Shown here: positions 1 through 64,000 of the stretch, in pieces | Layout: the number at the start of each line of letters is the position of its first letter | Numbering within the stretch: position 1 is the first letter of the stretch | Source: Pseudomonadota bacterium | GTDB taxonomy: Bacteria > Desulfobacterota > Syntrophorhabdia > Syntrophorhabdales > Syntrophorhabdaceae | Assembly: GCA_026388255.1 (NCBI GenBank) | Contig: JAPLKC010000036.1 | Coordinates: forward strand, 1-64,000 | DNA length: 64,000 nucleotides | Direction of reading: 5' to 3' | Position numbers and translations under genes: made by a program | The notes under the pieces: generated by a model | Told to the model about the DNA's origin: nothing | Database searches by the model: none | Seen by the model: the letters and a program-made list of their open reading frames with translations, nothing else

Positions 1-1711
1 GTCCTGCGCCGGTTTCCTTTTTTTGTTTCGGAACACGGAAGAATTGTTCGAAGAGTCTGTCAAGATATTCTGCAGGAATGCCCCTGCCGGTATCGGAAAC
101 TTTGAAAAAGACCCATCGGTTGTCTGCAGAGGCGGAGACAGTAATTGTTCCACCCGGATTAGTATACCGCAGCGCGTTTCCCAGGAGGTTGGAAAAAACC
201 TGGTTTATCTGCATGGGATCTGCCCAGACTTCAGGCAGGTCACGGGAAAGTTCTGTCCGAAGATCTATCCCTCTGTCATGTGCTGACAGCGTATAGATAT
301 CGACAGCATCAAGGACAATTGTATTGGGAGAGATTGTCTGAAAATGCATGGTGACCTTTCCCGATTCCATACGGCTGATATCGAGGAGACTGCTGAGTAT
401 GTCATGAAGCCTGTCGCTGTCTTCTCTTGCCACGAGTAAGAGTTCAACCTGTTTATCAGTGAGGTGCCCCAGGCTTTCATTCTCTTCGAGCAGCAAATGG
501 ATTGCCATGCGAATGGATGTGAGGGGTGTCTTCAACTGATGCGATACCGTCGATATGATTCCTTTTTTCAGTTCGTCCTGTTGCCTCAACTGCGTAACAT
601 CTTTGAGCGCCAGCATAACGCCGGTGGGCTGTCCTTTAACATCTTTGATAGGCATTGCTTCAGGCCGAAAGAAATGTTCTTCCCCTTTTACAAATTGCTG
701 GATTATCGTTTTTCCGTTTTCCGGAACTGTAATATGCCCGCTTTTCAGGGCAGCCTTAAAGATATCCGTAATAAGATGAAACTGTATGTCCTGTATCCTG
801 ATATCCGGTTTTAATCCGAATATGTCTCTTGCCGATGCTGTTGCCAATTCTACCCGGCCATCGAAATCTATAACGGCAATGGCATCGGGAAGACTGTTGA
901 ATGCCTGCTGTGTGGCCTGTTGTATTCTAAGGAGTCTGGCCTGGTCTGAGCGGCGGAATTCACGGAGGTTTGCCGTCATTGCATTAAAAGACTCGGAAAG
1001 ATAACCTATTTCATCGTGTGAGCTGCTTTGCACAATAAGATCAAGATTCCCCCGTCCGATCTCATTGGTGGATTTTATAAGACGGTTAATGGGACGGAGA
1101 ATCCATCGGCCAGTGAAATACACGAATCCTGATGCTGTGATAATGCCTACGAAGAGGAGAATATACATTTGCCTTCGGGCATTTGCCGCATTTTTACGGG
1201 CATGGTTGTTGGCATCGCTCATGTTCTGCTGATTCATCTGAAGAATTTCATCGGCTTTATCCTTAATCTGCTGGAACGCGGGGAGAAGATCCCTGAAGTA
1301 AACATTACGCCTGAAAGCAGGCGGCGTGCTTTTGTCCTCTATGCTCTCAAGGCCTTTTTTATACTGCTTGAAAATCTCCTGAAGAAGAACTGCCTTTTTA
1401 TCTTCTCCGGGTATGGTAATATTATTTAATTCAGTCTGAAGCGCCTTCTCAAAGACAATCAGGTTTTTATTGATAAGCTCTTTTCCCTTTTCCGCATCTC
1501 CCAGCAACGTAAAAAGAATCCCGCTGTCGATCCGTTCCAGAGCTTCTTTCATTTCCTGACATGCAATGACGCTGCGGTAGTTTTCCCGCAATATTACATC
1601 AATAGACTCTCCCAATCGGGAAAGGTGCAGGATGCCCTGAATCCCGATCACCATCATGATGAGCAAGAGACCACCGAACCCGAGAGACAGTTTTTGACGA
1701 ATTCCCAGCAT
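1..1711 (-). CDS. KinB-like membrane sensor histidine kinase (3' end outside window)
   Basis: Sensor kinase of a two-component system in the inner membrane; 570 residues are visible and the C-terminus lies beyond base 1. Order of domains: TM helix (about 10-30), a periplasmic helical sensor of about 150 residues, second TM (about 183-200), HAMP (201-255), a PAS-like domain (about 265-375), a HisKA domain with the phospho-acceptor His391 in the box SHQLKTP, and an HATPase domain with N box (NLLGNALRY, N512) and G1 box (DTGRGIP). The start at 1711 has a GGAGG Shine-Dalgarno 7 nt upstream. The architecture matches the KinB family, and the sigma54 activator at 3009-4379 is of the AlgB type, its usual partner. 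A sigma54 promoter lies just upstream. The signal sensed is unknown. Confidence 0.9.
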   Translation of the reverse strand, partial: MLGIRQKLSLGFGGLLLIMMVIGIQGILHLSRLGESIDVILRENYRSVIACQEMKEALERIDSGILFTLLGDAEKGKELINKNLIVFEKALQTELNNITIPGEDKKAVLLQEIFKQYKKGLESIEDKSTPPAFRRNVYFRDLLPAFQQIKDKADEILQMNQQNMSDANNHARKNAANARRQMYILLFVGIITASGFVYFTGRWILRPINRLIKSTNEIGRGNLDLIVQSSSHDEIGYLSESFNAMTANLREFRRSDQARLLRIQQATQQAFNSLPDAIAVIDFDGRVELATASARDIFGLKPDIRIQDIQFHLITDIFKAALKSGHITVPENGKTIIQQFVKGEEHFFRPEAMPIKDVKGQPTGVMLALKDVTQLRQQDELKKGIISTVSHQLKTPLTSIRMAIHLLLEENESLGHLTDKQVELLLVAREDSDRLHDILSSLLDISRMESGKVTMHFQTISPNTIVLDAVDIYTLSAHDRGIDLRTELSRDLPEVWADPMQINQVFSNLLGNALRYTNPGGTITVSASADNRWVFFKVSDTGRGIPAEYLDRLFEQFFRVPKQKKETGAG

Positions 1712-1740
1712 TGTTATACCTCCACTTGTGTATTATTAAA

Positions 1741-1755
1741 GCAAGGATCGTGCCG
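1741..1755 (-). promoter_or_regulatory. sigma54 (-24/-12) promoter of the KinB-like kinase
   Basis: On the minus strand the sequence reads GGCACG-ATCC-TTGC, that is GG and GC separated by exactly 10 nt, with only the leading T of the TGGCACG-N4-TTGC consensus changed. The -12 GC is at 1742-1741, so transcription would start near 1729 and leave a leader of about 18 nt with a GGAGG site before the ATG at 1711. The neighbouring AlgB/NtrC-type activator is the obvious candidate regulator. Confidence 0.75.
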
Positions 1756-1899
1756 GAGGGTTATAAATTATAACTAATTGACATTGATAGTTATTTTAAA
1801 GATGAAGCAAGACCGGGCATTGCATTTCTCAATGAACCAGAGAAAAATCTATTGCAAATTGCAAGGCGCATCATGTCTTAACTGTACTGTCCTTACTAC

Positions 1900-2685
1900 C
1901 TACTCTATATTGTTGTGCGTGTCCTCTTTTTTCACGTCCAATTTATTTTCAAGTAAGTTTATGGCTTGCAGTATTATATAAGCCTCATCGTTTGTCTTTA
2001 TGTCAAAAGCAATGCCGCTGTTCTTCAGCAAATTTCCCATTCTTTCCGAGAGATAGCTAAGGGTGGTGGAAATATAGACTGGGAAATACCAAAAATATCC
2101 CAATGCCAACAGTATGCAGAATGACCCTATTATAGCCATAGAGGTGAGAAAGTTGGCAGAATCATGCTTTGCCAACTGGTTTTTGCGCACTACCGCCTGC
2201 ATGTTTACGTCATAAATATTGTTGATGGATTGCTTTATCTTTTCGCAGGCTGGCAGAAAATCGCTAAAATAAACCGAACTTCCGCCCAATCCGCTCTTTA
2301 TCTGAAGACGAAGCTTCAAAAACATTTCATAATCATGGTTGAGTCTTTCGACATATTCTTTCTCGTGTATTTCTGTTATGTTGTTGTTTTCCGCTTTTAA
2401 ATTAGTCTCAAATACATTTCTTCCTGATTCGAAAAGCTTTAGGTAATAATTAGAAATTTTTCCAGCATGCTTTGTATTATACATGACGCTGCTTATCGAA
2501 GTTTTCATATCGTCAAGAGCAGAAAGCATATTTCTGGAATAAACAATAGAATTGTAGTTATCTTTTAAGATATTGTTAGAATCCAGACCCAATCTGCCAA
2601 CATAATAGGAACAAAAACCGGCAAGAGTGAAAACAATCAGAAATAAAAAACCTATGCCTAATGAGAGCTTTGTTTTTAAAATCAT
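1900..2685 (-). CDS. orphan KinB-type sensor protein without kinase domain
   Basis: A 261-residue membrane protein with the same plan as the N-terminal half of the kinase at 1-1711: short cytoplasmic start, TM helix (about 6-28), periplasmic helical sensor of about 150 residues, second TM (about 185-205) and a HAMP-like segment ending in NDEAYIILQAINLLENKL, which parallels DEIGYLSESFNAMTANL in the kinase. It then stops, with no PAS, HisKA or ATPase. The start has a strong AGGAGGAAGT ribosome site. It lies between the kinase and the response regulator, so it probably modulates or competes with the kinase, or is a truncated duplicate. No frameshift into a downstream kinase frame was found: the bases after the stop (1712-1899) hold the kinase promoter. 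Confidence 0.8.
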   Translation of the reverse strand: MILKTKLSLGIGFLFLIVFTLAGFCSYYVGRLGLDSNNILKDNYNSIVYSRNMLSALDDMKTSISSVMYNTKHAGKISNYYLKLFESGRNVFETNLKAENNNITEIHEKEYVERLNHDYEMFLKLRLQIKSGLGGSSVYFSDFLPACEKIKQSINNIYDVNMQAVVRKNQLAKHDSANFLTSMAIIGSFCILLALGYFWYFPVYISTTLSYLSERMGNLLKNSGIAFDIKTNDEAYIILQAINLLENKLDVKKEDTHNNIE

Positions 2686-3008
2686 ACTTCCTCCTGTTTG
2701 TAAATATTCAGTCTGCTATGCATGTGATCCCCAATTAAATTAAAGCGCAGGACCTGTGTATATTCTTTCATGGCAACAATTCGTATACGACCATCTATTT
2801 TTCCATTTCTTTGGTATTATACTCTCGCCTATCAAAAAAGACAATACAGGGGAAATTATCTAAATTATTTTGGAAAGAAGTGTTGTGTTTATAAGCATGG
2901 CTTGCACAAACTCTGTTACAGGAAATTTCGGTGCTGCCGGCAAAAACCGCACAGCATGTACTCAGGCAACAACCACGCAGCCTCAACGTACCCAAAGTAT
3001 GTGGCGGG
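2686..3008. other. intergenic, no gene recognised
   Basis: 323 bases between the response regulator and the orphan sensor, both on the minus strand. It contains the AGGAGGA ribosome site of the sensor gene next to its ATG. I looked for a GG-N10-GC sigma54 pattern on both strands and found none. Short open frames here have no ribosome site and no recognisable residues. Confidence 0.5.
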
Positions 3009-4379
3009 TCAGATCCCGTACTTCTTGCGTCGTCGCCAGAGTGTTGTCTGATCGACACCGAGAATTCCGGCTGCTTCCTGAAGAGATTTTGCCGTTGTAA
3101 GAACCCGGCGGATATGCTGTTCCTCGATTTTATCTAAGGCAATCGGGTCGCCAATACCGGGAGCCGCATTGCCCTGGATGAGATTCGCAGGAAGGGACTT
3201 GATGTCGATGCGGTTATTCCGACAAAGGATGGCTGTTCGCTCAATGACATTGTTCAGCTCTCTCACGTTACCCGGCCAGTGATATTGTTTGAGCAGCCGG
3301 AGCGCCTCATCTGTGAAACCGAGAAACGACCGATGGTTTGCTCTGCTGTAGAATGTCAACAGTTTTTCTGCCAGGGTGGCAATATCGTCCGGGCGTTCGC
3401 GTAGCGGAGGAATTTCTATCTGAATAACATTGAGCCTGTAAAATAGGTCTTCCCGGAATTTACCGTCATTTACTGCCTGTTCCAGATCCATGTTTGTTGC
3501 GGCTATGATCCGTACATTTGCCTTACGGGTTATATAATCACCAACGCGTTCATATTCCCTTTCCTGAAGAAAACGCAAGAGCTTCGGCTGAAGAGAGATG
3601 GGAAGATCGCCTATTTCGTCAAGAAAAAGCGTACCCTTCTCGCACGATGCAATACGCCCGGGGTTGTCTCTGACAGCGCCTGTAAATGCCCCCTTCACAT
3701 GTCCGAAAAGCTCGCTTTCCAGAAGCTCCGAGGAGAAGGATGGACAGGAGACAACGCCGAAGGGTTTATCGGCGCGGTCGCTCCAGGAATGAACAGAACG
3801 TGCAAGCACAGTTTTGCCTGTTCCGCTTTCTCCACATAGGAGTATGATAGCATTTGATGAAGCTGCCCTGTGTGCCAGATTTATTGCATTTTGCATAACC
3901 GTACTCTTACTTGAAAAATCTATTTCGGGACGTGAACGTTCCAGATCTTCCTGAAGCACAGCAACCCGGTGTTCGAGTGTCTGCATTTCAAAGGCCTTAC
4001 GAACCGCCATTCTGACCTGAGCTGGGGTGAAGGGCTTCGGAATATAATTTGTAGCTCCCCGTCTCATAGCCTCAACCGCCGTATCAATGGAAGCATAGGC
4101 GGTAATGACGATGATCTTAATCCATGGCGTTGCAGCTAGTAAGGGAGAGATGAGATCAAGGCCGTCATTAACGCCAAGCCGGAGGTCTATAAATGCAAGA
4201 TCAAAAGATGTCCTCGAAGTTTCTTGCAGGGCATCCTCAAAACTGCTTACGGTAACAACCCTGTGTCCCTCTGCCTCAAGACAAATGGACAAGGTTTTCC
4301 GGATATTAATCTCATCATCCACGACAAGGATATTTAATGATTGACCTGATATTGTTTCACTGTCCGGATAATCTTTCAT
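3009..4379 (-). CDS. AlgB/NtrC-family sigma54-dependent response regulator
   Basis: A 456-residue activator of RNA polymerase-sigma54. Receiver domain (about 15-130) with acidic pocket DD21-22, phospho-acceptor D65 and conserved K115; AAA+ domain with Walker A GESGTGKT (183-190), the sigma54-contacting GAFTGA loop (230-235) and Walker B in [11 protein letters not shown]-terminal Fis-type helix-turn-helix ending [12 protein letters not shown], the ending seen in AlgB-type regulators. It is the likely partner of the KinB-like kinase at 1-1711, and it would act on promoters such as the sigma54 promoter at 1741-1755, which gives an autoregulatory loop. ATP hydrolysis and sigma54-binding motifs are intact, so it should be functional. 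Confidence 0.93.
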
Positions 4380-4621
4380 TGTTTGACTCTATTCAGAGCA
4401 TATAGAATAAACATCAGAAAATCAATTAGGTTGTATCCGTTCTCTTCTTTTAAAAATATTCAGAAGTGAATCTAAATGTGGTAATTAATGTTTTTCAAAC
4501 TTTGTAAGGCTGTTTAGGTGGTTGTACTACCTAATTCCAAATAAAACAAATCCCGTTCTGAAATACTCGACGCAAAGAGTTCAGGGTTGCCAGTATTCCC
4601 TGCAAGAAGCTCGTAAATGTC

Positions 4622-4650
4622 TTGACACATTGTTTCTAAATATCTACAAT
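4622..4650 (+). promoter_or_regulatory. sigma70-type promoter of the ParB-like gene
   Basis: TTGACA (4622-4627), a 17-base spacer, then TACAAT (4645-4650): full -35 match and 5 of 6 at -10. Transcription would start near 4657, giving a leader of about 100 nt that contains the GTGAATA repeats at 4678-4738. The bases 4380-4621 before it hold no gene that I can support. Confidence 0.7.
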
Positions 4651-4677
4651 AAATAGCGACATCAAGGAGGATTAAAG

Positions 4678-4738
4678 GCAGTGAATAGTAGATAGTGAAT
4701 GGTTACGAAAGCGGTGAATAGGTTACGACTATTCACTG
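4678..4738. repeat. GTGAATA repeat cluster, upstream of ParB-like gene
   Basis: Direct copies of GTGAATA (cagtgaatag, agtgaatggt, ggtgaatagg) are followed by the inverted form actattcactg, so the leader RNA can fold into a hairpin ahead of the GGGGG ribosome site at about 4751. The same repeat occurs at 5626-5856, 17957-17974, 47751-47839 and 50006-50100. Confidence 0.75.
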
Positions 4739-4760
4739 AAATAATAAAGAGGGGGTAATT

Positions 4761-5621
4761 ATGGCAACGAAGAAGACAACTGTAAATCTTGAGTTCTTGT
4801 ACATTTCCGTAGACAAGATTGTAGTGCTGGAACAGGTGAGATCAAACATTGATATCGAAACAGACTCGTTCAAATCGCTCACGCAGTCGATTAAAGACAA
4901 AGGCATCTTAGAACCGCTTATTGTAACCGGACAGGATGATGTGACATATGTCCTCATTTGCGGGGAGAGACGTCTGATGGCCGCCCGGCAATTAGGGTTT
5001 GAATCCGTACCAATACGGGTTATAGAAGCAGGTAAGGAATTGGGTGATACCATAGCCCTTCAACTTACAGAACATCCTGGAAAAGAGTATGATGTGGATG
5101 GGGTGATGAATATACTGGTGGAGATTCAGCTTAGACCCGAAAACCTATCAGACGAAATTACATTCACATTGAATGTAATTACTCAAATCTCTGCAAAGTC
5201 TTATCCTACCTTATTCCGCACAATTTCACTTTTAAAACTTTCTCCTGAAATTCAGACAGCAATTTCGGCAGGAAATATCCCTGTTTCTCAGGGTTACCTC
5301 TTTGCTTCCAATCTTGATTGTCCTGATCTCATGCAAATATTTACCGACATTTTAAAAACACCGGTGACCTATAAAACTCTGGAAAGCAGACTCATAGCAT
5401 ACAAAAAAGCTAAACCTGACCCGAATAATACAAAACCCAAATCCGTTAAAAAGCAGGTTAAAGGCCTGGTATTCATTAGGACGGATTTTGATAAAGGCCT
5501 TGGAACCTATATACGGGAAGATGTTGAAAAATATCTCTATGAACTTCAGGTTTTCTGTGATTATGTCCAGCAGCAGATGCCCAAAATCCCATACGGCAAG
5601 AAAAGACCGCCACAGGTGTGA
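4761..5621 (+). CDS. ParB/Spo0J-like N-terminal domain protein
   Basis: A 286-residue protein with the ParB N-terminal fold: GILEPLIV (about 49-55), then the nucleotide-binding box GERRLMAARQLG (68-79) followed by VPIRVI. In ParB proteins this region binds CTP or, in some, has nuclease activity. The middle (about 140-190) is helical and could include a DNA-binding helix-turn-helix; the C-terminus (KKRPPQV) does not look like the leucine-rich ParB dimer domain. No parA is nearby, so it is not the chromosome partition gene. It has its own promoter and repeat-rich leader, and repeats of the same family follow its stop codon. A decayed second copy of its C-terminal half, with the same trailing repeats, lies at 50107-50667, which suggests the gene and repeats move or are copied together. 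Function unknown. Confidence 0.85.
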   Translation: MATKKTTVNLEFLYISVDKIVVLEQVRSNIDIETDSFKSLTQSIKDKGILEPLIVTGQDDVTYVLICGERRLMAARQLGFESVPIRVIEAGKELGDTIALQLTEHPGKEYDVDGVMNILVEIQLRPENLSDEITFTLNVITQISAKSYPTLFRTISLLKLSPEIQTAISAGNIPVSQGYLFASNLDCPDLMQIFTDILKTPVTYKTLESRLIAYKKAKPDPNNTKPKSVKKQVKGLVFIRTDFDKGLGTYIREDVEKYLYELQVFCDYVQQQMPKIPYGKKRPPQV

Positions 5622-5625
5622 GAAA

Positions 5626-5856
5626 GACAGTGAATGGCGAATAGTGGAAAAGATAAGCGGACTTGGGAAGCGGGAAAAACCGGGAAGTAAGAGAACCCGC
5701 GAAGCCCCCGCGAAGCGAGGATAGCCGCAAAGGAAGCTGACGTGAAGCGGGAAAAGACAAGTTGCGGGTTGTAGGGGCAGTAGACAGTGAATAAACTGTT
5801 AGAGGTTGCCCCTGAATTTATTTTACTATTCACTAACGACTATTCACTATTCACTG
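5626..5856. repeat. GTGAATA repeat region after the ParB-like gene
   Basis: Starts with gacagtgaatggcgaatag at 5626 and ends with tattcactaacgactattc and further inverted copies at 5826-5856, enclosing about 180 bases rich in short GCGGGAA/CCGCGAAG motifs. The outer parts are inverted repeats of each other. The rest of the gap to 6031 holds no supportable gene; a short open tail reading IFRNAIGKVDDMAIKV and a stop at 5934-5936 may be the end of a lost gene but is too short to name. Confidence 0.65.
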
Positions 5857-6031
5857 CAATTCATAGAATCCGTGAGGCGCAAACGATATTTCGTAATGCC
5901 ATTGGCAAGGTAGATGATATGGCCATTAAGGTATAAAAAATGTGTCAATACAAAGAACATACTGTATAAATAGCAATGATTCCAAAAAGGTTGTATAATT
6001 CCAAAGATAATTGTTATTTTTAGGGGTCTGT

Positions 6032-7396
6032 ATGGTGGTAGAAGACAATGATAAGAGTAAAGAACAACTATTGAATGAATTTTCTAATTTAAGTCATCGA
6101 GTTGCAGAGTTGGAAAAATCAGAGATTGATCTCAAACAAAAAACGGCACTGCTGCGCAAGCTATCTGCTGATTACCAGATGGTCTTTGATTCTGTGCCTG
6201 CTATGATCTGGCAAAAGGATACGCAAAACAACTTTATCCGGGCCAACCGGTCTGCCGCTGCCGCCCTGGGTATGTTAACCGGTGAGGTAGAAGGGAGGAG
6301 CGCCTATGATCTTTTCCCTGACGAGGCCGAGAAGTATTACCAGGACGATCTGGAAGTCATTAATTCAGGCTTGTCCAAGGTTGGCATTGTGGAAAAGATG
6401 CAAATTGCCGGCGGAGAGAAAATATGGGTACAGACCGACAATATTCCCATCCGGGATGGCAAGGGAAACATCAATGGAGTGCTGTTATTTGTCGTGGATA
6501 TCACCGGGCGCAAACTGGCTGAAGAAAGACTGATGGAATCAGAAGAACGGTACCGAATAGCAATAGAAGCCTCCAACGATGGGGTAACTCTTCTCAGGGA
6601 TGGCCTCCACATATACGTTAACAGGAAATTCCTGGAAATATATGGCTATGACAAACCTGAGGAGGCCTTAGGAAAGAACCTCTCTCTCACAGTACACCCG
6701 GATGATCGGGAGATGGTTACGGAGCGTAATCGAAAGCGGCAAAGAGGCGAGCAAGTCCCCTCAAAATACGAATTCAAAGGAATCCGCAAGGACGGTACTC
6801 CAATCTATATTGAAGTCTCTGCAGCCGGAGTCACATTCCATGGGGAACCAGCAACACTCGCATATCATAGAGACATCACCGAGCGTAAACAACTGGAAGA
6901 GACACTGAAGGTCTTATCAATAACGGATGAGCTTACAGAATTATATAATAGAAGAGGTTTCTTTGTCCTTTCTCAGCAACAGTTGAAATTAGCTGAGAGG
7001 ACCAGGAAAAGTGCGCTCCTCTTTTTTGCAGACCTTGACAAATTGAAATGGATCAACGATACATCAGGACATCAGGAAGGTGATGTGGCTCTTCTTGAAA
7101 CTGCTCACATTCTCAAAGATACATTCAGAGAGACAGACGTTATCGGCCGACTGGGAGGAGACGAGTTTGCAGTCCTTGCCATTGATACGAATGATGAGAC
7201 TGAAAAGATACTTGCTAATCGTCTACAAACACTTCTAAGTGCTTACAACGAACTTGAAACAACAAAATATAAAATCTCTTTAAGTGTAGGTGTGGCACAA
7301 TATGACCATGAAAATCCTGTTTCCCTCGATGAGCTTATCACACGCGCAGATACTCTGATGTATGAGGAAAAAACTAAGAAAAAACACAGAAACTAA
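6032..7396 (+). CDS. PAS-PAS-GGDEF diguanylate cyclase
   Basis: A 454-residue soluble protein that should make cyclic di-GMP from two GTP. N-terminal coiled coil (about 5-45), PAS 1 (about 48-160, ending VVDITGRKLAEERL), PAS 2 (about 172-285, ending DITERKQLEE) and GGDEF (about 295-450). The catalytic signature GGDEF is intact (375-379) and an inhibitory I-site RETD (366-369) lies exactly five residues before it, so product feedback is expected. No TM segment, so the signal is cytoplasmic or a bound ligand. I chose the ATG at 6032 because it follows AGGGGT; an in-frame TTG at 6011 has no ribosome site. The gene stands alone. Confidence 0.93.
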   Translation: MVVEDNDKSKEQLLNEFSNLSHRVAELEKSEIDLKQKTALLRKLSADYQMVFDSVPAMIWQKDTQNNFIRANRSAAAALGMLTGEVEGRSAYDLFPDEAEKYYQDDLEVINSGLSKVGIVEKMQIAGGEKIWVQTDNIPIRDGKGNINGVLLFVVDITGRKLAEERLMESEERYRIAIEASNDGVTLLRDGLHIYVNRKFLEIYGYDKPEEALGKNLSLTVHPDDREMVTERNRKRQRGEQVPSKYEFKGIRKDGTPIYIEVSAAGVTFHGEPATLAYHRDITERKQLEETLKVLSITDELTELYNRRGFFVLSQQQLKLAERTRKSALLFFADLDKLKWINDTSGHQEGDVALLETAHILKDTFRETDVIGRLGGDEFAVLAIDTNDETEKILANRLQTLLSAYNELETTKYKISLSVGVAQYDHENPVSLDELITRADTLMYEEKTKKKHRN

Positions 7397-7410
7397 GTCC
7401 AGTGTATCAT

Positions 7411-7437
7411 GGTTTCATTGCGAGCATAGCAAGCAAC
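7411..7437. repeat. REP-like palindrome remnant
   Basis: The stretch ttgcgagcatagcaagcaa is close to the widespread TTGCGAGC-GAAGC-GAAGCAA type of intergenic palindrome. It lies between the cyclase and the desulfoferrodoxin gene. A single partial copy, so the call is tentative. Confidence 0.3.
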
Positions 7438-7556
7438 ATGATTGGCCCGACCCGTTTTTTTGTACAGGTGTCCCGATAAGATCACAGCGTCGCGCAAGGG
7501 TGATGTAATGGAACAGAGGTAAAATGTTTTGCAAAGAGAAGGCAACCGTTTGCAGG

Positions 7557-7585
7557 TTGACATCAGCATATCTGTGTATTAGTTT
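7557..7585 (+). promoter_or_regulatory. possible promoter of the desulfoferrodoxin-rubrerythrin operon
   Basis: TTGACA (7557-7562), 17-base spacer, then TAGTTT (7580-7585). The -35 is perfect but the -10 matches at only three positions, which would fit a promoter needing an activator. It is 56 bases before the ATG at 7641. Confidence 0.3.
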
Positions 7586-7640
7586 CATAAGATCAGTTAT
7601 GGTTTTAACAGACTTCATATTAAAAGATAAGGAGGTTTTT

Positions 7641-8015
7641 ATGGCGGAAAGATTAGAGATATACAAATGTGAAATATGTGGGAATATTGTTGAGGTTATT
7701 CATGCCGGTAAGGGCGAGCTTGTTTGCTGCAATAAGCCTATGACGCTCATTAAAGAAAATACAGTTGATGCCTCACGCGAGAAACACGTCCCGGTTATTG
7801 AAAAGACTCAGGACGGCATTATGGTGAAGGTAGGAAGTGTGGCTCATCCTATGGAGGAAAAACACTATATAGAATGGGTTGAGGTTGTTATAGACGGGAA
7901 GGCTTATCGTCAATTCCTGTCCCCCGGAGGCGTGCCCGAAGCTTTTTTTCCCGTAAAAGGCGAAGAGATAACTGCTCGGGAATATTGCAATATGCATGGA
8001 CTTTGGAAAGCATAG
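7641..8015 (+). CDS. dfx: desulfoferrodoxin (superoxide reductase)
   Basis: A 124-residue cytoplasmic enzyme that reduces superoxide to hydrogen peroxide without releasing oxygen. The N-terminal desulforedoxin domain has the Fe(Cys)4 ligands C10, C13, C29, C30. The active-site iron ligands are H49, H69, H75, C116 and H119, with the E47-K48 pair that shapes the substrate pocket, so it is a complete two-iron enzyme. The ATG at 7641 has AAGGAGG six bases upstream; a longer in-frame reading to 7524 has no ribosome site and would add 39 residues not seen in the family. The rubrerythrin gene follows after 19 bases, giving a matched pair that removes superoxide and then peroxide. Confidence 0.96.
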
Positions 8016-8034
8016 ATTAGGGGAGGACAACTAC

Positions 8035-8610
8035 ATGAAGAGTTTAAAAGGAACAGAAACAGAGAAAAACCTGCTTAAGGCCTTTTCCGGTGAATCACAG
8101 GCAAGAAACAGATACACCTATTTTGCTTCCCAGGCAAAGAAAGAAGGGTATGAACAGATATCCTGGTTTTTTACAGATACTGCCGAAAATGAAAAGGAAC
8201 ATGCAAAGAGATTCTTTAATTTCCTCCAGGGTGGGGATGTGGAGATTACCGCGACATTTCCTGCAGGCGTCATAGCCGATACAAAAGAGAATCTGAGAGA
8301 GGCTGCTGCAGGGGAAAACCTTGAATATACAACATTATATCCTGAGTTTGCCGATGTTGCCGAAAAGGAAGGATTCAGCGAAATAGCGACTGTGATCAGG
8401 GCTATAACAACTGTTGAGCAGGGGCATGAAAAAAGATACCTTGCCCTTCTAAAAAACATTGAAAACAACGAGGTGTTTAAAAAAGAAAAGGTTGTTAAAT
8501 GGAGATGCAGAAATTGCGGATATATTCATGAAGGAATGGAAGCGCCGAAAGAGTGTCCTGCCTGTGCTCATCCGATGGCACACTATGAGGTAATGGCTGA
8601 AAACTATTAG
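8035..8610 (+). CDS. rbr: rubrerythrin
   Basis: A 191-residue NADH-peroxidase-type protein. The N-terminal four-helix diiron domain carries the two ExxH motifs (ENEKEH and VEQGHE) with further glutamates, and the C-terminal rubredoxin domain has CRNCG and CPACA for the Fe(Cys)4 site. It reduces hydrogen peroxide to water in anaerobes. The ATG at 8035 follows GGGGAGGA; an in-frame start at 7996 would overlap the desulfoferrodoxin gene and adds non-family residues. Probably co-transcribed with the gene before it. Confidence 0.95.
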   Translation: MKSLKGTETEKNLLKAFSGESQARNRYTYFASQAKKEGYEQISWFFTDTAENEKEHAKRFFNFLQGGDVEITATFPAGVIADTKENLREAAAGENLEYTTLYPEFADVAEKEGFSEIATVIRAITTVEQGHEKRYLALLKNIENNEVFKKEKVVKWRCRNCGYIHEGMEAPKECPACAHPMAHYEVMAENY

Positions 8611-8629
8611 ATGAAATAAGGAATGGATA

Positions 8630-8685
8630 ATTCAGGAGTCAGAATAATTTATTTGAGATTTTATTCCGGATTCTGACTCCTGAAT
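8630..8685. repeat. 16-bp perfect inverted repeat after rubrerythrin
   Basis: ATTCAGGAGTCAGAAT at 8630-8645 and its exact complement at 8670-8685, with a 24-base AT-rich loop. There is no T-run after the second arm, so it is either a factor-dependent terminator or a short mobile repeat; the TCAGAAT-rich arms resemble the heptamer style of the GTGAATA family elsewhere in the window. Confidence 0.7.
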
Positions 8686-8742
8686 AATGCTGACTTCCTG
8701 TTTCCAGGCTATTGCATTTTTTGCCTGATGTTCCATGTTCCT

Positions 8743-8751
8743 TGCTATAAT
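8743..8751 (+). promoter_or_regulatory. extended -10 promoter of the exported protein gene
   Basis: TGCTATAAT, a perfect extended -10 element. A weak -35 (TTGCCT, 8721-8726) lies 19 bases before it. Transcription would begin near 8758, ahead of the GGAGG site at about 8766 and the GTG start at 8777. Confidence 0.5.
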
Positions 8752-8776
8752 CAAGCATACCAACCGGAGGTAAATA

Positions 8777-9349
8777 GTGAAAAAAACGTTATATATATGT
8801 CTTTCTTCAGTTCTTATATATTGTTTGTTCTCGATTTCATTCGTCCGCGCACAGGAACTTACTGGAAGAGTGTCCTCAATGAAACTATTTCAGGAACAAG
8901 GGGCTGGCTATAACATAGAATATCCCTATGACTGGACATATGCTAAATCCGGTACTACCTTTGTATTCAGTGGGCTATCGGGTACAAAGGCATATTTTTC
9001 CACCGTGAGTATCCAAAATCTGCTTTCCACAAAGGCGAAAGTAGGTAAATACCAGAATGTGGATGCCGTAGTAAGTGACTTGTTAAACCAATTAGAAACG
9101 GCAAAAGAATTCAAAAGATCCGGCATCGAACCTTTTCCTTATTCAAAAGGCAGTATGCAACTCATTGGGAAGCATTTTATTGTGGAATACATAAGAGATG
9201 GAGAGAGATTCAGACAGTGGATTATTGTGCTTCCAAGACCAAAGGGAGAGGCATTCCACGCCTGGTTTTACACCTCTCCAATAACACAATATGACGAATT
9301 TTTAGGCATTGCAAAGGCAATGCTGAATTCTTGGATTATCACAGAATAG
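8777..9349 (+). CDS. exported protein, PsbP/DUF1795-like
   Basis: A 190-residue protein with a clear signal peptide (MKKTLYICLSSVLIYCLF..., cleavage near VRA-QE at 26) and a mature part that reads like a PsbP-type alpha-beta fold: YNIEYPYDWTYAKSGTTFVF near the start of the domain is the typical opening of such stress-induced or lipoprotein-like domains. GTG start chosen because CCGGAGG precedes it at the right distance. Stand-alone gene with its own promoter. No catalytic residues are evident; the family call is from overall pattern and is not certain. Confidence 0.75.
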   Translation: MKKTLYICLSSVLIYCLFSISFVRAQELTGRVSSMKLFQEQGAGYNIEYPYDWTYAKSGTTFVFSGLSGTKAYFSTVSIQNLLSTKAKVGKYQNVDAVVSDLLNQLETAKEFKRSGIEPFPYSKGSMQLIGKHFIVEYIRDGERFRQWIIVLPRPKGEAFHAWFYTSPITQYDEFLGIAKAMLNSWIITE

Positions 9350-9651
9350 CATAACCTTACTTTCAACACCGGATTGCTTGAGCTTGAGGATAGAATTTAT
9401 GCCATATTTTGTCTTTCCTCAATATGAAAGCTGATGAGCGGCATTGAGCATTTCCTTATGTTACATCTGGCGGATTATGGCTTATCGGTATTTTTCCTTG
9501 ACATGCCTCAATTTCATCTGTTAGTTTTGACGTAATAATGCAAAAAGCGCAAACAATGAAATATAAAGCAGATATTTTTCTGTGTATGATGCGATTTTTG
9601 CCCGAAGGTGCATAATCTACATAATAAATAAAATAATACAGGTTAAGGAAT
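9350..9651. other. intergenic, no gene recognised
   Basis: 302 bases. A TTGACA occurs near 9497 but has no convincing -10 at 16-18 bases. TTAAGGAAT just before the ATG at 9652 is the ribosome site of the next gene. I see no RNA gene or repeat here. Confidence 0.45.
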
Positions 9652-10467
9652 ATGAAGATAGCCGGCATTCAATTTGCGTGTTCTGAGGATAAGGAAAGTA
9701 ATATTGAAAAGGCCCTGAAAATCATGGATGTAGCCTCCAAAGAAGGGGCACGGATTATATGTTTTCAGGAAATGTTCAACCAGTATTGGTTCCCAAAGGG
9801 CAAAGACGAAAATGCTTTTTTATTAGCAGATGACAAAAGAAACAAGATTGTCAGTATTTTTAAGAAGAAAGCAAAAAAAGCAGATGCGGTAATCCTGCTG
9901 CCTATATTCGAAAGGTATAAATCACGCTTCTTTAATAGTTGTGTGGTTATAAATGCTGACGGTAAAATTTCCGGGGTATACAGAAAAATCCATATCCCTG
10001 ATATACCATTATGGGAAGAGAAGTATTATTTTTCCACAGGTGATAAGGGCTTGCCTGTCTTTGGCACGAAGTATGGAAAGCTCGGGGTTCAGATATCATG
10101 GGACAACCTGTACCCTGAGAGCACGCGCGTCCTTGCCCTGAAAGGTGCTGAAATAGTTTTTTCGCCCACAGCATGTGCATTCAAGACCCAGCATATATGG
10201 CAGACGGTTATTTCAGGAAATGCTATAACGAACGGGTTGTATATTATGAGGATAAACAGGGTAGGGAGCGAGGATGTCCTTGATTTTTACGGGATGAGCT
10301 TTTGTGTGAATCCGGAAGGGGAGTTGATAGGAGGGCCGACAGCGGCAGTTGACAGCATCTTGCTGGCAGATATCGACTTTGAATATTTGAAACATATCAG
10401 AAGGGAATGGCCGCTGATGAAAGAAAGGAAGCCGAAATTTTATAAGGAGATTATAAAGGTAGCATGA
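9652..10467 (+). CDS. nitrilase-superfamily amidase-like protein with Ser in place of catalytic Cys
   Basis: A 271-residue carbon-nitrogen hydrolase fold protein closest in pattern to N-carbamoylputrescine amidases. The catalytic Glu (E40 in CFQEMFNQYWFP) and Lys (K112 in YRKIHIPD) are present, but the nucleophile position reads LGVQISWDNLYPE, with S149 (codon TCA) where the family has Cys (GVQICWD). The fold elements on both sides are well kept. It may be an inactive or altered-activity member, or use Ser. It opens a run of plus-strand genes: its stop overlaps the start of a 58-residue protein and argS follows. Substrate unknown. Confidence 0.88.
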   Translation: MKIAGIQFACSEDKESNIEKALKIMDVASKEGARIICFQEMFNQYWFPKGKDENAFLLADDKRNKIVSIFKKKAKKADAVILLPIFERYKSRFFNSCVVINADGKISGVYRKIHIPDIPLWEEKYYFSTGDKGLPVFGTKYGKLGVQISWDNLYPESTRVLALKGAEIVFSPTACAFKTQHIWQTVISGNAITNGLYIMRINRVGSEDVLDFYGMSFCVNPEGELIGGPTAAVDSILLADIDFEYLKHIRREWPLMKERKPKFYKEIIKVA

Positions 10468-10640
10468 TGGTTAACGAACCTGCGCTTTGCATAATCTGTG
10501 CATGGAGAGAGAATTGTCAGAAAAAGTTTTTAAAAGGTAAGGACGTAACATTGAGATGTCCTGATTTTACAAAGGATCTATCTATTAAGCATACGGAGAC
10601 ACCTGATGATAAGAAAACGGGTAGTGGAGATAATAAATGA
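10464..10640 (+). CDS. 58-residue four-cysteine protein upstream of argS
   Basis: Starts at an ATG overlapping the nitrilase stop (ATGATGG; the second ATG at 10467 is an alternative) and ends inside the first codons of argS, overlapping it by 35 bases. The N-terminal half has C9-x2-C12-x5-C18 in LCIICAWRENCQKKF and a fourth cysteine, C32, in RCPDFT, which suggests a metal site; the C-terminal half is polar and probably disordered. I have the impression of similar small proteins next to argS in related bacteria but cannot verify it. The tight overlaps on both sides point to translational coupling. Function unknown. Confidence 0.7.
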   Translation: MMVNEPALCIICAWRENCQKKFLKGKDVTLRCPDFTKDLSIKHTETPDDKKTGSGDNK

Positions 10641-12315
10641 GGCATGTAATAGCTGTAAATCTGAAGGCATTTTGCCTTACGATGTTAAAACAGAGCCTAT
10701 CATAGAAATACCCAGAGAAGAAGAGTTTGGCGATTATTCCACAAACATTGCCTTTTTATTAGCCCCTAAAATCAGAAAGAGCCCTCAGGATATTGCAAAA
10801 ATTCTCATCGGGTATATGCACTTTGATAATGTGTGCGAGAAGGTTGAGCTTGCAGGAAAAGGGTTTATAAATTTTTATGTAAAAGATGAAATATGGCGAC
10901 AGGCACTCTCGGAGATATATAGCAATGGACTGGAAGCCTTCATACCCGACGTGGGGAAAGGCAAAAAGGTACTTATGGAGTTTGTGAGTTCCAATCCGAC
11001 GGGACCGCTTCATATAGGGCATGGGAGGGGGGCTGTTGTAGGTGATGTGCTTGCGAACATATTAAAGAAGACCGGCTACAATGTTGTAAAAGAATACTAT
11101 GTGAACGATGCGGGCAAGCAGATAGAGACCCTCGGCGAATCGACTTATGCACGTTGGAAGGAACTGAAGGGCGAGGATGTTGTTTTTGATGATCGTTTTT
11201 ATCAGGGGGCATATGTTAAGGATATTGCAGCCAATGCAAACAAACAGGGACTGCTCGTTCCCACAGATAGAAAAGAGGCGATAAATTTCTTTGCAAAACT
11301 TGCCGGCGATACGGTATTGGAGGGGATTAAAGGCGACCTTGAGAGTTTCGGTGTCTTCTTTGACAACTATTTCAGCGAGACAACCCTGCACAAGAACGGC
11401 ATTGTCGAAGCAACTCTGGAATCGCTCAAAACAAAGGGCTATGCATACGAGCAGGATGGGGCGTTCTGGTTCAGGACAAGCCTTTTTGAGAAGGATGAGG
11501 ACAGGGTGCTTATAAAGTCTGACGGTGAGAAGACATACTTTGCTTCAGATATTGCCTATCACAATGACAAGTTTAACCGTTCCTTCGACATCCTCATAGA
11601 TATATGGGGTTCCGATCACCACGGGTATATCCCGAGGATGAAGGCAGGGGTAGAGGCTACAGGGTGGCGTAAGGAAAATCTTAAGATTCTTCTTATCCAG
11701 TTTGTTACCCTCCTTGAAAATGGAAAGCCGGTGGGCATGTCAACGAGGTCAGGACAATTCACTACTCTCAGAGAGGTTCTTGATGAAGTAGGGAAGGATG
11801 TTGCGCGCTTTTTCTTCTTGATGCGTAAAAGCGATGCCCATCTCGAATTTGATCTTGATCTTGCGAAGAAAACATCAAGCGAAAATCCTGTATATTATGT
11901 TCAATATGCCTATGCAAGGATTGCAAGTATTTTCAGGAATGCTAAAGAAGACGGCGTAGATATTGATGCTCTGAAGATAAAAGCAGGGCGACAAACGGCA
12001 AATGATGATAAGGCACGGAAAGAAGACACCGTCAGGGTTGATCTTTTAACGGTTAGAGAGGAGATTGATTTGATCAAAGCGATACTTCATCTCTATGATA
12101 TTCTGGAGGGGAGCGCTCGGAGTCTTGAACCACACAGAATAACGTTTTATCTTATAGACCTGGTGAGTAAGTTTCACAGTTATTATAATAAGACAAGAAT
12201 TTTAAAGAACGAAAAAGACCTTATTGTTGCAAGGTTATTGCTTATCTACATGCTTCAGCAGGTGATTAAGTACGGACTTGATATCCTTGGCGTGTCAGCG
12301 CCTGAAAAGATGTAA
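10606..12315 (+). CDS. argS: arginyl-tRNA synthetase
   Basis: A 569-residue class I synthetase that charges tRNA-Arg. N-terminal Add1 domain (about 1-90), catalytic domain with the HIGH motif as PTGPLHIGHGRGAVVGD (about 131-147), and a C-terminal DALR anticodon-binding domain with YVQYAYARIASI marking its approach. The KMSKS loop is the degenerate MSTRSGQ form, usual for ArgRS. Length is normal for the family. The ATG at 10606 has GGAG upstream, inside the preceding small gene. Confidence 0.97.
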   Translation: MIRKRVVEIINEACNSCKSEGILPYDVKTEPIIEIPREEEFGDYSTNIAFLLAPKIRKSPQDIAKILIGYMHFDNVCEKVELAGKGFINFYVKDEIWRQALSEIYSNGLEAFIPDVGKGKKVLMEFVSSNPTGPLHIGHGRGAVVGDVLANILKKTGYNVVKEYYVNDAGKQIETLGESTYARWKELKGEDVVFDDRFYQGAYVKDIAANANKQGLLVPTDRKEAINFFAKLAGDTVLEGIKGDLESFGVFFDNYFSETTLHKNGIVEATLESLKTKGYAYEQDGAFWFRTSLFEKDEDRVLIKSDGEKTYFASDIAYHNDKFNRSFDILIDIWGSDHHGYIPRMKAGVEATGWRKENLKILLIQFVTLLENGKPVGMSTRSGQFTTLREVLDEVGKDVARFFFLMRKSDAHLEFDLDLAKKTSSENPVYYVQYAYARIASIFRNAKEDGVDIDALKIKAGRQTANDDKARKEDTVRVDLLTVREEIDLIKAILHLYDILEGSARSLEPHRITFYLIDLVSKFHSYYNKTRILKNEKDLIVARLLLIYMLQQVIKYGLDILGVSAPEKM

Positions 12316-12372
12316 GAATCTGTGAAAAAGTAAAAGGTGAAAAGAAAAAAGTAAAAAAATAAAAGGTGAAAA

Positions 12373-13032
12373 GTGAAAAATACAAAAGGTATAAACACGG
12401 AAACAACAAAAATGAAAACAAAGAGTAAGACAAGGGAATATGTTGAATCGTTAATTATCGCAGCAATTATAGCATTTTTTGTAAGGAGTTTTTTCCTCCA
12501 GGCATTCAGGATACCCTCAAGCTCTATGGAGCCGACCCTCCTTATAGGCGACCATCTTCTTGTCAACAGGTTAAGCTATGTGATGAAGATTCCCTTTACG
12601 GATAAGGTGATTTTTAACATCGGAGACCCTAAAAAGGGGGATGTGGTAGTCTTTCGTTATCCTGTCGACCCTGACAAAGATTTTATTAAGAGGGTCATTG
12701 CAACCGAAGGGGATACGATAGCGATCAAGGATAAGGTGATTTATATAAATGGAAAGAAGACAGAAGACAAATGGGGGCATTATTCTACCACCGTGATCCT
12801 GCCTGAACATATTAATCCGAGGGACAATTTCGGACCATACAAAGTGCCCGGGAATGCCTATTTCGTGATGGGTGACAACAGAGACAGAAGTCTTGACAGC
12901 AGGTACTGGGGTGTTGTTACCAAGGATCATCTTGTGGGAAGGGCGCTCATATTGTATTTTTCTTTGAATGGTAAGCCGGACAATGTACTTGGATACATAA
13001 GATGGTCGAGGATTGGAAATCTTATACGATAA
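12373..13032 (+). CDS. lepB: signal peptidase I
   Basis: A 219-residue inner-membrane serine protease that removes signal peptides. One N-terminal TM helix (about 25-45), then the catalytic Ser in SSSMEPTLLIGD, the catalytic Lys in DKDFIKRVI, and the box GDNRDRSLDSRYWG. All catalytic elements are present. GTG start at 12373 with AAAGGTGA before it; an ATG at 12412 is possible and would keep the TM. The 55 bases before it are a purine-rich run with repeated AAAAGGTGAAAAG units. Followed by a TPR and a LolB-like lipoprotein gene, all envelope functions. Confidence 0.95.
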   Translation: MKNTKGINTETTKMKTKSKTREYVESLIIAAIIAFFVRSFFLQAFRIPSSSMEPTLLIGDHLLVNRLSYVMKIPFTDKVIFNIGDPKKGDVVVFRYPVDPDKDFIKRVIATEGDTIAIKDKVIYINGKKTEDKWGHYSTTVILPEHINPRDNFGPYKVPGNAYFVMGDNRDRSLDSRYWGVVTKDHLVGRALILYFSLNGKPDNVLGYIRWSRIGNLIR

Positions 13033-13069
13033 TAGATTTTGCAAGGCTTGTATGTTATTATCAGGTATT

Positions 13070-14731
13070 ATGAAAAAACTCTTTATTTATATATCCGTGT
13101 TGTTCATCCCTTTATCCCTGCTTGCAAGTGATTATTCTTCGTCTATCCTCTTTTTTTTAAAAGGATACAGAAGTGAGACACAGGGCAAGTATGAAGATGC
13201 CATAGAATATTACAAGTCTGCGCTTCATCTTAATCCTGATTCTTCCGATATCAGATCGGAATTATCTTTTTCATATATCAGAAAAGGCGAACTTGACAAT
13301 GCAGAGAAGCTGCTTGAGGAAGCAATCGTACTGAACGAAAAGAATCGTAACGCCCTTATTTTACTTGGAGGCATATACTCTGCAAAAGGGGAAGTCAGCA
13401 AGGCAAAGACGATGTATGAAAAATGTATCGCCATCAATGCTGAAGATACCGAAGCATATCTGCACCTGGGTTCTCTGTATATAAATGAAAAGAATAACGA
13501 AGGGGCTATTAAAATATATGATAAAATCATATCCTATGATAATGACAATATCATAACACTCTATTATATTGGTAGGTTGAAAGCTGAATTAAAGGACTAT
13601 GAAGAAGCAAAAAAATATTACAACAGGGTTATTGAGTTAAAACCTAATTTTGAGCCTGCATTTTTGGATCTTGGTCTTATTTATGAGATTGAGAACAATC
13701 ATAATAAAGCTATAGAGTATTATCAAATGGTTATTGCTTTTGACCCCCTTAATAAAAAAGCGAGAACAAAAATTGCAAATATTTTTGTCAGGCAGAAAGA
13801 GTATGACAAGGCGATTTATGAATTTGAAAAACTCTCTGATGTGGACAGGGAAGACCTTTCCGTAAGAGGCAAGATCGGCCTGTTGCATCTTGAAAAAGGC
13901 AGGTATGATGAAGCAATAAGGGAGTTCAACATATTACTTGCATCATCGCCAAAAAACGATATGCTGAGATTGTATCTTGCCTATGCCCTGAAAGAAAAAG
14001 GCGATATGAAGAGGGCTATTGATGAATTGACAAAAATAGATCCCGGCTCGGAGGAATTTAAGAGCGCAATAAAGACCATGACCTTACTGTACATTAAAAC
14101 GGGTTTGGTCGAAGAGGGAATAAGTAGATTTAAGGACTATCTCGAAAACAAAAAAGACAATATTGACCTGTATGTAATGCTTTCGACGCTTTACGAAGAA
14201 AAGGCGGATTATCAAAAAAGCATTGAAGTCCTGGAAGAAGCAAAGAGGCACGATCCCAATAACATTGAGCTTATTTACCAGATTGGTATGTTGTACGAGA
14301 AAAGTGGAAATACCGATAAGGCATTGCTATATATGGAAGATACGCTGAAAATTGATCCTGATTACCCGAATGCTCTGAATTTCATAGGCTATACATGGGC
14401 AGATAAAGGTACTAATCTTGATAAAGCTGAAGGGATGATAAAAAAGGCTCTTATAAAAAAACCCGACGATGGGTACATCATGGACAGCATTGGCTGGGTG
14501 TACTATAAAAAAGGCGATTATAAAAAGGCTCTGGATGAGTTGTTAAAGGCCCATCAGAGGCTGCCTGACGACCCGACCATTGCCGAGCATCTCGGCGATG
14601 TCTTTGCAAGTCTGAAAGAGTATGATAAGGCCATGGAGTATTTTGAAAAATCCATGAAACTGGAAAGCAAAGAGGAGAAGAAACAGGTCATAGAGAAGAA
14701 GATAAAGGCAATAGAAGAAAAAAGAAAGTGA
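13070..14731 (+). CDS. exported tetratricopeptide repeat protein
   Basis: A 553-residue protein with a signal peptide (MKKLFIYISVLFIPLSLLAS) followed by about 14 TPR units in tandem to the end, with the usual A/G at position 8, Y at 11 and P at 32 (for example GKYEDAIEYYKSALHLNPDS). Such proteins serve as scaffolds for envelope protein complexes. Start set at 13070 because the signal peptide begins there; the longer reading from 13013 overlaps lepB. The stop overlaps the GTG of the LolB-like gene (AGTGA), so the two are coupled; TPR plus LolB is a familiar pair in Proteobacteria. Confidence 0.9.
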   Translation: MKKLFIYISVLFIPLSLLASDYSSSILFFLKGYRSETQGKYEDAIEYYKSALHLNPDSSDIRSELSFSYIRKGELDNAEKLLEEAIVLNEKNRNALILLGGIYSAKGEVSKAKTMYEKCIAINAEDTEAYLHLGSLYINEKNNEGAIKIYDKIISYDNDNIITLYYIGRLKAELKDYEEAKKYYNRVIELKPNFEPAFLDLGLIYEIENNHNKAIEYYQMVIAFDPLNKKARTKIANIFVRQKEYDKAIYEFEKLSDVDREDLSVRGKIGLLHLEKGRYDEAIREFNILLASSPKNDMLRLYLAYALKEKGDMKRAIDELTKIDPGSEEFKSAIKTMTLLYIKTGLVEEGISRFKDYLENKKDNIDLYVMLSTLYEEKADYQKSIEVLEEAKRHDPNNIELIYQIGMLYEKSGNTDKALLYMEDTLKIDPDYPNALNFIGYTWADKGTNLDKAEGMIKKALIKKPDDGYIMDSIGWVYYKKGDYKKALDELLKAHQRLPDDPTIAEHLGDVFASLKEYDKAMEYFEKSMKLESKEEKKQVIEKKIKAIEEKRK

Positions 14732-15246
14732 AAAAGACAGTTATAATTATTTGTATCTTCATTTTCCTTTCATCCTGTGCATTAATCCCCCGTAAAACAT
14801 TCATAATATGGCCGGACAAAATAGAGTACATAGAGGCGCTCTGCGATATTGATATGTCCTGGAGGGACATGAAATATTCAGGCTCCATGTCTTTAAAAAT
14901 GAAATACCCCGATAGATTGCAGATGGAGGTTTACGGACCCTTCGGGGAAACAGTTGTCTATCTTGCCAAAGACAGGGACAAATTTTCCTTTATAAGCAGT
15001 GATGAAAAATTCAGTGATGAAAAGGTATTTGAGGAAAGATTTGGTATTAAACTCCATGAATTTATAGATGATATATCTGTTATAAATTATCGGAAAAATG
15101 GTCAGGAAGGCACTTACTTCAAAAGGGAAAATTATGTGGTTATATATCAGCTCGATAATACTGAAAACAGTATATGCTGGAAGGGTAAAGACGGCAGTAT
15201 TTGTATGAGATTCCTTGAAGCTGTTTTTGATGAAAAAGGGCAATAG
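14728..15246 (+). CDS. LolB-like outer-membrane lipoprotein
   Basis: A 172-residue protein with a lipoprotein signal (lipobox LSSC, Cys about 17). The mature part reads YSGSMSLKMKYPDRLQMEVYGPFG, which resembles the beta-sheet opening of the LolB/DUF4292 fold that accepts lipoproteins at the outer membrane. The later part is only weakly like LolB, so the call rests on this segment and on coupling with the TPR gene. GTG start overlaps the TPR stop. Confidence 0.7.
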   Translation: MKKTVIIICIFIFLSSCALIPRKTFIIWPDKIEYIEALCDIDMSWRDMKYSGSMSLKMKYPDRLQMEVYGPFGETVVYLAKDRDKFSFISSDEKFSDEKVFEERFGIKLHEFIDDISVINYRKNGQEGTYFKRENYVVIYQLDNTENSICWKGKDGSICMRFLEAVFDEKGQ

Positions 15247-15350
15247 GGGTTTTGGATTTTAGATTTTAAATTGCCGATTTTGGATGTTAATTGTTGAATC
15301 ACTACTGATACATTCCCTGCGGCTCGCCCCGGGGTAGTTCATTCCAGAAA
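15247..15350. repeat. AT-rich heptamer repeats and a GCCCCGGGGTAGTTC-type repeat
   Basis: Begins with ggattttagattttaaatt and gattttggatg units, the same style as 40110-40150 and 47380-47406, then ctgcggctcgccccggggta followed by gttcattcca, which resembles cccgcgggtagttcgtttca at 50548-50567. These look like short dispersed intergenic repeats. Confidence 0.45.
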
Positions 15351-15387
15351 AACGGTTCAAATTTAGATTTATCATGGAGAATTTGTT

Positions 15388-16455
15388 GTGGAAAAGGTAG
15401 TAGCAGGGAGATGTGATTCCTACGATATTAAAACGCTTAAGAATTTCTTCCATGATGGCTTCAGTGAAGTAGGTATTAAGGCAGCGCACCAGAGAGTTCT
15501 GCTCAAGCCGAATCTTTTAAGCGGGAAGTCGCCGGAAAAAGCTGTAACCACCCGCCCGGAGTTTGTAAGGGCGATATCCGAATTATTGCTGGACTCCTCC
15601 TGCGATGTTTATATCGGGGATAGCCCGGGATATGAATCCACAGAAAAAGTCCTGATAAAATCAGGCATTATGGAAGTAGCAAAGGATTGTGGTCTAAAAA
15701 TACTCTCTTTTAATAAAAAGATTACAAAAAAAAATCAGGGTATTTCGCCTTACAGAGAGTTTATCCTGGGCGAAGACCCTGATAATTTTGAAATAATTAT
15801 AAACCTTCCCAAGTTGAAGACCCATGTAATGATGGGGCTTACCCTGGGAGTGAAAAACACCTTTGGTTTCATACATGCCCTTGATAAGGCAAAGTGGCAC
15901 CTGAAGGCCGGGACAGACAGAATGATCTTTGCATCAATGCTTATAGATATTCACAATATTGTGAAGCCTTCGATAACGATTATTGACGGAATTATCGGTA
16001 TGGATGGAGACGGACCGGGCAGCGGCAGGATAAGAAATATGGGTATAGTTGCTTTGAGCAAAAATGCATTTGCCCTGGATCACTATATAGAGCAGCTTGC
16101 AGGCATACCGTTTCCTCTTCCCATAACTTCAAAGGCCAAAGAGCATGGTATGGTGCCCGATTACAAGACGATCTGTGCAGGTCTTCCAGTTTCCTTTGCG
16201 GATGACTTTCAACTGCCCGGAACAATGGACATTAACTGGAATCTCCCCGATATGGCAAAGAGAGTGTTAAAAAACGTCTTTATCAAAAAACCTAAATTAA
16301 AAAAAGGCCTATGCAAAGGATGCGGGATATGTGCGAATGTGTGCCCTGCAGGTGCCCTTTTTGTTGATGAAAAAGCCGTTTTGTTCGATTACAAGAAGTG
16401 TATACGTTGTTATTGCTGCCAGGAGATGTGTCCTGAAGGGGCAATCAGGGTTTGA
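15388..16455 (+). CDS. DUF362 domain protein with C-terminal 2[4Fe-4S] ferredoxin
   Basis: A 355-residue soluble iron-sulfur protein. DUF362 covers about 1-295, with the conserved blocks LLKPNLL and INLPKLKTHVMMGLTLGVKNTFGF. The end (about 305-355) is a ferredoxin domain with CKGCGICANVCP and CIRCYCCQEMCP, binding two [4Fe-4S] clusters. No signal peptide, unlike the exported DUF362 protein at 35333-36223. DUF362 function is not established; the fusion to ferredoxin suggests electron transfer. GTG start at 15388 after GGAGA. It converges on selD. Confidence 0.88.
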   Translation: MEKVVAGRCDSYDIKTLKNFFHDGFSEVGIKAAHQRVLLKPNLLSGKSPEKAVTTRPEFVRAISELLLDSSCDVYIGDSPGYESTEKVLIKSGIMEVAKDCGLKILSFNKKITKKNQGISPYREFILGEDPDNFEIIINLPKLKTHVMMGLTLGVKNTFGFIHALDKAKWHLKAGTDRMIFASMLIDIHNIVKPSITIIDGIIGMDGDGPGSGRIRNMGIVALSKNAFALDHYIEQLAGIPFPLPITSKAKEHGMVPDYKTICAGLPVSFADDFQLPGTMDINWNLPDMAKRVLKNVFIKKPKLKKGLCKGCGICANVCPAGALFVDEKAVLFDYKKCIRCYCCQEMCPEGAIRV

Positions 16456-16603
16456 TTCCATTTCCAGATCAAAGCGCTATCATCGTTGGCTTCGTCATCG
16501 GTTCCTCGACGCACTGTTTAAGTGCGCCTACGCTTGTCCTCCCGCAGGGGAGGGTCGCCTCTTCCTTACCGCCTTGATATCATCTTCGATTTGAAAATGG
16601 AAT
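16455..16603. repeat. MITE/REP-like element between converging genes
   Basis: 149 bases bounded by imperfect terminal inverted repeats of 20-29 bases: ATTCCATTTCCAGATCAAAG on the left and, read on the other strand from the right end, ATTCCATTTTCAAATCGAAG (17 of 20 identical). Inside are two hairpins, GCACT-GTTTA-AGTGC (16511-16525) and CCTCCC-GCAG-GGGAGG (16538-16553). It has no coding capacity and starts at the stop codon of the DUF362 gene, ending just before the selD stop. It may also act as a two-way terminator. Confidence 0.65.
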
Positions 16604-16606
16604 GAT

Positions 16607-17632
16607 TTAGATGAGCAGAATCTTTCCTTTTGACTCGCTGATGAACCGGCCTATGATCCAGTAATCCAATTGAATATTTAAAGCTGTTTCTTCAAATTTA
16701 AGGATATCGTCAGGGTGCACTGCCATCAGGAGACCTCCTGATGTTTGGGGATCAAAGAGGATATCATATAGAAAGCCCTCATTTTTACCCGTTACATGCT
16801 CTTTGTAATAATCCCTGTTCCTGTACAAGCCTCCGGGAACGAAACCTGACTGCGAAAGTTCTGTGGCCTCCTGAAAATAGGGGATTTTATCGGCGAACAA
16901 TTCCACGCCTATATATTCCTTGATCATTTCCTTCAAATGGCCGGCAAGACCAAAACCTGTTACGTCGGTTGCCGCATGGGTTCTAACGCAGAGCATTGCT
17001 TCGGATGCCTTTTTATTCAAGGCAGCCATTACATTGATGAGGTTTTGTATTGACTCCTCACTCAGTGCGTTGCCTTTAATGCCTGTGTTCAGGATGCCTG
17101 TGCCGAGCGGTTTTGTGAGGATAAGACAATCTCCGGGTATTGCGCCTTCATTCTTTATAATCTTATCCGGGTGTATTATGCCTGTAACGGAAAGACCGTA
17201 TTTTATTTCAACATCGTCAACGCTGTGACCGCCCAGAAGGCTTGCGCCTGACTCCCGTATCTTATCAATTCCGCCCCTCAGTATTTCTTTCAGGACGCTT
17301 ATATCAAACTGTTTCAGAGAAAAGCAGACCATATTCAACGCCGTCTTCGGTATTGCACCCATGGCATAGATATCGCTCATGGCATTTGCAGCCGCAATCT
17401 GGCCAAACCAGTACGGATCATTGACGATAGGTGTAAAGAAGTCTATTGTCTGGACAATAGCAATATCATCAGTGATTTTATAAACCCCTGCGTCTTCGAA
17501 ACCTTCAATACCCACGAGGACATTATCGTCCACTGGTATCTCGATGCCGCAGAGTATGTTTGCAAGGTCCGCCGGACCTATCTTTGAAGCTCAGCCGGCG
17601 CCGCGGACATATTTAGTCAATTCGACAGTCAT
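16607..17632 (-). CDS. selD: selenide, water dikinase, selenocysteine-containing
   Basis: Makes selenophosphate from selenide and ATP, the selenium donor for Sec-tRNA and selenouridine. The full reading is 341 residues from the ATG at 17632 if the in-frame UGA at 17593-17591 (codon 14) is read as selenocysteine: the motif becomes RGAG-U-ASK, where U14 is the catalytic position (C17 in E. coli) and K17 the catalytic Lys (K20 in E. coli). Downstream blocks VGIEGFEDAGVYKI, DIYAMGA, GGHSVDD and TDVTGFGLAGH are typical. A naive reading would start at 17533 and lose the active site. A hairpin 11 nt after the UGA fits a bacterial SECIS. Self-use of Sec in SelD is known in other bacteria. It follows a DUF3553 gene by 25 bases. 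Confidence 0.95.
17565..17593 (-). promoter_or_regulatory. UGA Sec codon and SECIS-like hairpin in selD
   Basis: The UGA is at 17593-17591. After 11 nt comes AGGUCC-GGC-GGACCU (17579-17565), a perfect 6-bp stem with a G-rich three-base loop. Spacing and size match the upper stem-loop of bacterial SECIS elements recognised by SelB, such as that of E. coli fdhF. Confidence 0.75.
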
Positions 17633-17657
17633 GTTAAATTATGCTCCTTGCTCCGGA

Positions 17658-17930
17658 TTATCCAATTGCCTTAAAGCTCAAGCCCAGCGTCTGTTCAGGC
17701 AATTGTTTATCCAATTTCTCTATCCCTGAATAATAACAACAATTCCCGCTTCTGAGATTATTATCAAAGACCCTTATTTTTCCGTCCTGAAAGTTGATTC
17801 TCACGTAGCAAAACCCTCCGGGCACCTCGGATGCCCTCTCCTCTGCAACAATACCCATGCCCCACCTTAAAAATTTTTTATGGTATACCCTATCACCTAC
17901 TTTTAGATATAGAAAACGCTCCTTTTCCAT
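17658..17930 (-). CDS. small DUF3553-like protein
   Basis: A 90-residue protein with the pattern VGDRVYHKKFLRWGMGIV followed by YVRINFQDGKIRVF, typical of the SH3-like DUF3553 domain also seen at the ends of some helicases. It may bind nucleic acid or protein, but this is not shown. Start set at 17930; the longer frame from 17987 runs into the repeat hairpin and adds residues without family pattern. Located 25 bases upstream of selD and probably transcribed with it. Confidence 0.65.
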   Translation of the reverse strand: MEKERFLYLKVGDRVYHKKFLRWGMGIVAEERASEVPGGFCYVRINFQDGKIRVFDNNLRSGNCCYYSGIEKLDKQLPEQTLGLSFKAIG

Positions 17931-17956
17931 AATCTTTTTTATAACACATCTTAAAA

Positions 17957-17994
17957 GCAGTGAAAAGTGAATAGTTCCCACGGGCAAGCCCGTG
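17957..17994. repeat. GTGAATA-type repeat and CACGGGC hairpin
   Basis: Contains cagtgaaaagtgaatag (17957-17974), a copy of the GTGAATA family, then a perfect hairpin CACGGGC-AA-GCCCGTG at 17979-17994. The hairpin lies between the methylase-like gene and the DUF3553 gene, both on the minus strand. A partial relative (cgggcttgccc) is found near 33140. Confidence 0.55.
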
Positions 17995-18081
17995 TAAATC
18001 TATTTAGCAAGCAAGGCTCGCGATAGGGGGCAACCCCTTGCGGAGGACAGGCACAAGCCCCAATAAATAGCAGACGGGGAA

Positions 18082-19983
18082 TCAGGGATTTCCCCTGCTT
18101 ATGACTATGGACCCTGCTTTTGATTCTATATTGTATTTTTTTGATTTTTGTAACTCAACGAGCAGGTCTTTTTCAACGTTTTCCGCACATATAATAAGCT
18201 TTCCTTCAGGTTTCAAATATCTCATTCCACTTTTTATATAGGCTTTTGTTATCTCAATAAGAGGGGATTCGTCTTCCCATATATAGTTAAAAGACGGCTG
18301 GACGTATATAAAATCGAAAGCGCTTTGAAGCAGGAAAGGGAATTCTATTTCGAAATGAAAAAAACCGTTTTTTTTCGCTATGTCCTTTGACTCGATAAAC
18401 CAGTTCTTTTTTCTAAAATTATCCCAGGTAGATTCTGAACTATCAAGACCAAAGAGCAGATCCTGGACATTTCTGTTTTCAATTAATCTGCTGAAATATG
18501 TGGATGTTATGACGTCAAGCGTATCCCTGATTCTTTCCCTGTATATGTTCAATTTAATTTCAATCTCTTTTTTTACCTCTACATCTTCTTTTATTTTATC
18601 CGAAAGGTTAAAATAAAGCTTATATGTATCTCTGAAATCTTGTATGATTTCCCCCGGGTTTCTGTTAAATAAGTTCATCTGATTCTTTAAATCGGAAAAA
18701 TCGGGCAGGTCTTTGATTGATATCCCGATAAGGGGGTTGCCGGATTTATAATGTCTGGCCGGTGTATCAAAACGGTTTTTTATTAAATTTTGAAATATAT
18801 CGAGTGATATGTGAGATCTTTCAATACCGTACATTACGTTGTTTAGAATGTAATTTTTTAGTGTATACTCATCTTCCCATTCTGTAACAAAGGTATTTTT
18901 CTCTTTGTAAGGGAGTACAAAGGATAAATAAGCCAATTCCTCAAGAACCCTGGTTGTAACTGCACCGAATCCGGGTGTCATGTCGAGTATTTTAAAGGAA
19001 AGTACATCTTCCTTGGTATACTTCTGGTTGTTACTCAGGAATATCCCCTCAACATTAAATCCGGCGTGATATTCGTTTTTAACGAAAAGATAAGAGAAAA
19101 TGTCCGGTGTATCGTATTCATTGATTATATCGGGTTTTTCACTTATTTTGTTTTCTATTGTCGCTGCTTCAATGTGTCTCTCGTCTAAATGTGTTTCTGT
19201 TGAGAGGAGAGCCTGGTCAGGGAAAAATGCTTTGGAGAAATGGGCTATTTTGGGATAGATTTCCGTCTTTTTTTTGATCCCCAGCAACGAGTTTCTCGCA
19301 AAAGCTTTATTTTCTTTCAGCAATTCTATCTGCTTGTCTCTTTCTTCTTTTATCAAGTCAGGAATGGTATTGTTCAGTCCATTCAAAGAGAACATATGGT
19401 AAAAAAGATGCAGGATTTCATCGTTTCCTTCAGAAGAAGGTTTTTCAATATCTATTTCGATGAGTTTTATTTCAAAATTTACGGATTTTTTTATGAGAAT
19501 CCAGTTTCTACCGTTTGTAAGAATACCCCAGGGGGTTTTTATCTTCTTTAAAAGGTAAATGAGTTGATATATCGGTATCTTGTTTTCGAATTCAAGGTAG
19601 AAGCCGCTTATTCCTTTGTTGAGGGTTCTTCCGTATCTTTTTAACAACAGTATACCGAGAGCATTGTCATAATATTCTTTTGTCCCCCAAAGCGGTGATG
19701 TTGCAACCCTGTTTTCTTCGGCAGTAAAGAGCGCTACATCAGGACCTTTTATGTTATCCTCATAAAATTTAGGCTTTGATTCATAGGCATAGCCGAAGAC
19801 CTTGAGAATAGGCTTGATCAGGCGTATCTCTGTATGGATTTCACTGGCGAACTTTTTTATGTTCTCAAATTTTGCCAGTATTTCAGACAGGGACAAATAT
19901 GTACCGGTTTCTCCCGGCAGGGAAAGTATTTTTTTGATGCTTGCTTCGGATATAAGCGTGTTTCGTAAAATAGAAGGATGCAT
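18082..19983 (-). CDS. degenerate type IIG restriction-methylase-like protein
   Basis: A 633-residue protein with the outline of Eco57I-type enzymes that fuse nuclease and adenine methylase. The N-terminal part (about 50-180) has TEIRLIKPILKVFGYAYESK and WGILTNGRNWILI, typical of the nuclease-side domain. A methylase domain follows: motif I as LDMTPGFGAVTTRVLEEL (D334, G338, G340 kept) and motif IV as FDFIYVQPSFNY near residue 555, where active enzymes have NPPY. The end has the usual RYLKPEGKLIICAE strand. The loss of NPPY argues against methylation. It stands alone without a partner. It may be an inactive relative with a regulatory role, or a decaying gene with an intact frame. Confidence 0.65.
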   Translation of the reverse strand: MHPSILRNTLISEASIKKILSLPGETGTYLSLSEILAKFENIKKFASEIHTEIRLIKPILKVFGYAYESKPKFYEDNIKGPDVALFTAEENRVATSPLWGTKEYYDNALGILLLKRYGRTLNKGISGFYLEFENKIPIYQLIYLLKKIKTPWGILTNGRNWILIKKSVNFEIKLIEIDIEKPSSEGNDEILHLFYHMFSLNGLNNTIPDLIKEERDKQIELLKENKAFARNSLLGIKKKTEIYPKIAHFSKAFFPDQALLSTETHLDERHIEAATIENKISEKPDIINEYDTPDIFSYLFVKNEYHAGFNVEGIFLSNNQKYTKEDVLSFKILDMTPGFGAVTTRVLEELAYLSFVLPYKEKNTFVTEWEDEYTLKNYILNNVMYGIERSHISLDIFQNLIKNRFDTPARHYKSGNPLIGISIKDLPDFSDLKNQMNLFNRNPGEIIQDFRDTYKLYFNLSDKIKEDVEVKKEIEIKLNIYRERIRDTLDVITSTYFSRLIENRNVQDLLFGLDSSESTWDNFRKKNWFIESKDIAKKNGFFHFEIEFPFLLQSAFDFIYVQPSFNYIWEDESPLIEITKAYIKSGMRYLKPEGKLIICAENVEKDLLVELQKSKKYNIESKAGSIVISRGNP

Positions 19984-20014
19984 GTTTCCAAAGATGATAA
20001 TAGATTAATGCCTT

Positions 20015-20302
20015 TTAGTCAAGGGTGGGAATGTCTTTTTCTTCCTTGTCTATTCCCATCTTTTGAATTCTTTCGATCTCTCTGAGCTTCATTTTTATTA
20101 TTATAATAAGTCCGATAATGGCTATCCAGAAAATGGCCAGTGTTTGATATATGGTAAACCTGTCATATGGGGCAGCAGGGAAGACTGCTACCTTGTCCTG
20201 AGACCAGAGAAGAGTTGTATACATAAGAATAGTAACGAGCAATACAATAATTTTAATAATTGCGGATGCCTTATTGCAGATTCCGGATTTTATTTTTAGC
20301 AC
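20015..20302 (-). CDS. small two-TM membrane protein at end of sdh/Rieske operon
   Basis: 95 residues, with two TM helices (about 15-35 and 55-71 of the GTG-start form) and a charged C-terminus (KLREIERIQKMGIDKEE). I chose the GTG at 20302 because AAGGAGGA precedes it at 3-4 bases; the longer frame from 20347 starts inside the upstream spacer. It lies 58 bases after the cytochrome b gene and may be an accessory subunit of that complex. No recognised family. Confidence 0.65.
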   Translation of the reverse strand: MLKIKSGICNKASAIIKIIVLLVTILMYTTLLWSQDKVAVFPAAPYDRFTIYQTLAIFWIAIIGLIIIIKMKLREIERIQKMGIDKEEKDIPTLD

Positions 20303-20360
20303 CTGTCCTCCTTGAAAAACGCTGTGTTCTGATCCCTGCACAAACAAGATTAGAGAACTT

Positions 20361-21371
20361 CTAACTCAGAAAACCGATGGCTGTCATGACAATAAAATAT
20401 AGGGTATATACAATTCCTATCCAGGTAAATACCGTATTTTTTTTGCTCCGCCCCATTTCTCTGTCAAAGAAAGGGATGAGAAATAAGAAGAAGATTCCAC
20501 AAAAAATAAGGGTAACGGCAATCATCTCGCCGTTTAATCCCATAATTTCTCCGGGGAAGAGTTTTAAAGTCTGAAACAGGAACAGAAAATACCATTCGGG
20601 TTTAATGTTTTCCGGCGCAGGCGCAAGGAGGTCTGCCTTCTTGCCTATTTCCGGAGGGAAAAGTGTTGCCAAAGTTACAGTTATCCCTAATACTATAAGG
20701 CAGATTATAAGATATTTATAGAATCTGTAAGGAAAGAAGGGCATTTGCTTTGTTCTTTTTTTAAGAGATAGCGGCATGCTTATCACACGATATTGAACGA
20801 GAAGGATATGTACACATACTAAAAATATCGTGATGATAGGAAGAATTGACACATGGAATGCATGAAAACGGGTCAGGGTCTCACCTGTTACGTCAATACC
20901 TCCTCTTAAAAAGGATTTTATAAAAACGCCTATAACAGGGAGACTGCCCGTTCCGCCCGTTGCTACCCTTACTGCTGCAAAGGCCCTTTCATCCCACACC
21001 AAAAGGTAGCCGCTTAAACCGAAAAAGATAGATACGACAAGAAGGGCAAAACCCGAAAACCATAATAAATCTTTTGGTTTTCTGTAAGATTTTGAGAGGA
21101 GTATGCTGAATGTGTGTATAAACAGAACTGCCATAATCAGTTGAGCCCCCCAATGATGGAAGGAACGAAAGAGCCAGCCCATATTTAATTTTGTAACAAT
21201 GTCTGTGATACTTTTGTGTGCCTGCTCAAAATAGGGTATATAATAGAATGATAGTACCATTCCGGTTATAAACTGAATCATAACAAGAAACAATGCGATG
21301 CCGCCCGTTTTCTTTTTAGCAAGAGCCTTGATCTCTTTTATGTTATACAACTCTTTAAATTTTTGACTCAA
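20361..21371 (-). CDS. cytochrome b (fused b6 and subunit IV type)
   Basis: Membrane subunit of a quinol-oxidising cytochrome bc-type complex, 336 residues, about eight TM helices. Helix B has haem ligands in FHHWGAQLIMAVLFIH (14 apart) and helix D in HVSILPIITIFLVCVH (15 apart); the 14/15 spacing is the b6-type. The quinol-oxidation motif PEWYF is in the C-terminal third, so the b6-like and subunit IV-like parts are one chain. Start is a TTG at 21371, overlapping the end of the Rieske gene, with GGGGAT before it. No cytochrome c1 or other c-type acceptor gene is in the operon. Confidence 0.9.
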   Translation of the reverse strand: MSQKFKELYNIKEIKALAKKKTGGIALFLVMIQFITGMVLSFYYIPYFEQAHKSITDIVTKLNMGWLFRSFHHWGAQLIMAVLFIHTFSILLSKSYRKPKDLLWFSGFALLVVSIFFGLSGYLLVWDERAFAAVRVATGGTGSLPVIGVFIKSFLRGGIDVTGETLTRFHAFHVSILPIITIFLVCVHILLVQYRVISMPLSLKKRTKQMPFFPYRFYKYLIICLIVLGITVTLATLFPPEIGKKADLLAPAPENIKPEWYFLFLFQTLKLFPGEIMGLNGEMIAVTLIFCGIFFLFLIPFFDREMGRSKKNTVFTWIGIVYTLYFIVMTAIGFLS

Positions 21372-21822
21372 CCTTTATCCCCTTTTTAAAAACGATAATC
21401 TTTTCACCTTCAGTTTTGATATTAAAAAGCTCAAGTGGTTTTGGCGGAGGCCCTTTGATGTTTTTGCCGTCTTCGTCATACCAGCCTTCATGACATGCGC
21501 AATAAAATTTTCTGTCTTCCTGCTTATATGTGATATTACATTCCATATGCGTGCACAAACCTTTCAGGGCTGTTGCAGTTCCGTCTGCCTTTTTAAAAAA
21601 AAGTCCGACCTTCCCTCCCCATGCAAAGGGCTTTACCGAGTTCAGCGGTATATCTATAAAGTCACTGGCATTGAGCACCACGAAATCAGGTTCTTTTCCG
21701 AGTGTAGGAAAGGCAAACTGCATAAGTGCATAAACACTTCCTGAAAAGAAGGCGGCAAGCCATCCGCCAAAGAGGGTATTGAGAAATGTCCTTCGTGTGA
21801 CGAGTGAGTAATCAATCTTCAT
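21355..21822 (-). CDS. Rieske iron-sulfur protein
   Basis: A 155-residue [2Fe-2S] protein of a cytochrome bc-type complex. N-terminal twin-arginine signal-anchor (TRRTFLNTLFGGWLAAFF) keeps it tethered on the periplasmic side. Cluster motifs are CTHMEC and CACHEG, giving two Cys and two His ligands plus the pair of Cys for the disulfide, and GPPPKPL closes the cluster domain. It overlaps the SdhB gene by 11 bases and the cytochrome b gene by 17, so translation is coupled through the operon. Confidence 0.93.
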   Translation of the reverse strand: MKIDYSLVTRRTFLNTLFGGWLAAFFSGSVYALMQFAFPTLGKEPDFVVLNASDFIDIPLNSVKPFAWGGKVGLFFKKADGTATALKGLCTHMECNITYKQEDRKFYCACHEGWYDEDGKNIKGPPPKPLELFNIKTEGEKIIVFKKGIKVESKI

Positions 21823-22561
21823 CTTTTGTTATCCCGAAGATCTTTTTTGCCTTGTACTTCAAAAGTGTTTTCCTTAAACCCACAATAGAGTCTATGGGCC
21901 TTACATCTTTCGGACATGCATCGATGCACCGAAGCATTGTATCACATCCCCATACCCCCTTTTCGTTGTTTATTCCTTCGAGAAAGTGTAGAGGCCTTTC
22001 GTCCCTGGAGTCGAGAACAAAACGTTCGAGCTTTGCAAAGGCTGCAGGACCTATATAATCAGGGGTTCTTGAAAGCACCGGGCATGCGCCGTAACATGAT
22101 GCACAGAGGATGCAGTTCACATTTTGATCTATGCGTTTCCTCTCATCTTCTCCCTGATGTATTTCTTTTTCCGGTTCAGGACTTTTCCTGATCAGATATG
22201 GTTTAACCTTTTCATACATATCCCAAAAGGGGGTCATGTCAACAACCAGATCTTTGATGATCTCAAGATTAGGGAGGGGTTCAAGAACAATCGTGTTATC
22301 GCCGAAGGAAGCAACCTGGGATCTGCAGGCAAGATCGATCTTGCCGTTGATTACCATTGCGCAGGAACCGCATACTGCTGATCTGCATGATGATCTGAAG
22401 GAGAGTGACCCGTCTATTTCGTCACGAATACGCAAAAGTGTCATAAGAACTGTCAGACCGGATATAACCTTAATGCGGTATGACCTAAAATGAGGCCGGA
22501 CTTCAGGTTCTTTCATATCATATCGGAAAATCTTGAACGTATATTCGTTGGCAGTAATCAA
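21812..22561 (-). CDS. sdhB: succinate dehydrogenase/fumarate reductase iron-sulfur subunit
   Basis: A 249-residue subunit that carries electrons from the flavoprotein to quinone. [2Fe-2S] site CRSAVCGSCAM with a further Cys in DLACRSQ, [4Fe-4S] site CILCASCYGACP and third site CDTMLRCIDACPKD for the [3Fe-4S] cluster. All ligands are present. The start overlaps the sdhA stop (ATGA). Direction (succinate oxidation or fumarate reduction) cannot be told from sequence. Confidence 0.95.
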   Translation of the reverse strand: MITANEYTFKIFRYDMKEPEVRPHFRSYRIKVISGLTVLMTLLRIRDEIDGSLSFRSSCRSAVCGSCAMVINGKIDLACRSQVASFGDNTIVLEPLPNLEIIKDLVVDMTPFWDMYEKVKPYLIRKSPEPEKEIHQGEDERKRIDQNVNCILCASCYGACPVLSRTPDYIGPAAFAKLERFVLDSRDERPLHFLEGINNEKGVWGCDTMLRCIDACPKDVRPIDSIVGLRKTLLKYKAKKIFGITKDED

Positions 22562-24264
22562 TACTTCCTCTCCATGGGCTGATAGTTTGTAATTACGACA
22601 TCTTTATATGAAATTACCGGTTCCCCGTCTTTTCCGATCCTTGCAACAGTGTGTTTGAGCCAGTCAGTATCATTTCTTGTGTTGAAGTCTTTCCTGAAGT
22701 GGGCGCCTCTGCTTTCTTCCCTTAGATAAGCACCTATGGCGATTGTATGGGCCACTTCGAGCATATATTCAAGCTCTATTGCATTTAGAAGCTCATAATT
22801 CATATATAACTTTGGGGAGTTAACATGGACATCCCTGAACCTTTCCTTAATTTTGCTAATATCCATCAGGGCCTGTTCTATTCCTGCCTTCTCTCTGAAA
22901 ATACCTACACAGTCGCTCATTGTTTTACTTAAATCAACAAGAATCCTGTACGGTTTTTCATTACCTCCATACATCAGTTTATATATCTTCTTTTCCATCT
23001 CTTCTTTTTTACTGATGAGGAGCTTTTCGTCAGGTTTTGCACTGTTGTTCCGCAGATGCTCGTCAATTGCAAGGCACGCTAATTTCCCGAAAACGATTGT
23101 ATCGAGGAGCGAATTGCCGCCAAGCCTGTTTGCGCCATGGACACTTACACAGGCGCATTCTCCGGCAGCGTAAAACCCCGATACATTGGTTTCACATTTC
23201 TCGTTCGTATCTATGCCCCCCATGGAGTAGTGCTGGCAGGGCATGATGGGTATCGGTTCGAGGATCGGATCAACGCCTATGAAATCAATGCATATGTTCC
23301 GTATGCCGGGCAGCTTTTCCAATATTTTCGGGGCGCCGAGGTGTCTCAAGTCAAGATTGATATATTTACCCAAGGGGTGTTCAAACCCCCTGCCTTCGTC
23401 GATTTCTATCTGGATACTCCTCGAAACAATATCACGCGGTGCAAGCTCCATGGCATTTGGTACATAACGTGCCATGAATCTCTCATCGTCTTTATTGATC
23501 AGGTAGCCACCCTCGCCCCTGCATGCTTCTGTTATAAGGATGTTGGTGCCGATGAGGGCGGTAGGATGGAACTGAACAAATTCCATATCCTTTATGGGTA
23601 CACCGGCCTTATAGGCAATACCGATACCGCTTCCTGTATTTATAAGGGCATTAGTGGAATGGAGATAGACCCTGCCGTAACCGCCGGTAGCAAACAGAGT
23701 TGTCTTAGCAAGGATGGGCACTATTTCACCGCTTTTAAGATCAAAAGCGATGACACCGTGGCACACATCGTTGTCTGTAACGAGGGCCAGGACAAACCAT
23801 TCGGAGTAAACCCGCACCCCTTTTGCTACTGCCCTTTCGTTGAGGGTATTGAGCAGGACATGTCCTGTTAAATCTGCCGAATAACATGTTCGAGGGTAAT
23901 CTGCGCCCCCAAAAGGCCTCTGGGCAATAGAGCCGTCAGGGAACCTGCTGAAGGGGCAGCCCCAGTGCTCCATCTCGTAGACGACCTTTATTGCTTCCCT
24001 GCACATGATCTCCACAGCGCTCTGGTCCGCAAGATAATCGCTGCCTTTTATTGTATCAAAGGCATGTTTTTTCCAGGTATCGTCCCTGCCGTCCGGGCTA
24101 TTTGCAAGGGCAGCGTTAATACCGCCCTGTGCTGCTATAGAATGCGATCTGACAGGGTGTACCTTGGACAGGACGCCCACATCATATTTATCGCAAAGAC
24201 CCACTGCTGCCCGGAGTCCTGCAAGACCTCCGCCGATAATGAGGACATCATGAGCGAGCATCAT
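22558..24264 (-). CDS. sdhA: succinate dehydrogenase/fumarate reductase flavoprotein subunit
   Basis: A 568-residue flavoprotein. Dinucleotide-binding GGGLAGLRAAVGL at the N-terminus; covalent FAD site in RSHSIAAQGGINAAL (the His of SHS); substrate-binding region around FHPTAL and catalytic block ending HGANRLGGNSLLDTIVFG. Length is normal. Its first base overlaps the last base of the anchor subunit gene and its stop overlaps the sdhB start, so it is a compact sdhCAB order. Confidence 0.96.
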   Translation of the reverse strand: MMLAHDVLIIGGGLAGLRAAVGLCDKYDVGVLSKVHPVRSHSIAAQGGINAALANSPDGRDDTWKKHAFDTIKGSDYLADQSAVEIMCREAIKVVYEMEHWGCPFSRFPDGSIAQRPFGGADYPRTCYSADLTGHVLLNTLNERAVAKGVRVYSEWFVLALVTDNDVCHGVIAFDLKSGEIVPILAKTTLFATGGYGRVYLHSTNALINTGSGIGIAYKAGVPIKDMEFVQFHPTALIGTNILITEACRGEGGYLINKDDERFMARYVPNAMELAPRDIVSRSIQIEIDEGRGFEHPLGKYINLDLRHLGAPKILEKLPGIRNICIDFIGVDPILEPIPIMPCQHYSMGGIDTNEKCETNVSGFYAAGECACVSVHGANRLGGNSLLDTIVFGKLACLAIDEHLRNNSAKPDEKLLISKKEEMEKKIYKLMYGGNEKPYRILVDLSKTMSDCVGIFREKAGIEQALMDISKIKERFRDVHVNSPKLYMNYELLNAIELEYMLEVAHTIAIGAYLREESRGAHFRKDFNTRNDTDWLKHTVARIGKDGEPVISYKDVVITNYQPMERKY

Positions 24265-24569
24265 TATGAGGTGATACTGTATATATAAATAAGTGCCAGC
24301 GAAATGATTGCTGCTGCAATATTGGATAACCGGAACAACTGTTTTTCCTTCTTGTATCCAAAATCCAAAGTGATTGTTCTTAAACCGTATATGCTGTGAA
24401 AAGTAAAAAGAATCAATATAAGTACGTCAATTAGAGGCTGGCGGTGGAGGCTGAGCGCCCAATCAGGTTTTTTATCTTTTGTGAAGAGAAAGAAGCTGGT
24501 TAGTATTTTTATACCGAAAAGTATTACAAGGGATACGCCGCTGATTCTATGAAAAAGCCATATGAACAT
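24264..24569 (-). CDS. sdhC: succinate dehydrogenase membrane anchor (cytochrome b subunit)
   Basis: 101 residues with three TM helices. It starts FIWLFHRISGVSL, the quinone-site HRxSG motif of SdhC, and has FHSIYGLRTI, which resembles the haem-binding His region of SdhC/SdhD. Only this one small anchor is present; most small-anchor enzymes need two (SdhC and SdhD), and single-anchor enzymes usually have a chain of about 200 residues with five TMs. The in-frame codon three before the ATG is a stop, so it cannot be longer. No ribosome site is seen. A weak TTGACA-18-TATGTA promoter (24606-24577) would give a leaderless or near-leaderless message. Confidence 0.8.
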   Translation of the reverse strand: MFIWLFHRISGVSLVILFGIKILTSFFLFTKDKKPDWALSLHRQPLIDVLILILFTFHSIYGLRTITLDFGYKKEKQLFRLSNIAAAIISLALIYIYSITS

Positions 24570-24647
24570 GTTCCATTACATATCAATTGGAGTTCTTTTT
24601 TGTCAAGGGAATTTAGCGAAATATTTATAGAACTTTTACAAAATATC

Positions 24648-24677
24648 TTGACTTTTACCAGTGAAGAAACGAATAAT
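24648..24677 (+). promoter_or_regulatory. promoter of the polysaccharide export operon
   Basis: TTGACT (24648-24653), an 18-base spacer and AATAAT (24672-24677). Five of six at both boxes. It is in the divergent gap with the sdh operon and lies about 55 bases before the TTG start of the Wzz/GumC gene. Confidence 0.45.
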
Positions 24678-24736
24678 AATACGGTAAATCAGTATTAACT
24701 GAATAAAATACAAGTATCTACCGAGAGGGGGAATGT

Positions 24737-26002
24737 TTGGAAGAAAATTCCATTAAAACCGAGTATGTTGAAGATGAAATTAATCTGTTGGATTATTTCA
24801 TTGTTCTTGTAAAACGGAAAAAACTTATTGTATACATTACTTTGGGCATCATGATTATAACCGCAATCATCAGTCTTATCCTGCCGCCGATATACAGAGC
24901 GGAGACAAAGATCATGCCGCCTCAACAGTCAAGCCAGGGCTCGATGTCCCAGCTTTTGGGCCAATTGGGAGGCGCTGCCGGCATAATAGGTTTGCCGTCA
25001 GGAGGCTTAAAGAGCTCAAGTGAGCTTTATATTGCCTTCCTAAAAACCAATAATATTTTAGATCGTATGATTGACAGGTTTGATCTTATGAAGTTGTATA
25101 AAACCAAATCAAGAGAAAAAACGAGAGCCACCCTTTCAGGCGCTCTTACGGCAAAAGAAGACAAGAAAAGTGGCATGATAACAATTGCTGTTATTGATAA
25201 AGACCCGAAAAGGGCTGCACAGTTCGCAAATATATTTGTAGAAGAATTGAGGGCCTTAAATAAAGGACTTGCTGTAGGTGAGGCCAGTCAGAGGAGATTA
25301 TTCTACGAAGAACAGATCGAGGATGTAAAAAAGGCGTTAGCAACAGCAGAAGAGGATTTAAAAAGTTTTCAGGAAAAAACAGGCGTTTTAAGCATAGAAC
25401 CTCAGGCACAGGCAGTGATTATGAGTATTGCAAACGTAAAGGCAGGAATTGCCGCAAAAGAAGTGGAATTGAGGGTGTTAAGGACATATTCGACAAGCAA
25501 TAACCCTGATGTTAAGAAAACCGAAGAAGGGATAAAAGGCCTTAAGGCTGAGTTAAACAACCTGATGAAGAAAAACAAAGTAGAGCATGATCCCTTAATG
25601 CCGACAGAAGAAGCGCCCCAGGCTGGATTGGACTATCTCAGGAAGATGAGAGATGTGAAGTTTTATACAACACTTTATGAGTTTCTTATCAAACAGCATG
25701 AGGCGGCAAAAATTGATGAAGCCAAGGATGCGACGATAATTCAGGTAATTGATAAGGCCGAGCCGCCCGAGAGGAGATTTAAACCTAAAAGAACACAAAT
25801 GGTGCTTATTGCCGGCGTTGTTGGTTTTTTTCTGTCTATATTTTCTGCTTTTTTTATGGAATATACAGAAAAGTCCTCTTCCAATCCCGAGAACAAAGAA
25901 AGGATTGATGAGATAAAAAAGTATTGTTCATTTGGCTTTTTGCACAGGATGGAAGGCATTATGACAAAACTGAAAGGCATTAAAACTAAAAAAATCGAAT
26001 GA
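24737..26002 (+). CDS. Wzz/GumC-type polysaccharide chain-length/co-polymerase protein
   Basis: A 421-residue inner-membrane protein. TM1 (about 33-55) follows a conserved LLDYFIVLVKRKK start; a long periplasmic part includes SQLLGQLGGAAGIIGLPSG and coiled coil (about 195-300); the proline-rich PPERRFKPKR precedes TM2 (about 355-378). It controls chain length in a Wzx/Wzy-type polysaccharide pathway and contacts the outer-membrane exporter. No C-terminal kinase domain. Start is TTG at 24737 after GAGAGGGGGA; a nearby ATG is out of frame. The next gene overlaps its stop or follows after 20 bases. Confidence 0.9.
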   Translation: MEENSIKTEYVEDEINLLDYFIVLVKRKKLIVYITLGIMIITAIISLILPPIYRAETKIMPPQQSSQGSMSQLLGQLGGAAGIIGLPSGGLKSSSELYIAFLKTNNILDRMIDRFDLMKLYKTKSREKTRATLSGALTAKEDKKSGMITIAVIDKDPKRAAQFANIFVEELRALNKGLAVGEASQRRLFYEEQIEDVKKALATAEEDLKSFQEKTGVLSIEPQAQAVIMSIANVKAGIAAKEVELRVLRTYSTSNNPDVKKTEEGIKGLKAELNNLMKKNKVEHDPLMPTEEAPQAGLDYLRKMRDVKFYTTLYEFLIKQHEAAKIDEAKDATIIQVIDKAEPPERRFKPKRTQMVLIAGVVGFFLSIFSAFFMEYTEKSSSNPENKERIDEIKKYCSFGFLHRMEGIMTKLKGIKTKKIE

Positions 26003-26022
26003 AACATAATAAGGAGCAAAGC

Positions 26023-28524
26023 ATGGTAAGATTTATACAAACCTCGGCAATACTTTTTTTGGTATTGATATGTTGTGGTAGTGCGTTAGCCCAGCAGTCT
26101 TCGCTTCCGGTACCTTCCCAACTATACCAAAACCAACCGAATCTTGCTAATCCATACGGTGCAGGGCAAACGCCTACTATGGGACAGCAGTTTAATTACC
26201 AGCAGACCCCACCCACCCCTGCTCAATTATTTCAGCAATTACCGCAGCAGACTAAAATAGTTGAAGAAAAGCAATCGGAATTTGAGCGTTATATAACAGA
26301 TAAGGTTATTGAAATAAATGAGTTTCAGTTTGAAATCCTCAAGAGATTAGACGGGATTACTTTTCTCTATTCCGATAGGACCATTAACAAAGGAACGGTT
26401 GCCTTGCCTGTTAAAATTATAAAAATAACTAAAAAAACGTCAAAAGATACGAATAAAAATGAAGCGAGTGCTCTGGAAGAAAAAAAATATGAAGTGTCAC
26501 AAATGTATCAGGAACTGGAGATTACCGATAAACCTGTTCTTATTGATGCCGGTTTTATCGTTGGGACTGTTGACGCAATTACCAGGACCTTTAAGATGCT
26601 GGGTTTGAGGTTGCCCTTTGTTGTATCAACCGATATCAAGCATTTCGGTTATGATCTTTTCAGGCAGTCCCCTGGTATATTTGCACCGTTCGGCAATATG
26701 CCTGTAGGGCCGGATTATGTTTTGGGGCCGGGCGATGAAATAAAGATCATGATATGGGGCAGCATTGACGCAGTCTGGAATGTGTTTGTAGACAATCACG
26801 GGAATATTTCGCTTCCCAGGGTGGGCATTATAAGTGTTGCCGGTCTAAGCTACCGGGAATTGAAGGATACGCTGCATAGGTCGTTGTCAAGGAATTTTAC
26901 CGGATTTGAGATGAACGTAAGCATGGGCCAACTGCGGACCATGAGGGTCTTTATAGTGGGAAATGCAGAGAGGCCGGGAAGTTATACAATTTCTTCATTT
27001 TCGTCGGTTATAAATGCCCTTTTCGAAGCAGGCGGTCCGAGCAAGACCGGGACGATGAGGGATATACAGGTGAAGAGGAATGGAAAGACAATAGTTCACT
27101 TTGATCTGTATGATTTTTTGCTAAAAGGCGACAATACAAAAGATGTGAGACTTCTTCCTGAAGACGTGGTCTTTATCCCGTCTGTCGGAACGCTCGTTGC
27201 GATAATGGGGAATGTGAATAACCCTGCAATATATGAATTGAAAGGAGATGCCACTATACCGCAGCTCATCGAGATTGCCGGCGGGTTGGACACTGTTGCC
27301 TTTGCAGGCAGGGCTCAGATAGAAAGGATTGTTGACAACAACAGACAGGTTGTGCATGAAACTGACCTGGCAAACATGAAAGATAAGGATATAAAGCTGT
27401 ATTCCGGGGATGTTGTTAAGATTTTTCAGATTGTGCAGGAGAAACGGGTTGTGAAGCTTTCCGGCGCTGTACAGAGAGAGGGAAGCTATGGCTTAAAACC
27501 GGGAATAACCGTGAAGGACCTGATCTTGCTGGCAGGGGGTTTGAAGTACTATGCATACACAAAAGAAGTGGATCTGGTGAGGTATTCCGTGACGGACGAA
27601 GGTCCGAAAACAGAAAAGGTGACTTTAAGCATTGAGAAAGCCATGGCAGCCGATCCGGAAAACAATCTAACGTTAAAAGAGGATGACTACCTTTTTGTAA
27701 AGAGTGTCCCGAACTGGCAACCACAGCAGACAGTAACTATTCAGGGCGAATTGCGATTCCCCGGCGTATATCCGATTAGAAGAGGGGAACGTCTTGCTTC
27801 GTTAATAGAGAGGGCAGGCGGTTACAGCGAGTATGCATATTTGAGAGGCGCAGTTTTTACAAGAGAAAGACTACGCGAGATACAACAGAAAAATATGGAA
27901 GAGATAATCATAAGGCTCGAAAGGGAGCTCATGTCTGCAAGTGCTGCCCAGGCTGCTGTTGCGACATCCTCGGAAGAGGTATCGGCAAGGAAAGCCGAGG
28001 CTGAGCAAAAGCAGAAGTTTCTTGAGTCATTAAAAAAGCTTAAGGCAACCGGGAGATTGACGATACGTTTGGGCCATCTTAGATTATTGAAGGGCAGTGA
28101 TTTTGATATTGAGCTTGAGGGCGGAGACACCCTTTATATACCTGTGTCAAATAACATTGTGAATGTAGCGGGTTCTGTCATGACCCAGGGAAGTTTTATA
28201 TACTCTAATGCGTTTAGCAGCAAAGATTATGTTGAGCTTGCAGGCGGGGCTTCGAGGTGGGCGGACACAAACAGTACATATATAATGAAAGCGGACGGCA
28301 GCGCCATGAAGGTAAGCAGGGGATTGTTCAGTTGGAATTCGGCGCAGACGAGATGGGAGATGGCCACATTCGGAGAGTCTGCAAAAGAAGTCGAGCCCGG
28401 AGATACCATCGTTGTCCCGGAAAAGGTGGAACGCATTGCCTGGTTAAGGGAGATCAAGGATATCGCGCAAATTATTGCCAATCTGGCTATCAGCGCAGGT
28501 GTGGTAAAGGCTCTCTATCAATAA
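26023..28524 (+). CDS. SLBB-domain polysaccharide export protein (Wza-like)
   Basis: An outer-membrane/periplasmic export protein of 833 residues. Signal peptide MVRFIQTSAILFLVLICCGS...ALA-Q; then a Pro/Gln-rich linker (about 25-80); a Poly_export domain starting PDYVLGPGDEIKIMIWG (about 230-330); then repeated SLBB units, recognised by motifs such as PGSYTISSFSSVINALFEAGG and GSYGLKPGITVKDLILLAGG; a charged coiled-coil insert (about 620-660); and a hydrophobic C-terminus (AQIIANLAISAGVV). I prefer the ATG at 26023 with AAGGAG before it over the in-frame ATG at 25999, which spoils the signal peptide start. It acts with the Wzz/GumC protein before it. Confidence 0.92.
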   Translation: MVRFIQTSAILFLVLICCGSALAQQSSLPVPSQLYQNQPNLANPYGAGQTPTMGQQFNYQQTPPTPAQLFQQLPQQTKIVEEKQSEFERYITDKVIEINEFQFEILKRLDGITFLYSDRTINKGTVALPVKIIKITKKTSKDTNKNEASALEEKKYEVSQMYQELEITDKPVLIDAGFIVGTVDAITRTFKMLGLRLPFVVSTDIKHFGYDLFRQSPGIFAPFGNMPVGPDYVLGPGDEIKIMIWGSIDAVWNVFVDNHGNISLPRVGIISVAGLSYRELKDTLHRSLSRNFTGFEMNVSMGQLRTMRVFIVGNAERPGSYTISSFSSVINALFEAGGPSKTGTMRDIQVKRNGKTIVHFDLYDFLLKGDNTKDVRLLPEDVVFIPSVGTLVAIMGNVNNPAIYELKGDATIPQLIEIAGGLDTVAFAGRAQIERIVDNNRQVVHETDLANMKDKDIKLYSGDVVKIFQIVQEKRVVKLSGAVQREGSYGLKPGITVKDLILLAGGLKYYAYTKEVDLVRYSVTDEGPKTEKVTLSIEKAMAADPENNLTLKEDDYLFVKSVPNWQPQQTVTIQGELRFPGVYPIRRGERLASLIERAGGYSEYAYLRGAVFTRERLREIQQKNMEEIIIRLERELMSASAAQAAVATSSEEVSARKAEAEQKQKFLESLKKLKATGRLTIRLGHLRLLKGSDFDIELEGGDTLYIPVSNNIVNVAGSVMTQGSFIYSNAFSSKDYVELAGGASRWADTNSTYIMKADGSAMKVSRGLFSWNSAQTRWEMATFGESAKEVEPGDTIVVPEKVERIAWLREIKDIAQIIANLAISAGVVKALYQ

Positions 28525-28614
28525 GCAGGGAAGTAAAAATGAATATTGGCCAGCAAGTATATAAAAATATTTAGAGAGTTTTATTCTTAAATTCCATAAC
28601 AATGGCTGAAGAGA

Positions 28615-30702
28615 GTGCTGAAAACAAAGAACGCAAATAAGTCTTGTCTTTTTATAGGTATAGCCTTCCTTTTTTATGCTCTTCTCTTTTGTATTCCAAA
28701 CTTAAGCATGGCTTCAGTCGAGCCTTTCTCCGGGCCTGCCAACTGGGGCGGGACAGGTCTCATGGAGACCCCTACTGCGAGGGTGTTGGAAGAAAATAAA
28801 TTCAGGGCCGGGGCAAGCCAGGTAGACCCTTACCGGTATTATTACATTGCTGTGAGTCCTTTTAAAAACCTTGAAATTGTCGGAACGTTTACTGAGGTTA
28901 TCGGTGTAGCGGGATTTAAGGATCATCCTGAATATGGCAATTATAAAGATAAATCGTTGGATGTGAAATATAAATTTATTGAAGAAGGAAAATACAGCCC
29001 CGCTGTTTCTATAGGCATCAATGACCCTACTGGAACAAGGGTTTATCCATCGCAATACATCGTTGCAAGCAAACAGATATATCCTTTTGATTTTACGCTT
29101 GGGTTAGGCAACGGGAGGTTTGGCAAAAGCCCGCTTCCAGCTCAAGGGGAAGGTTTTAAGGTTGAAATGTTCCAAGATATAAGGGGGTGGTTTAAGGACT
29201 CACAATTCTTCTGGGGCATACAATTTGCCCCATCGGAAAAATTTGCCCTTATGATGGAGTATAGTCCCATCAAGTATGAAGTGCAGACCCGGGACCCTGC
29301 TCAGTCAAAATATTTTAATGAACCTGTGAAATCAAATTTCAATTACGGTTTGAGATTGAAACCGTATAAATGGGCAGGCATTGACCTGAGCTATCAAAGG
29401 GGTAATCAACTCGGTGTAAACCTCTCTGTAGCTTTTGATATAGGACAGCCCCTGATACCCATTTATGACCATCCATACAGAGAAAAGCAGGGAGACAAGG
29501 CAAGCACATTGCATAAACGATTAGCTAAGGCGCTGGATGAGTCCGGGTTCAGCAATATCGGTATCGATGAACAAGGGGATGATCTATGGATAGAGGCTCA
29601 AAATGACAGGTATTATTTCAGCACAAGGGCTATCGGGGTAATTCTCAAGATTGTTAATGATATAGTGCCGTTGAATATTCAGAAGGTAAACATAGCGCTG
29701 ACCGATAATCTGATCCCGATATTCCGATTTGCGACAACGAGGCTTGATATAACAGAATTATATGAAGATAAAATTACCGTTAATGAATTTTATCGTCTAT
29801 CGAAGATCGATTCGGATGTCCTTATAGTATCTGATGTTAAAAAGGAGAAAAGAAAGTATTTTGAGTATGGTATAAACCCGGCCTTCAGGATGTTCCTGAA
29901 TGACCCGTCAGGTTTTTTTAAATATAGACTCGGGGGAGCTATATGGGGAAGTTTTAGCCCCTGGAAGGGAGGGTCTTTTGTCCTCGGATTTGAAGGCTAT
30001 CCTATAAATACCGTATCAACATCGAATATGCCTTCATCAGAGCCTGTTAGGACCGATATTACGCCTTATCAGCAGAAAACATTATCACTCTACAGGATGC
30101 TATATAAGCATATTTATAAGACAGAGCATAATATTTACGGGAAACTGGCTGTAGGAATATTAGAGGCGGAATATGCAGGGTTTGATGGTGAGGTTGCCAT
30201 GCCGCTCGATGGAGGAAGGGTTTTGGTAGGCGTAAGCAGCAGTATTGTAAAAAAAAGGGATGTTGATAATGCATTCCGGTTAAGCAGCCAATATCCAAAT
30301 ACTTATTATACAGCTTTTTTAAATACACGACTGAATATGCCGGAAATTGAAACCTCGATAGATGTTAAGGCAGGCAGATTTCTTGCCGGTGACAAGGGTG
30401 CGAGAGTAACTGTTTCGAAATTTATTAAAGGGGTTATACTGTCAGCCTGGTATAGCTGGACAGACACCTCAATATTTAAAGACAACATTAACAAGGGCTA
30501 TAGCGACAAAGGGTTTATGCTGACGTTTCCATTAAGGTTGTTTAAAGGCTCAGACAGCAAAACTACTTTTAATTATGCAATTTCACCCTGGACAAGAGAT
30601 GTTGCTCAGGACATTGAACATCATCACGATACGCTGTTTGATTTTTTTGGACGAAACATAAATATTTATCTTGACAAGGATAAATCGATGATTTATAAAT
30701 AA
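28615..30702 (+). CDS. YjbH-like outer-membrane protein
   Basis: A 695-residue exported protein (signal peptide ending near SMASVEP) of the YjbH family linked to exopolysaccharide output. The opening PFSGPANWGGTGLMETPTARVLEENKFR is the family signature: a beta-rich outer-membrane protein thought to be a barrel. A second YjbH-like unit follows at about 340-690. GTG start at 28615, 90 bases after the SLBB gene; an overlapping ATG at 28602 is out of frame. In E. coli the family sits in the yjbEFGH operon, and a YjbE-like gene follows here. The promoter of that next gene lies within its last codons. Confidence 0.9.
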   Translation: MLKTKNANKSCLFIGIAFLFYALLFCIPNLSMASVEPFSGPANWGGTGLMETPTARVLEENKFRAGASQVDPYRYYYIAVSPFKNLEIVGTFTEVIGVAGFKDHPEYGNYKDKSLDVKYKFIEEGKYSPAVSIGINDPTGTRVYPSQYIVASKQIYPFDFTLGLGNGRFGKSPLPAQGEGFKVEMFQDIRGWFKDSQFFWGIQFAPSEKFALMMEYSPIKYEVQTRDPAQSKYFNEPVKSNFNYGLRLKPYKWAGIDLSYQRGNQLGVNLSVAFDIGQPLIPIYDHPYREKQGDKASTLHKRLAKALDESGFSNIGIDEQGDDLWIEAQNDRYYFSTRAIGVILKIVNDIVPLNIQKVNIALTDNLIPIFRFATTRLDITELYEDKITVNEFYRLSKIDSDVLIVSDVKKEKRKYFEYGINPAFRMFLNDPSGFFKYRLGGAIWGSFSPWKGGSFVLGFEGYPINTVSTSNMPSSEPVRTDITPYQQKTLSLYRMLYKHIYKTEHNIYGKLAVGILEAEYAGFDGEVAMPLDGGRVLVGVSSSIVKKRDVDNAFRLSSQYPNTYYTAFLNTRLNMPEIETSIDVKAGRFLAGDKGARVTVSKFIKGVILSAWYSWTDTSIFKDNINKGYSDKGFMLTFPLRLFKGSDSKTTFNYAISPWTRDVAQDIEHHHDTLFDFFGRNINIYLDKDKSMIYK
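30671..30699 (+). promoter_or_regulatory. strong sigma70-type promoter of the Gly/Ala-rich protein
   Basis: TTGACA (30671-30676), 17-base spacer, TATAAA (30694-30699): perfect -35, five of six at -10. It overlaps the last codons of the YjbH-like gene. Transcription would start near 30706, about 109 nt before the ATG at 30815. Confidence 0.75.
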
Positions 30703-30753
30703 CTATATTATATAGTATAATGTTTATAGAATACGGGGATTGAGGAGGACAAA

Positions 30754-30810
30754 TTGTACTCCCAAATGATACATCATTTATTAAGAACACAAAAAAATAA
30801 AGTGAGGTGA
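30754..30810 (+). other. possible 18-codon leader peptide
   Basis: A strong GAGGAGGA is followed after four bases by a TTG-started frame of 18 codons (encoding MYSQMIHHLLRTQKNKVR) whose stop TGA overlaps the GTGAGGTGAG ribosome site of the next gene. Could be a translated leader that couples translation, or simply untranslated leader with a chance site. Confidence 0.3.
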
Positions 30811-30814
30811 GTTT

Positions 30815-31099
30815 ATGAGAATGAGAAAAATGTTTGGTATGGTGTTAGCAATTTTATTAATTATTGGTCTTGTGATCCCTTCTGTAACATTTGCACAGGC
30901 TGCCGAGGGTGCAGGAGCAGGAACAGCAGCAGGAGCAGGTGGTGGTGCAGCAGGAGCAGGAGCAGCAGCAGGAGCAGGAGCAGCAGCAGGCATTGGCGCA
31001 GGTACAATAGCAGGGGTAGTGGTTGGTGCAGCGGCAATAGCAGCCGGTGTAGCAGCGGCATCCTCAAGCTCCAGCAGTTCAACAGCTGTAACTCATTAA
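30815..31099 (+). CDS. YjbE-like small exported Gly/Ala-rich protein
   Basis: 94 residues: signal peptide (MRMRKMFGMVLAILLIIGLV, cleavage near TFA-QA at 28) and a mature part made almost only of Ala, Gly and Val with a Ser run (SSSSSSS) near the C-terminus. E. coli YjbE is a similar small, exported, Ala/Gly/Ser-rich protein next to YjbH, so I infer an analogous role in exopolysaccharide production. It has its own strong promoter and a near-perfect terminator, so high expression as a single unit is likely. The low-complexity part comes from repeated GCAGGAGCAG-type codons. Confidence 0.8.
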   Translation: MRMRKMFGMVLAILLIIGLVIPSVTFAQAAEGAGAGTAAGAGGGAAGAGAAAGAGAAAGIGAGTIAGVVVGAAAIAAGVAAASSSSSSSTAVTH

Positions 31100-31124
31100 T
31101 AAATTATTTTAATTTATGAGGAAT

Positions 31125-31163
31125 AAGGCTGGAAAAGCATATGCTTTTCCAGCCTTTTAACTT
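31125..31163 (+). terminator. rho-independent terminator
   Basis: AAGGCTGGAAAAGCAT and its exact complement directly adjoining it (31125-31156, a 32-base perfect palindrome), followed by TTAACTTTTTT. Ends the Gly/Ala-rich protein transcript, 26 bases after its stop. Confidence 0.9.
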
Positions 31164-31172
31164 TTTTACAAC

Positions 31173-31670
31173 ATGGAAAAAAGATATATAATAGTACGCC
31201 TGTTCATATTCATGCTGCTTTTTCAGACTTTTTCTTATGCAGCGCCATTATTTGACAGCAATATAGAATCTGCTCTTTCTTCTGCGGAATCATTGTTCAA
31301 AATGATGAAAAACAGAAATTACCCAAAGATATGGTCGTTGCTTACCCGGAAGTCGAAAGATGTGATTTTAGATGATGTATATAAAGCAGAAACGAGTGCA
31401 GGAGTGGTGCACTTAAGGGAAAATATAAATAACGATTTCAATATTGGCGGCACTTTGTCAAAAGAATACTGGAAAAGCTTCCTTGAAAATTTTAACCCCG
31501 ATACAGTTTTAGAACAGAGTAAATGGGATACAGGTACATTTGAGAAGGATAAGGGAGAAATAATAATCAAGTACAAAAAAGCTGAAAATCCTGCCATCTT
31601 ATTGATGTTTAAAGAGAACGGTATGTGGAAGGTAGGATTTGTCGAAACTTTCTGGACAAGAAAGAAATAG
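31173..31670 (+). CDS. exported protein of unknown function
   Basis: 165 residues with a signal peptide (cleavage near SYA-AP at 24) and a mature part with alternating helical and strand segments, ending in ILLMFKENGMWKVGFVETFW, which resembles the last strands of an SnoaL/NTF2-like or DUF4878-type fold. It lies just after the terminator, at the end of the polysaccharide export cluster, and may be connected to it. I do not recognise a specific family. Confidence 0.65.
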   Translation: MEKRYIIVRLFIFMLLFQTFSYAAPLFDSNIESALSSAESLFKMMKNRNYPKIWSLLTRKSKDVILDDVYKAETSAGVVHLRENINNDFNIGGTLSKEYWKSFLENFNPDTVLEQSKWDTGTFEKDKGEIIIKYKKAENPAILLMFKENGMWKVGFVETFWTRKK

Positions 31671-31880
31671 ATTGTAAATTATAAAATCAAGAAAACAGCA
31701 GTCGGATTGAAATATCAAATCAATAAAAAATAAAATCAGTGCAGAGTCATCATTTTATGGAGTAGAGGTGACTTTTAGTTGTCATTAATACAATAACAAC
31801 AATAACCTGAAATATCGCTGCCTGATCAGGTTGAAAGAAGTTGGATATTGTTAATAAAAACTGAAACACAAGGGTGAAAT

Positions 31881-32363
31881 ATGAGTGATTATGACGATGA
31901 AAAGCCTGACTGGCGGGAGATTGACAGAAGGAAGGATAGCAGCAGGCAATACGGAAGACAGGAAAATACAAATAAAAAAGAAATGCCGAAAGACAGATGG
32001 AATGTTGCCAGGAGAAAAGAGGCGCTGGATAGACTTTTCATGGGTGAAAAAGGGACAATAGAGCATGAAAAATTATTTAATAAAATTCACAAATCATACG
32101 GGTCAGGCAGTTTTATTGTAAATGTAAAAAAGTATATTGAAAAATATGGCATACCTGATGACGTATCAACTCTTCTGCTCATTCTTGATACAAAAGAACA
32201 GGACATTGTTTTTAAAACATTCGATAAAATAACAACTATTTATAACGGATTATCTCCAAGGCAAAAAGAGGATGTCAGAAGAAAGCTGTCTATCCTGAAA
32301 CTGACCGATAGGTCGTCTGAAGTCAGGGGGAAAGCAGAAGACACATTGCAAACGATACAATAA
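31881..32363 (+). CDS. conserved-looking cytoplasmic protein of unknown function
   Basis: 160 residues, highly charged N-terminus (about 1-45, likely disordered) and a helical remainder with the pattern YGIPDDVSTLLLILDTKEQDIVFKTFDKI, similar in style to repeats in HEAT-like proteins. No TM or signal. A GGGTGAA ribosome site precedes the ATG. Not recognised; clear codon structure supports a real gene. Confidence 0.65.
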   Translation: MSDYDDEKPDWREIDRRKDSSRQYGRQENTNKKEMPKDRWNVARRKEALDRLFMGEKGTIEHEKLFNKIHKSYGSGSFIVNVKKYIEKYGIPDDVSTLLLILDTKEQDIVFKTFDKITTIYNGLSPRQKEDVRRKLSILKLTDRSSEVRGKAEDTLQTIQ

Positions 32364-32444
32364 AATATCCAGGCATTCAGATATTATGACCCTTACATGT
32401 TTGCAGAGTAAGACTTACCCGTGCAGATCTGTCGGTTACTTTAT

Positions 32445-32490
32445 TGCCCCGCGGGTCAATACCCCGAAGTTTTGCTTCGAAATGTTTTTT
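32445..32490. repeat. CGAAGTTTTGCTTCG-type dispersed repeat
   Basis: Reads gccccgcgggtcaatacccc then gaagttttgcttcgaaatg. A closely related copy (cctcgaagcttgcttcgaaa with a nearby cccgcgggtagttc) is inserted in the ParB-like pseudogene at 50480-50566. Adjacent here to the transposase remnant. Confidence 0.5.
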
Positions 32491-32504
32491 GGCTCCTTTT
32501 CATA

Positions 32505-32930
32505 TCAAGTGGGTAGCCCGACTTTACTGTAGTCCGGCTTCCCTGTAATCATATAGATTATGGTCTTGAGGCTCTTGAAGGTTCTGTAACCACGAGCTTT
32601 TGCCCTGGCCACTTGGATCAGACTGTTGAGCCCTTCCAGAATACCGTTATTGATTTTGCTGTAGTACCAGCGGAGCACACCTGACCAGTGACGCTTTATA
32701 GTCCTGGCTGCGTCTCTGATGGGATCATACGGCTATACTGCCCAGAAATATCATTTTTGAGTGCCCTCGTGAAACCTTCCCCGGTCTCTTCTTTGTAGAT
32801 ATCCTGGAAGTTTTCACGGATATGATAGGCTCTCACCGTTTTCAGATTGAGCCGGGGTATAGACTCTATGGTCTTCAGCGTCTTGAGTTGAGTTTTAGTA
32901 AGGTTTTCGAGGTTCTTTAGATATTGGGGA
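32505..32930 (-). pseudogene. ISL3-family transposase remnant (C-terminal part, frameshifted)
   Basis: Reading the minus strand, the segment from about 32930 encodes LKTVRAYHIRENFQDIYKE and similar, then the frame shifts near 32720 and continues RTIKRHWSGVLRWYYSKINN then GILEGLNSLIQVARAKARGY, ending GLPT and a stop at 32505. The block GxxEGLNSxIQxxKxxARGYR is the C-terminal signature of ISL3 DDE transposases. The N-terminal half is missing, and no terminal inverted repeats were found. Confidence 0.85.
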
Positions 32931-33190
32931 GTACAAAAATAGATTTTTTCCTACCCATCTGTTCCTTATTATGCTATTTTTCCTTATTATTAGTAACAAT
33001 TGAGCAGCATAATGACTAAAATCGAAAGACAGGAAATAATTTTGCATCTCGATAATCCCTCAGTCTTATTCATGCCCGCTTACGAGTCGGCAGCCCCAGC
33101 AAGGTTGCCTGGAATTACAATAATAAAACAGGATAGACGACGGGCTTGCCCATGGGAGTGTATGATCGTGATTATGAGAGATTTTATCTG

Positions 33191-33757
33191 ATGATTTTAA
33201 AAGACTATTACTACATACTCAAGTTGACAAGGGATGCCTCAGCTTCTGAAATAAAAGATGCATACAGGAGATTAGCCCTTGAGTGTCACCCAGACCATCA
33301 CCAGGAAGATCCTGAAGCTGAAGAGAAATTCAAACAGCTAAGCGAAGCATATTCTGTTTTAGGAGATACACAGAAGCGGAGCGACTACGATCTTCTGCAT
33401 CATCCTAACTCCACGACTTCAGATATCCACGAGCACTTTGATAATAACATGGGTAGTAGATACCAGCATGCAAGGAGAGAAAATGAATGTGGTCGAAAAC
33501 CGGATTATCTTGCACAAAAAACAATTTTGAACATCGTAAAACCGGGCCAACTCTATGAATTCCTCCTCACTCCTGAAGAGGCTCAGTTTGGAACTGAGAG
33601 GTTGGTTTTGATTATCATGGGTAAAAGACAGCAAAGATATCGTATTCGAATTCCGGGAGGGATGACCCAGGGAACACAATTCAAAGCGATCCTGGGAAGG
33701 AACGAAAGCCGGTATATCCTTGTTAGGATAACGATATTAAGGTCAGCGTATCAATAA
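33191..33757 (+). CDS. DnaJ-like J-domain protein
   Basis: 188 residues. J-domain at the N-terminus (about 4-68) with the HPD motif in [17 protein letters not shown], so it should stimulate an Hsp70. No zinc-finger domain. The C-terminal part (about 95-185) includes [20 protein letters not shown] and [17 protein letters not shown], which resembles a DnaJ C-terminal beta domain (VRIPxGxxxGxxLR). Start set at the ATG 33191, where the J-domain begins as usual; an in-frame ATG at 33146 lies in a GGGCTTGCCC-type hairpin repeat. It stands alone. Confidence 0.85.
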
Positions 33758-33862
33758 TTACAAGGTTTGAAAAATGTCTTGTGAAAAGCTTATATGCCCG
33801 TCCGGTTTGTTTAGTATTCTTCCAGGAAATATAAGACATAATTTTATTGAAAGGAGAACAGT

Positions 33863-33940
33863 TTGTCCCGGGGGAAAAGAATCATTATTATTGGTAAATC
33901 AGCGGTTGGTCTCAAGGCCGACAACAACCTGACCTCATAA
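33863..33940 (+). pseudogene. N-terminal scrap of an FAD-dependent oxidoreductase
   Basis: An AAGGAG ribosome site precedes a TTG-started frame of 25 codons reading SRGKRIIIIGKSAVGLKADN, close to the N-terminal FAD-binding strand of pyridine nucleotide-disulfide oxidoreductases such as CoA-disulfide reductases (usually KRIVIIGGSAAGLKAA). It stops after the first helix; the rest of the gene is absent. Too short for certainty. Confidence 0.45.
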
Positions 33941-33984
33941 AAAGTTATTGAGTAGGCTCTCTCGACTTCATAGTGATTTTCATT

Positions 33985-35319
33985 TCAGGCCATAAATCTG
34001 TTGCGCACAAATGTGATATGCAAGCGTAAGTCGTAGAATTGGTCTGCGAAGGATGCCGGCATTTTCATCTTGCTCACCGCTTCTTCGATATTGTCGAGCC
34101 TTTCCATTAAAGCTTTGCGCCTATCCGGTGCCAGTTGTGGCCCGATATCACGCTCCATAACCATCAGTGCGCGGTACCATCTAAAAATGCGCGACCTGAA
34201 ACGCCACTTGTATATGACCGGTATGAGGCGCAGTCCGGGCAGAAGAAGTATGAGCATGGGCACGAGCACTACAACGAGGCGATTCACATGGCTGGCAAAC
34301 CCAAAGGGCAGATAACGGTAGAAGAAACTCTTTCCCGATTTATAGAAGCGAACCGCGTCGTCGCTTATGTGGATATCCTGTTTGATCGGTGCGGGGAATT
34401 CGTCCTTGCGCTTGATAAGCCCGGAGCCGGAGTGCACTTCGTGCGCAGCCTCGATTAATAAATCGGAGAGTGCCGGGTGGAGGTACTCCCGAGCAATCAG
34501 TTCAACCGTCGGCGCGAGCAGATAGAAATCCTGGGCAGGTATGTCCTTTCCGAAATCTATTGACCCCCTTGGAAGGGTAATCTTATTCAGGTAAGAGATG
34601 CGTCGCGTATAAGCGTCAGCCTGGGTAAAATCGAAGAGCTTGATGCCGGGTGTATGCAGAAGTTGGCGTATAAGCTTTGTTGATACAGAATCACCCATCA
34701 GAAACACTGCATCAACCTTGCTATTCAGGATCGCTTCCACCGCTTTGTCGGAGTCCATCTCAAGCAGTTTTGTAGGACCTCCCGTTTCTATGCCGTTGCC
34801 TGCGAGTAATGCGAGTGAAAGGATGTGTGTTCCGCTGCCGATTTCGCCTATTGCTACCCGCTTACCGGTTAACTGCGACAGGAGTTTGATGTTAGGTCCG
34901 CCCCTGTAAAAGACAAAAAGTGGTTCGTATGAGATGCTGCCCAGAGAAACAAGCTTGTCGGTTTTTATCCCCGTGTTCACTCCGCCTTGCACAAATCCTA
35001 TGTCAACCTTTGACAAAGGGTCAGCCAGTCTCTTGATATTTTCGACAGATCCCTCAGACGGAAGTATCCTGAGCGTTATGTTATTTCGCCCGAGTATCCG
35101 GGCATATTTTTCCGCTGTCCTGTGGAACATGCTGCCATCAGGCCCGCTGGTTATGGTGATGGTTTTGGGCGGCGCAAGGTAAAAAAACAGGAATATGCTG
35201 AGCACGAGAACTACAAGAACCAGAATGATCGCGCTTAATGCAGCAGCGCGTCCGAGCCCGAAGACCTCTGTGAACATGAACCGGAGTTTGATGAAGCCTG
35301 ATTTTCGATTTATTCTCAT
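33985..35319 (-). CDS. membrane-anchored TAXI-family TRAP solute-binding protein
   Basis: 444 residues from the ATG at 35319 (a GTG at 35328 is an alternative). N-terminal TM anchor (about 30-50), then a TAXI-type binding domain from ITITSGPDGSMFHRTAEKYARIL through IGFVQGGV, KRVAIGEIGSGTHILSLALL, and VDAVFLMGDS; a second TM (about 345-370) and a cytoplasmic-looking helical tail. TAXI proteins bind carboxylates, often glutamate or 2-oxoglutarate, for TRAP uptake, but no TRAP permease gene is in the window, so it may sense rather than transport. It lies 13 bases after the exported DUF362 gene. Confidence 0.85.
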   Translation of the reverse strand: MRINRKSGFIKLRFMFTEVFGLGRAAALSAIILVLVVLVLSIFLFFYLAPPKTITITSGPDGSMFHRTAEKYARILGRNNITLRILPSEGSVENIKRLADPLSKVDIGFVQGGVNTGIKTDKLVSLGSISYEPLFVFYRGGPNIKLLSQLTGKRVAIGEIGSGTHILSLALLAGNGIETGGPTKLLEMDSDKAVEAILNSKVDAVFLMGDSVSTKLIRQLLHTPGIKLFDFTQADAYTRRISYLNKITLPRGSIDFGKDIPAQDFYLLAPTVELIAREYLHPALSDLLIEAAHEVHSGSGLIKRKDEFPAPIKQDIHISDDAVRFYKSGKSFFYRYLPFGFASHVNRLVVVLVPMLILLLPGLRLIPVIYKWRFRSRIFRWYRALMVMERDIGPQLAPDRRKALMERLDNIEEAVSKMKMPASFADQFYDLRLHITFVRNRFMA

Positions 35320-35332
35320 CGCCTGCACCTCT

Positions 35333-36223
35333 TCAGATGAGTACTTCTTCCGACCATCCGAGCTTTACAACCCGGATCTTCGAGAGATCACTTATCCCCA
35401 GATGGTATTTCTTATCCGCTGTAGTGATATGAACAGGCAATACGTCGAGGGACTTTTCTTCCCCGAAAAAAGCCGCCCGTTTCAATCTGAGCAATTCAGC
35501 TCCAACAGCATCGACTGCTACCGGATCGGTCCCGACGATAAGCCCTTTGTATGGCCAGACATAACGCCTGTCAAAATAATTCGCACCCCTTCCATAGAAC
35601 TGTGGCGTAAGTGCGCAAAGGATGTTCAATCTGGTTTTGCCCTTCACCATTGGCAGAGTCCATATCTTTCCAAGGTCGGAACAGGCGTCTCCGTGATAGG
35701 AAGAAGGAGATTTTACGAACATGATGTAATTCTTGAGACAGGTGCCCACGCCTGACCAGTGGTGCGTCCTCACGGGGCGGACATTGACCAGTGCCGTCGC
35801 ATTCATGAACACCGGATTTTCAAGCACGCCTCGATCATCGACTGACAGGTTCTTCTCGTTGACACCAATGTCAAGGAGTCTCTGTTTTATCCCGTCTTCC
35901 AACTCCTTTGGAGTCGACAAATAACGCCAGACATTCGTCTTGATGCCGACTGTGTCCGCTTTGTTGAAAAGGGATTGCCAGCCGGCCAACGTTCCTTTCC
36001 GGTTGGTAAGAGCTTGTATCGCTTCGTCAAGCATGGACTGGAGTACCCCTGCATTGATCTCCCCTTTGGAATCCAATACTTCAGACCTGCGAATAATAAT
36101 GACTTGCGCCGTGGATTGGGCCTGCGCTCCCCGTGGAAAGGCAGATGCCAGTGCACCTGCCAGGAAAAGTCCCGTGGTGCCTTTAAGAAAATCCCGACGT
36201 GTTATTATCTTTTTCTCCTTCAT
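35333..36223 (-). CDS. exported DUF362 domain protein (Tat substrate)
   Basis: 296 residues with a twin-arginine signal (TRRDFLKGTTGLFLAG). Mature part is a DUF362 domain: IKTNVWRYLSTPKELEDGI, VNVRPVRTHHWSGVGTCLKN and DPVAVDAVGAELLRLKR. No ferredoxin tail, in contrast to the protein at 15388-16455. Start at 36223 chosen for the GGAGG seven bases upstream; the longer in-frame start at 36235 lacks one. Middle gene of a three-gene operon with DUF6599 and TAXI proteins. Function unknown; Tat export suggests a folded, perhaps cofactor-bearing, protein. Confidence 0.88.
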   Translation of the reverse strand: MKEKKIITRRDFLKGTTGLFLAGALASAFPRGAQAQSTAQVIIIRRSEVLDSKGEINAGVLQSMLDEAIQALTNRKGTLAGWQSLFNKADTVGIKTNVWRYLSTPKELEDGIKQRLLDIGVNEKNLSVDDRGVLENPVFMNATALVNVRPVRTHHWSGVGTCLKNYIMFVKSPSSYHGDACSDLGKIWTLPMVKGKTRLNILCALTPQFYGRGANYFDRRYVWPYKGLIVGTDPVAVDAVGAELLRLKRAAFFGEEKSLDVLPVHITTADKKYHLGISDLSKIRVVKLGWSEEVLI

Positions 36224-36225
36224 GT

Positions 36226-37128
36226 TTACCTCCAACTACCCATCTCTTTAATTAGCCCTTCAGCAAGCGGTTCATCGAGTGCATCAAATACGATCATGAT
36301 AAATTCCTTCTGCAATCCTGCTTTTGTCCATTTGCCGTTTTCTGTTTTCACAGAGTGCCGTCCTTCAGAATCCGGCATGTATGCCTTTTTAAAGTTCGTC
36401 AGTGCTTCAATGGCCTTCCCCGGAAAAGGGTATCGTATGAGAAGTAGATAAAACTTGTCTTTGCCCGTGTCATACAGTGCCAGCGCTGCTTCCACGTCGG
36501 GGGACAGGTTCAGGATGTTCTGATGGGAAACAAAAAAGCGTTGGTTAAGAAGAATATGGCTTCTGACAAACCATACCTTTTTTATGGTGAAGATAGATCC
36601 TTTGCCCGGTAAGCAGGTAAGGAGCTCAGGAGGACTACCGGTCTCTTTTATTGCCGGGATCAGTTTGTGCCCGAGAGCGAGGATGGCTTTGTCCATATCT
36701 GGGCCGGGTTCTTCACCGTAAACGGTGACAAAGAACCGCCCCTTCCAGAACCTGAGCATGCCGCCGCCGAATTCCGACCCCTGGCCAATCCCTGCATCAG
36801 GGTCCTGCTGCTCAAAAGAGAATACACCGTAGGCATCTGCCGAAGAACCCATCTCAAAGAATTCTGCAGAGATAGCCGGTCTGCCGGGTTTTTCGTAGCG
36901 AAGTACGGAAAGATGCTTGAGATTATAGGCAAGATAGAGTTCGGCTGCACCGTTCATGTATTTAAAAGCGGTCCTGGAGTCGTAGTCTCCAGGGATACCG
37001 ATCAATTTCCAGCCTTCCACGTCCGGAGGCCATATGGCGGCATTGTTCATATCTGTCCTTTCATTGCAGAGCGCAATAGACGGTAGAAATAAAATTGAAA
37101 TAATAATAAAAATAAAAATCCGTGCCAC
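36226..37128 (-). CDS. exported DUF6599-like protein
   Basis: 300 residues from the GTG at 37128, with a signal peptide (ARIFIFIIISILFLPSIALC). The pattern FKYMNGAAELYLAYNLKHLSVLRYE followed by AYGVFSFEQQDP fits the DUF6599 family, which is of unknown function. A longer frame would start at 37194, but that codon lies inside a MITE-like repeat end, so I reject it. First gene of the DUF6599-DUF362-TAXI operon; the stop falls three bases before the DUF362 start, so they are closely coupled. Confidence 0.8.
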   Translation of the reverse strand: MARIFIFIIISILFLPSIALCNERTDMNNAAIWPPDVEGWKLIGIPGDYDSRTAFKYMNGAAELYLAYNLKHLSVLRYEKPGRPAISAEFFEMGSSADAYGVFSFEQQDPDAGIGQGSEFGGGMLRFWKGRFFVTVYGEEPGPDMDKAILALGHKLIPAIKETGSPPELLTCLPGKGSIFTIKKVWFVRSHILLNQRFFVSHQNILNLSPDVEAALALYDTGKDKFYLLLIRYPFPGKAIEALTNFKKAYMPDSEGRHSVKTENGKWTKAGLQKEFIMIVFDALDEPLAEGLIKEMGSWR

Positions 37129-37181
37129 TTTTCTTATTTTACCACATTTGATGAAAAATTGAATACAGTTTGTTGTAAAAC

Positions 37182-37306
37182 GAGACCTTTGCAAAAGTGC
37201 CCTGATCGCTATTTTCTGTCATGTCCCGTCTGCACGGGATCACTGCCCGTTTCACTCTACCGGGGCAGGCTTAATGCCGGTATTTTATGGGTTTTGGAAA
37301 GGTCTT
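37182..37306. repeat. MITE-like element with IS5-type ends
   Basis: Left end GAGACCTTTGCAAAA (37182-37196) and right end TTTTGGAAAGGTCTT (37292-37306) are inverted repeats, 13 of 15 identical. The end sequence is like those of some IS5-group elements. The 125-base element is non-coding and includes a CCCGT-CTGC-ACGGG hairpin. No clear target duplication was seen. The remaining bases to 37398 hold the AAGGAGG site of the next gene. Confidence 0.6.
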
Positions 37307-37398
37307 GATATTTCCGATATACTCATTCTATTTTATTCTCAAACAGGCAATATAGAGAAACCGGCCGAAACCGTTGCCTTTAATAAGGAGGTATTTTA

Positions 37399-38220
37399 AT
37401 GAATATCCAGACTATTTCTTGTGTTTATTTTTCACCTACAGGAACAACCAGGGCAATAGTGGAGAACATTGCAAGGGGAATGCAGGCCGGAAAGATCGAA
37501 ATGGTGGACTGCACGAAACGGTCTCAGCGGGATAAGCACGCTTTCGGCAGTGAAATTGTCATTCTTGGAGTACCGGTATATTATGGTAGAGTACCGGAAG
37601 AAGTGGCAGGCTTGCTCGCAACAATCACTGCAAAACAAAGGCCTGCAGTGCTTGTTGCGGTCTATGGAAATCGTGCTTATGACGATGCGCTGAAAGAGCT
37701 TTATGATATTGCGTCGACACAAGGGTTCATTCCTGTTGCCGCAGGCGCCTTTATAGGAGAGCATTCTTATTCTTCTTCGGCTTACCCGATAGCCCAGGGA
37801 AGACCCGATGAAAGCGACCTGCAAAAAGCCCGACTATTTGGAGCCAACATAAGGGAAAAACTGCTTAATCTTGAATCTCCTGAAAAAGCAAATACCATCA
37901 CCGTACCCGGACATTTTCCGTATGTTGAACCAAAAACATTACTTCTTATTAAAGAAGCACGAAAAACAACATCTTATGCACCGGAGACAGATGTCACTGT
38001 TTGTACTCATTGTGGAAAATGTGCTGAGGTCTGTCCCACAGGTGCTGTACCACCGGGTGAACCCACCATGACAGACAGATGGCAATGCATAATATGCCAT
38101 GCATGTATCAAAAACTGCCCATCCGGGGCAAGACAGATGAAAAATGAAAACTTTGACGCTAAAATCAAGTGGCTCTATGATATTTGTCAGCCAAGAAAGG
38201 AACCGAAATGGTATCTATAG
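37399..38220 (+). CDS. flavodoxin-ferredoxin fusion (EFR1 family)
   Basis: 273 residues. N-terminal flavodoxin-like domain (about 1-165) with the FMN phosphate loop SPTGTTRAI and GVPVYYGRVPE; C-terminal ferredoxin domain with CTHCGKCAEVCP and CIICHACIKNCP for two [4Fe-4S] clusters. Likely a soluble electron carrier of anaerobic metabolism. AAGGAGG is eight bases before the ATG. Alone on its strand but followed by a hydroxyacid dehydrogenase after 165 bases. Confidence 0.92.
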   Translation: MNIQTISCVYFSPTGTTRAIVENIARGMQAGKIEMVDCTKRSQRDKHAFGSEIVILGVPVYYGRVPEEVAGLLATITAKQRPAVLVAVYGNRAYDDALKELYDIASTQGFIPVAAGAFIGEHSYSSSAYPIAQGRPDESDLQKARLFGANIREKLLNLESPEKANTITVPGHFPYVEPKTLLLIKEARKTTSYAPETDVTVCTHCGKCAEVCPTGAVPPGEPTMTDRWQCIICHACIKNCPSGARQMKNENFDAKIKWLYDICQPRKEPKWYL

Positions 38221-38385
38221 CCTGTGGGGGCAAAGGGCCCGCAGTTTGCTGCGAAAGCTTTTTCTGGTTTTATCTATGACACCCCCGTCCACTTGCGACA
38301 GGGCAAATCATCATATTTCAGTTGAAAAAACTACATGTTTGCGGCAAACTAATAAGCAACAATTACATAACACACAGGAGCAACA

Positions 38386-39480
38386 ATGAAAGACACAAAG
38401 CATTCATCATCGGCAGGGGCTAAATATGAAATTATGCATTTTGAGGCATTAGGCCCGGAAGCGGTATATCTCGAGGAGGAAACGTTAAAGGCAAAAGAGC
38501 TGGGTGAAATTCCGGTAGATCACACCTTTTTTATTACTCCAGACAACCTTCAAGATTTTCTCAAGGAAAACCCCGGAACTGTTCTGCCTGATATAATAAC
38601 GACAAAAACGCACTCGGTTCTTCCGAAAAGCTATCTGGAGGAGCGTAAAAAAAACATTATAACGAGAAGTGCAGGGTACGACCACTTTGAACATCTGGCA
38701 GAAAAAGCAAATATAGCCTCTCTTCGCGAATATTGCGTGAATGCCGTGGCGCAGACAGCAATGAAATTCCTCTACGCGGCGGCAGGTGAAATGAACCATT
38801 ATGAAAAAAACATTGAGACCTTTGAAAGGAAGAATTCAAATGCCTTCATGGAACTTGACATAGAGCGGCTTCTCACTGTTTTTGGCGTCGGTAAGATAGG
38901 GAGAAGGACTTATGAGCTTGCTGAAGCAAACGGGCTGACCGTGCAAGGGGTGGATATAAGGCAGGAGGAATTACGTGGTATTTACGGCAAGACAGTAAAA
39001 TTTGTCTCAAAGGAAGAAGCAATCGAATCAAGCGATATAATCGTCAATGCCATGAATCTTACAAAAAATAAAGAAAGCCGGTTTTATAATGTCGGATATT
39101 TTTCCGGGGTATATCTTTCAAGAGCAAAAAACAAGTTGATATTTATCAATGTAACACGGGGAGAGATAGCCCCGGAAGCAGTTTTGCTGAAATTGTACAA
39201 GTCCGGGAAAATTACAGGTCTGGGACTGGATGTATTCACAAACGAATCTGAGTTTGCAAGATTGCTTACTGGTGAAGCTGTAACCGGTACAGACCTTATG
39301 GCGGCTAAAACCCTTGTTAGTATGTCTTTAGAGCGAAAGGCAAACATATATGTTCAACCCCACCAGGGTTTCAATTCCGACATTGCGGCAAAAACCAAGG
39401 CAGTTGAAGCGATAAAACATGTCATATCATGGTATAAAAATAAGGGGAACGGCTTCGACGACCAATTACCGTATTATTGA
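38386..39480 (+). CDS. D-isomer-specific 2-hydroxyacid dehydrogenase-like protein
   Basis: 364 residues. The NAD-binding domain has the Rossmann loop VFGVGKIGRRTYELA (about 162-177) and VDIR as the acidic residue after strand 2. Substrate-side signatures are FINVTRGEIAPE (catalytic Arg region) and GLGLDVFTNE. The C-terminal PHQGFNSD block holds the expected His. Reduces 2-oxo acids or oxidises D-2-hydroxyacids; the substrate is not clear. ACAGGAG site upstream of the ATG. Confidence 0.88.
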   Translation: MKDTKHSSSAGAKYEIMHFEALGPEAVYLEEETLKAKELGEIPVDHTFFITPDNLQDFLKENPGTVLPDIITTKTHSVLPKSYLEERKKNIITRSAGYDHFEHLAEKANIASLREYCVNAVAQTAMKFLYAAAGEMNHYEKNIETFERKNSNAFMELDIERLLTVFGVGKIGRRTYELAEANGLTVQGVDIRQEELRGIYGKTVKFVSKEEAIESSDIIVNAMNLTKNKESRFYNVGYFSGVYLSRAKNKLIFINVTRGEIAPEAVLLKLYKSGKITGLGLDVFTNESEFARLLTGEAVTGTDLMAAKTLVSMSLERKANIYVQPHQGFNSDIAAKTKAVEAIKHVISWYKNKGNGFDDQLPYY

Positions 39481-39573
39481 GAATCTTCGCCGGCATTGTA
39501 TTGTTTGTCTCCTCTGGAATATGAGAAGAAACATATGGCAGCTTAACTATGTGTCCGTGAAAGCAGGGGAAAA

Positions 39574-39786
39574 TCAATACTTAATATTCCACTGTGCATC
39601 ATAGACGGTGTTTCCGCAAATCCACCCCCTGATAGCGCCATCTTTATCCAGGATAGAACCATCCTCGGCAACCCAGTAGGCGTCAAATCCAAGGATATCG
39701 CGAGATGTAATCTCAGGGGCCTGCAAGTCAGTTACCGTCATGAGGAAAAACAGGATAAATAACACGTAAAAAATGGTCTTATACAT
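39574..39786 (-). CDS. small exported protein
   Basis: 70 residues with a signal peptide (YKTIFYVLFILFFLMTVTDL). The mature part has two similar units, YWVAEDGSILDKDGAIRGW and ICGNTVYDAQW, a G-x-I-x-D-x-x-G style found in small beta-repeat proteins, which is only an impression. A good GGAGG lies four bases before the ATG, which supports expression. Function unknown. Confidence 0.6.
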   Translation of the reverse strand: MYKTIFYVLFILFFLMTVTDLQAPEITSRDILGFDAYWVAEDGSILDKDGAIRGWICGNTVYDAQWNIKY

Positions 39787-39845
39787 ATGTCCTCCCGATT
39801 GCTACAATTTGTCCCCTCTGTACTGCATAGAGCCTTTTATGTTCC

Positions 39846-40028
39846 CTATGAGCCAAAGAGCATGTTACCGGTGCCGCCCGACAAAAAACACATGTACTCA
39901 AGGTCTTCCTCCCCGATGATTTCATATTCATCACCTTTTTTAATACATGCTTCCTGCAACGCATCTTTCAGGTTAAATGCGTCAACAATTCTGCATGCGT
40001 CGTGTACCATGAATGCATATAGCGGCAT
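39846..40028 (-). CDS. small cytoplasmic protein of unknown function
   Basis: 60 residues, acidic, with two Cys (C10 and C46 from the ATG at 40028) and the pattern DACRIVDAFNLKDALQEACIK. AGAGGTG precedes the start; a GTG at 40037 is an alternative. It lies 60 bases upstream of the small exported protein and may share its transcript. Not recognised. Confidence 0.5.
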   Translation of the reverse strand: MPLYAFMVHDACRIVDAFNLKDALQEACIKKGDEYEIIGEEDLEYMCFLSGGTGNMLFGS

Positions 40029-40172
40029 AACGTTCACCTCTTTTATATTGCCAATCTTGAAACATATGTAATTGTATCAAATGGGGGTGACAACAGTATG
40101 TCAGTGTAAAAAAATATTTTAAATTTTGGATTTTGAATTTTGAGTTAAAATAGAGATACGCTCGGAAGGGCT

Positions 40173-41156
40173 TTAAGAATGGTTTCGGGCTGATTCGGAG
40201 AGTTCTTTTTGAATCTGTTTTCTGAACCATTCCGGCTTGACAACCTCCACATTCGGAAGCCAGGAGTATATCCACCGCTTTATTTCATCGGTGCCGGCAA
40301 CAATGAATGAGAGTTCAACGTCACCGTTGGGAAGGATATTCCTCTTTTCCGATGAGTGCCACTTCTCTTTCCTGAGAATATAGTCGGCAACATTGGTGTT
40401 AAACTTTACCTTTATTTTTACTTCCTTACCGTCAATGATCCCCCATGTATGGGATAGATAGGTATTGAGATCAAAATCCTTCCGGGGTTCAAAATAAAGA
40501 TAGCGCTCCTTAATGTCAAGAACCCGGTCAACGGCAAAGCTTCGGATATCTTTCCTTTTGTGACAGAAGCCGATCATAATCCAGATGCCTTCATAATAGA
40601 CGAGTCCATAGGGATCGACAATCCTCGCGCCGGTTGTTTTTGATTGTTTAGATTTGTAAGTTATCTCTACTGATCTCTTTTCGTTTATAGACAAGGAGAT
40701 GGTTTTCAGTATTGTATCCATCTTATCTGTAAATACCGGAGCAGGTGTTTTTATAATGATCCCTGTCTCTTCCGGCAACGCCTTTCCGGAAACAAGAAGC
40801 ATCCGATTGATAAGGGTCTGAAAGTTTTCCTTGAAAGATGCCCCCAGTGCAGAAACAGCCTGCCCGGCAGAAAAAAGGGTAATAAGTTCGCCCTGTGAGA
40901 GGACAAGCTTTTTTATTCTGTCTCCATGTGTAAATTTATACCCCTCTTTCTCATGGTCGTACTCAATGGCATCGACGATGTTTATCAATTCAAGGTACCT
41001 GTAAAGGGTTCTTTCTGAAACATGAAAACGTCCTCTCAACGATTTCACAGAAGGATATTCTTTCCGGGCAATAATGGTATAAATCTCAAGGAGTCTGATA
41101 ATCTTTTCAGACATACCAACAGGTTTTGAAGTTTTTTTGGTTTCAGGCAGTTTCAT
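40173..41156 (-). CDS. WYL-domain transcriptional regulator
   Basis: 327 residues. N-terminal helix-turn-helix (about 15-70, SVKSLRGRFHVSERTLYRYL), WYL domain (about 150-235) with DPYGLVYYEGIWIMIGFCH and IRSFAVDRVLDI, and a C-terminal WCX extension. Such proteins bind DNA and sense a ligand, often nucleotides or ssDNA, and are frequent next to defence or metabolic genes. Neighbours are two small genes downstream and a methyltransferase upstream; no clear target. Confidence 0.9.
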   Translation of the reverse strand: MKLPETKKTSKPVGMSEKIIRLLEIYTIIARKEYPSVKSLRGRFHVSERTLYRYLELINIVDAIEYDHEKEGYKFTHGDRIKKLVLSQGELITLFSAGQAVSALGASFKENFQTLINRMLLVSGKALPEETGIIIKTPAPVFTDKMDTILKTISLSINEKRSVEITYKSKQSKTTGARIVDPYGLVYYEGIWIMIGFCHKRKDIRSFAVDRVLDIKERYLYFEPRKDFDLNTYLSHTWGIIDGKEVKIKVKFNTNVADYILRKEKWHSSEKRNILPNGDVELSFIVAGTDEIKRWIYSWLPNVEVVKPEWFRKQIQKELSESARNHS

Positions 41157-41237
41157 GCTATTTTGATTATACCATGTCCGGGTTGCCCTCAGGGTGCTAT
41201 CTTTGAATCAGAATTGATATGAGAAGCAATATTCTAT

Positions 41238-41735
41238 TTAAATCCAACGCCTTACTGAGGCCTTATAATCTAAATACTCCTTGCCGAATTTATCTTCCAG
41301 GTATTTTTCTTCAGGTCTGACTGCAAGATATTCAAAGAGGATAAAAAGAATTGGTATGGCTAATACAAGCCATACGGAGCATATCAAAACCGCAATTCCG
41401 CTTAGTAAAAGCAGCAGGGCAAGGTACAAAGGATTACGGGAAAATCTGAAGGAACCTTCTCGAACTATTTTCACGGTAGATTTTGTAGGGTCAAATGGGG
41501 TTTTATTGTCTGTAAGGGCTTTAAAGGCGCTCAAGGATATTAAACCTGAAGCAAAAATTAGAATGCAACCGATAGTCATTCTAATTGTCCATGCGCCGCT
41601 GATAAGACGAAATGGAAATAAATACTCCAGGAAGACGCCGACGCCTAAACATGCGAAAAATATAAGTGGTGGAGGTATGTTGACCGCTGCCCTATCCTTT
41701 GAATTGTTTTTCATACCCGCCCTTTTTCTCTCCAT
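41238..41735 (-). CDS. isoprenylcysteine carboxyl methyltransferase-like membrane protein
   Basis: 165 residues, four TM segments. C-terminal signature SRNPLYLALLLLLSG and RPEEKYLEDKFGKEYLDYKASVRRWI matches the ICMT/PEMT group of integral SAM-dependent methyltransferases. Start is the ATG at 41735 or 41714; both retain the TM helices. The substrate in bacteria is unknown. Confidence 0.88.
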   Translation of the reverse strand: MERKRAGMKNNSKDRAAVNIPPPLIFFACLGVGVFLEYLFPFRLISGAWTIRMTIGCILIFASGLISLSAFKALTDNKTPFDPTKSTVKIVREGSFRFSRNPLYLALLLLLSGIAVLICSVWLVLAIPILFILFEYLAVRPEEKYLEDKFGKEYLDYKASVRRWI

Positions 41736-41939
41736 TATCCTTTTACATCAGCATGTTGTCAAGGAATATGTCAAGAGTTTATGAAGATAGCCCCGATCAA
41801 ACTTCTCAATCGTTTTATTGCTTTAGTCATTTTCTTGTGATAAATTAGGAATCTGAAAAGATAAATCAAATCCCTGTTTTAGAATTCGATTGAAGATAGT
41901 TCCTGTAGGCTTGATTTGGTCTTGCGGGTTTTAAAAGAA

Positions 41940-42983
41940 ATGAACATCAGAAATAAATTAGAGCAAAAAGAAGAGATAATCCTGTCGCCCTTTGCCCAGA
42001 AAAGCAGCAAAACAAAGGGAAGACTGAAGGAAGAAGCTGAATGCGATATAAGACCGGCATTCCAGCACGACAGAGATCGAATTATACACAGTAAATCATT
42101 CAGGAGGCTCAAGCACAAGACGCAGGTTTTTCTGTCGCCTGCAGGAGACCATTACAGGACAAGGCTTACTCATACGCTTGAGGTCTCGCAGATTGCCAGA
42201 ACAATTGCAAAAGCCCTTTTTCTCAATGAAGATCTGGTTGAAGCCATTGCCCTTGGTCATGATCTTGGGCATACGCCTTTCGGTCACGCAGGAGAAGCTG
42301 TTTTGAATGAGATACATACGGGCGGTTTCAGGCATTATGAGCAAAGTCTCAGGGTAGTTGATCTCCTTGAAAGGGAAGGCGAAGGACTGAATCTTACCTT
42401 TGAGGTAAGGGACGGCATACTGAAGCATTCAAAAGGCAAGGGAGAGATTGTCTCAAGGGGTGAAGCGGATAAACCTGCTACCAGAGAGGCCGAGGTTGTA
42501 AGGGCTTCAGATATAATCGCCTATATTAACCATGATATTGACGATGCCATAAGGGGTAACATCATTACAGAAGAAGATTTGCCCGGGGACAGCAGGAAAT
42601 TTTTAGGCAATACAACCTCGGACAGAATTGACAGCATGGTTCGGGGGGTAATCAACGAAACACTAAAATATGATGATTTAAATGTAAGCCTCGGTAAAGA
42701 GCTTGAGCACCATATGATAAAGCTCAGGAGTTTTCTGTACGAAATGGTGTATGATAATCACATTGTACATGATGATTTTATAAAATGTTCAAGGATAATA
42801 AAGGAACTCTATTTTTATTTTTTGGGCAACCCCGATGCATTACTTGCAGAAACAAACAGAGATCATTATTACGATGAACCGGCTGTGTGTGTGTGCGACT
42901 TTGTCGCAGGCATGTCAGACAGGTATGCCTTTAATCTTTTTGGAAGGATTTTTCTTCCATTGCCCTGGAACATACCGGGATGA
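41940..42983 (+). CDS. dGTPase-like HD-domain triphosphohydrolase
   Basis: 347 residues. HD-domain metal ligands: [26 protein letters not shown] and the late D of [15 protein letters not shown]. The opening, [50 protein letters not shown], is the standard dGTPase signature when read in parts (for example [13 protein letters not shown]). Hydrolyses dNTP to nucleoside and triphosphate. I chose the ATG at 41940; the TTG at 41916 would add eight residues and lacks a ribosome site. First gene of a housekeeping block. Confidence 0.92.
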
Positions 42984-43057
42984 AACCAGGGAAGTGTAAT
43001 GTTTAAGCCAGCCAAAGGCTGGTAAATTAAATTCCGACATTAAAAGGGAGTTGATAT

Positions 43058-45739
43058 ATGATGGATAAGGTCTATGACCCGCACAGGATAGAAGAGACGT
43101 GGTATGCATTCTGGGTTAAAGAAGGTTTTTTCACAGCAGACAGCCATGATTTCAGGCCGCCATTTTCAATAGTGATACCGCCGCCGAACGTGACCGGCTC
43201 ATTGCATATGGGTCATGCATTGAACAATACCTTGCAGGATATTATCGTGAGGTTTAAAAGGATGGCAGGTTTTAACACACTCTGGTTACCGGGTACGGAC
43301 CATGCAGGTATTGCAACCCAGAACGTTGTGGAGAGAGAACTTGTAAAAGAAGGGCTGAACCGTGAGGTGCTCGGCAGGGAAAAATTTGTTGAAAGGGTCT
43401 GGGATTGGAAGGAACATTCCGGAGGGGTGATTATCGGTCAATTAAAGAGGCTCGGCTCATCATGTGACTGGTCCAGAGAACGCTTTACCATGGACGAAAG
43501 GCTGTCCAGGGCAGTGCGTGAGGTCTTTGTAAGGCTTTTTAACGAAGGACTCATCTATCAGGGCGATTACATTATAAACTGGTGTCCGAGATGTAAAACC
43601 GCACTTTCCGACCTTGAAGCAGAGCATGAGGAGACAAAAGGTTACCTGTACCACATCAAGTATCCGCTGGCGGAAGGAAAAGGTTATTTAACCGTTGCTA
43701 CTACCAGACCGGAAACAATGTTCGGAGATACTGCCGTTGCCGTAAACCCAGAAGATGAAAGGTACAGGCAGTATATCGGAAAGTTTGTAGTGCTCCCCAT
43801 AGCAAACAAAAAGATTCCCGTTATCGGCGATAGCTATGTTGATGCTTCATTCGGTACAGGCGTTTTGAAAGTTACCCCTGCCCACGACATAAACGACTTT
43901 GAGATAGGGAAGAGACATAATCTTGCATTGGTGAAGGTGATGGACGATGACGGAAGGATGAATGAGAACGCCGTCCATTACACCGGCATGGACAGGTTTG
44001 AGTGCCGGGAAAAGGTTGTTGAAGAACTGGAGAACAAAGGTCTCTTTGAAAGAATTGAGCCTTATGCGCTGGGCGTTGGAAAGTGCTACCGGTGTAAAAC
44101 GGTTGTTGAGCCTACATTGTCGAGACAGTGGTTCCTGAAAATGAAGCCCCTTGCAGAACCGGCAATTGAGGCGGTAAGGGCGCACAATGTCAGGATTGTC
44201 CCTGAAATGTGGGAAAAGGTCTATTTTGAATGGATGGAAAACATACGCGACTGGTGCATATCCCGGCAGATATGGTGGGGACACAGGATACCCGTCTGGT
44301 ACTGTGACAACTGCGGTAAAATGTATGTTACTGTGGATGACCCGCATATATGCAGCGAGTGTAAAAGCGAACTGAGACAGGAATCCGATGTGCTCGATAC
44401 ATGGTTTTCTTCAGGGTTATGGCCCTTTACCACGCTTGGCTGGCCTGAAAAAACAGACGATCTCAAGACATTTTACCCGACATCACTCCTTATAACAGGG
44501 TTTGATATCCTCTTCTTCTGGGTAGCGCGCATGATTATGATGGGAATCAAATTTATGGGGGATGTACCTTTCAGGGAGGTATATATCCATGCCCTTGTGA
44601 GGGATGCCGAAGGCAAAAAGATGAGCAAATCAAAGGGCAATGTCATTGACCCTCTGATTATAATTGATCAATACGGGACAGATGCATTCAGGTTTTCACT
44701 TACCATGCTCGCTGCCCAGGGCAGGGATATACTCCTTTCCGAGGAGCGGATTGAAGGGGTGAGAAACTTTGCAAATAAGGTATGGAATGCCTCCAGACTT
44801 GCCCTGACGTTTCTTGAAGATATGCCCGCAGCATCTGAAAAGCCTGCCTCATCTCCGTCATTCATGCCCGATAAGTGGATACGTTCAAGGACACAGAAGG
44901 TTATACGTGAAGTGACGGAAAACCTCGATACCTATAAGTTTAATGAAATTGCAAACACTTTGTATAACTTTGTCTGGCATGAGTTCTGCGATTGGTATCT
45001 TGAGCTTATTAAGCCGAACCTTTATGGAAAGGTGACCCGGTACGACAATGATGCCACAAAGAATGCCCTCAATAATACACTGACGGATATATTGAAACTC
45101 CTGCACCCTATTATGCCCTTTATTACCGAGGAGATATATCAGAAACTGCCGCATAGTCCCCCTGCAGATTCCCATTCAAAAACGGACAAAGAAGGCTTAC
45201 ATGAGAGCATTATGGTCTCGCCATTCCCCATATACAATGAAGCGCAGGTGAATGAAGAAAGTGAATCCGGTATGGATATTATTATGGGGGTTATTGATGT
45301 AATCAGAAACATCAGGGGTGAAACAGGGATTGCGCCGAATGTAAAAGTTGAAGCCATGATCCGCGCAAACGGCAACCGCAACCTCCTTGAAGAATATGGA
45401 TATTACATCAAGGAGTTGGCAAAGGTCGGGGAACTTGTTTTTATAACCGGTGAAGCGCCGGAAAAGTCTGCTGTCGGCATATATAAAGGAGTAGAGATAT
45501 TTGTCCCAATAAAAGACCTCATAGATGCACCCAGGGAGATTGCAAGGATAGAGAAGGAACTGGTAAAGATAGAGGAAGAGATGGGAAGGGTTTTTAACAA
45601 GATAAACAATGCCTCTTTCAGGGAAAAGGCACCGCCCGATGTAATAAGAAAAAACGAGATGAATTATAATATGTTGATGGAAAAAAAAGAGAAACTGACA
45701 GGAAGCAGGAAGGTATTGAAAGGGCTTACGGAGAAGTAA
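43058..45739 (+). CDS. valS: valyl-tRNA synthetase
   Basis: 893-residue class I synthetase that charges tRNA-Val. HIGH motif in [16 protein letters not shown] (about 48-63), editing domain starting near [20 protein letters not shown] motif in [15 protein letters not shown], anticodon-binding domain and C-terminal coiled coil (about 830-885). Length and motifs normal. GGGAG site upstream. The next gene starts one base after its stop. Confidence 0.97.
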
Positions 45740-46978
45740 ATGCCGCTTGATTTTTCAGTTATAGAAAAATTTATATCCGATTATCAGGAGACCTTGAGAG
45801 ATAAGCTTTTACTCAGGCATGAGCGGTATAATATTCTTGCCGTGCTCAGGGATAAACTTCAGGCTCTATTGGAAAATTACGATACTTTTGAAAAAAATAT
45901 TTCATCACGTCTGTTCAATAAAATTGAAAAGGCAGAAACTTTTGAAGAGCTTAAGAAATACCATATAAAGGCAGTAGATGGAATCAAAGAATTTTTTCTG
46001 GATAATCAAACCGTTCCTGATGTTCACGACCTCTTCCGCATAATCAGGGATGCAATAACGGTCAAGGTATTACAATTAGTGGAAGAAGAAATGAAAGGCG
46101 ACGGATTTGAATCGCCCCCGACAGAATACGTCTGGATCGGACTCGGCAGCGAAGGCCGTGATGAGCAGACGCTGCTTACCGATCAGGACAATATGATTGT
46201 CTACGACACAGACAACGGCCAATACGGATCGGACATTGTGGAACAGTATTATGAAGCATTTTCAAAAAAGGCTGCGGACAGGCTTAGCGATGTAGGTTTT
46301 GAAAAATGCAAAGGCGGGGTTATGCCGTCCAATGAGAAATGGAGGGGGTCAATTAAGACTTGGAAGAAGCGGCTGGAAGACAGACTCATCTATGAAAACG
46401 GCGCCTTCGAAGATCTTGATATTATTATCCTCACAGATGCCCGTCCCATGAAGGGCAACAGTAAACTTCTTGACGAGGTTATGACATTCTTTTTTAACTC
46501 TCTCAGTGATAATAAGCGCATTATGCAGGATTTCATCCGGTCGGCAGTTCTCATGCCCACTGCAATTACCTTTTTCGGCAACTTCAAAGTTGAAAAAAGT
46601 GGTGAATATAAAGATTCTCTTAACATAAAACTTCTCGGTTGGGCGCCCCTGATATTATCCGTAAGGATGCTTGCCCTGTCAAACGGCATATACGAAACAA
46701 ACACATTGAAAAGAATAAGGTTAATGAAAGAAAAGGGTGTGATAAAAAAGGAGATGGAAAAGAATTTGACGGATGCATACCTTACATTTGTGAACTTCAG
46801 AATCATGAATCAGATCGATAAAAGCAAGGATAACAACAATAATATTTCCGATGCGAATCATATAAAACCGGATATGCTTGGCCAGAAAGCGCATGAGGAG
46901 TTGCGCAGGTCCATGAAATCGGTAGAGGCTTTACAGAAATATATTGAAGAAGTTCTATTATTTGGGCAGCCAATATAA
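45740..46978 (+). CDS. DUF294 nucleotidyltransferase-like protein
   Basis: 412 residues. Nucleotidyltransferase core with GLGSEGRDEQTLLTDQDN (about 133-150), which supplies the metal-binding acidic residues, and a C-terminal DUF294_C domain (about 250-395). The family is usually fused to CBS and cyclic-nucleotide domains at the N-terminus; here that region is a helical segment (about 1-110) and a separate CBS gene follows. Likely a signalling or nucleotidylation protein of unknown target. It begins directly after the valS stop. Confidence 0.88.
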   Translation: MPLDFSVIEKFISDYQETLRDKLLLRHERYNILAVLRDKLQALLENYDTFEKNISSRLFNKIEKAETFEELKKYHIKAVDGIKEFFLDNQTVPDVHDLFRIIRDAITVKVLQLVEEEMKGDGFESPPTEYVWIGLGSEGRDEQTLLTDQDNMIVYDTDNGQYGSDIVEQYYEAFSKKAADRLSDVGFEKCKGGVMPSNEKWRGSIKTWKKRLEDRLIYENGAFEDLDIIILTDARPMKGNSKLLDEVMTFFFNSLSDNKRIMQDFIRSAVLMPTAITFFGNFKVEKSGEYKDSLNIKLLGWAPLILSVRMLALSNGIYETNTLKRIRLMKEKGVIKKEMEKNLTDAYLTFVNFRIMNQIDKSKDNNNNISDANHIKPDMLGQKAHEELRRSMKSVEALQKYIEEVLLFGQPI

Positions 46979-46989
46979 AGGAGGAAGCT

Positions 46990-47367
46990 ATGAAGGTTGT
47001 AGAACTTATGAACAGTAATGTGGTTACCTGCCGTCCTTCAGAATCGCTTACCGTTATTGTAAACAAATTTGAGCTTTTTAAAATTGCAGGCATGCCTGTT
47101 GTAGAAAAAGGGAAATTGGCCGGCATGATCTGCCAAAGCGATATTTTGAAGAACTTGAGAGAAGAAGGCGTAAATCTTAAAGATCTCACAGTTAAGGATG
47201 TCATGGTAGAAGAGGTTGTTACGGTTTCTCCAACCGAGTCGGTTGTGGAGGTTGCAAAAATAATGATCGAGAAACAAATAAACAGGATACCGGTTGTAGA
47301 GAATAGCATCGTTATCGGCATTGTAACGAGAACCGATATTGTACGTGCTGTAGCAGAGTGCGGATAA
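46990..47367 (+). CDS. CBS-domain pair protein
   Basis: 125 residues made of two CBS motifs: MKVVELMNSNVVTCRPSESL to about 57 and VKDVMVEEVVTVSPTESVVE to the end, with the closing GIVTRTDIVRAV. CBS pairs bind adenine nucleotides. It lies 11 bases after the DUF294 gene with AAAGGAGGA upstream, so it probably serves as the regulatory part normally fused to DUF294 proteins. Confidence 0.93.
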   Translation: MKVVELMNSNVVTCRPSESLTVIVNKFELFKIAGMPVVEKGKLAGMICQSDILKNLREEGVNLKDLTVKDVMVEEVVTVSPTESVVEVAKIMIEKQINRIPVVENSIVIGIVTRTDIVRAVAECG

Positions 47368-47452
47368 AAGAACAGTTTTGAATTTTGAGTTATGAATTTT
47401 GAGTTAAACTTGAACTGTAAACCATAAGTACCATTAAAGAGGTGAGAGATAT

Positions 47453-47746
47453 ATGAAAATTACGAAAGAAGCTGTCGGACACATAGCCCATCTGGCCAGG
47501 CTTGAACTTGACCCGGAAGAAATAGAGGCTTATACGGTACAGGTAGACAATATTCTCCGGTATATGGATAAACTCAATGTGCTCGACACGGAAGGGATTG
47601 AGCCGACAAGCCATGCCATGCCGGTTGTCTGTGTACTCAGAGAAGACCGGGCGGGAAACTCTTTCAGCGCTGATGAGTCAACTCTAAACGCACCGGAAAA
47701 GAAAGGCGGTTTTTTCAAAGTCCCGCCGATTATTGAAGTAGATTAA
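47453..47746 (+). CDS. gatC: Asp/Glu-tRNA(Asn/Gln) amidotransferase subunit C
   Basis: 97 residues with the GatC signature VGHIAHLARLELDPEEIE and a C-terminal region ending GGFFKVPPIIEVD. It stabilises GatA in the complex that converts misacylated Glu-tRNA(Gln) or Asp-tRNA(Asn). gatA follows after 109 bases that hold an inverted repeat. gatB is not in the window. Confidence 0.95.
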   Translation: MKITKEAVGHIAHLARLELDPEEIEAYTVQVDNILRYMDKLNVLDTEGIEPTSHAMPVVCVLREDRAGNSFSADESTLNAPEKKGGFFKVPPIIEVD

Positions 47747-47750
47747 AGGC

Positions 47751-47839
47751 AGTGAATAGTCGTTAGTGAATAGTATATAGCACATAGCTTTTTTACTGTT
47801 CACTGAATACTATTCACTATTCACTAACGACTATTCACT
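47751..47839. repeat. 24-bp perfect inverted repeat of the GTGAATA family between gatC and gatA
   Basis: Left arm agtgaatagtcgttagtgaa plus tagt (47751-47774) and its exact complement at 47816-47839, separated by 41 bases that themselves contain ctgttcactgaatac and a further tattcac. The arms are built from GTGAATA units. It starts four bases after the gatC stop. Confidence 0.85.
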
Positions 47840-47855
47840 TTTTTAAGGAGTTAGT

Positions 47856-49322
47856 ATGGAACATTTACTTGATTTGGATATAAAAGCATTGGGGGAAATG
47901 CTCAGAAAGAAAGAGATTTCTTCTGTTGAGCTTACCGGTTTTTATCTGGACAGGATTAAAAGGTATGATGGAGAACTGCTCTCCTATATAAAAGTTACGG
48001 AAGATACAGCTATGGATATGGCAAGACAAGCCGATGCAAAGATAGCAAAGGGTGAGGAGGGAAGGCTTCTCGGCATCCCGCTGGGTATGAAAGATATCCT
48101 GTGTACACAGGGCATAGAAACTACCTGTGCATCTCAGATATTAAAAGGCTATATTCCTCCATACGATGCAACCATAATAAAGAAATTGAAAGAAGAAGGA
48201 TTTGTCCTTCTTGGAAAATTGAATATGGACGAATTTGCAATGGGCTCATCCACAGAAAACTCGTCTGTTCAGATTACAAAAAACCCCTGGGATCTTACGT
48301 GTATTCCCGGCGGATCAAGCGGGGGTTCGACTTCCGCAACTTCCTCTGGGCTTTGTGCCGCATCTCTTGGAACAGATACAGGGGGTTCTATAAGACAGCC
48401 TGCGGGGCTGTGCGGTGTTGTCGGCTTAAAACCTACATACGGAAGGGTATCAAGATACGGGCTTATTGCCTTTGCTTCTTCTCTTGACCAGATAGGGCCT
48501 GTCACGCGAAACGTGACCGACTGTGCTGCTATGATGAATATCATTGCAGGATATGATCCAATGGATTCCACCTCTATCCCGGAACCAGTACCTGACTATA
48601 CGGAATATCTGGGCAGGGATGTTAAAGGGATGAAGATAGGCATACCGAAAGAGTATTTTATGGAAGGCATAGAGCAGGACGTAAGGTCTGCTGTTGAAAA
48701 CGCTGTCTCGTTTTTTGTAAGAAACGGCGCCTCTGTTGTAGATATAACACTTCCCCATACCGAATATGCCGTTGCCGTATATTATATCGTTTGTACTGCC
48801 GAGGCCTCTTCAAACCTTGCACGGTATGACGGGGTTAAGTACGGATTAAGGGTTGACGGTAAGGATATTATCGATATGTATAAGAAGACAAGGCTCAAAG
48901 GATTTGGCAAAGAAGTTGTAAGAAGAATTATCCTCGGTACATATGTGCTGTCTTCAGGGTATTACGATGCATATTATCGTAAGGCAGGGCAGGTAAGGAC
49001 GCTCATAAGAAGGGATTTCGATGAAGCCTTCAATGCCTGTGATATCATTGTAACCCCGGTTTCACCGACTACAGCCTTTAAAATAGGCGAAAAAACGGAA
49101 GACCCTTTGACGATGTATCTTTCCGATATCTTTACTATCCCGGTAAATCTTGCAGGCTTGCCGGCCATGTCGGTGCCTTGCGGTTTTGATAATGCCGGTC
49201 TGCCCATAGGTCTCCAGATTATCGGAAAGCCCCTTGATGAAACCGGAATAATGCAGGCGGCTTATATGCTTGAAACAGAGCTGAAATTAAAGAAGATACC
49301 GGACAGGTTCAGGAATGTATAG
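47856..49322 (+). CDS. gatA: Asp/Glu-tRNA(Asn/Gln) amidotransferase subunit A
   Basis: 488-residue amidase that releases ammonia from glutamine for the GatCAB reaction. The Ser-cisSer-Lys triad is carried by GIPLGMKDI (Lys), [14 protein letters not shown] and [12 protein letters not shown]. Sequence continues [20 protein letters not shown] as in all GatA. Length normal. AAGGAG precedes the ATG. Confidence 0.97.
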
Positions 49323-49345
49323 CATAGAGACTATTATTATTTAAC

Positions 49346-49975
49346 ATGACTGAAATTAATGTACGAAGATTCCTGACTGCCCTTAAAAACATGGGCATTG
49401 ATTCATATGTCTCCAGCAAAGAGGATATGCCTACGCTCCAACTTCTTCAGAAAACAGTAAAGCAATGCGGAAAATGCTCCCTTGCCGATACCCGGAAAAA
49501 GGTAGTCTTCGGAGAGGGCAGCAATAAAGCACGGCTTGTGTTCATCGGGGAAGCGCCCGGCGAAGAAGAAGACATCCAGGGAAGACCCTTCGTAGGGAGA
49601 GCCGGAAAACTCCTTGACAAGATGATTGAAGGGATAGGATTGAGGCGCGAAGAGGTATACATATGTAATGTATTGAAATGCAGACCACCCGACAATAGAG
49701 ACCCTAAACCTAATGAGGCCGAGGTCTGTAAGCATTACCTTATTTCCCAACTCGAGATCATAAGCCCTAAAATTATATGCACACTCGGCAAACATGCCTA
49801 TAATACACTACTTGGCGTTGACGAAAGTATAATAAGAATAAGAGGAACGCTTACCAGGTACAAAGGTATAAAGCTGCTTCCCACCTACCACCCTTCATTT
49901 CTGCTGCGTAATGCAGGCAGGATGAAAGAAGCCTTGGAGGACATGGATACACTGAAGCAACTCCTCAGGGAATAA
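49346..49975 (+). CDS. uracil-DNA glycosylase, family 4 (iron-sulfur)
   Basis: 209 residues. Removes uracil from DNA. [4Fe-4S] ligands C41, C44, C112 and C128 in QCGKCSL, KCRPP and EVCKHY; catalytic motif GEAPGEEEDIQGRPFVGRAG (68-87); C-terminal HPS motif in YHPSFLLR. The N-terminus (about 1-35) is a helical extension. It follows gatA by 23 bases. Confidence 0.95.
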   Translation: MTEINVRRFLTALKNMGIDSYVSSKEDMPTLQLLQKTVKQCGKCSLADTRKKVVFGEGSNKARLVFIGEAPGEEEDIQGRPFVGRAGKLLDKMIEGIGLRREEVYICNVLKCRPPDNRDPKPNEAEVCKHYLISQLEIISPKIICTLGKHAYNTLLGVDESIIRIRGTLTRYKGIKLLPTYHPSFLLRNAGRMKEALEDMDTLKQLLRE

Positions 49976-50005
49976 TACCATGTATCGTGTTTCTCGTATC
50001 TTAAC

Positions 50006-50100
50006 TACAGTAAATAGTCTTTAGTCAAAAATCTATTCACCATTCACTGCTTTTTTCACATTTTCTGCCCTTTTAACTATTCACTATCGACTATTCACTG
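50006..50100. repeat. GTGAATA repeat cluster beside the ParB-like pseudogene
   Basis: Contains cagtaaatagtctttagtca, then inverted copies ctattcaccattcactgc and actattcactatcgactatt. It touches the 3' end of the ParB-like pseudogene (50107), exactly as repeats follow the intact copy at 5621; the junction ...GTGTGAGA-GA-A-ACAGTGAATAG (minus strand) matches that at 5616-5636. Confidence 0.75.
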
Positions 50101-50106
50101 TTTCTC

Positions 50107-50667
50107 TCACACTTGTGGCGGTCTTTTCTTACCGTATGGGATGTTAGGCACCTGTTGTTGGACATAATCACAGAAAACCTGTAGATCATAGAGGAGCTTT
50201 TCAACGTCTTCTCTTACATAAGTTCCAAGACCTTTTTCAAAAGCTGTTTTTATTGATGCAAGACCTTTAGCCTGTTTCTTCACGGATACGGGCTTTGTAT
50301 TATTCGGGTCAGGTTTGGGTTTTTTATATGCGGTGAGTCTGCTCTCTAATGATATATAGGTTACAGGCGTTTTTAAAATGTCGGTAAATATTTGCATGAG
50401 GTCGGGGCAATCAAGGTTTGCGGCAAAAAGATAACCCTGAGAAACAGGGAGATTTCCTGACCTGATTGCCCGCGTGTTCATGCCTCGAAGCTTGCTTCGA
50501 AATGGTTTCATCGTTGATGTCTTTTCTCAAGTACTAAGTAGTTTCCCGCGGGTAGTTCGTTTCAGCCTGAATTTCAGGAGAAAGTTTTAAAAGTGAAATT
50601 GTGCGGAACAAGGTAGGATAAGACTTTGCAGAGATTTTAACAATTTCATTCAATGTGAATGAAATTT
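50107..50667 (-). pseudogene. decayed second copy of the ParB-like gene
   Basis: The last 117 codons (to 50107) are close to the C-terminus of the 4761-5621 protein: LPVSQGYLFAANLDCPDLMQ, KTPVTYISLESRLTAYKKPK and IPYGKKRPPQV, with roughly one residue in eight changed. Further upstream the DNA (minus strand, about 50667-50567) matches codons 131-170 of the intact gene. Between them lie about 100 bases of foreign repeat (cccgcgggtagttc and cctcgaagcttgcttcgaaa, 50470-50566), and everything before codon 131 is missing. An open frame from 50511 starts inside the inserted repeat. Confidence 0.85.
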
Positions 50668-50717
50668 CTTCCGGCAGGAACATTACCTTGGCCTTACAAA
50701 AGCATTCCTGCCGGAAG
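50668..50717 (-). repeat. 13-bp inverted repeat after the molybdenum hydroxylase gene
   Basis: CTTCCGGCAGGAA (50668-50680) and its exact complement (50705-50717) with a 24-base loop. It follows the stop of the molybdopterin subunit gene by 19 bases and abuts the ParB-like pseudogene. No T-run, so it is more likely a repeat end or RNA-stabilising hairpin than a classic terminator. Confidence 0.65.
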
Positions 50718-50736
50718 CGTATGATATACTGCTTTG

Positions 50737-52898
50737 CTATGCTCTTTTTTTAATCGCTTCCCGGACTGTCTCAGGATCAAGGGGCAAACGACGTATCCGA
50801 ACGCCCGTGGCGTTGAAAAACGCATTTGCAACAGCCGGAGCGGCAGGGGGTATGCCGGGTTCGCCTATACCTCCTATTGTTTCCGTGCTCTTCACAATGT
50901 AGACCTCAATTTCAGGAACCTCACTCATTTTGATAAGCTTATAGTCATCGAAATTGGCTGACTGTGGACCGCCGTTCGCAAACTTGACCTGCTCCTTCAA
51001 CGCGGTGCTCACACCCATGATCACGGCCCCTTCGATCTGAGCCGCTATGGTGTTCGGATTTATCACTTGACCGCAGTCCACGGCAACAACAACCCTGTCA
51101 ACTTTTACAGCGCCATTCGCTTCATTCACGGATATCTCCGCGACTTGGGCTACAGAGGTTCCAAAACAAGTATGCTGGGCAATGCCGCGCCCCTTTCCCT
51201 TTGGCAGAGGCTTACCCCACCCTGCTTTCTCAGCCACCGTTTCGAGCACCCTCCTGGGACGCATGGTATTCTTCAAAAGCTGCAAACGGAATTCCAGGGG
51301 GTCCTTACCTGCTGCATTGGCCAGTTCGTCCACGAAGCACTCGGTAACAAAGGCGTTCGGGCCGTTCTGAACTGAACGCCATGGAGCAACGGGAATGGGT
51401 AGATCGGACATCAGGTATTCAATGTAGAGGTTCGGTATCTCATACATTATTCTGTTGTTGTCCGGAGAACCAGGAAAATCTGCGAGGCCCCATAAGCTCA
51501 TGAAATCGACCCCGTTGATGATGCCTTTAGGGTTGATGGCTTTTAGAAGCGATGGAGTGACGACCTTGTGCGACCAGGCGGTCAGCTTGCCCTGACTGTC
51601 GAAGCCGGCTTCGATTTTCTGGCACGTTGCGGCACGATAAAAGTCATTCTTAATATCTTCTTCCCGTGTCCACACCATCTTCACGGGTTTTCCTGACACC
51701 TTAGAGGCGATGACTGCCTCCACCACAAAATCGGGGGCAGCCCGCCTGCCAAGACCGCACCCCATCAGCGTGGTGTGTATGTGGACCTTCTCAGGCGGTA
51801 ACCCGGATACCTGCGAAGCAACGCCCTGCGCATCGGTCTGACCTTGCGTGGGAACCCAGACGTCGCAGCGGTCTTTTTGCACGTAAGCTGTACAGTTCAT
51901 GGGTTCCATGGTGGCATGAGCAACATAGGGTACAAAATACGTAGCCTCGAACTTCTTTGAAGCATTCCCCAGGGCCTTCTTGACATCCCCTGAATTCGCG
52001 GCAACAGCCCCCTGTTTGGCAAGGTCCTCCGTGAATTGCTTTTCTACGGAAGCATTATTCAGGTCGGGATGGGATCCTTTGTCCCACTTCACCTTGAGGG
52101 CATCGCGGCCTTTCCATCCCGCATACAGCGATTCCGCGCAGACGGCGATGCCGAAAGGCGTAGGAAAGACGGCCTTTACCCCTTTGACTCCCTCTGCCGC
52201 CTTCTGATCATAGGAGGCTGGTTTCGCACCATAAGCCGGCGGACGAGCGATAACACCATAGAGCATACCGGGAACATTCACATCGAGTCCATAAACCCCC
52301 GTGCCGGCAACTGCATCTGGTATGTCCAGACGGGGCATGCTCTTCCCTATGTACTTGAACTGACTCTCCTGTTTAAGAGTAGGCTCCTTGGGCAGAGGAA
52401 CCTGAGACGCTGCCTTGCAAAGCTTTCCATAAGCGAGTTTGCGACCGCTCTTTTTATGCAGACCTTCCATGTCCGGGCAGCAGCCATTATGAGCATCATC
52501 CTTCCCGCTGCCCCCGCTTTGCGCATAGGCTCATAAAATCCTCTGACGCTCGCACTCCCCACAGTGAGCTGAGACTTGTAGATGAAGGGATTTTTGAACG
52601 CGTCGGCAGCAGGCGCCTGCCGTACACGAATCTTACTCCATTCCGCCTCCAATTCATCTGCCACCATCATGGCCAGGGCAGTTCTGATTCCCTGCCCCAT
52701 TTCTGAATTAGGTATAGTGATAGTTACCAGGTTGTCTGGCGTGATTTCAAGCCATACATTTGGTGTAAATGCTCCTTTCTTGGCTTCTGCAGCATTCAGG
52801 AGTGTATATCCGAAGGGTGTAATGGAAGCCACTATGGTCAATCCTGCTGTAGCCAGAGTGCCTTTCAGAAAATCACGACGTGAAATGGATGATTTCAT
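50737..52898 (-). pseudogene. molybdopterin-binding subunit of a xanthine dehydrogenase-family enzyme (IorB-like), frame-broken
   Basis: Read as one gene this is about 720 residues. Part one (52898 to about 52465) has a Tat signal (SRRDFLKGTLATAGL) and the opening FTPNVWLEITPDNLVTITIP and GQGIRTALAMMVADELE. Part two (52470-50737) continues HKKSGRKLAYGKLC, TMEPMNCTAYV, TLMGCGLGRRA and the catalytic Glu in GGIGEPG. The frames join near 52460-52475, where about ten residues expected between AAARTW and HKKSGRKL are absent, so a deletion of a length not divisible by three is likely. Family members hydroxylate N-heterocycles or aldehydes with a 2Fe-2S partner, which lies directly upstream. Might instead be an assembly error. 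Confidence 0.8.
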
Positions 52899-53362
52899 GA
52901 TATCTTGCCCTCCTTTCTAACGATTTCCACAGCTTTCTTTATGCCTTTCTTCATCCGCGGATACGATCCACACCTGCAGAGCACATCGTCCATGGCGCGC
53001 ACGATCTTTTCCGGATTGGGGTTCGGACTCTCCGCAATAAGTGCGGCGACCTGCATCATCACTCCGGGCTGGCAGTAACCGCATTGAGGAACCTGCTCTT
53101 GTATCCATGCCCTTATTACTGGATGATTTTTCGAGAGCCCTTCGATGGTAGTAATGTTCTTCCCCTGCACGTCTCCAACCGGGATAGAACAGGATCTCTG
53201 CGACTTACCGTCGATATGCACGGTACATGAACCACATTCCCCGATACCACAACCGAACTTGGTCCCCATAAGTTTGAGGTTGTCCCTGATGACCCAAAGG
53301 AGTGGTGTGTCTGGAGGTACATCTACAGTGCACTTCTTTCCGTTGACTAAAAAAGAAATCAT
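52895..53362 (-). CDS. [2Fe-2S] subunit of the molybdenum hydroxylase (IorA/CoxS-like)
   Basis: 155 residues. Plant-type [2Fe-2S] cluster in CGIGECGSCTVHIDGK...C and the second helical [2Fe-2S] site in QCGYCQPGVMMQ and CRCGSY. It passes electrons from the molybdenum subunit to an external acceptor. Both cluster motifs are complete. Its stop overlaps the start of the molybdopterin subunit gene (ATGA), so the two were one operon. No FAD subunit is present, as expected for the IorAB type. Confidence 0.94.
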   Translation of the reverse strand: MISFLVNGKKCTVDVPPDTPLLWVIRDNLKLMGTKFGCGIGECGSCTVHIDGKSQRSCSIPVGDVQGKNITTIEGLSKNHPVIRAWIQEQVPQCGYCQPGVMMQVAALIAESPNPNPEKIVRAMDDVLCRCGSYPRMKKGIKKAVEIVRKEGKIS

Positions 53363-53981
53363 ATTAACCCCCTTTTATTGTTTTTTGTGAAACGCTGCGT
53401 TTCGCAATTTTTGTATAGCCCCTAATTTGCCAACTAACTCCAAGTGCCTAAAACATCATTCTGGTTTCACCCAAGTCAAACTGCATATGATCTCTGTAAA
53501 GATTTTCTATGGATGTACTAGGTATTTGCGATCCTTGAGACGACGGCATGTCACACATTTTTGATTTTACTGATAACTTTTCCATCACTAAAGGTTTAGG
53601 TATGATTACAAAATTGCAACATAAACAAACTGGTCTGGATATCCCACATATGAGCTTTTGATTCCTCCGACTTTACTTTTAATTATACTCTAACTCCACA
53701 AATCTGCAACAAGAAATTAAATAAAATCGCTTTATTTCCATATGTAACATATAACACTGCAAACATTAACGAAGAGGAAAAACAACATCATGGATGGGGA
53801 CTTATGGGGATTGGATAAAGGGGATAAAGGGACGGCTCTTAAAAAAATAAGAAACTTTGACGCTATTTCTCTACGTTATAAATTTTATTTACTTTTTAAA
53901 GAATGTCTCGTCCCCCTCTCCCTGCAAAAAACAAGACCTGACCCCCAGTCTTTCAATTTATTTGGATTCCACGCTTCGAAT
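53363..53981. other. intergenic with short repeat remnant
   Basis: 619 bases with no supportable gene. A GGGGG ribosome site for the Fe-S subunit lies near 53370. Near the far end, bases 53800-53950 hold phrases such as ggataaagggacggctctta and tcgtccccctctccctgc, then CAAGACCTGACCCCCAG (53932-53948), a remnant-like repeat with a partner at 55341-55356. An open frame from 53790 runs over these and is rejected. Confidence 0.5.
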
Positions 53982-55001
53982 CTATTTTTTGTTTTTTTTA
54001 ATTTCAAGAACCTGATCAACTTTGTCGATAAATATCTGGTCAAATAGTTTTTTATCTTTACTCCATTTATGAACCTCGCAAAACATTTCATCATCGAGCA
54101 GATACTTGAGCATATTCTCATATAACTGCCAATATTCTTTTGCAAATTTATCATCAAGTTTGAAGTGACGTGAGTATAAGGTCACGTATGTCCTACATAA
54201 GTGGCCGTAGTATAATTCAAAAAAAATATATTGTTTGAGCATATCATCTGAAGCATTCTGAAGATAGGGATCATCCATTTTATAGTAATTTCTTAATGCA
54301 CTATCTTTCAGCATAAGCTTGTCAAGTTCATAAAACTCCTTTTCCGACTCTAAGAAAAGAGAGTGCATTTGTATCTGCTTAGTAAGTCGTAATTGTTTCC
54401 CAGCAAAATATATTGTATATAAACCAAACATAACAAGAAGTATATTGAATATGCTAAGGATAAAAGTCCATTTATCGAGCGTCAACTTATAAAAATCAAA
54501 AAAGGTGTGGTTATATTCTAACCTCCACAATCCTATCGCCCTCTCCTTGGCTTCTCGCTCAAGGTTCTTGAATTTCTCTAAATATTTGGAAGGATACTTT
54601 GCTTGTACAAAACCATACCCATATCTAACGACCTCCTCATTTACAGATGTCTTGCTATCCATAGATGATCTGGCGTCTTCTAAATAAACATAGGCAAGCA
54701 AATGACCAGAATCGTCCTTTTTCACAGAATCATATTCAAGTCTTACCCTCTTCCCTAAAACCATCTTTTCCAAGAAGCTCAAAGATTCTTTTCCAATGTA
54801 ATCCAGTGGTTTGATAGGATAACTGGTTTCAGGTGTACCAATACCGATCAGTTTCACCATGATTTGTTTGCCGCTCATTTCGACGATGATTGTATGTCCA
54901 TCCACAACGCCGATACATTCAAAATAATCAGAAGCAGATACGGTAGCGCTTAGTAATAAAAATACAAAAAAATAAAGACTTGTTCTATGACTCAATTTCA
55001 T
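53982..55001 (-). CDS. membrane protein with inactivated SNase-like domain
   Basis: 339 residues: signal peptide (about 1-24), a staphylococcal nuclease-like domain (about 27-162), a TM helix (about 178-200) and a helical cytoplasmic domain (about 205-339). The fold signatures are present (ECIGVVDGHTIIV, VKLIGIGTPETSYP, AYVYLED, ERAIGLW), but the catalytic set is changed: Asp21 is H36, Arg35 is K50, Asp40 is G55 and Arg87 is H100; only Glu43 (E58) is kept. So nuclease activity is unlikely. The topology puts the nuclease-like domain outside and the unknown C-terminal domain inside, like a receptor. Bracketed by short direct repeats. Next to the ATPase/HEPN-like pair. Confidence 0.8.
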   Translation of the reverse strand: MKLSHRTSLYFFVFLLLSATVSASDYFECIGVVDGHTIIVEMSGKQIMVKLIGIGTPETSYPIKPLDYIGKESLSFLEKMVLGKRVRLEYDSVKKDDSGHLLAYVYLEDARSSMDSKTSVNEEVVRYGYGFVQAKYPSKYLEKFKNLEREAKERAIGLWRLEYNHTFFDFYKLTLDKWTFILSIFNILLVMFGLYTIYFAGKQLRLTKQIQMHSLFLESEKEFYELDKLMLKDSALRNYYKMDDPYLQNASDDMLKQYIFFELYYGHLCRTYVTLYSRHFKLDDKFAKEYWQLYENMLKYLLDDEMFCEVHKWSKDKKLFDQIFIDKVDQVLEIKKNKK

Positions 55002-55004
55002 ATA

Positions 55005-55020
55005 ATAACACCTGTGTTAT
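55005..55020 (-). promoter_or_regulatory. palindrome covering the ribosome site of the SNase-like gene
   Basis: ATAACAC-CT-GTGTTAT, perfect 7-bp arms, three bases before the ATG at 55001. On the mRNA the AGGTG ribosome site lies inside it, so it could be a protein operator or a hairpin that hides the site. The following bases to 55386 hold no gene; CAAGACCTGCCCCCAG at 55341-55356 repeats the motif at 53932. Confidence 0.45.
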
Positions 55021-55386
55021 TTCTGATCTTAGCATTACAATTCATTTCAACATACCGATATAATTACTCTAAAACAGATGCAACATGAGTTTGCCATGCA
55101 TATAACGGCGATATATGCACAATTTGCATATGCACTTTAACTAAGTTGACACTTATCTTCATGAAGTTGTTTATTTTTTATCCTTATAATTAAATTTTAT
55201 CAAATAAATGTCAATATGAATTTGCAAAAGCTCCATTACCAATTGAAAACTACACAAGTTCGGCATATGGTCTTTTGATTTTGATCGTGAATTACGAAAC
55301 TAAATGTTGGTTTTGTAAAGAGCTCCATGGGTGCAAATAGCAAGACCTGCCCCCAGCTTCTTTCCGAGTGCAGCGCCTTGTTCGCA

Positions 55387-56982
55387 TCATCCTGATAGAT
55401 ATTCGAAAACGACAGACGTCGCTTCATTTTTGATGTATCTGGATCTTACTTTACCCACGTAATAAGCTCTTTGTATGGTTTCCTCGGAGGCGGTCAACAC
55501 GTCACGAATTTTTGTTAGAGATAGACCGATTAACGATTCAATCAACCAGTGGGGTAAATCAAGAAACTCAACAGATTTATCTAATTGTTCCTGGATTGCT
55601 TCGTTAATTACCAAGTCGTTGAAATCATCAAAATTATCAGTCATCGAATTATAAGAATCATGATTTGCTCCATATTCCGTCATTCTCTTTATTGTTGTAT
55701 TTTTTACAATGTCGCTACCAGTTGCAGAAGGCCTATTTTCAAGAGCTAACAAACAACCTAAATTAACACTATATCTGGCGCCAAGCTCACTTCTTGTCGC
55801 TTTCATCGCATCAGAGTGCAAAGTTATAATACCTGTATAACAAAGCAGACCTAATGCTCTCTTTATGCGCTCTGGTGCATCTCTATGAATCCAAAAGAAA
55901 CATGACGTTTTTTTATCGCCTTTAAGATATGAATCATTTTTTTCTTTAATTTCTGGAAGGGCTATATTTTCAATAAAATTCCTTCCCCAATCAATGAAAC
56001 CTCTAAACCCAGAGTATTTAACTGCCAATAAAGAGTGTTCCTCCCAAATATCGTTTTTATAGAATTCTTTGATTACTGAATCGACATCCCTAGATGATAC
56101 CGATAATGCTCTCCCCAATGTTTTTAGTAACAACCTAGGATTTCCATTCGCAGCATAAGCAAGAATTGCAAAATTCTCTCCGTTTTTAGCAATATTGGCC
56201 ATCTGTGTGCTGTCAGATTGTTTTTCAACGATATTTCTCATTATCTCGACATATCCTGCCGATCTTGGGTTTCTCTCGAGATTGATAAATACAGCATCAT
56301 GGATCGGCTGGAAGTAATTTCCGAATGAGGTAACACCAGGATAAACCGCAGCATTACAGTTTATATATGGACTATTCAAATCTCGATAGATGCTAAAAAA
56401 CTGCCTTTGTTGCGCTGGACGAAGGATATGTGCAGCCTCATCAATATAGACATTGATGTTTTCTATTCCAGTTTCCTCGCAAATGTCCTCAATAAAATCC
56501 TTAAACTCATCAATTGTAGGTAATTTTGATACATCGATATCATTATTAACACGTGATTCCCAAGAATTTTCGAATTCAACAATAAGCTTGCTTAAATATT
56601 TCTCGTCATCCGCCGAGTCCTTAGCTTCAAGTGTCACATTTGGCACGACAATACCTGCTTTTTTTAGACTTCGAACAATAGCTGAACAGAGTCTAGCCAA
56701 CATCCAATGATAAAACTGAATTTCAGACCCAAGCTGAAGTACGGCCCCTTGTGTAAGTGATATGTAAACGGGAAGAACTCTATTTTGTTCAAACTGATTC
56801 TTTAACTCTGCTTCAGCGACACGCATCAGAAATGACTTGCCTACACCTCGACTGCCAACCAAAATCATCGGAGTTTCACTCTTCAAACGATCTACAATTT
56901 TTCGATCCTCATTTGTTTCAACAAAATAGTCTAATATTTTAGCCGGCTTTATGTTTTCAGTTCGAATCTTAAAATCAGCCAT
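55387..56982 (-). CDS. ORC/CDC6-like or Sll1717-type P-loop ATPase
   Basis: 531 residues. The opening IKPAKILDYFVETNEDRKIV leads to Walker A GSRGVGKS (43-50) and Walker B INVYIDEAAH (176-185); AAVYPGVTSFG follows as a sensor-1-like strand. Middle part (about 300-420) has a winged-helix-like segment. The C-terminus (about 475-531) has helix-hairpin-helix character: SLTKIRDVLTASEETIQRAY, VGKVRSRYI and EYLSG, which suggests DNA or RNA binding. Such ATPases occur in two-gene phage-defence systems. It follows the HEPN-like gene by 13 bases with GGGGG as the ribosome site, so the two are co-expressed. Confidence 0.85.
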   Translation of the reverse strand: MADFKIRTENIKPAKILDYFVETNEDRKIVDRLKSETPMILVGSRGVGKSFLMRVAEAELKNQFEQNRVLPVYISLTQGAVLQLGSEIQFYHWMLARLCSAIVRSLKKAGIVVPNVTLEAKDSADDEKYLSKLIVEFENSWESRVNNDIDVSKLPTIDEFKDFIEDICEETGIENINVYIDEAAHILRPAQQRQFFSIYRDLNSPYINCNAAVYPGVTSFGNYFQPIHDAVFINLERNPRSAGYVEIMRNIVEKQSDSTQMANIAKNGENFAILAYAANGNPRLLLKTLGRALSVSSRDVDSVIKEFYKNDIWEEHSLLAVKYSGFRGFIDWGRNFIENIALPEIKEKNDSYLKGDKKTSCFFWIHRDAPERIKRALGLLCYTGIITLHSDAMKATRSELGARYSVNLGCLLALENRPSATGSDIVKNTTIKRMTEYGANHDSYNSMTDNFDDFNDLVINEAIQEQLDKSVEFLDLPHWLIESLIGLSLTKIRDVLTASEETIQRAYYVGKVRSRYIKNEATSVVFEYLSG

Positions 56983-56995
56983 ACATACCCCCTAA

Positions 56996-57703
56996 TTACA
57001 GAAAAAGAAGGTTGAACCCTTCTATTCCACAAAGTTCATCTCGCGCCATATCCTCTAACTTATGAATATTCACCCCATCAATATCCTTAGCGAAACGCAT
57101 AAAAAGCAAAAATAGGGCTACAAATTTACTTGTCTCCATAAACTCTAGCCATTTAGATAACATTTCTAGGTTAAACTCGATTTGACTGGGAATTATTCTT
57201 ATTTTATCGAAGTTTCCGTGAACAAACTCTGATGACTCTCTATATAATTTAGAAACAATAGCTAAAACATGAGCACCTTCATCATCTATTTCTGGATAAA
57301 ATGCCCTAATAAAATTTTTTGAAAAAATGCCGTTTTCTTTATCAGTAATTACACCCCAAGAGACATCTCTCAATCCTAATTTCCAATGACGAAGATAAAG
57401 TTCATTAGTAGACAGATAAATGAATCTGCACATCTGCTCAATAAAGTATCTATGCGCGGTAAACGCATAACGATATTGACCACAAACTGCAGCTTGAAAA
57501 CCCAACTGATACTCTTTAATTGCGCTTACCAAGATTGTCGTATCTGTTCGAAATTCAAGCATTGATTGCCAAAGAGTTAAATCTTCAACAAACTGAAATA
57601 AGCTTGACAGTAATGATTCATGTTTTGAATCAAAAGAAAGCGCAACTACTTCACTAAATATTGTATTTAGGCTTAGAAAGTATTCTTTGCATACATTCTT
57701 CAT
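56996..57703 (-). CDS. helical protein, possibly HEPN-like, paired with the ATPase
   Basis: 235 residues, nearly all helical, no TM or signal. Two places fit the R-x(4-6)-H pattern of HEPN RNases: RYAFTAH (R78, H84) and RESSEFVH (R155, H162), the latter followed by GN as in several HEPN-like and DUF5677-like proteins. No confident family. First gene of a two-gene unit with the P-loop ATPase; such small helical plus ATPase pairs are common in toxin-like abortive infection systems. Function is inferred from context only. Confidence 0.65.
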   Translation of the reverse strand: MKNVCKEYFLSLNTIFSEVVALSFDSKHESLLSSLFQFVEDLTLWQSMLEFRTDTTILVSAIKEYQLGFQAAVCGQYRYAFTAHRYFIEQMCRFIYLSTNELYLRHWKLGLRDVSWGVITDKENGIFSKNFIRAFYPEIDDEGAHVLAIVSKLYRESSEFVHGNFDKIRIIPSQIEFNLEMLSKWLEFMETSKFVALFLLFMRFAKDIDGVNIHKLEDMARDELCGIEGFNLLFL

Positions 57704-58208
57704 ATCAATGTTTGTATCAACAAGCTAACCATAATAATTACATAATTTTAGGAAACAGAAGGTGGATGTTCGTGAGATATGGACATTTGATACCCCTCCG
57801 GCACTGCCTGCTGCCTCCTGTACAGAATCTATTGTGCTCTATATCGTATGAAATTTCAAGAAGAAATTTCTCTCTGGGGGGGCCATCGGGGACGTTGGTA
57901 ACTTCCGTAACTTTCTTGATTTTCCCGCCCATGAATCCATTCCCCTGCAATTGTGAACAAACTTAAAGAATAAAATCGCCCATCCGATAATCAAATGCCA
58001 ATTGAAATCCTCACATTTTTGAAAATTGTTCAGGTTGAGGAGGAAAAAAGCAGTGCCTCTGGCAAAAACCACGAAGTGCGACTTTCAGGAAGGAGGCGAG
58101 CCATCAATTAGGACTACAATAAAGTAAATATCCCGGATTTATCAACGGGAAAACAGGTTATTTCTCAACAGCCATCTTTCAGCGAGATTTTGTCTCCACA
58201 ACCTCTGC
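57704..58208. other. intergenic with possible small open frame
   Basis: 505 bases. On the minus strand a 65-codon frame from the ATG at 57932 to 57738 has AGGGGA before it and reads MGGKIKKVTEVTNVPDGPPR then EKFLLEISY, which looks protein-like, and a second overlapping frame runs to 58072. Neither is recognised, and the region could be a decayed gene. A G-run (ggggggg) is at about 57877-57883. Confidence 0.35.
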
Positions 58209-59417
58209 CTATTGAAGCCTCTTAAAATATTTTTTGAGATCAATCTCTTCCCATTCCGAATACCCTGGTGCCTTAAGCCACATTCTCGTCTCTGCCGGTA
58301 CAGCCACAACCTGATAGATCGTCCTGACAATTCCTTCGTCCGGAAACGTCGCGCCTCCTTTGGGGATCGTGGTATCGAATATCTGCATCATGGCCTGCGG
58401 GGTTATCTTGCCTTTTAATGACTGCCCAAGGCGCAGCAGGTTCTTCCTTCTTGTATTGGTGTATCCTATCCCTTCATTTTTTTTATTGAAGTAGGGCACT
58501 TTGTATTTCTTCCATGACGGGTCAATGAAGTCGTTTGTTGCGGAGATGAGGCCCTTGTCCTCCCTTCGTACCGTTCTGAATGTTGCCCATTCATAGATAA
58601 CACTTTTCTCAGGTGTAGAAACGTTCATGATCAACCCGGCTTGCGGGCGTGTCGTCTGGAAGAACAGGTCCATGTCTTTCATCGATGAGGCGCTGAATAA
58701 AGAGGAAAGAAGTACGTTATTGGTGTTTTGTCTGTCCACGAAGACTTTCTTGTCCGATACCTGTCCATTCTGGAGTTCCAGGAATATACCCTTACTGTTA
58801 AAGGCGGTCTGGTAAAAGAGCCCACCCACATAATCGATATGAGCAACAGAGTGGCCGTATCCTTCAGGGTTCCATACCAGAACGTTCAGGTATTTTGAAT
58901 ATTTTCCGAGGTTTTTCGTTGGCAGGTCCAGGTTCCGGCCTACCACAAGAGGCCCTCCGCCCGTATAATCCGCCCAGGCTGACAGGCTGCTGCAACCTGC
59001 TTCAAGAAGAATCGGAAGAATTGCCGTCATTATCCTTGTTTTTTCGGTATTGAGCCCATTGGTTTCTGCAACACCATCGATAAATTCCTTAAACATTTGG
59101 GGCATGGAGGCATAGTATCCGTCGGCAATCTTCTTCAGGTCAGCAGAGGTTGCTTCAGGTCTTTTCAATATGTTCTCGTCAAAAACTTCCCGGTAAAGTG
59201 CCTGAATTTGTTCACTCAAAAGATTGCCGTACTGCCTGCCCATTTGCTGAAAATTGCCATGGAGTTCTGCGATATAGAACTTTCCGCGGGGAGATAAATA
59301 AAGTTTACCGCCCTCGAATGATTTTACCGGGGGTTGATCAGTTTCATTATTTGCATAGCCGGGTATTATCGAAGCAAGAAACAAGACAACAGCCAAAAAG
59401 TATTGTATATAGTTCAT
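58209..59417 (-). CDS. exported C45-type autoproteolytic acyltransferase/hydrolase
   Basis: 402 residues with a signal peptide (cleavage near GYA-NN at 22). Ntn-hydrolase of the C45 family: the conserved block GCSSLSAWADYTGGGPLVVG with the candidate nucleophile C142 as new N-terminus after self-cleavage, then GRNLDLPTKN and SATNDFIDPSW. Members cleave or transfer acyl groups from amides such as penicillins or lipoamides. The true substrate is unknown. CAAGGAGG precedes the ATG. Ninety-seven bases downstream of a beta-lactamase-fold hydrolase gene. Confidence 0.87.
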   Translation of the reverse strand: MNYIQYFLAVVLFLASIIPGYANNETDQPPVKSFEGGKLYLSPRGKFYIAELHGNFQQMGRQYGNLLSEQIQALYREVFDENILKRPEATSADLKKIADGYYASMPQMFKEFIDGVAETNGLNTEKTRIMTAILPILLEAGCSSLSAWADYTGGGPLVVGRNLDLPTKNLGKYSKYLNVLVWNPEGYGHSVAHIDYVGGLFYQTAFNSKGIFLELQNGQVSDKKVFVDRQNTNNVLLSSLFSASSMKDMDLFFQTTRPQAGLIMNVSTPEKSVIYEWATFRTVRREDKGLISATNDFIDPSWKKYKVPYFNKKNEGIGYTNTRRKNLLRLGQSLKGKITPQAMMQIFDTTIPKGGATFPDEGIVRTIYQVVAVPAETRMWLKAPGYSEWEEIDLKKYFKRLQ

Positions 59418-59514
59418 GGGTAGCCCTCCTTGATCCGGAATGATCTAAATATTTGGGTAATAATTATATAATTCAAGCGATTTATATTAACATATTGATT
59501 TAAAAAGCAATGTT

Positions 59515-60669
59515 TTATTTAACAATTTCGAATAACTGCAAAGACATTGGCAGCGGGCAATCGATCATCTTGAAGCCCTTTAGTTTTTCGCCGACGGCCG
59601 GGCTCATCATGTCGAGATTCGCGGTGATGGCTATGAATATGCCTCTGTCTTTAAAATAAAGGAATTGTGATTTGAATCCGGATATTGAACCGGCCTTTCC
59701 CGGAACGGTCTGGCCGTCAGGTGCTATAAGGGTTTCGAGACAATAGCCGTATGTAATGCCAATAGGGCCGGGGATTATATAGTCCCGGCCGTCGTTCAAT
59801 TTAGTGGTCGCGAACATTTCGTCGATAGATTCTTTTTTAAGGATTTTTCCGGGCCGGAAGGCGTCCTTGAGTTTAAGAATGTCGGTCACCTTCGATACGA
59901 TGCCGCCGCTTCCAAAGGGGGCGAGAGTGCTGGCGTATTCGGCGTTTTGTGTTTTATTGTCCACGGTCATATATCCCGATGCCCGCTTCGGGACTATGAT
60001 ACGGTTGCTGACGAATATCGTGTGCGTCATTCCGAGAGGACCGGCAATATTTTTCTGAAGAAAATCATTATACGTCATTCCGGATACTTTTTCGACTATT
60101 ATCGCAAGAAGGATGCATCCGGAGTTGCTGTACTGCGCGTTCGTGCCGGGCTCGAAATCGAGTTTCAGGGGCTTCAATATCGCCACAATCTCCTCGGGTT
60201 TCCAGTCCTTCATCTGGTTCGAGCAAAACGGTTCAACGGCGGTTATGGACTTGATCCCGGAAGTATGCTGCATGAGGTTTTTGATTGTTACCTTTTCCCA
60301 GGCAACGCAATCAGGGAAATACTTCGTGATTTTATCGTTTACATCGAGTTTCCACTGTTCTTTCAATAACATTATCGCGATGGCGGTATGGGTTTTATAA
60401 AGCGAGCCGATCGGGAATATCGTGTCTTTTTCGACAGGAGCGTTGTATTCGATATTTGCTTTTCCGTAGTATTTTTCGATGACTTTGCCGTCCGGCATCG
60501 AAATTGCTATAGCCAGGCCGGGTATCTTCATATTATCCATGTATAACGCGGCCATCTCGTCGATCATCTTTCCGGCATCTTTTTTGGAATCTTCAGCTAA
60601 AACATGATTGACTGATAAAAGTATGATAAGCAATACGATAATTCCTGAAATAATTTTAAATTTTTTCAC
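59515..60669 (-). CDS. exported serine beta-lactamase-fold hydrolase
   Basis: 384 residues, signal peptide (about 1-25). Class C beta-lactamase/DD-peptidase fold: the S-x-x-K nucleophile motif SLYK (S89, K92), YSN (Y180-N182), and the third motif region GKAGSISGF. Likely an esterase, peptidase or beta-lactamase-like enzyme in the periplasm. GTG start at 60669 with AGGAGG before it. Together with the C45 hydrolase it forms a pair of secreted amide or ester hydrolases. Confidence 0.92.
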   Translation of the reverse strand: MKKFKIISGIIVLLIILLSVNHVLAEDSKKDAGKMIDEMAALYMDNMKIPGLAIAISMPDGKVIEKYYGKANIEYNAPVEKDTIFPIGSLYKTHTAIAIMLLKEQWKLDVNDKITKYFPDCVAWEKVTIKNLMQHTSGIKSITAVEPFCSNQMKDWKPEEIVAILKPLKLDFEPGTNAQYSNSGCILLAIIVEKVSGMTYNDFLQKNIAGPLGMTHTIFVSNRIIVPKRASGYMTVDNKTQNAEYASTLAPFGSGGIVSKVTDILKLKDAFRPGKILKKESIDEMFATTKLNDGRDYIIPGPIGITYGYCLETLIAPDGQTVPGKAGSISGFKSQFLYFKDRGIFIAITANLDMMSPAVGEKLKGFKMIDCPLPMSLQLFEIVK

Positions 60670-60898
60670 TTTAACTGCCTCCTAATATAAAACGCATTGA
60701 TAAATACGGCATATTATCTTTGAATTTATGCGCCTTGATGACTTAACATGTGCTCACCGCCTCCAACATAGAACCAAATTGTGTTACAATTCACTCAGGA
60801 TTTCAAGCAAATATTTCTTAACTGTACCGTTGAATATTAGCTAAAGCCCTGGAGCTCAACCAATTTTGTTACCCGGAAAATAGCCGGACAATCTTAAT

Positions 60899-61069
60899 TC
60901 ATAGCTTCAGACAAAAATCGCGCAGCTTTGTTTGCTTTTCCGGTTCTTCATCAATTTCACAAAATTCACTGTGGGCAGGATATACTTGCCGTGCCTGAAA
61001 TTTGCTGTGGCCCGGGCTGCACAACTCGCATCTGTGTAAAGTATTTAAATTTATTCCATTTTGTGACAT
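60899..61069 (-). CDS. candidate 56-residue cysteine-containing protein
   Basis: Frame from the ATG at 61069 to the TGA at 60899. Residues 13-21 read RCELCSPGH and further Cys occur at 37 and 53 (EFCEID, RDFCLKL), suggesting a small metal-binding protein. No ribosome site is seen, and it starts only 14 bases from the divergent small gene at 61084, so it may be spurious. The other bases of the 60670-61083 gap hold nothing I recognise. Confidence 0.3.
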   Translation of the reverse strand: MSQNGINLNTLHRCELCSPGHSKFQARQVYPAHSEFCEIDEEPEKQTKLRDFCLKL

Positions 61070-61083
61070 AATATTCGACTATC

Positions 61084-61254
61084 ATGGAAGACGACAAAAA
61101 AATATCGGTTAAACAAAAAACGCCTGAGAATCTAATTAGATACAACCCTGATAAGCCTCTCTATGAAAGACGGCATCTGTGCATTTATTTGAGGGAGCTA
61201 TTGGATGAGGCCGAAAAAGAATCGGAAGAGATAAACCATGAAAAACAGCAGTAG
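61084..61254 (+). CDS. 56-residue charged small protein
   Basis: Frame from the ATG at 61084 to TAG at 61252-61254. Composition is charged and helical, with PLYERRHLCIYLRELLDEAE as an amphipathic core. It ends ten bases before the flavin reductase start, whose AGGAGGA ribosome site lies right at its stop, so it is probably translated with that gene. Not recognised. Confidence 0.5.
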   Translation: MEDDKKISVKQKTPENLIRYNPDKPLYERRHLCIYLRELLDEAEKESEEINHEKQQ

Positions 61255-61264
61255 GAGGATATGA

Positions 61265-61837
61265 ATGAAGCAATCTCTTGGTGCAAAAACCGTTGTTTAT
61301 CCGGCGCCTGTTTTTGTTGTCGGGACTTATGATAAAACAGGAAGGGCAAACGCCATGACTGTTGCCTGGGGAGGTATTTGCTGCTCCGAGCCGCCCTGCG
61401 CCGCAATTTCCTTGAGAAAGGCTACCCATACATACGGCAACATTTTGGAACGCAAGGCCTTTACCATCAACATACCTTCCGAGGCCTATGTGAGAGAAGC
61501 GGATTACTTCGGTATTGCAACCGGGAAGAAGATTGATAAGCTGTCCGCAGCAGGACTCACCCCTGTTAAGAGCAGTCTTGTAGACGCCCCCTGCATCGAG
61601 GAGTTCCCTTTTGTCCTTGAGTGCAAATTAATCCATACAATTGAATTGGGTTTACATACCCAGTTTATCGGGGAAATACTTGATATCAAAGCCGATGAAT
61701 CAGTCATTGGAAAAGATGGATACATTGATATTGAAAAAGTAAGACCGATTATCTATGCCCCTGAGATGCGCAAGTACTTCGGTATAGGCAGGTATCTTGG
61801 AAAGGCATTCTCTATAGGCAAAAAGATGCGTGATTAA
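61265..61837 (+). CDS. flavin reductase-like protein (flavoredoxin)
   Basis: 190-residue FMN-binding protein of the flavin reductase-like fold: [20 protein letters not shown], then [20 protein letters not shown], and [20 protein letters not shown] near residues 55-75. Related flavoredoxins in sulfate reducers carry electrons. AGGAGGATATGA site before the ATG. Its stop overlaps the next start, so it leads a compact operon with a CcdA-like protein, a NapH-like protein and an exported protein. Confidence 0.9.
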
Positions 61838-62472
61838 TGCAGGGTTTTCTTCTGGGACTCAGTAACGGGCTGGTATGTGTTGCCTATTGTGCCCCTGTCC
61901 TTGTGCCTTATATGCTGGGGGAAGGCAGGGGGGTGTTTCAAAACATCTTTTTGACCGCACAGTTTCTTACCGGTAGGCTTCTCGGTTATCTTGTTTTCGG
62001 TGTAATTGCCTGGGGGATTAATAAAACCGTTATAGAAACGCTCGGTTACAGGGAATTGATTATCGGTGGGGCTTATATTGTCCTGTCTGTATCCCTGATT
62101 GTATATAGCTTTTTTAATATAAGGGCATCCTGTGCAGCAGAATATATCAACAGACATTTTTATAAAATAAAGGTCTTGCGGCCGTCACTGCTACCGGTTG
62201 TTATGGGATTAGCCACAGGTTTGAATTTCTGCCCGCCCTTTCTCCTTGCCATTACCAATGCCGTAGCTGTGGGGAGTCTCCTTCACAGTCTCCTGTTCTT
62301 TTTTATGTTCTTTCTCGGAACCTCCCTGTTTTTTATACCTGCGCCTATTATAGGTGCGCTACGGGGTTTCCCCGTGCTTGGCATTATAGGAAAGATGGCG
62401 GCAGGCTTGATAGGTCTCTATTATTTTTATGCTGGTATTTTTTTAATTATTGGTGGTATAAAGAACATATGA
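61837..62472 (+). CDS. CcdA/DsbD-like membrane protein
   Basis: 211 residues, about six TM helices. Two related halves each carry a Cys-Pro pair: CVAYCAPVLVPYML in the first and NFCPPFLLAITNAV in the second, the CcdA/DsbD pattern for moving reducing equivalents across the membrane (related to the sulfite exporter family). It overlaps both neighbours by one or four bases. Confidence 0.85.
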   Translation: MQGFLLGLSNGLVCVAYCAPVLVPYMLGEGRGVFQNIFLTAQFLTGRLLGYLVFGVIAWGINKTVIETLGYRELIIGGAYIVLSVSLIVYSFFNIRASCAAEYINRHFYKIKVLRPSLLPVVMGLATGLNFCPPFLLAITNAVAVGSLLHSLLFFFMFFLGTSLFFIPAPIIGALRGFPVLGIIGKMAAGLIGLYYFYAGIFLIIGGIKNI

Positions 62473-63641
62473 CAAACAAATTCAATAACGTAGAATCATC
62501 TGCGCGTATGAGTGTTACAAAAGCACTGCTGCTTGCCCTTCCTATGATGCTTCTCACCTTCATGATGCTTTCAGCCGGGAAAATACCTGCTGATCCGAAG
62601 AGACTCATTGCCCTGGTAATCACCTTTATTTTTGTAAATACAATCTTTTTTCTGATGCTCTACAGAGAAAAAACCGATAAATATCGTGCCGTATTGTTTA
62701 TTACCTATGCGGTCTGCTTTGTAATTTCCTTTATTTCAGAACTTATCGAGATCCGGGGCAGTATGGCAATATCACAGGAAAACCTGCTCTTATGCAAAAC
62801 GCCTTTTTGCCATATTGTAATACCCTTGACGATAATCCCCCTGGCATTGTCAAAAACCATCATATTTCCCGGAACAATGATAGGCAGTTTTGCCTCCATT
62901 GCAAGCATGCTAATCATCTGGATCGGGGCAACCCTTGCCCTTGGCCGGGGTTTCTGCGGGTGGGGATGCTTTTTCGGCGGACTTGATGACGGCTTTTCAA
63001 GGATATTCAGAAAGCCCATTATAAAGCATGTCAACCCTAAATGGCACTACCTCCCCTTTGCGGTGCTCCTTGTGACAGCATTGACCTCTGCCATGCTTCT
63101 AACGCCGACATATTGCGAATGGTTGTGCCCTTACAAGACTGTTACGGAATATGTCGAGGTTACCTCAACAAAGATTTTTATACAAACAATAATATTTGTT
63201 GCCCTCTTTTTGGGTCTTGTTATTGCATTGCCGATACTGACAAGGAAAAGAACACAGTGCGGTCTTTTTTGTCCCTTCGGTGCCTTTCAGTCCTTTACAA
63301 ATAAAATTAACCCCTTTGAGATAAGGATCAACCAGGAAGTGTGTGTTAAGTGTAAACGCTGCATCCAGGTCTGCCCTATCTTCTCAATGACCGAAGAGAC
63401 CATGGAAAAGGGCAAAACCCGTTTTACCTGCATCAAATGCGGGAAATGTGTTGATAACTGCCCTAAAGGGGCGCTTTATTTTCACGTGAAAGGCACATCT
63501 TTAACAGGAAGCGCCGCCACTTACCGTCTGCTCTTCCTATACCCAGCCTTTCTCTTCCTCATAACAATAGCAGGCGGCAATATTCAGGACGCGATCATAC
63601 GGATTATTAAACTTATCACAACAGGAAGCATGATTTTGTGA
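62469..63641 (+). CDS. NapH/CcoG-like membrane ferredoxin
   Basis: 390 residues, several TM helices (about 18-270), with the CxxxCP motifs GWGCFFGG, CEWLCPYK and CGLFCPFGAFQ typical of NapH/MauN/PceC-like proteins, then a ferredoxin domain with CVKCKRCIQVCP and CIKCGKCVDNCP. It would pass electrons from quinol or a membrane carrier to periplasmic or cytoplasmic partners. Together with the CcdA-like and flavin reductase genes it suggests a reductase system at the membrane. Confidence 0.88.
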   Translation: MTNKFNNVESSARMSVTKALLLALPMMLLTFMMLSAGKIPADPKRLIALVITFIFVNTIFFLMLYREKTDKYRAVLFITYAVCFVISFISELIEIRGSMAISQENLLLCKTPFCHIVIPLTIIPLALSKTIIFPGTMIGSFASIASMLIIWIGATLALGRGFCGWGCFFGGLDDGFSRIFRKPIIKHVNPKWHYLPFAVLLVTALTSAMLLTPTYCEWLCPYKTVTEYVEVTSTKIFIQTIIFVALFLGLVIALPILTRKRTQCGLFCPFGAFQSFTNKINPFEIRINQEVCVKCKRCIQVCPIFSMTEETMEKGKTRFTCIKCGKCVDNCPKGALYFHVKGTSLTGSAATYRLLFLYPAFLFLITIAGGNIQDAIIRIIKLITTGSMIL

Positions 63642-63655
63642 TGAAAGGATGATAA

Positions 63656-64000
63656 ATGGGCAGGCTTAAATCTATTCTCGGATATACAACAGCTATACTC
63701 GCCTTCTTTGTTGTCCTTGCCACATTCATGGGTAACAATTACTTCAGCTCAAAGCTTGTCTCAACAACAGGGATTAAGGTTTCTCCACGATTTACCGGCG
63801 GAGAGGTTGTAAAGACCGTTGATCATAATACATATAAAACCTTGATCCATCGTCCTGTTTTTGATGGTCTCATGTGGGAACGCAAAGACGGTTTTATCCA
63901 GATAAACTGGGAACGTCAAAACGGCTGGCCCCAGATTATTGAAGAAAAAACAGACTATACCGGAGATAATATAGATGATTTTTTTATAAGAATTGAGACA
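63656..64000 (+). CDS. exported or membrane-anchored protein, partial at window edge
   Basis: 115 codons visible. A single N-terminal TM or signal (GYTTAILAFFVVLATFMG, about 9-26), then KVSPRFTGGEVVKTVDH and RPVFDGLMWERKDGFIQINW, with alternating strands. AAAGGATGA precedes the ATG. Its C-terminus is outside the window. Last visible gene of the flavin reductase operon; no family assigned. Confidence 0.75.
   Translation, partial: MGRLKSILGYTTAILAFFVVLATFMGNNYFSSKLVSTTGIKVSPRFTGGEVVKTVDHNTYKTLIHRPVFDGLMWERKDGFIQINWERQNGWPQIIEEKTDYTGDNIDDFFIRIET

Follow-up and report, generated by a model that had tools for sequence, protein, structure and literature searches.

The ParB-like gene near the start of the window (the whole 64,000-nucleotide stretch of DNA that we analysed) most likely belongs to an amplified family of orphan ParB/Noc/KorB-type proteins. 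Judging by comparison of the copies, each gene in this family would carry its own parS-like site, and cassettes holding matched pairs of site and DNA-reading residues would be shuffled between copies. Nearly every copy or fragment contains a perfect palindrome of 20-25 bp within the coding sequence at one fixed codon, where it reaches from just upstream into the helix-turn-helix codons. Very probably the surrounding gene encodes the protein that binds this palindrome, a prediction that follows from covariation with the recognition residues, from prediction across genera and from the alignment of these residues with those of known ParB-parS pairs. The source genome very probably holds dozens of such matched, largely distinct protein-site pairs. 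The features of the window are collected in the table.

Table. Features of the ParB-like family in the window (cassette and recognition-helix coordinates are our own mapping)
Feature	Position	Strand	Remarks
Leader common to group-1 copies	4541..4760	+	blastn of 6 copies
Sigma-70 consensus promoter in leader	4622-4627 and 4645-4650		TTGACA, 17 bp, TACAAT, then RBS
GTGAATA repeats in leader	4681..4736		direct and inverted
ParB-like gene, 286 aa	4761..5621	+	23-codon in-frame deletion at ~5068-5071, removing box III (ENLQR)
Specificity cassette	5103..5240	+	variable codons equivalent to residues 143-150, palindrome, recognition-helix codons
Private perfect palindrome of the window gene	5156..5180, centre 5168		AATTACATTCA cat TGAATGTAATT; putative own binding site
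Recognition-helix codons of the window gene	5199-5240		SYPTLFRTISLLKL
3' flank	5622..5857		GTGAATA/GTGAATG direct and inverted repeats, GTGAAGC-like motifs
Stand-alone inverted GTGAATA array	47741..47838		no ParB-like gene
GTGAATA repeats past the stop of the decayed copy	50026..50106		
Decayed ParB-like copy, 5'-truncated	50107..50680	-	C-terminal 134 aa open, disrupted upstream
Private palindrome of the decayed copy	50642..50666, centre 50654		AATTTCATTCA NNN TGAATGAAATT

The product of the window gene matches ParB_N (PF02195, E 6.9e-13) and, weakly, HTH_ParB in Pfam, and its closest NCBIfam similarity is Noc. An AlphaFold2 model built from the family alignment (pLDDT 80) gave Foldseek matches to ParB, Noc and KorB. 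The GERR box II and the ENLQR box III are invariant in the family alignments, and on these motifs the family proteins are probably CTP clamps. The window copy is an exception. A sequence-only reading of this DNA had called the gene intact, which comparison with other full copies contradicts: 23 codons present in those copies (NLQREDLNPIDQAKGILSFIQAK, including box III) are absent here, so by this comparison the window gene is an in-frame deletion derivative. Because box III is missing, its protein is probably not a working CTP clamp. The same reading had placed a decayed sister copy at 50 kb, and this copy is indeed there; its palindrome is still perfect despite the broken gene. An inverted repeat (TTCCGGCAGGAA...TTCCTGCCGGAA, 50669-50722) lies at its truncated 5′ end. 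Elsewhere in the window, the longest perfect palindrome (31125-31156, 16-bp arms, AAGGCTGGAAAAGCAT) is unrelated to the ParB-like family.

The gene is highly amplified. The window protein had 87 matches in a translated search of the draft genome (3.83 Mb), 49 matches to the profile were strong, and the genome holds about 40-50 copies and pieces, of which some 16-18 have long open frames. Contig ends often fall inside a ParB-like copy, a hint that the assembly breaks at them. Strong matches number 41 in the sister species and 37 in each of two genomes from another genus. Within the bacterial family, copies occur in 7 of 39 genomes, with 37-49 strong matches in the four richest, and one further relative (69% identity) was found in a MAG contig, JAPLKD010000126.1. 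This patchy distribution is compatible with spread by transfer or recombination. Plasmid and phage records held no close relatives at 60% identity or more, and viral contigs searched with a plasmid-type protein gave no match. The median dN/dS of the N-terminal domain, 0.09, indicates strong purifying selection. When the 86 neighbouring ORFs of 22 copies were compared with one another, no recurrent partner gene emerged, and there is therefore no ParA beside the ParB-like copies. Domain searches and the same neighbourhoods also yielded no transposase or recombinase within the unit, in agreement with the sequence-only reading.

Several isolated gene fragments (L059:4606, L063, L065, L071-L075) all keep the palindrome and the recognition-helix codons, and the L075 fragment reads in frame into the apparent end of a type I restriction specificity gene. 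A different family of dispersed repeats, CTCTGCGTACTCGAACGACCG..GAGTGGGCGAGAGG, occurs in the leaders of L042, L044 and L047 and around L065, L071 and L073, often beside group-2 copies and isolated cores.

The palindromes differ greatly from copy to copy (AGAAATTGCTATCACtGTGATAGCAATTTCT, AGAAATTGCAGACACtGTGTCTGCAATTTCT and TCCGCGAAACtGTTTCGCGGA are examples). Among 131 distinct cores from several genomes there are 95 different arms, and all four bases are used at positions 4, 5 and 6 from the centre, where 98, 99 and 100% of the bases, respectively, are Watson-Crick paired. All nine pairs form in 97 of 118 palindromes; some are imperfect. Decayed cores retain a perfect palindrome. Chance is a poor explanation, as a 396-kb sample of other stretches together with the window (460 kb) contained nine perfect odd palindromes, against one to four in shuffled sequences; seven of the nine are of the ParB-like class, and five of these seven lie outside both window copies. 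Only 2 of 79 ordinary ParB genes have such odd palindromes. G-T pairs are nearly absent at the variable positions, which argues for a DNA site rather than an RNA structure.

The sequence of each palindrome is matched by the DNA-reading residues of its protein. Across 99 cores with open frames (residues in L036 numbering, our conversion), residue 175 is Arg where palindrome position 3 is C and Asn where it is A in 93. Positions 4 and 5 follow residues 170-171 (YP with TT, TR with GA, IQ with CT, IM with AA/AT), position 7 follows residue 143, position 6 residue 145, and position 8 residues 147/150. The covarying residues are not adjacent in the DNA to their palindrome bases, and residues that are nearer (such as 164, 166 and 167) or farther off show little or no covariation. 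Since the nearer residues mostly lack covariation, simple linkage does not explain the pattern. A table built from two species of one genus (G000 and G001) was then applied to another genus (G266 and G314). It predicted position 3 in 40 of 41 cases (98%, against a 49% baseline), position 5 in 34 of 36 (94% against 56%) and position 7 in 37 of 38 (97% against 68%); paralogues are not independent, so these statistics overstate certainty, an effect that the cross-genus design lessens and does not remove. Control residues were mostly near baseline, the strongest exception being 66% against 41% at position 4. Linkage as the cause of the covariation is thus mostly rejected, by the control residues and the cross-genus prediction together.

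Two of these residues, 170 and 175, align with DNA contacts of a known ParB. By the shared GKS motif, aligned by eye, residues 170, 175 and 176 correspond to R173, N178 and T179 of Caulobacter ParB. In the crystal structure, R173 and N178 make contacts with parS; the positions that switch ParB specificity include R173 and T179 (PMC7383237). A GKS..N recognition helix is present in the helix-turn-helix domain of the family, with N or R at position 175, and in the model, which has helices at 153-166 and 170-181, residues 170, 175 and 176 fall on the recognition helix.

By sequence comparison, the N-terminal part, the specificity cassette and the C-terminal part reassort freely between copies. 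Pairwise protein distances of the three parts are uncorrelated (Spearman 0.0 to 0.14), whereas agreement within a part reaches 0.79 for the N-terminal and 0.66 for the C-terminal part. Uncorrelated distances between parts indicate that copies exchange cassettes, and each exchange would move a matched pair, because the site and the recognition residues share one stretch.

Palindromes of this kind also occur away from the genes. A pattern search found six outside the recognised copies, either within decayed cores or as part of a repeated intergenic module of two or three palindromes at fixed spacing. Of 18 base pairs in the module palindromes, 100% are paired and 13 covary, a result reached in 0 of 500 shuffles. 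A covariance model found the module in all four genomes searched and at about two dozen places in the source genome, a count that includes some places listed on both strands. Read from the sequence, the modules stand upstream of varied genes (toxins, hemerythrin, nitroreductase, rubrerythrin and others), between about 20 and 670 nt from the ORF where one was found, and 8 of 17 have an attC-like GTTGGAAC/GTTRRRC motif 69-77 nt upstream. For half-sites of the modules, a match to a gene-borne palindrome from the same genome was seen in 8 of 23 cases (2.0 expected) and in 6 of 18 (0.8 expected). The module loci, with accessory genes downstream, are L217-L231, L301:18543, L313:7436 and 11667, and L320-L349. 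Two broken integron integrase genes lie in the same genome (G000 C45:2251-3193 and C53:12258-13195; L350-L353).

The sequence-only reading had centred on the GTGAATA repeats, suggesting that gene and repeats are a single copied unit with a conserved junction and that the protein could be the reader of the repeats. The repeats around the gene are real: GTGAATA occurs in the leader and past the stop, it is found 21 times in the window as a whole against 9 expected (as many in 0 of 100 shuffles), and it recurs behind the stop of the decayed copy. The genome has 33 tandem GTGAATA arrays; 14 are close to a ParB-like copy, against about one expected by chance, and 19 are away from any. The junction is not constant, as GTGAATA lies within 300 bp of only 17 of the 29 intact 3′ ends, the others having GTGAAGC or none, and related genomes have different short-period repeats after the stop in its place. 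Because many arrays are geneless and many genes arrayless, the strict unit of gene and GTGAATA fails, on grounds that the reading had itself named as refuting it. The same counts, and the many different palindromes of the GTGAATA-bearing copies, led us to reject GTGAATA as the protein's own site. What survives is a much-copied gene without a transposase and with a left end common to six copies, for which GTGAATA is not required, and a protein that very probably does read a travelling DNA element, to go by the sequences compared; that element would be the in-gene palindrome, which the reading had missed. We regard GTGAATA and the other short repeats as passengers, short tandem repeats that settle at gene ends, and liken the arrays to the intergenic heptamer repeats of Beggiatoaceae (PMC4679880). 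At the post-stop place, copies in G266 and G314 (e.g. L275, L276 and L287) have GGAGAGC, GGATTGCAGATTTC, GGGGTCAA and others.

How might such a system work? A dimer would bind the palindrome within its own gene and load there as a CTP-dependent clamp, as in ParB, Noc and VirB. The clamp may limit transcription of its own gene, giving autoregulation, and the same proteins may act on cognate palindromes in the dispersed intergenic modules, many of them at the starts of integron cassettes. Taken as a whole, a self-sited specificity system of this kind, with site and recognition helix in one coding stretch, cassette copying that moves the matched pair, and operators in integron-cassette leaders, is a tentative reading to which we give a little under an even chance.

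Two alternatives give the family a different purpose. The copies may descend from plasmid ParB-parS systems and serve chromosome organisation or partition, their sites being small centromeres or Noc-like loading sites instead of operators. The similarity to Noc fits this reading, as do the parAB operons of cyanobacterial and Thermus plasmids with in-gene palindromes about 50 codons past ENLQR. We nevertheless find it doubtful, as the copies have no ParA beside them, dozens of specificities are odd for one shared chromosomal function, and the modules are intergenic, many of them near attC-like ends. Alternatively, gene, site and end repeats may move together as a mobile or selfish element, perhaps via host recombination, as the sequence-only reading had suggested. 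We consider this unlikely. The amplification in four genomes, the patchy distribution, the left end shared by six copies (a leader of about 200 bp, starting at 4540/4541 by blastn), the many copies at contig ends and the decayed copies all agree with mobility. Against it, the unit has no transposase or recombinase attached, and its right ends vary, none being common to the copies. Neither terminal repeats nor a target duplication nor a clean empty site was seen; in the sister species, where one locus was checked, the gene next door stands without a copy, but synteny is also broken there. Purifying selection on the N-terminal domain is strong, and the parts of the gene reassort instead of moving as one unit.

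The remaining two alternatives concern the palindrome itself. It could be a recombination or cleavage hot spot, with a ParB-fold nuclease cutting its own site and driving cassette exchange; the fact that the cassette reassorts freely against its two flanks would suit this, as would the isolated palindrome-centred cores scattered through the genome. No nuclease motif was identified, the CTPase box II and III motifs are conserved in the other full copies, and binding already explains the covariation with the recognition residues, making a hot spot improbable. Finally, an RNA hairpin or a pure coding constraint could produce a palindrome that is transcribed and translated within the gene. This we consider highly improbable. 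The G-U counts and the symmetry kept in non-coding copies (decayed cores and intergenic modules) led us to reject RNA structure, and the symmetric loop of 1-3 nt and the covariation with distant recognition residues also speak against this origin.

A parS site inside parB is already known for single systems. ParBm of a Thermus thermophilus megaplasmid is reported to bind a palindrome inside its own gene specifically in vitro (PMC4409726), and so shares with this family the ParB fold and a palindromic site within the coding sequence. It differs in being one copy with parA and no amplified family, and its published 14-bp site is at codon 221, not at the cassette or +50 place. Even palindromes built on an AACGTT core occupy the corresponding place in 5 of the 79 ordinary ParB genes, these five coming from cyanobacteria and Thermus. 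Most of 24 plasmid parB genes have an ..AAC|GTT.. palindrome with differing arms of up to 17 bp, about 50-52 codons past ENLQR, with the HTH motif RLPLL following about 28 codons later; the palindrome is missing in Deinococcus and a few others. Arms of 9 or 10 bp were reached in 2 of 200 shuffled plasmid parB genes. The parB genes of cyanobacterial, Thermus and Allomeiothermus plasmids thus resemble the family in that a perfect palindrome, variable in sequence, sits at one fixed position (+50 to +52 codons; +55 in L036) shortly before the HTH. They differ in the even-length AAC|GTT centre, in having one or two places per plasmid and, in most, in a ParA/AAA ATPase gene directly upstream. We found no report of a function for the +50-codon palindrome in the open-access literature. 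Among these plasmid genes (L354-L377, L133, L150, L156, L175, L176), similar HTH residues seem paired with similar arms, for example TS with a CCAAAAC arm in two phyla.

Other known systems share less. In REPIN/RAYT a protein gene is likewise accompanied by short, dispersed palindromes. There, however, the protein (RAYT) is a Y1 transposase and the REP is constant, whereas each ParB-like copy bears a palindrome of its own and no domain of a transposase was found. Noc, KorB and VirB are orphan ParB-type regulators with the ParB fold and palindromic sites away from the gene (PMC7383237, PMC8429893, PMC10770331), and the CTP clamp has been demonstrated for Noc and VirB (PMC8429893, PMC10770331). 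They are single genes with one site class, and no in-gene private site or family of dozens of specificities is reported for them in the open-access literature. Measured against that literature, the new elements here are an orphan family that has dozens of differing in-gene sites within a single chromosome, its recognition code, the cassette shuffling and the modules. We know of no described kind of system in which site and recognition helix lie in one coding stretch and would move together as a matched pair.

If our reading is correct, a genome could create dozens of private regulators and retain them, and the matching operators would lie in the leaders of integron cassettes, a possible added layer of regulation for these cassettes. 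Site and reader can change together, because one cassette holds both. Recognition codes are usually inferred from scattered regulators whose sites are uncertain. Here, about a hundred matched pairs on one scaffold, each with the site inside the gene, would make specificity change in ParB/Noc proteins directly readable and testable. The fixed place of the palindrome may also hint at where to seek the parS of many plasmids that lack known centromeres.
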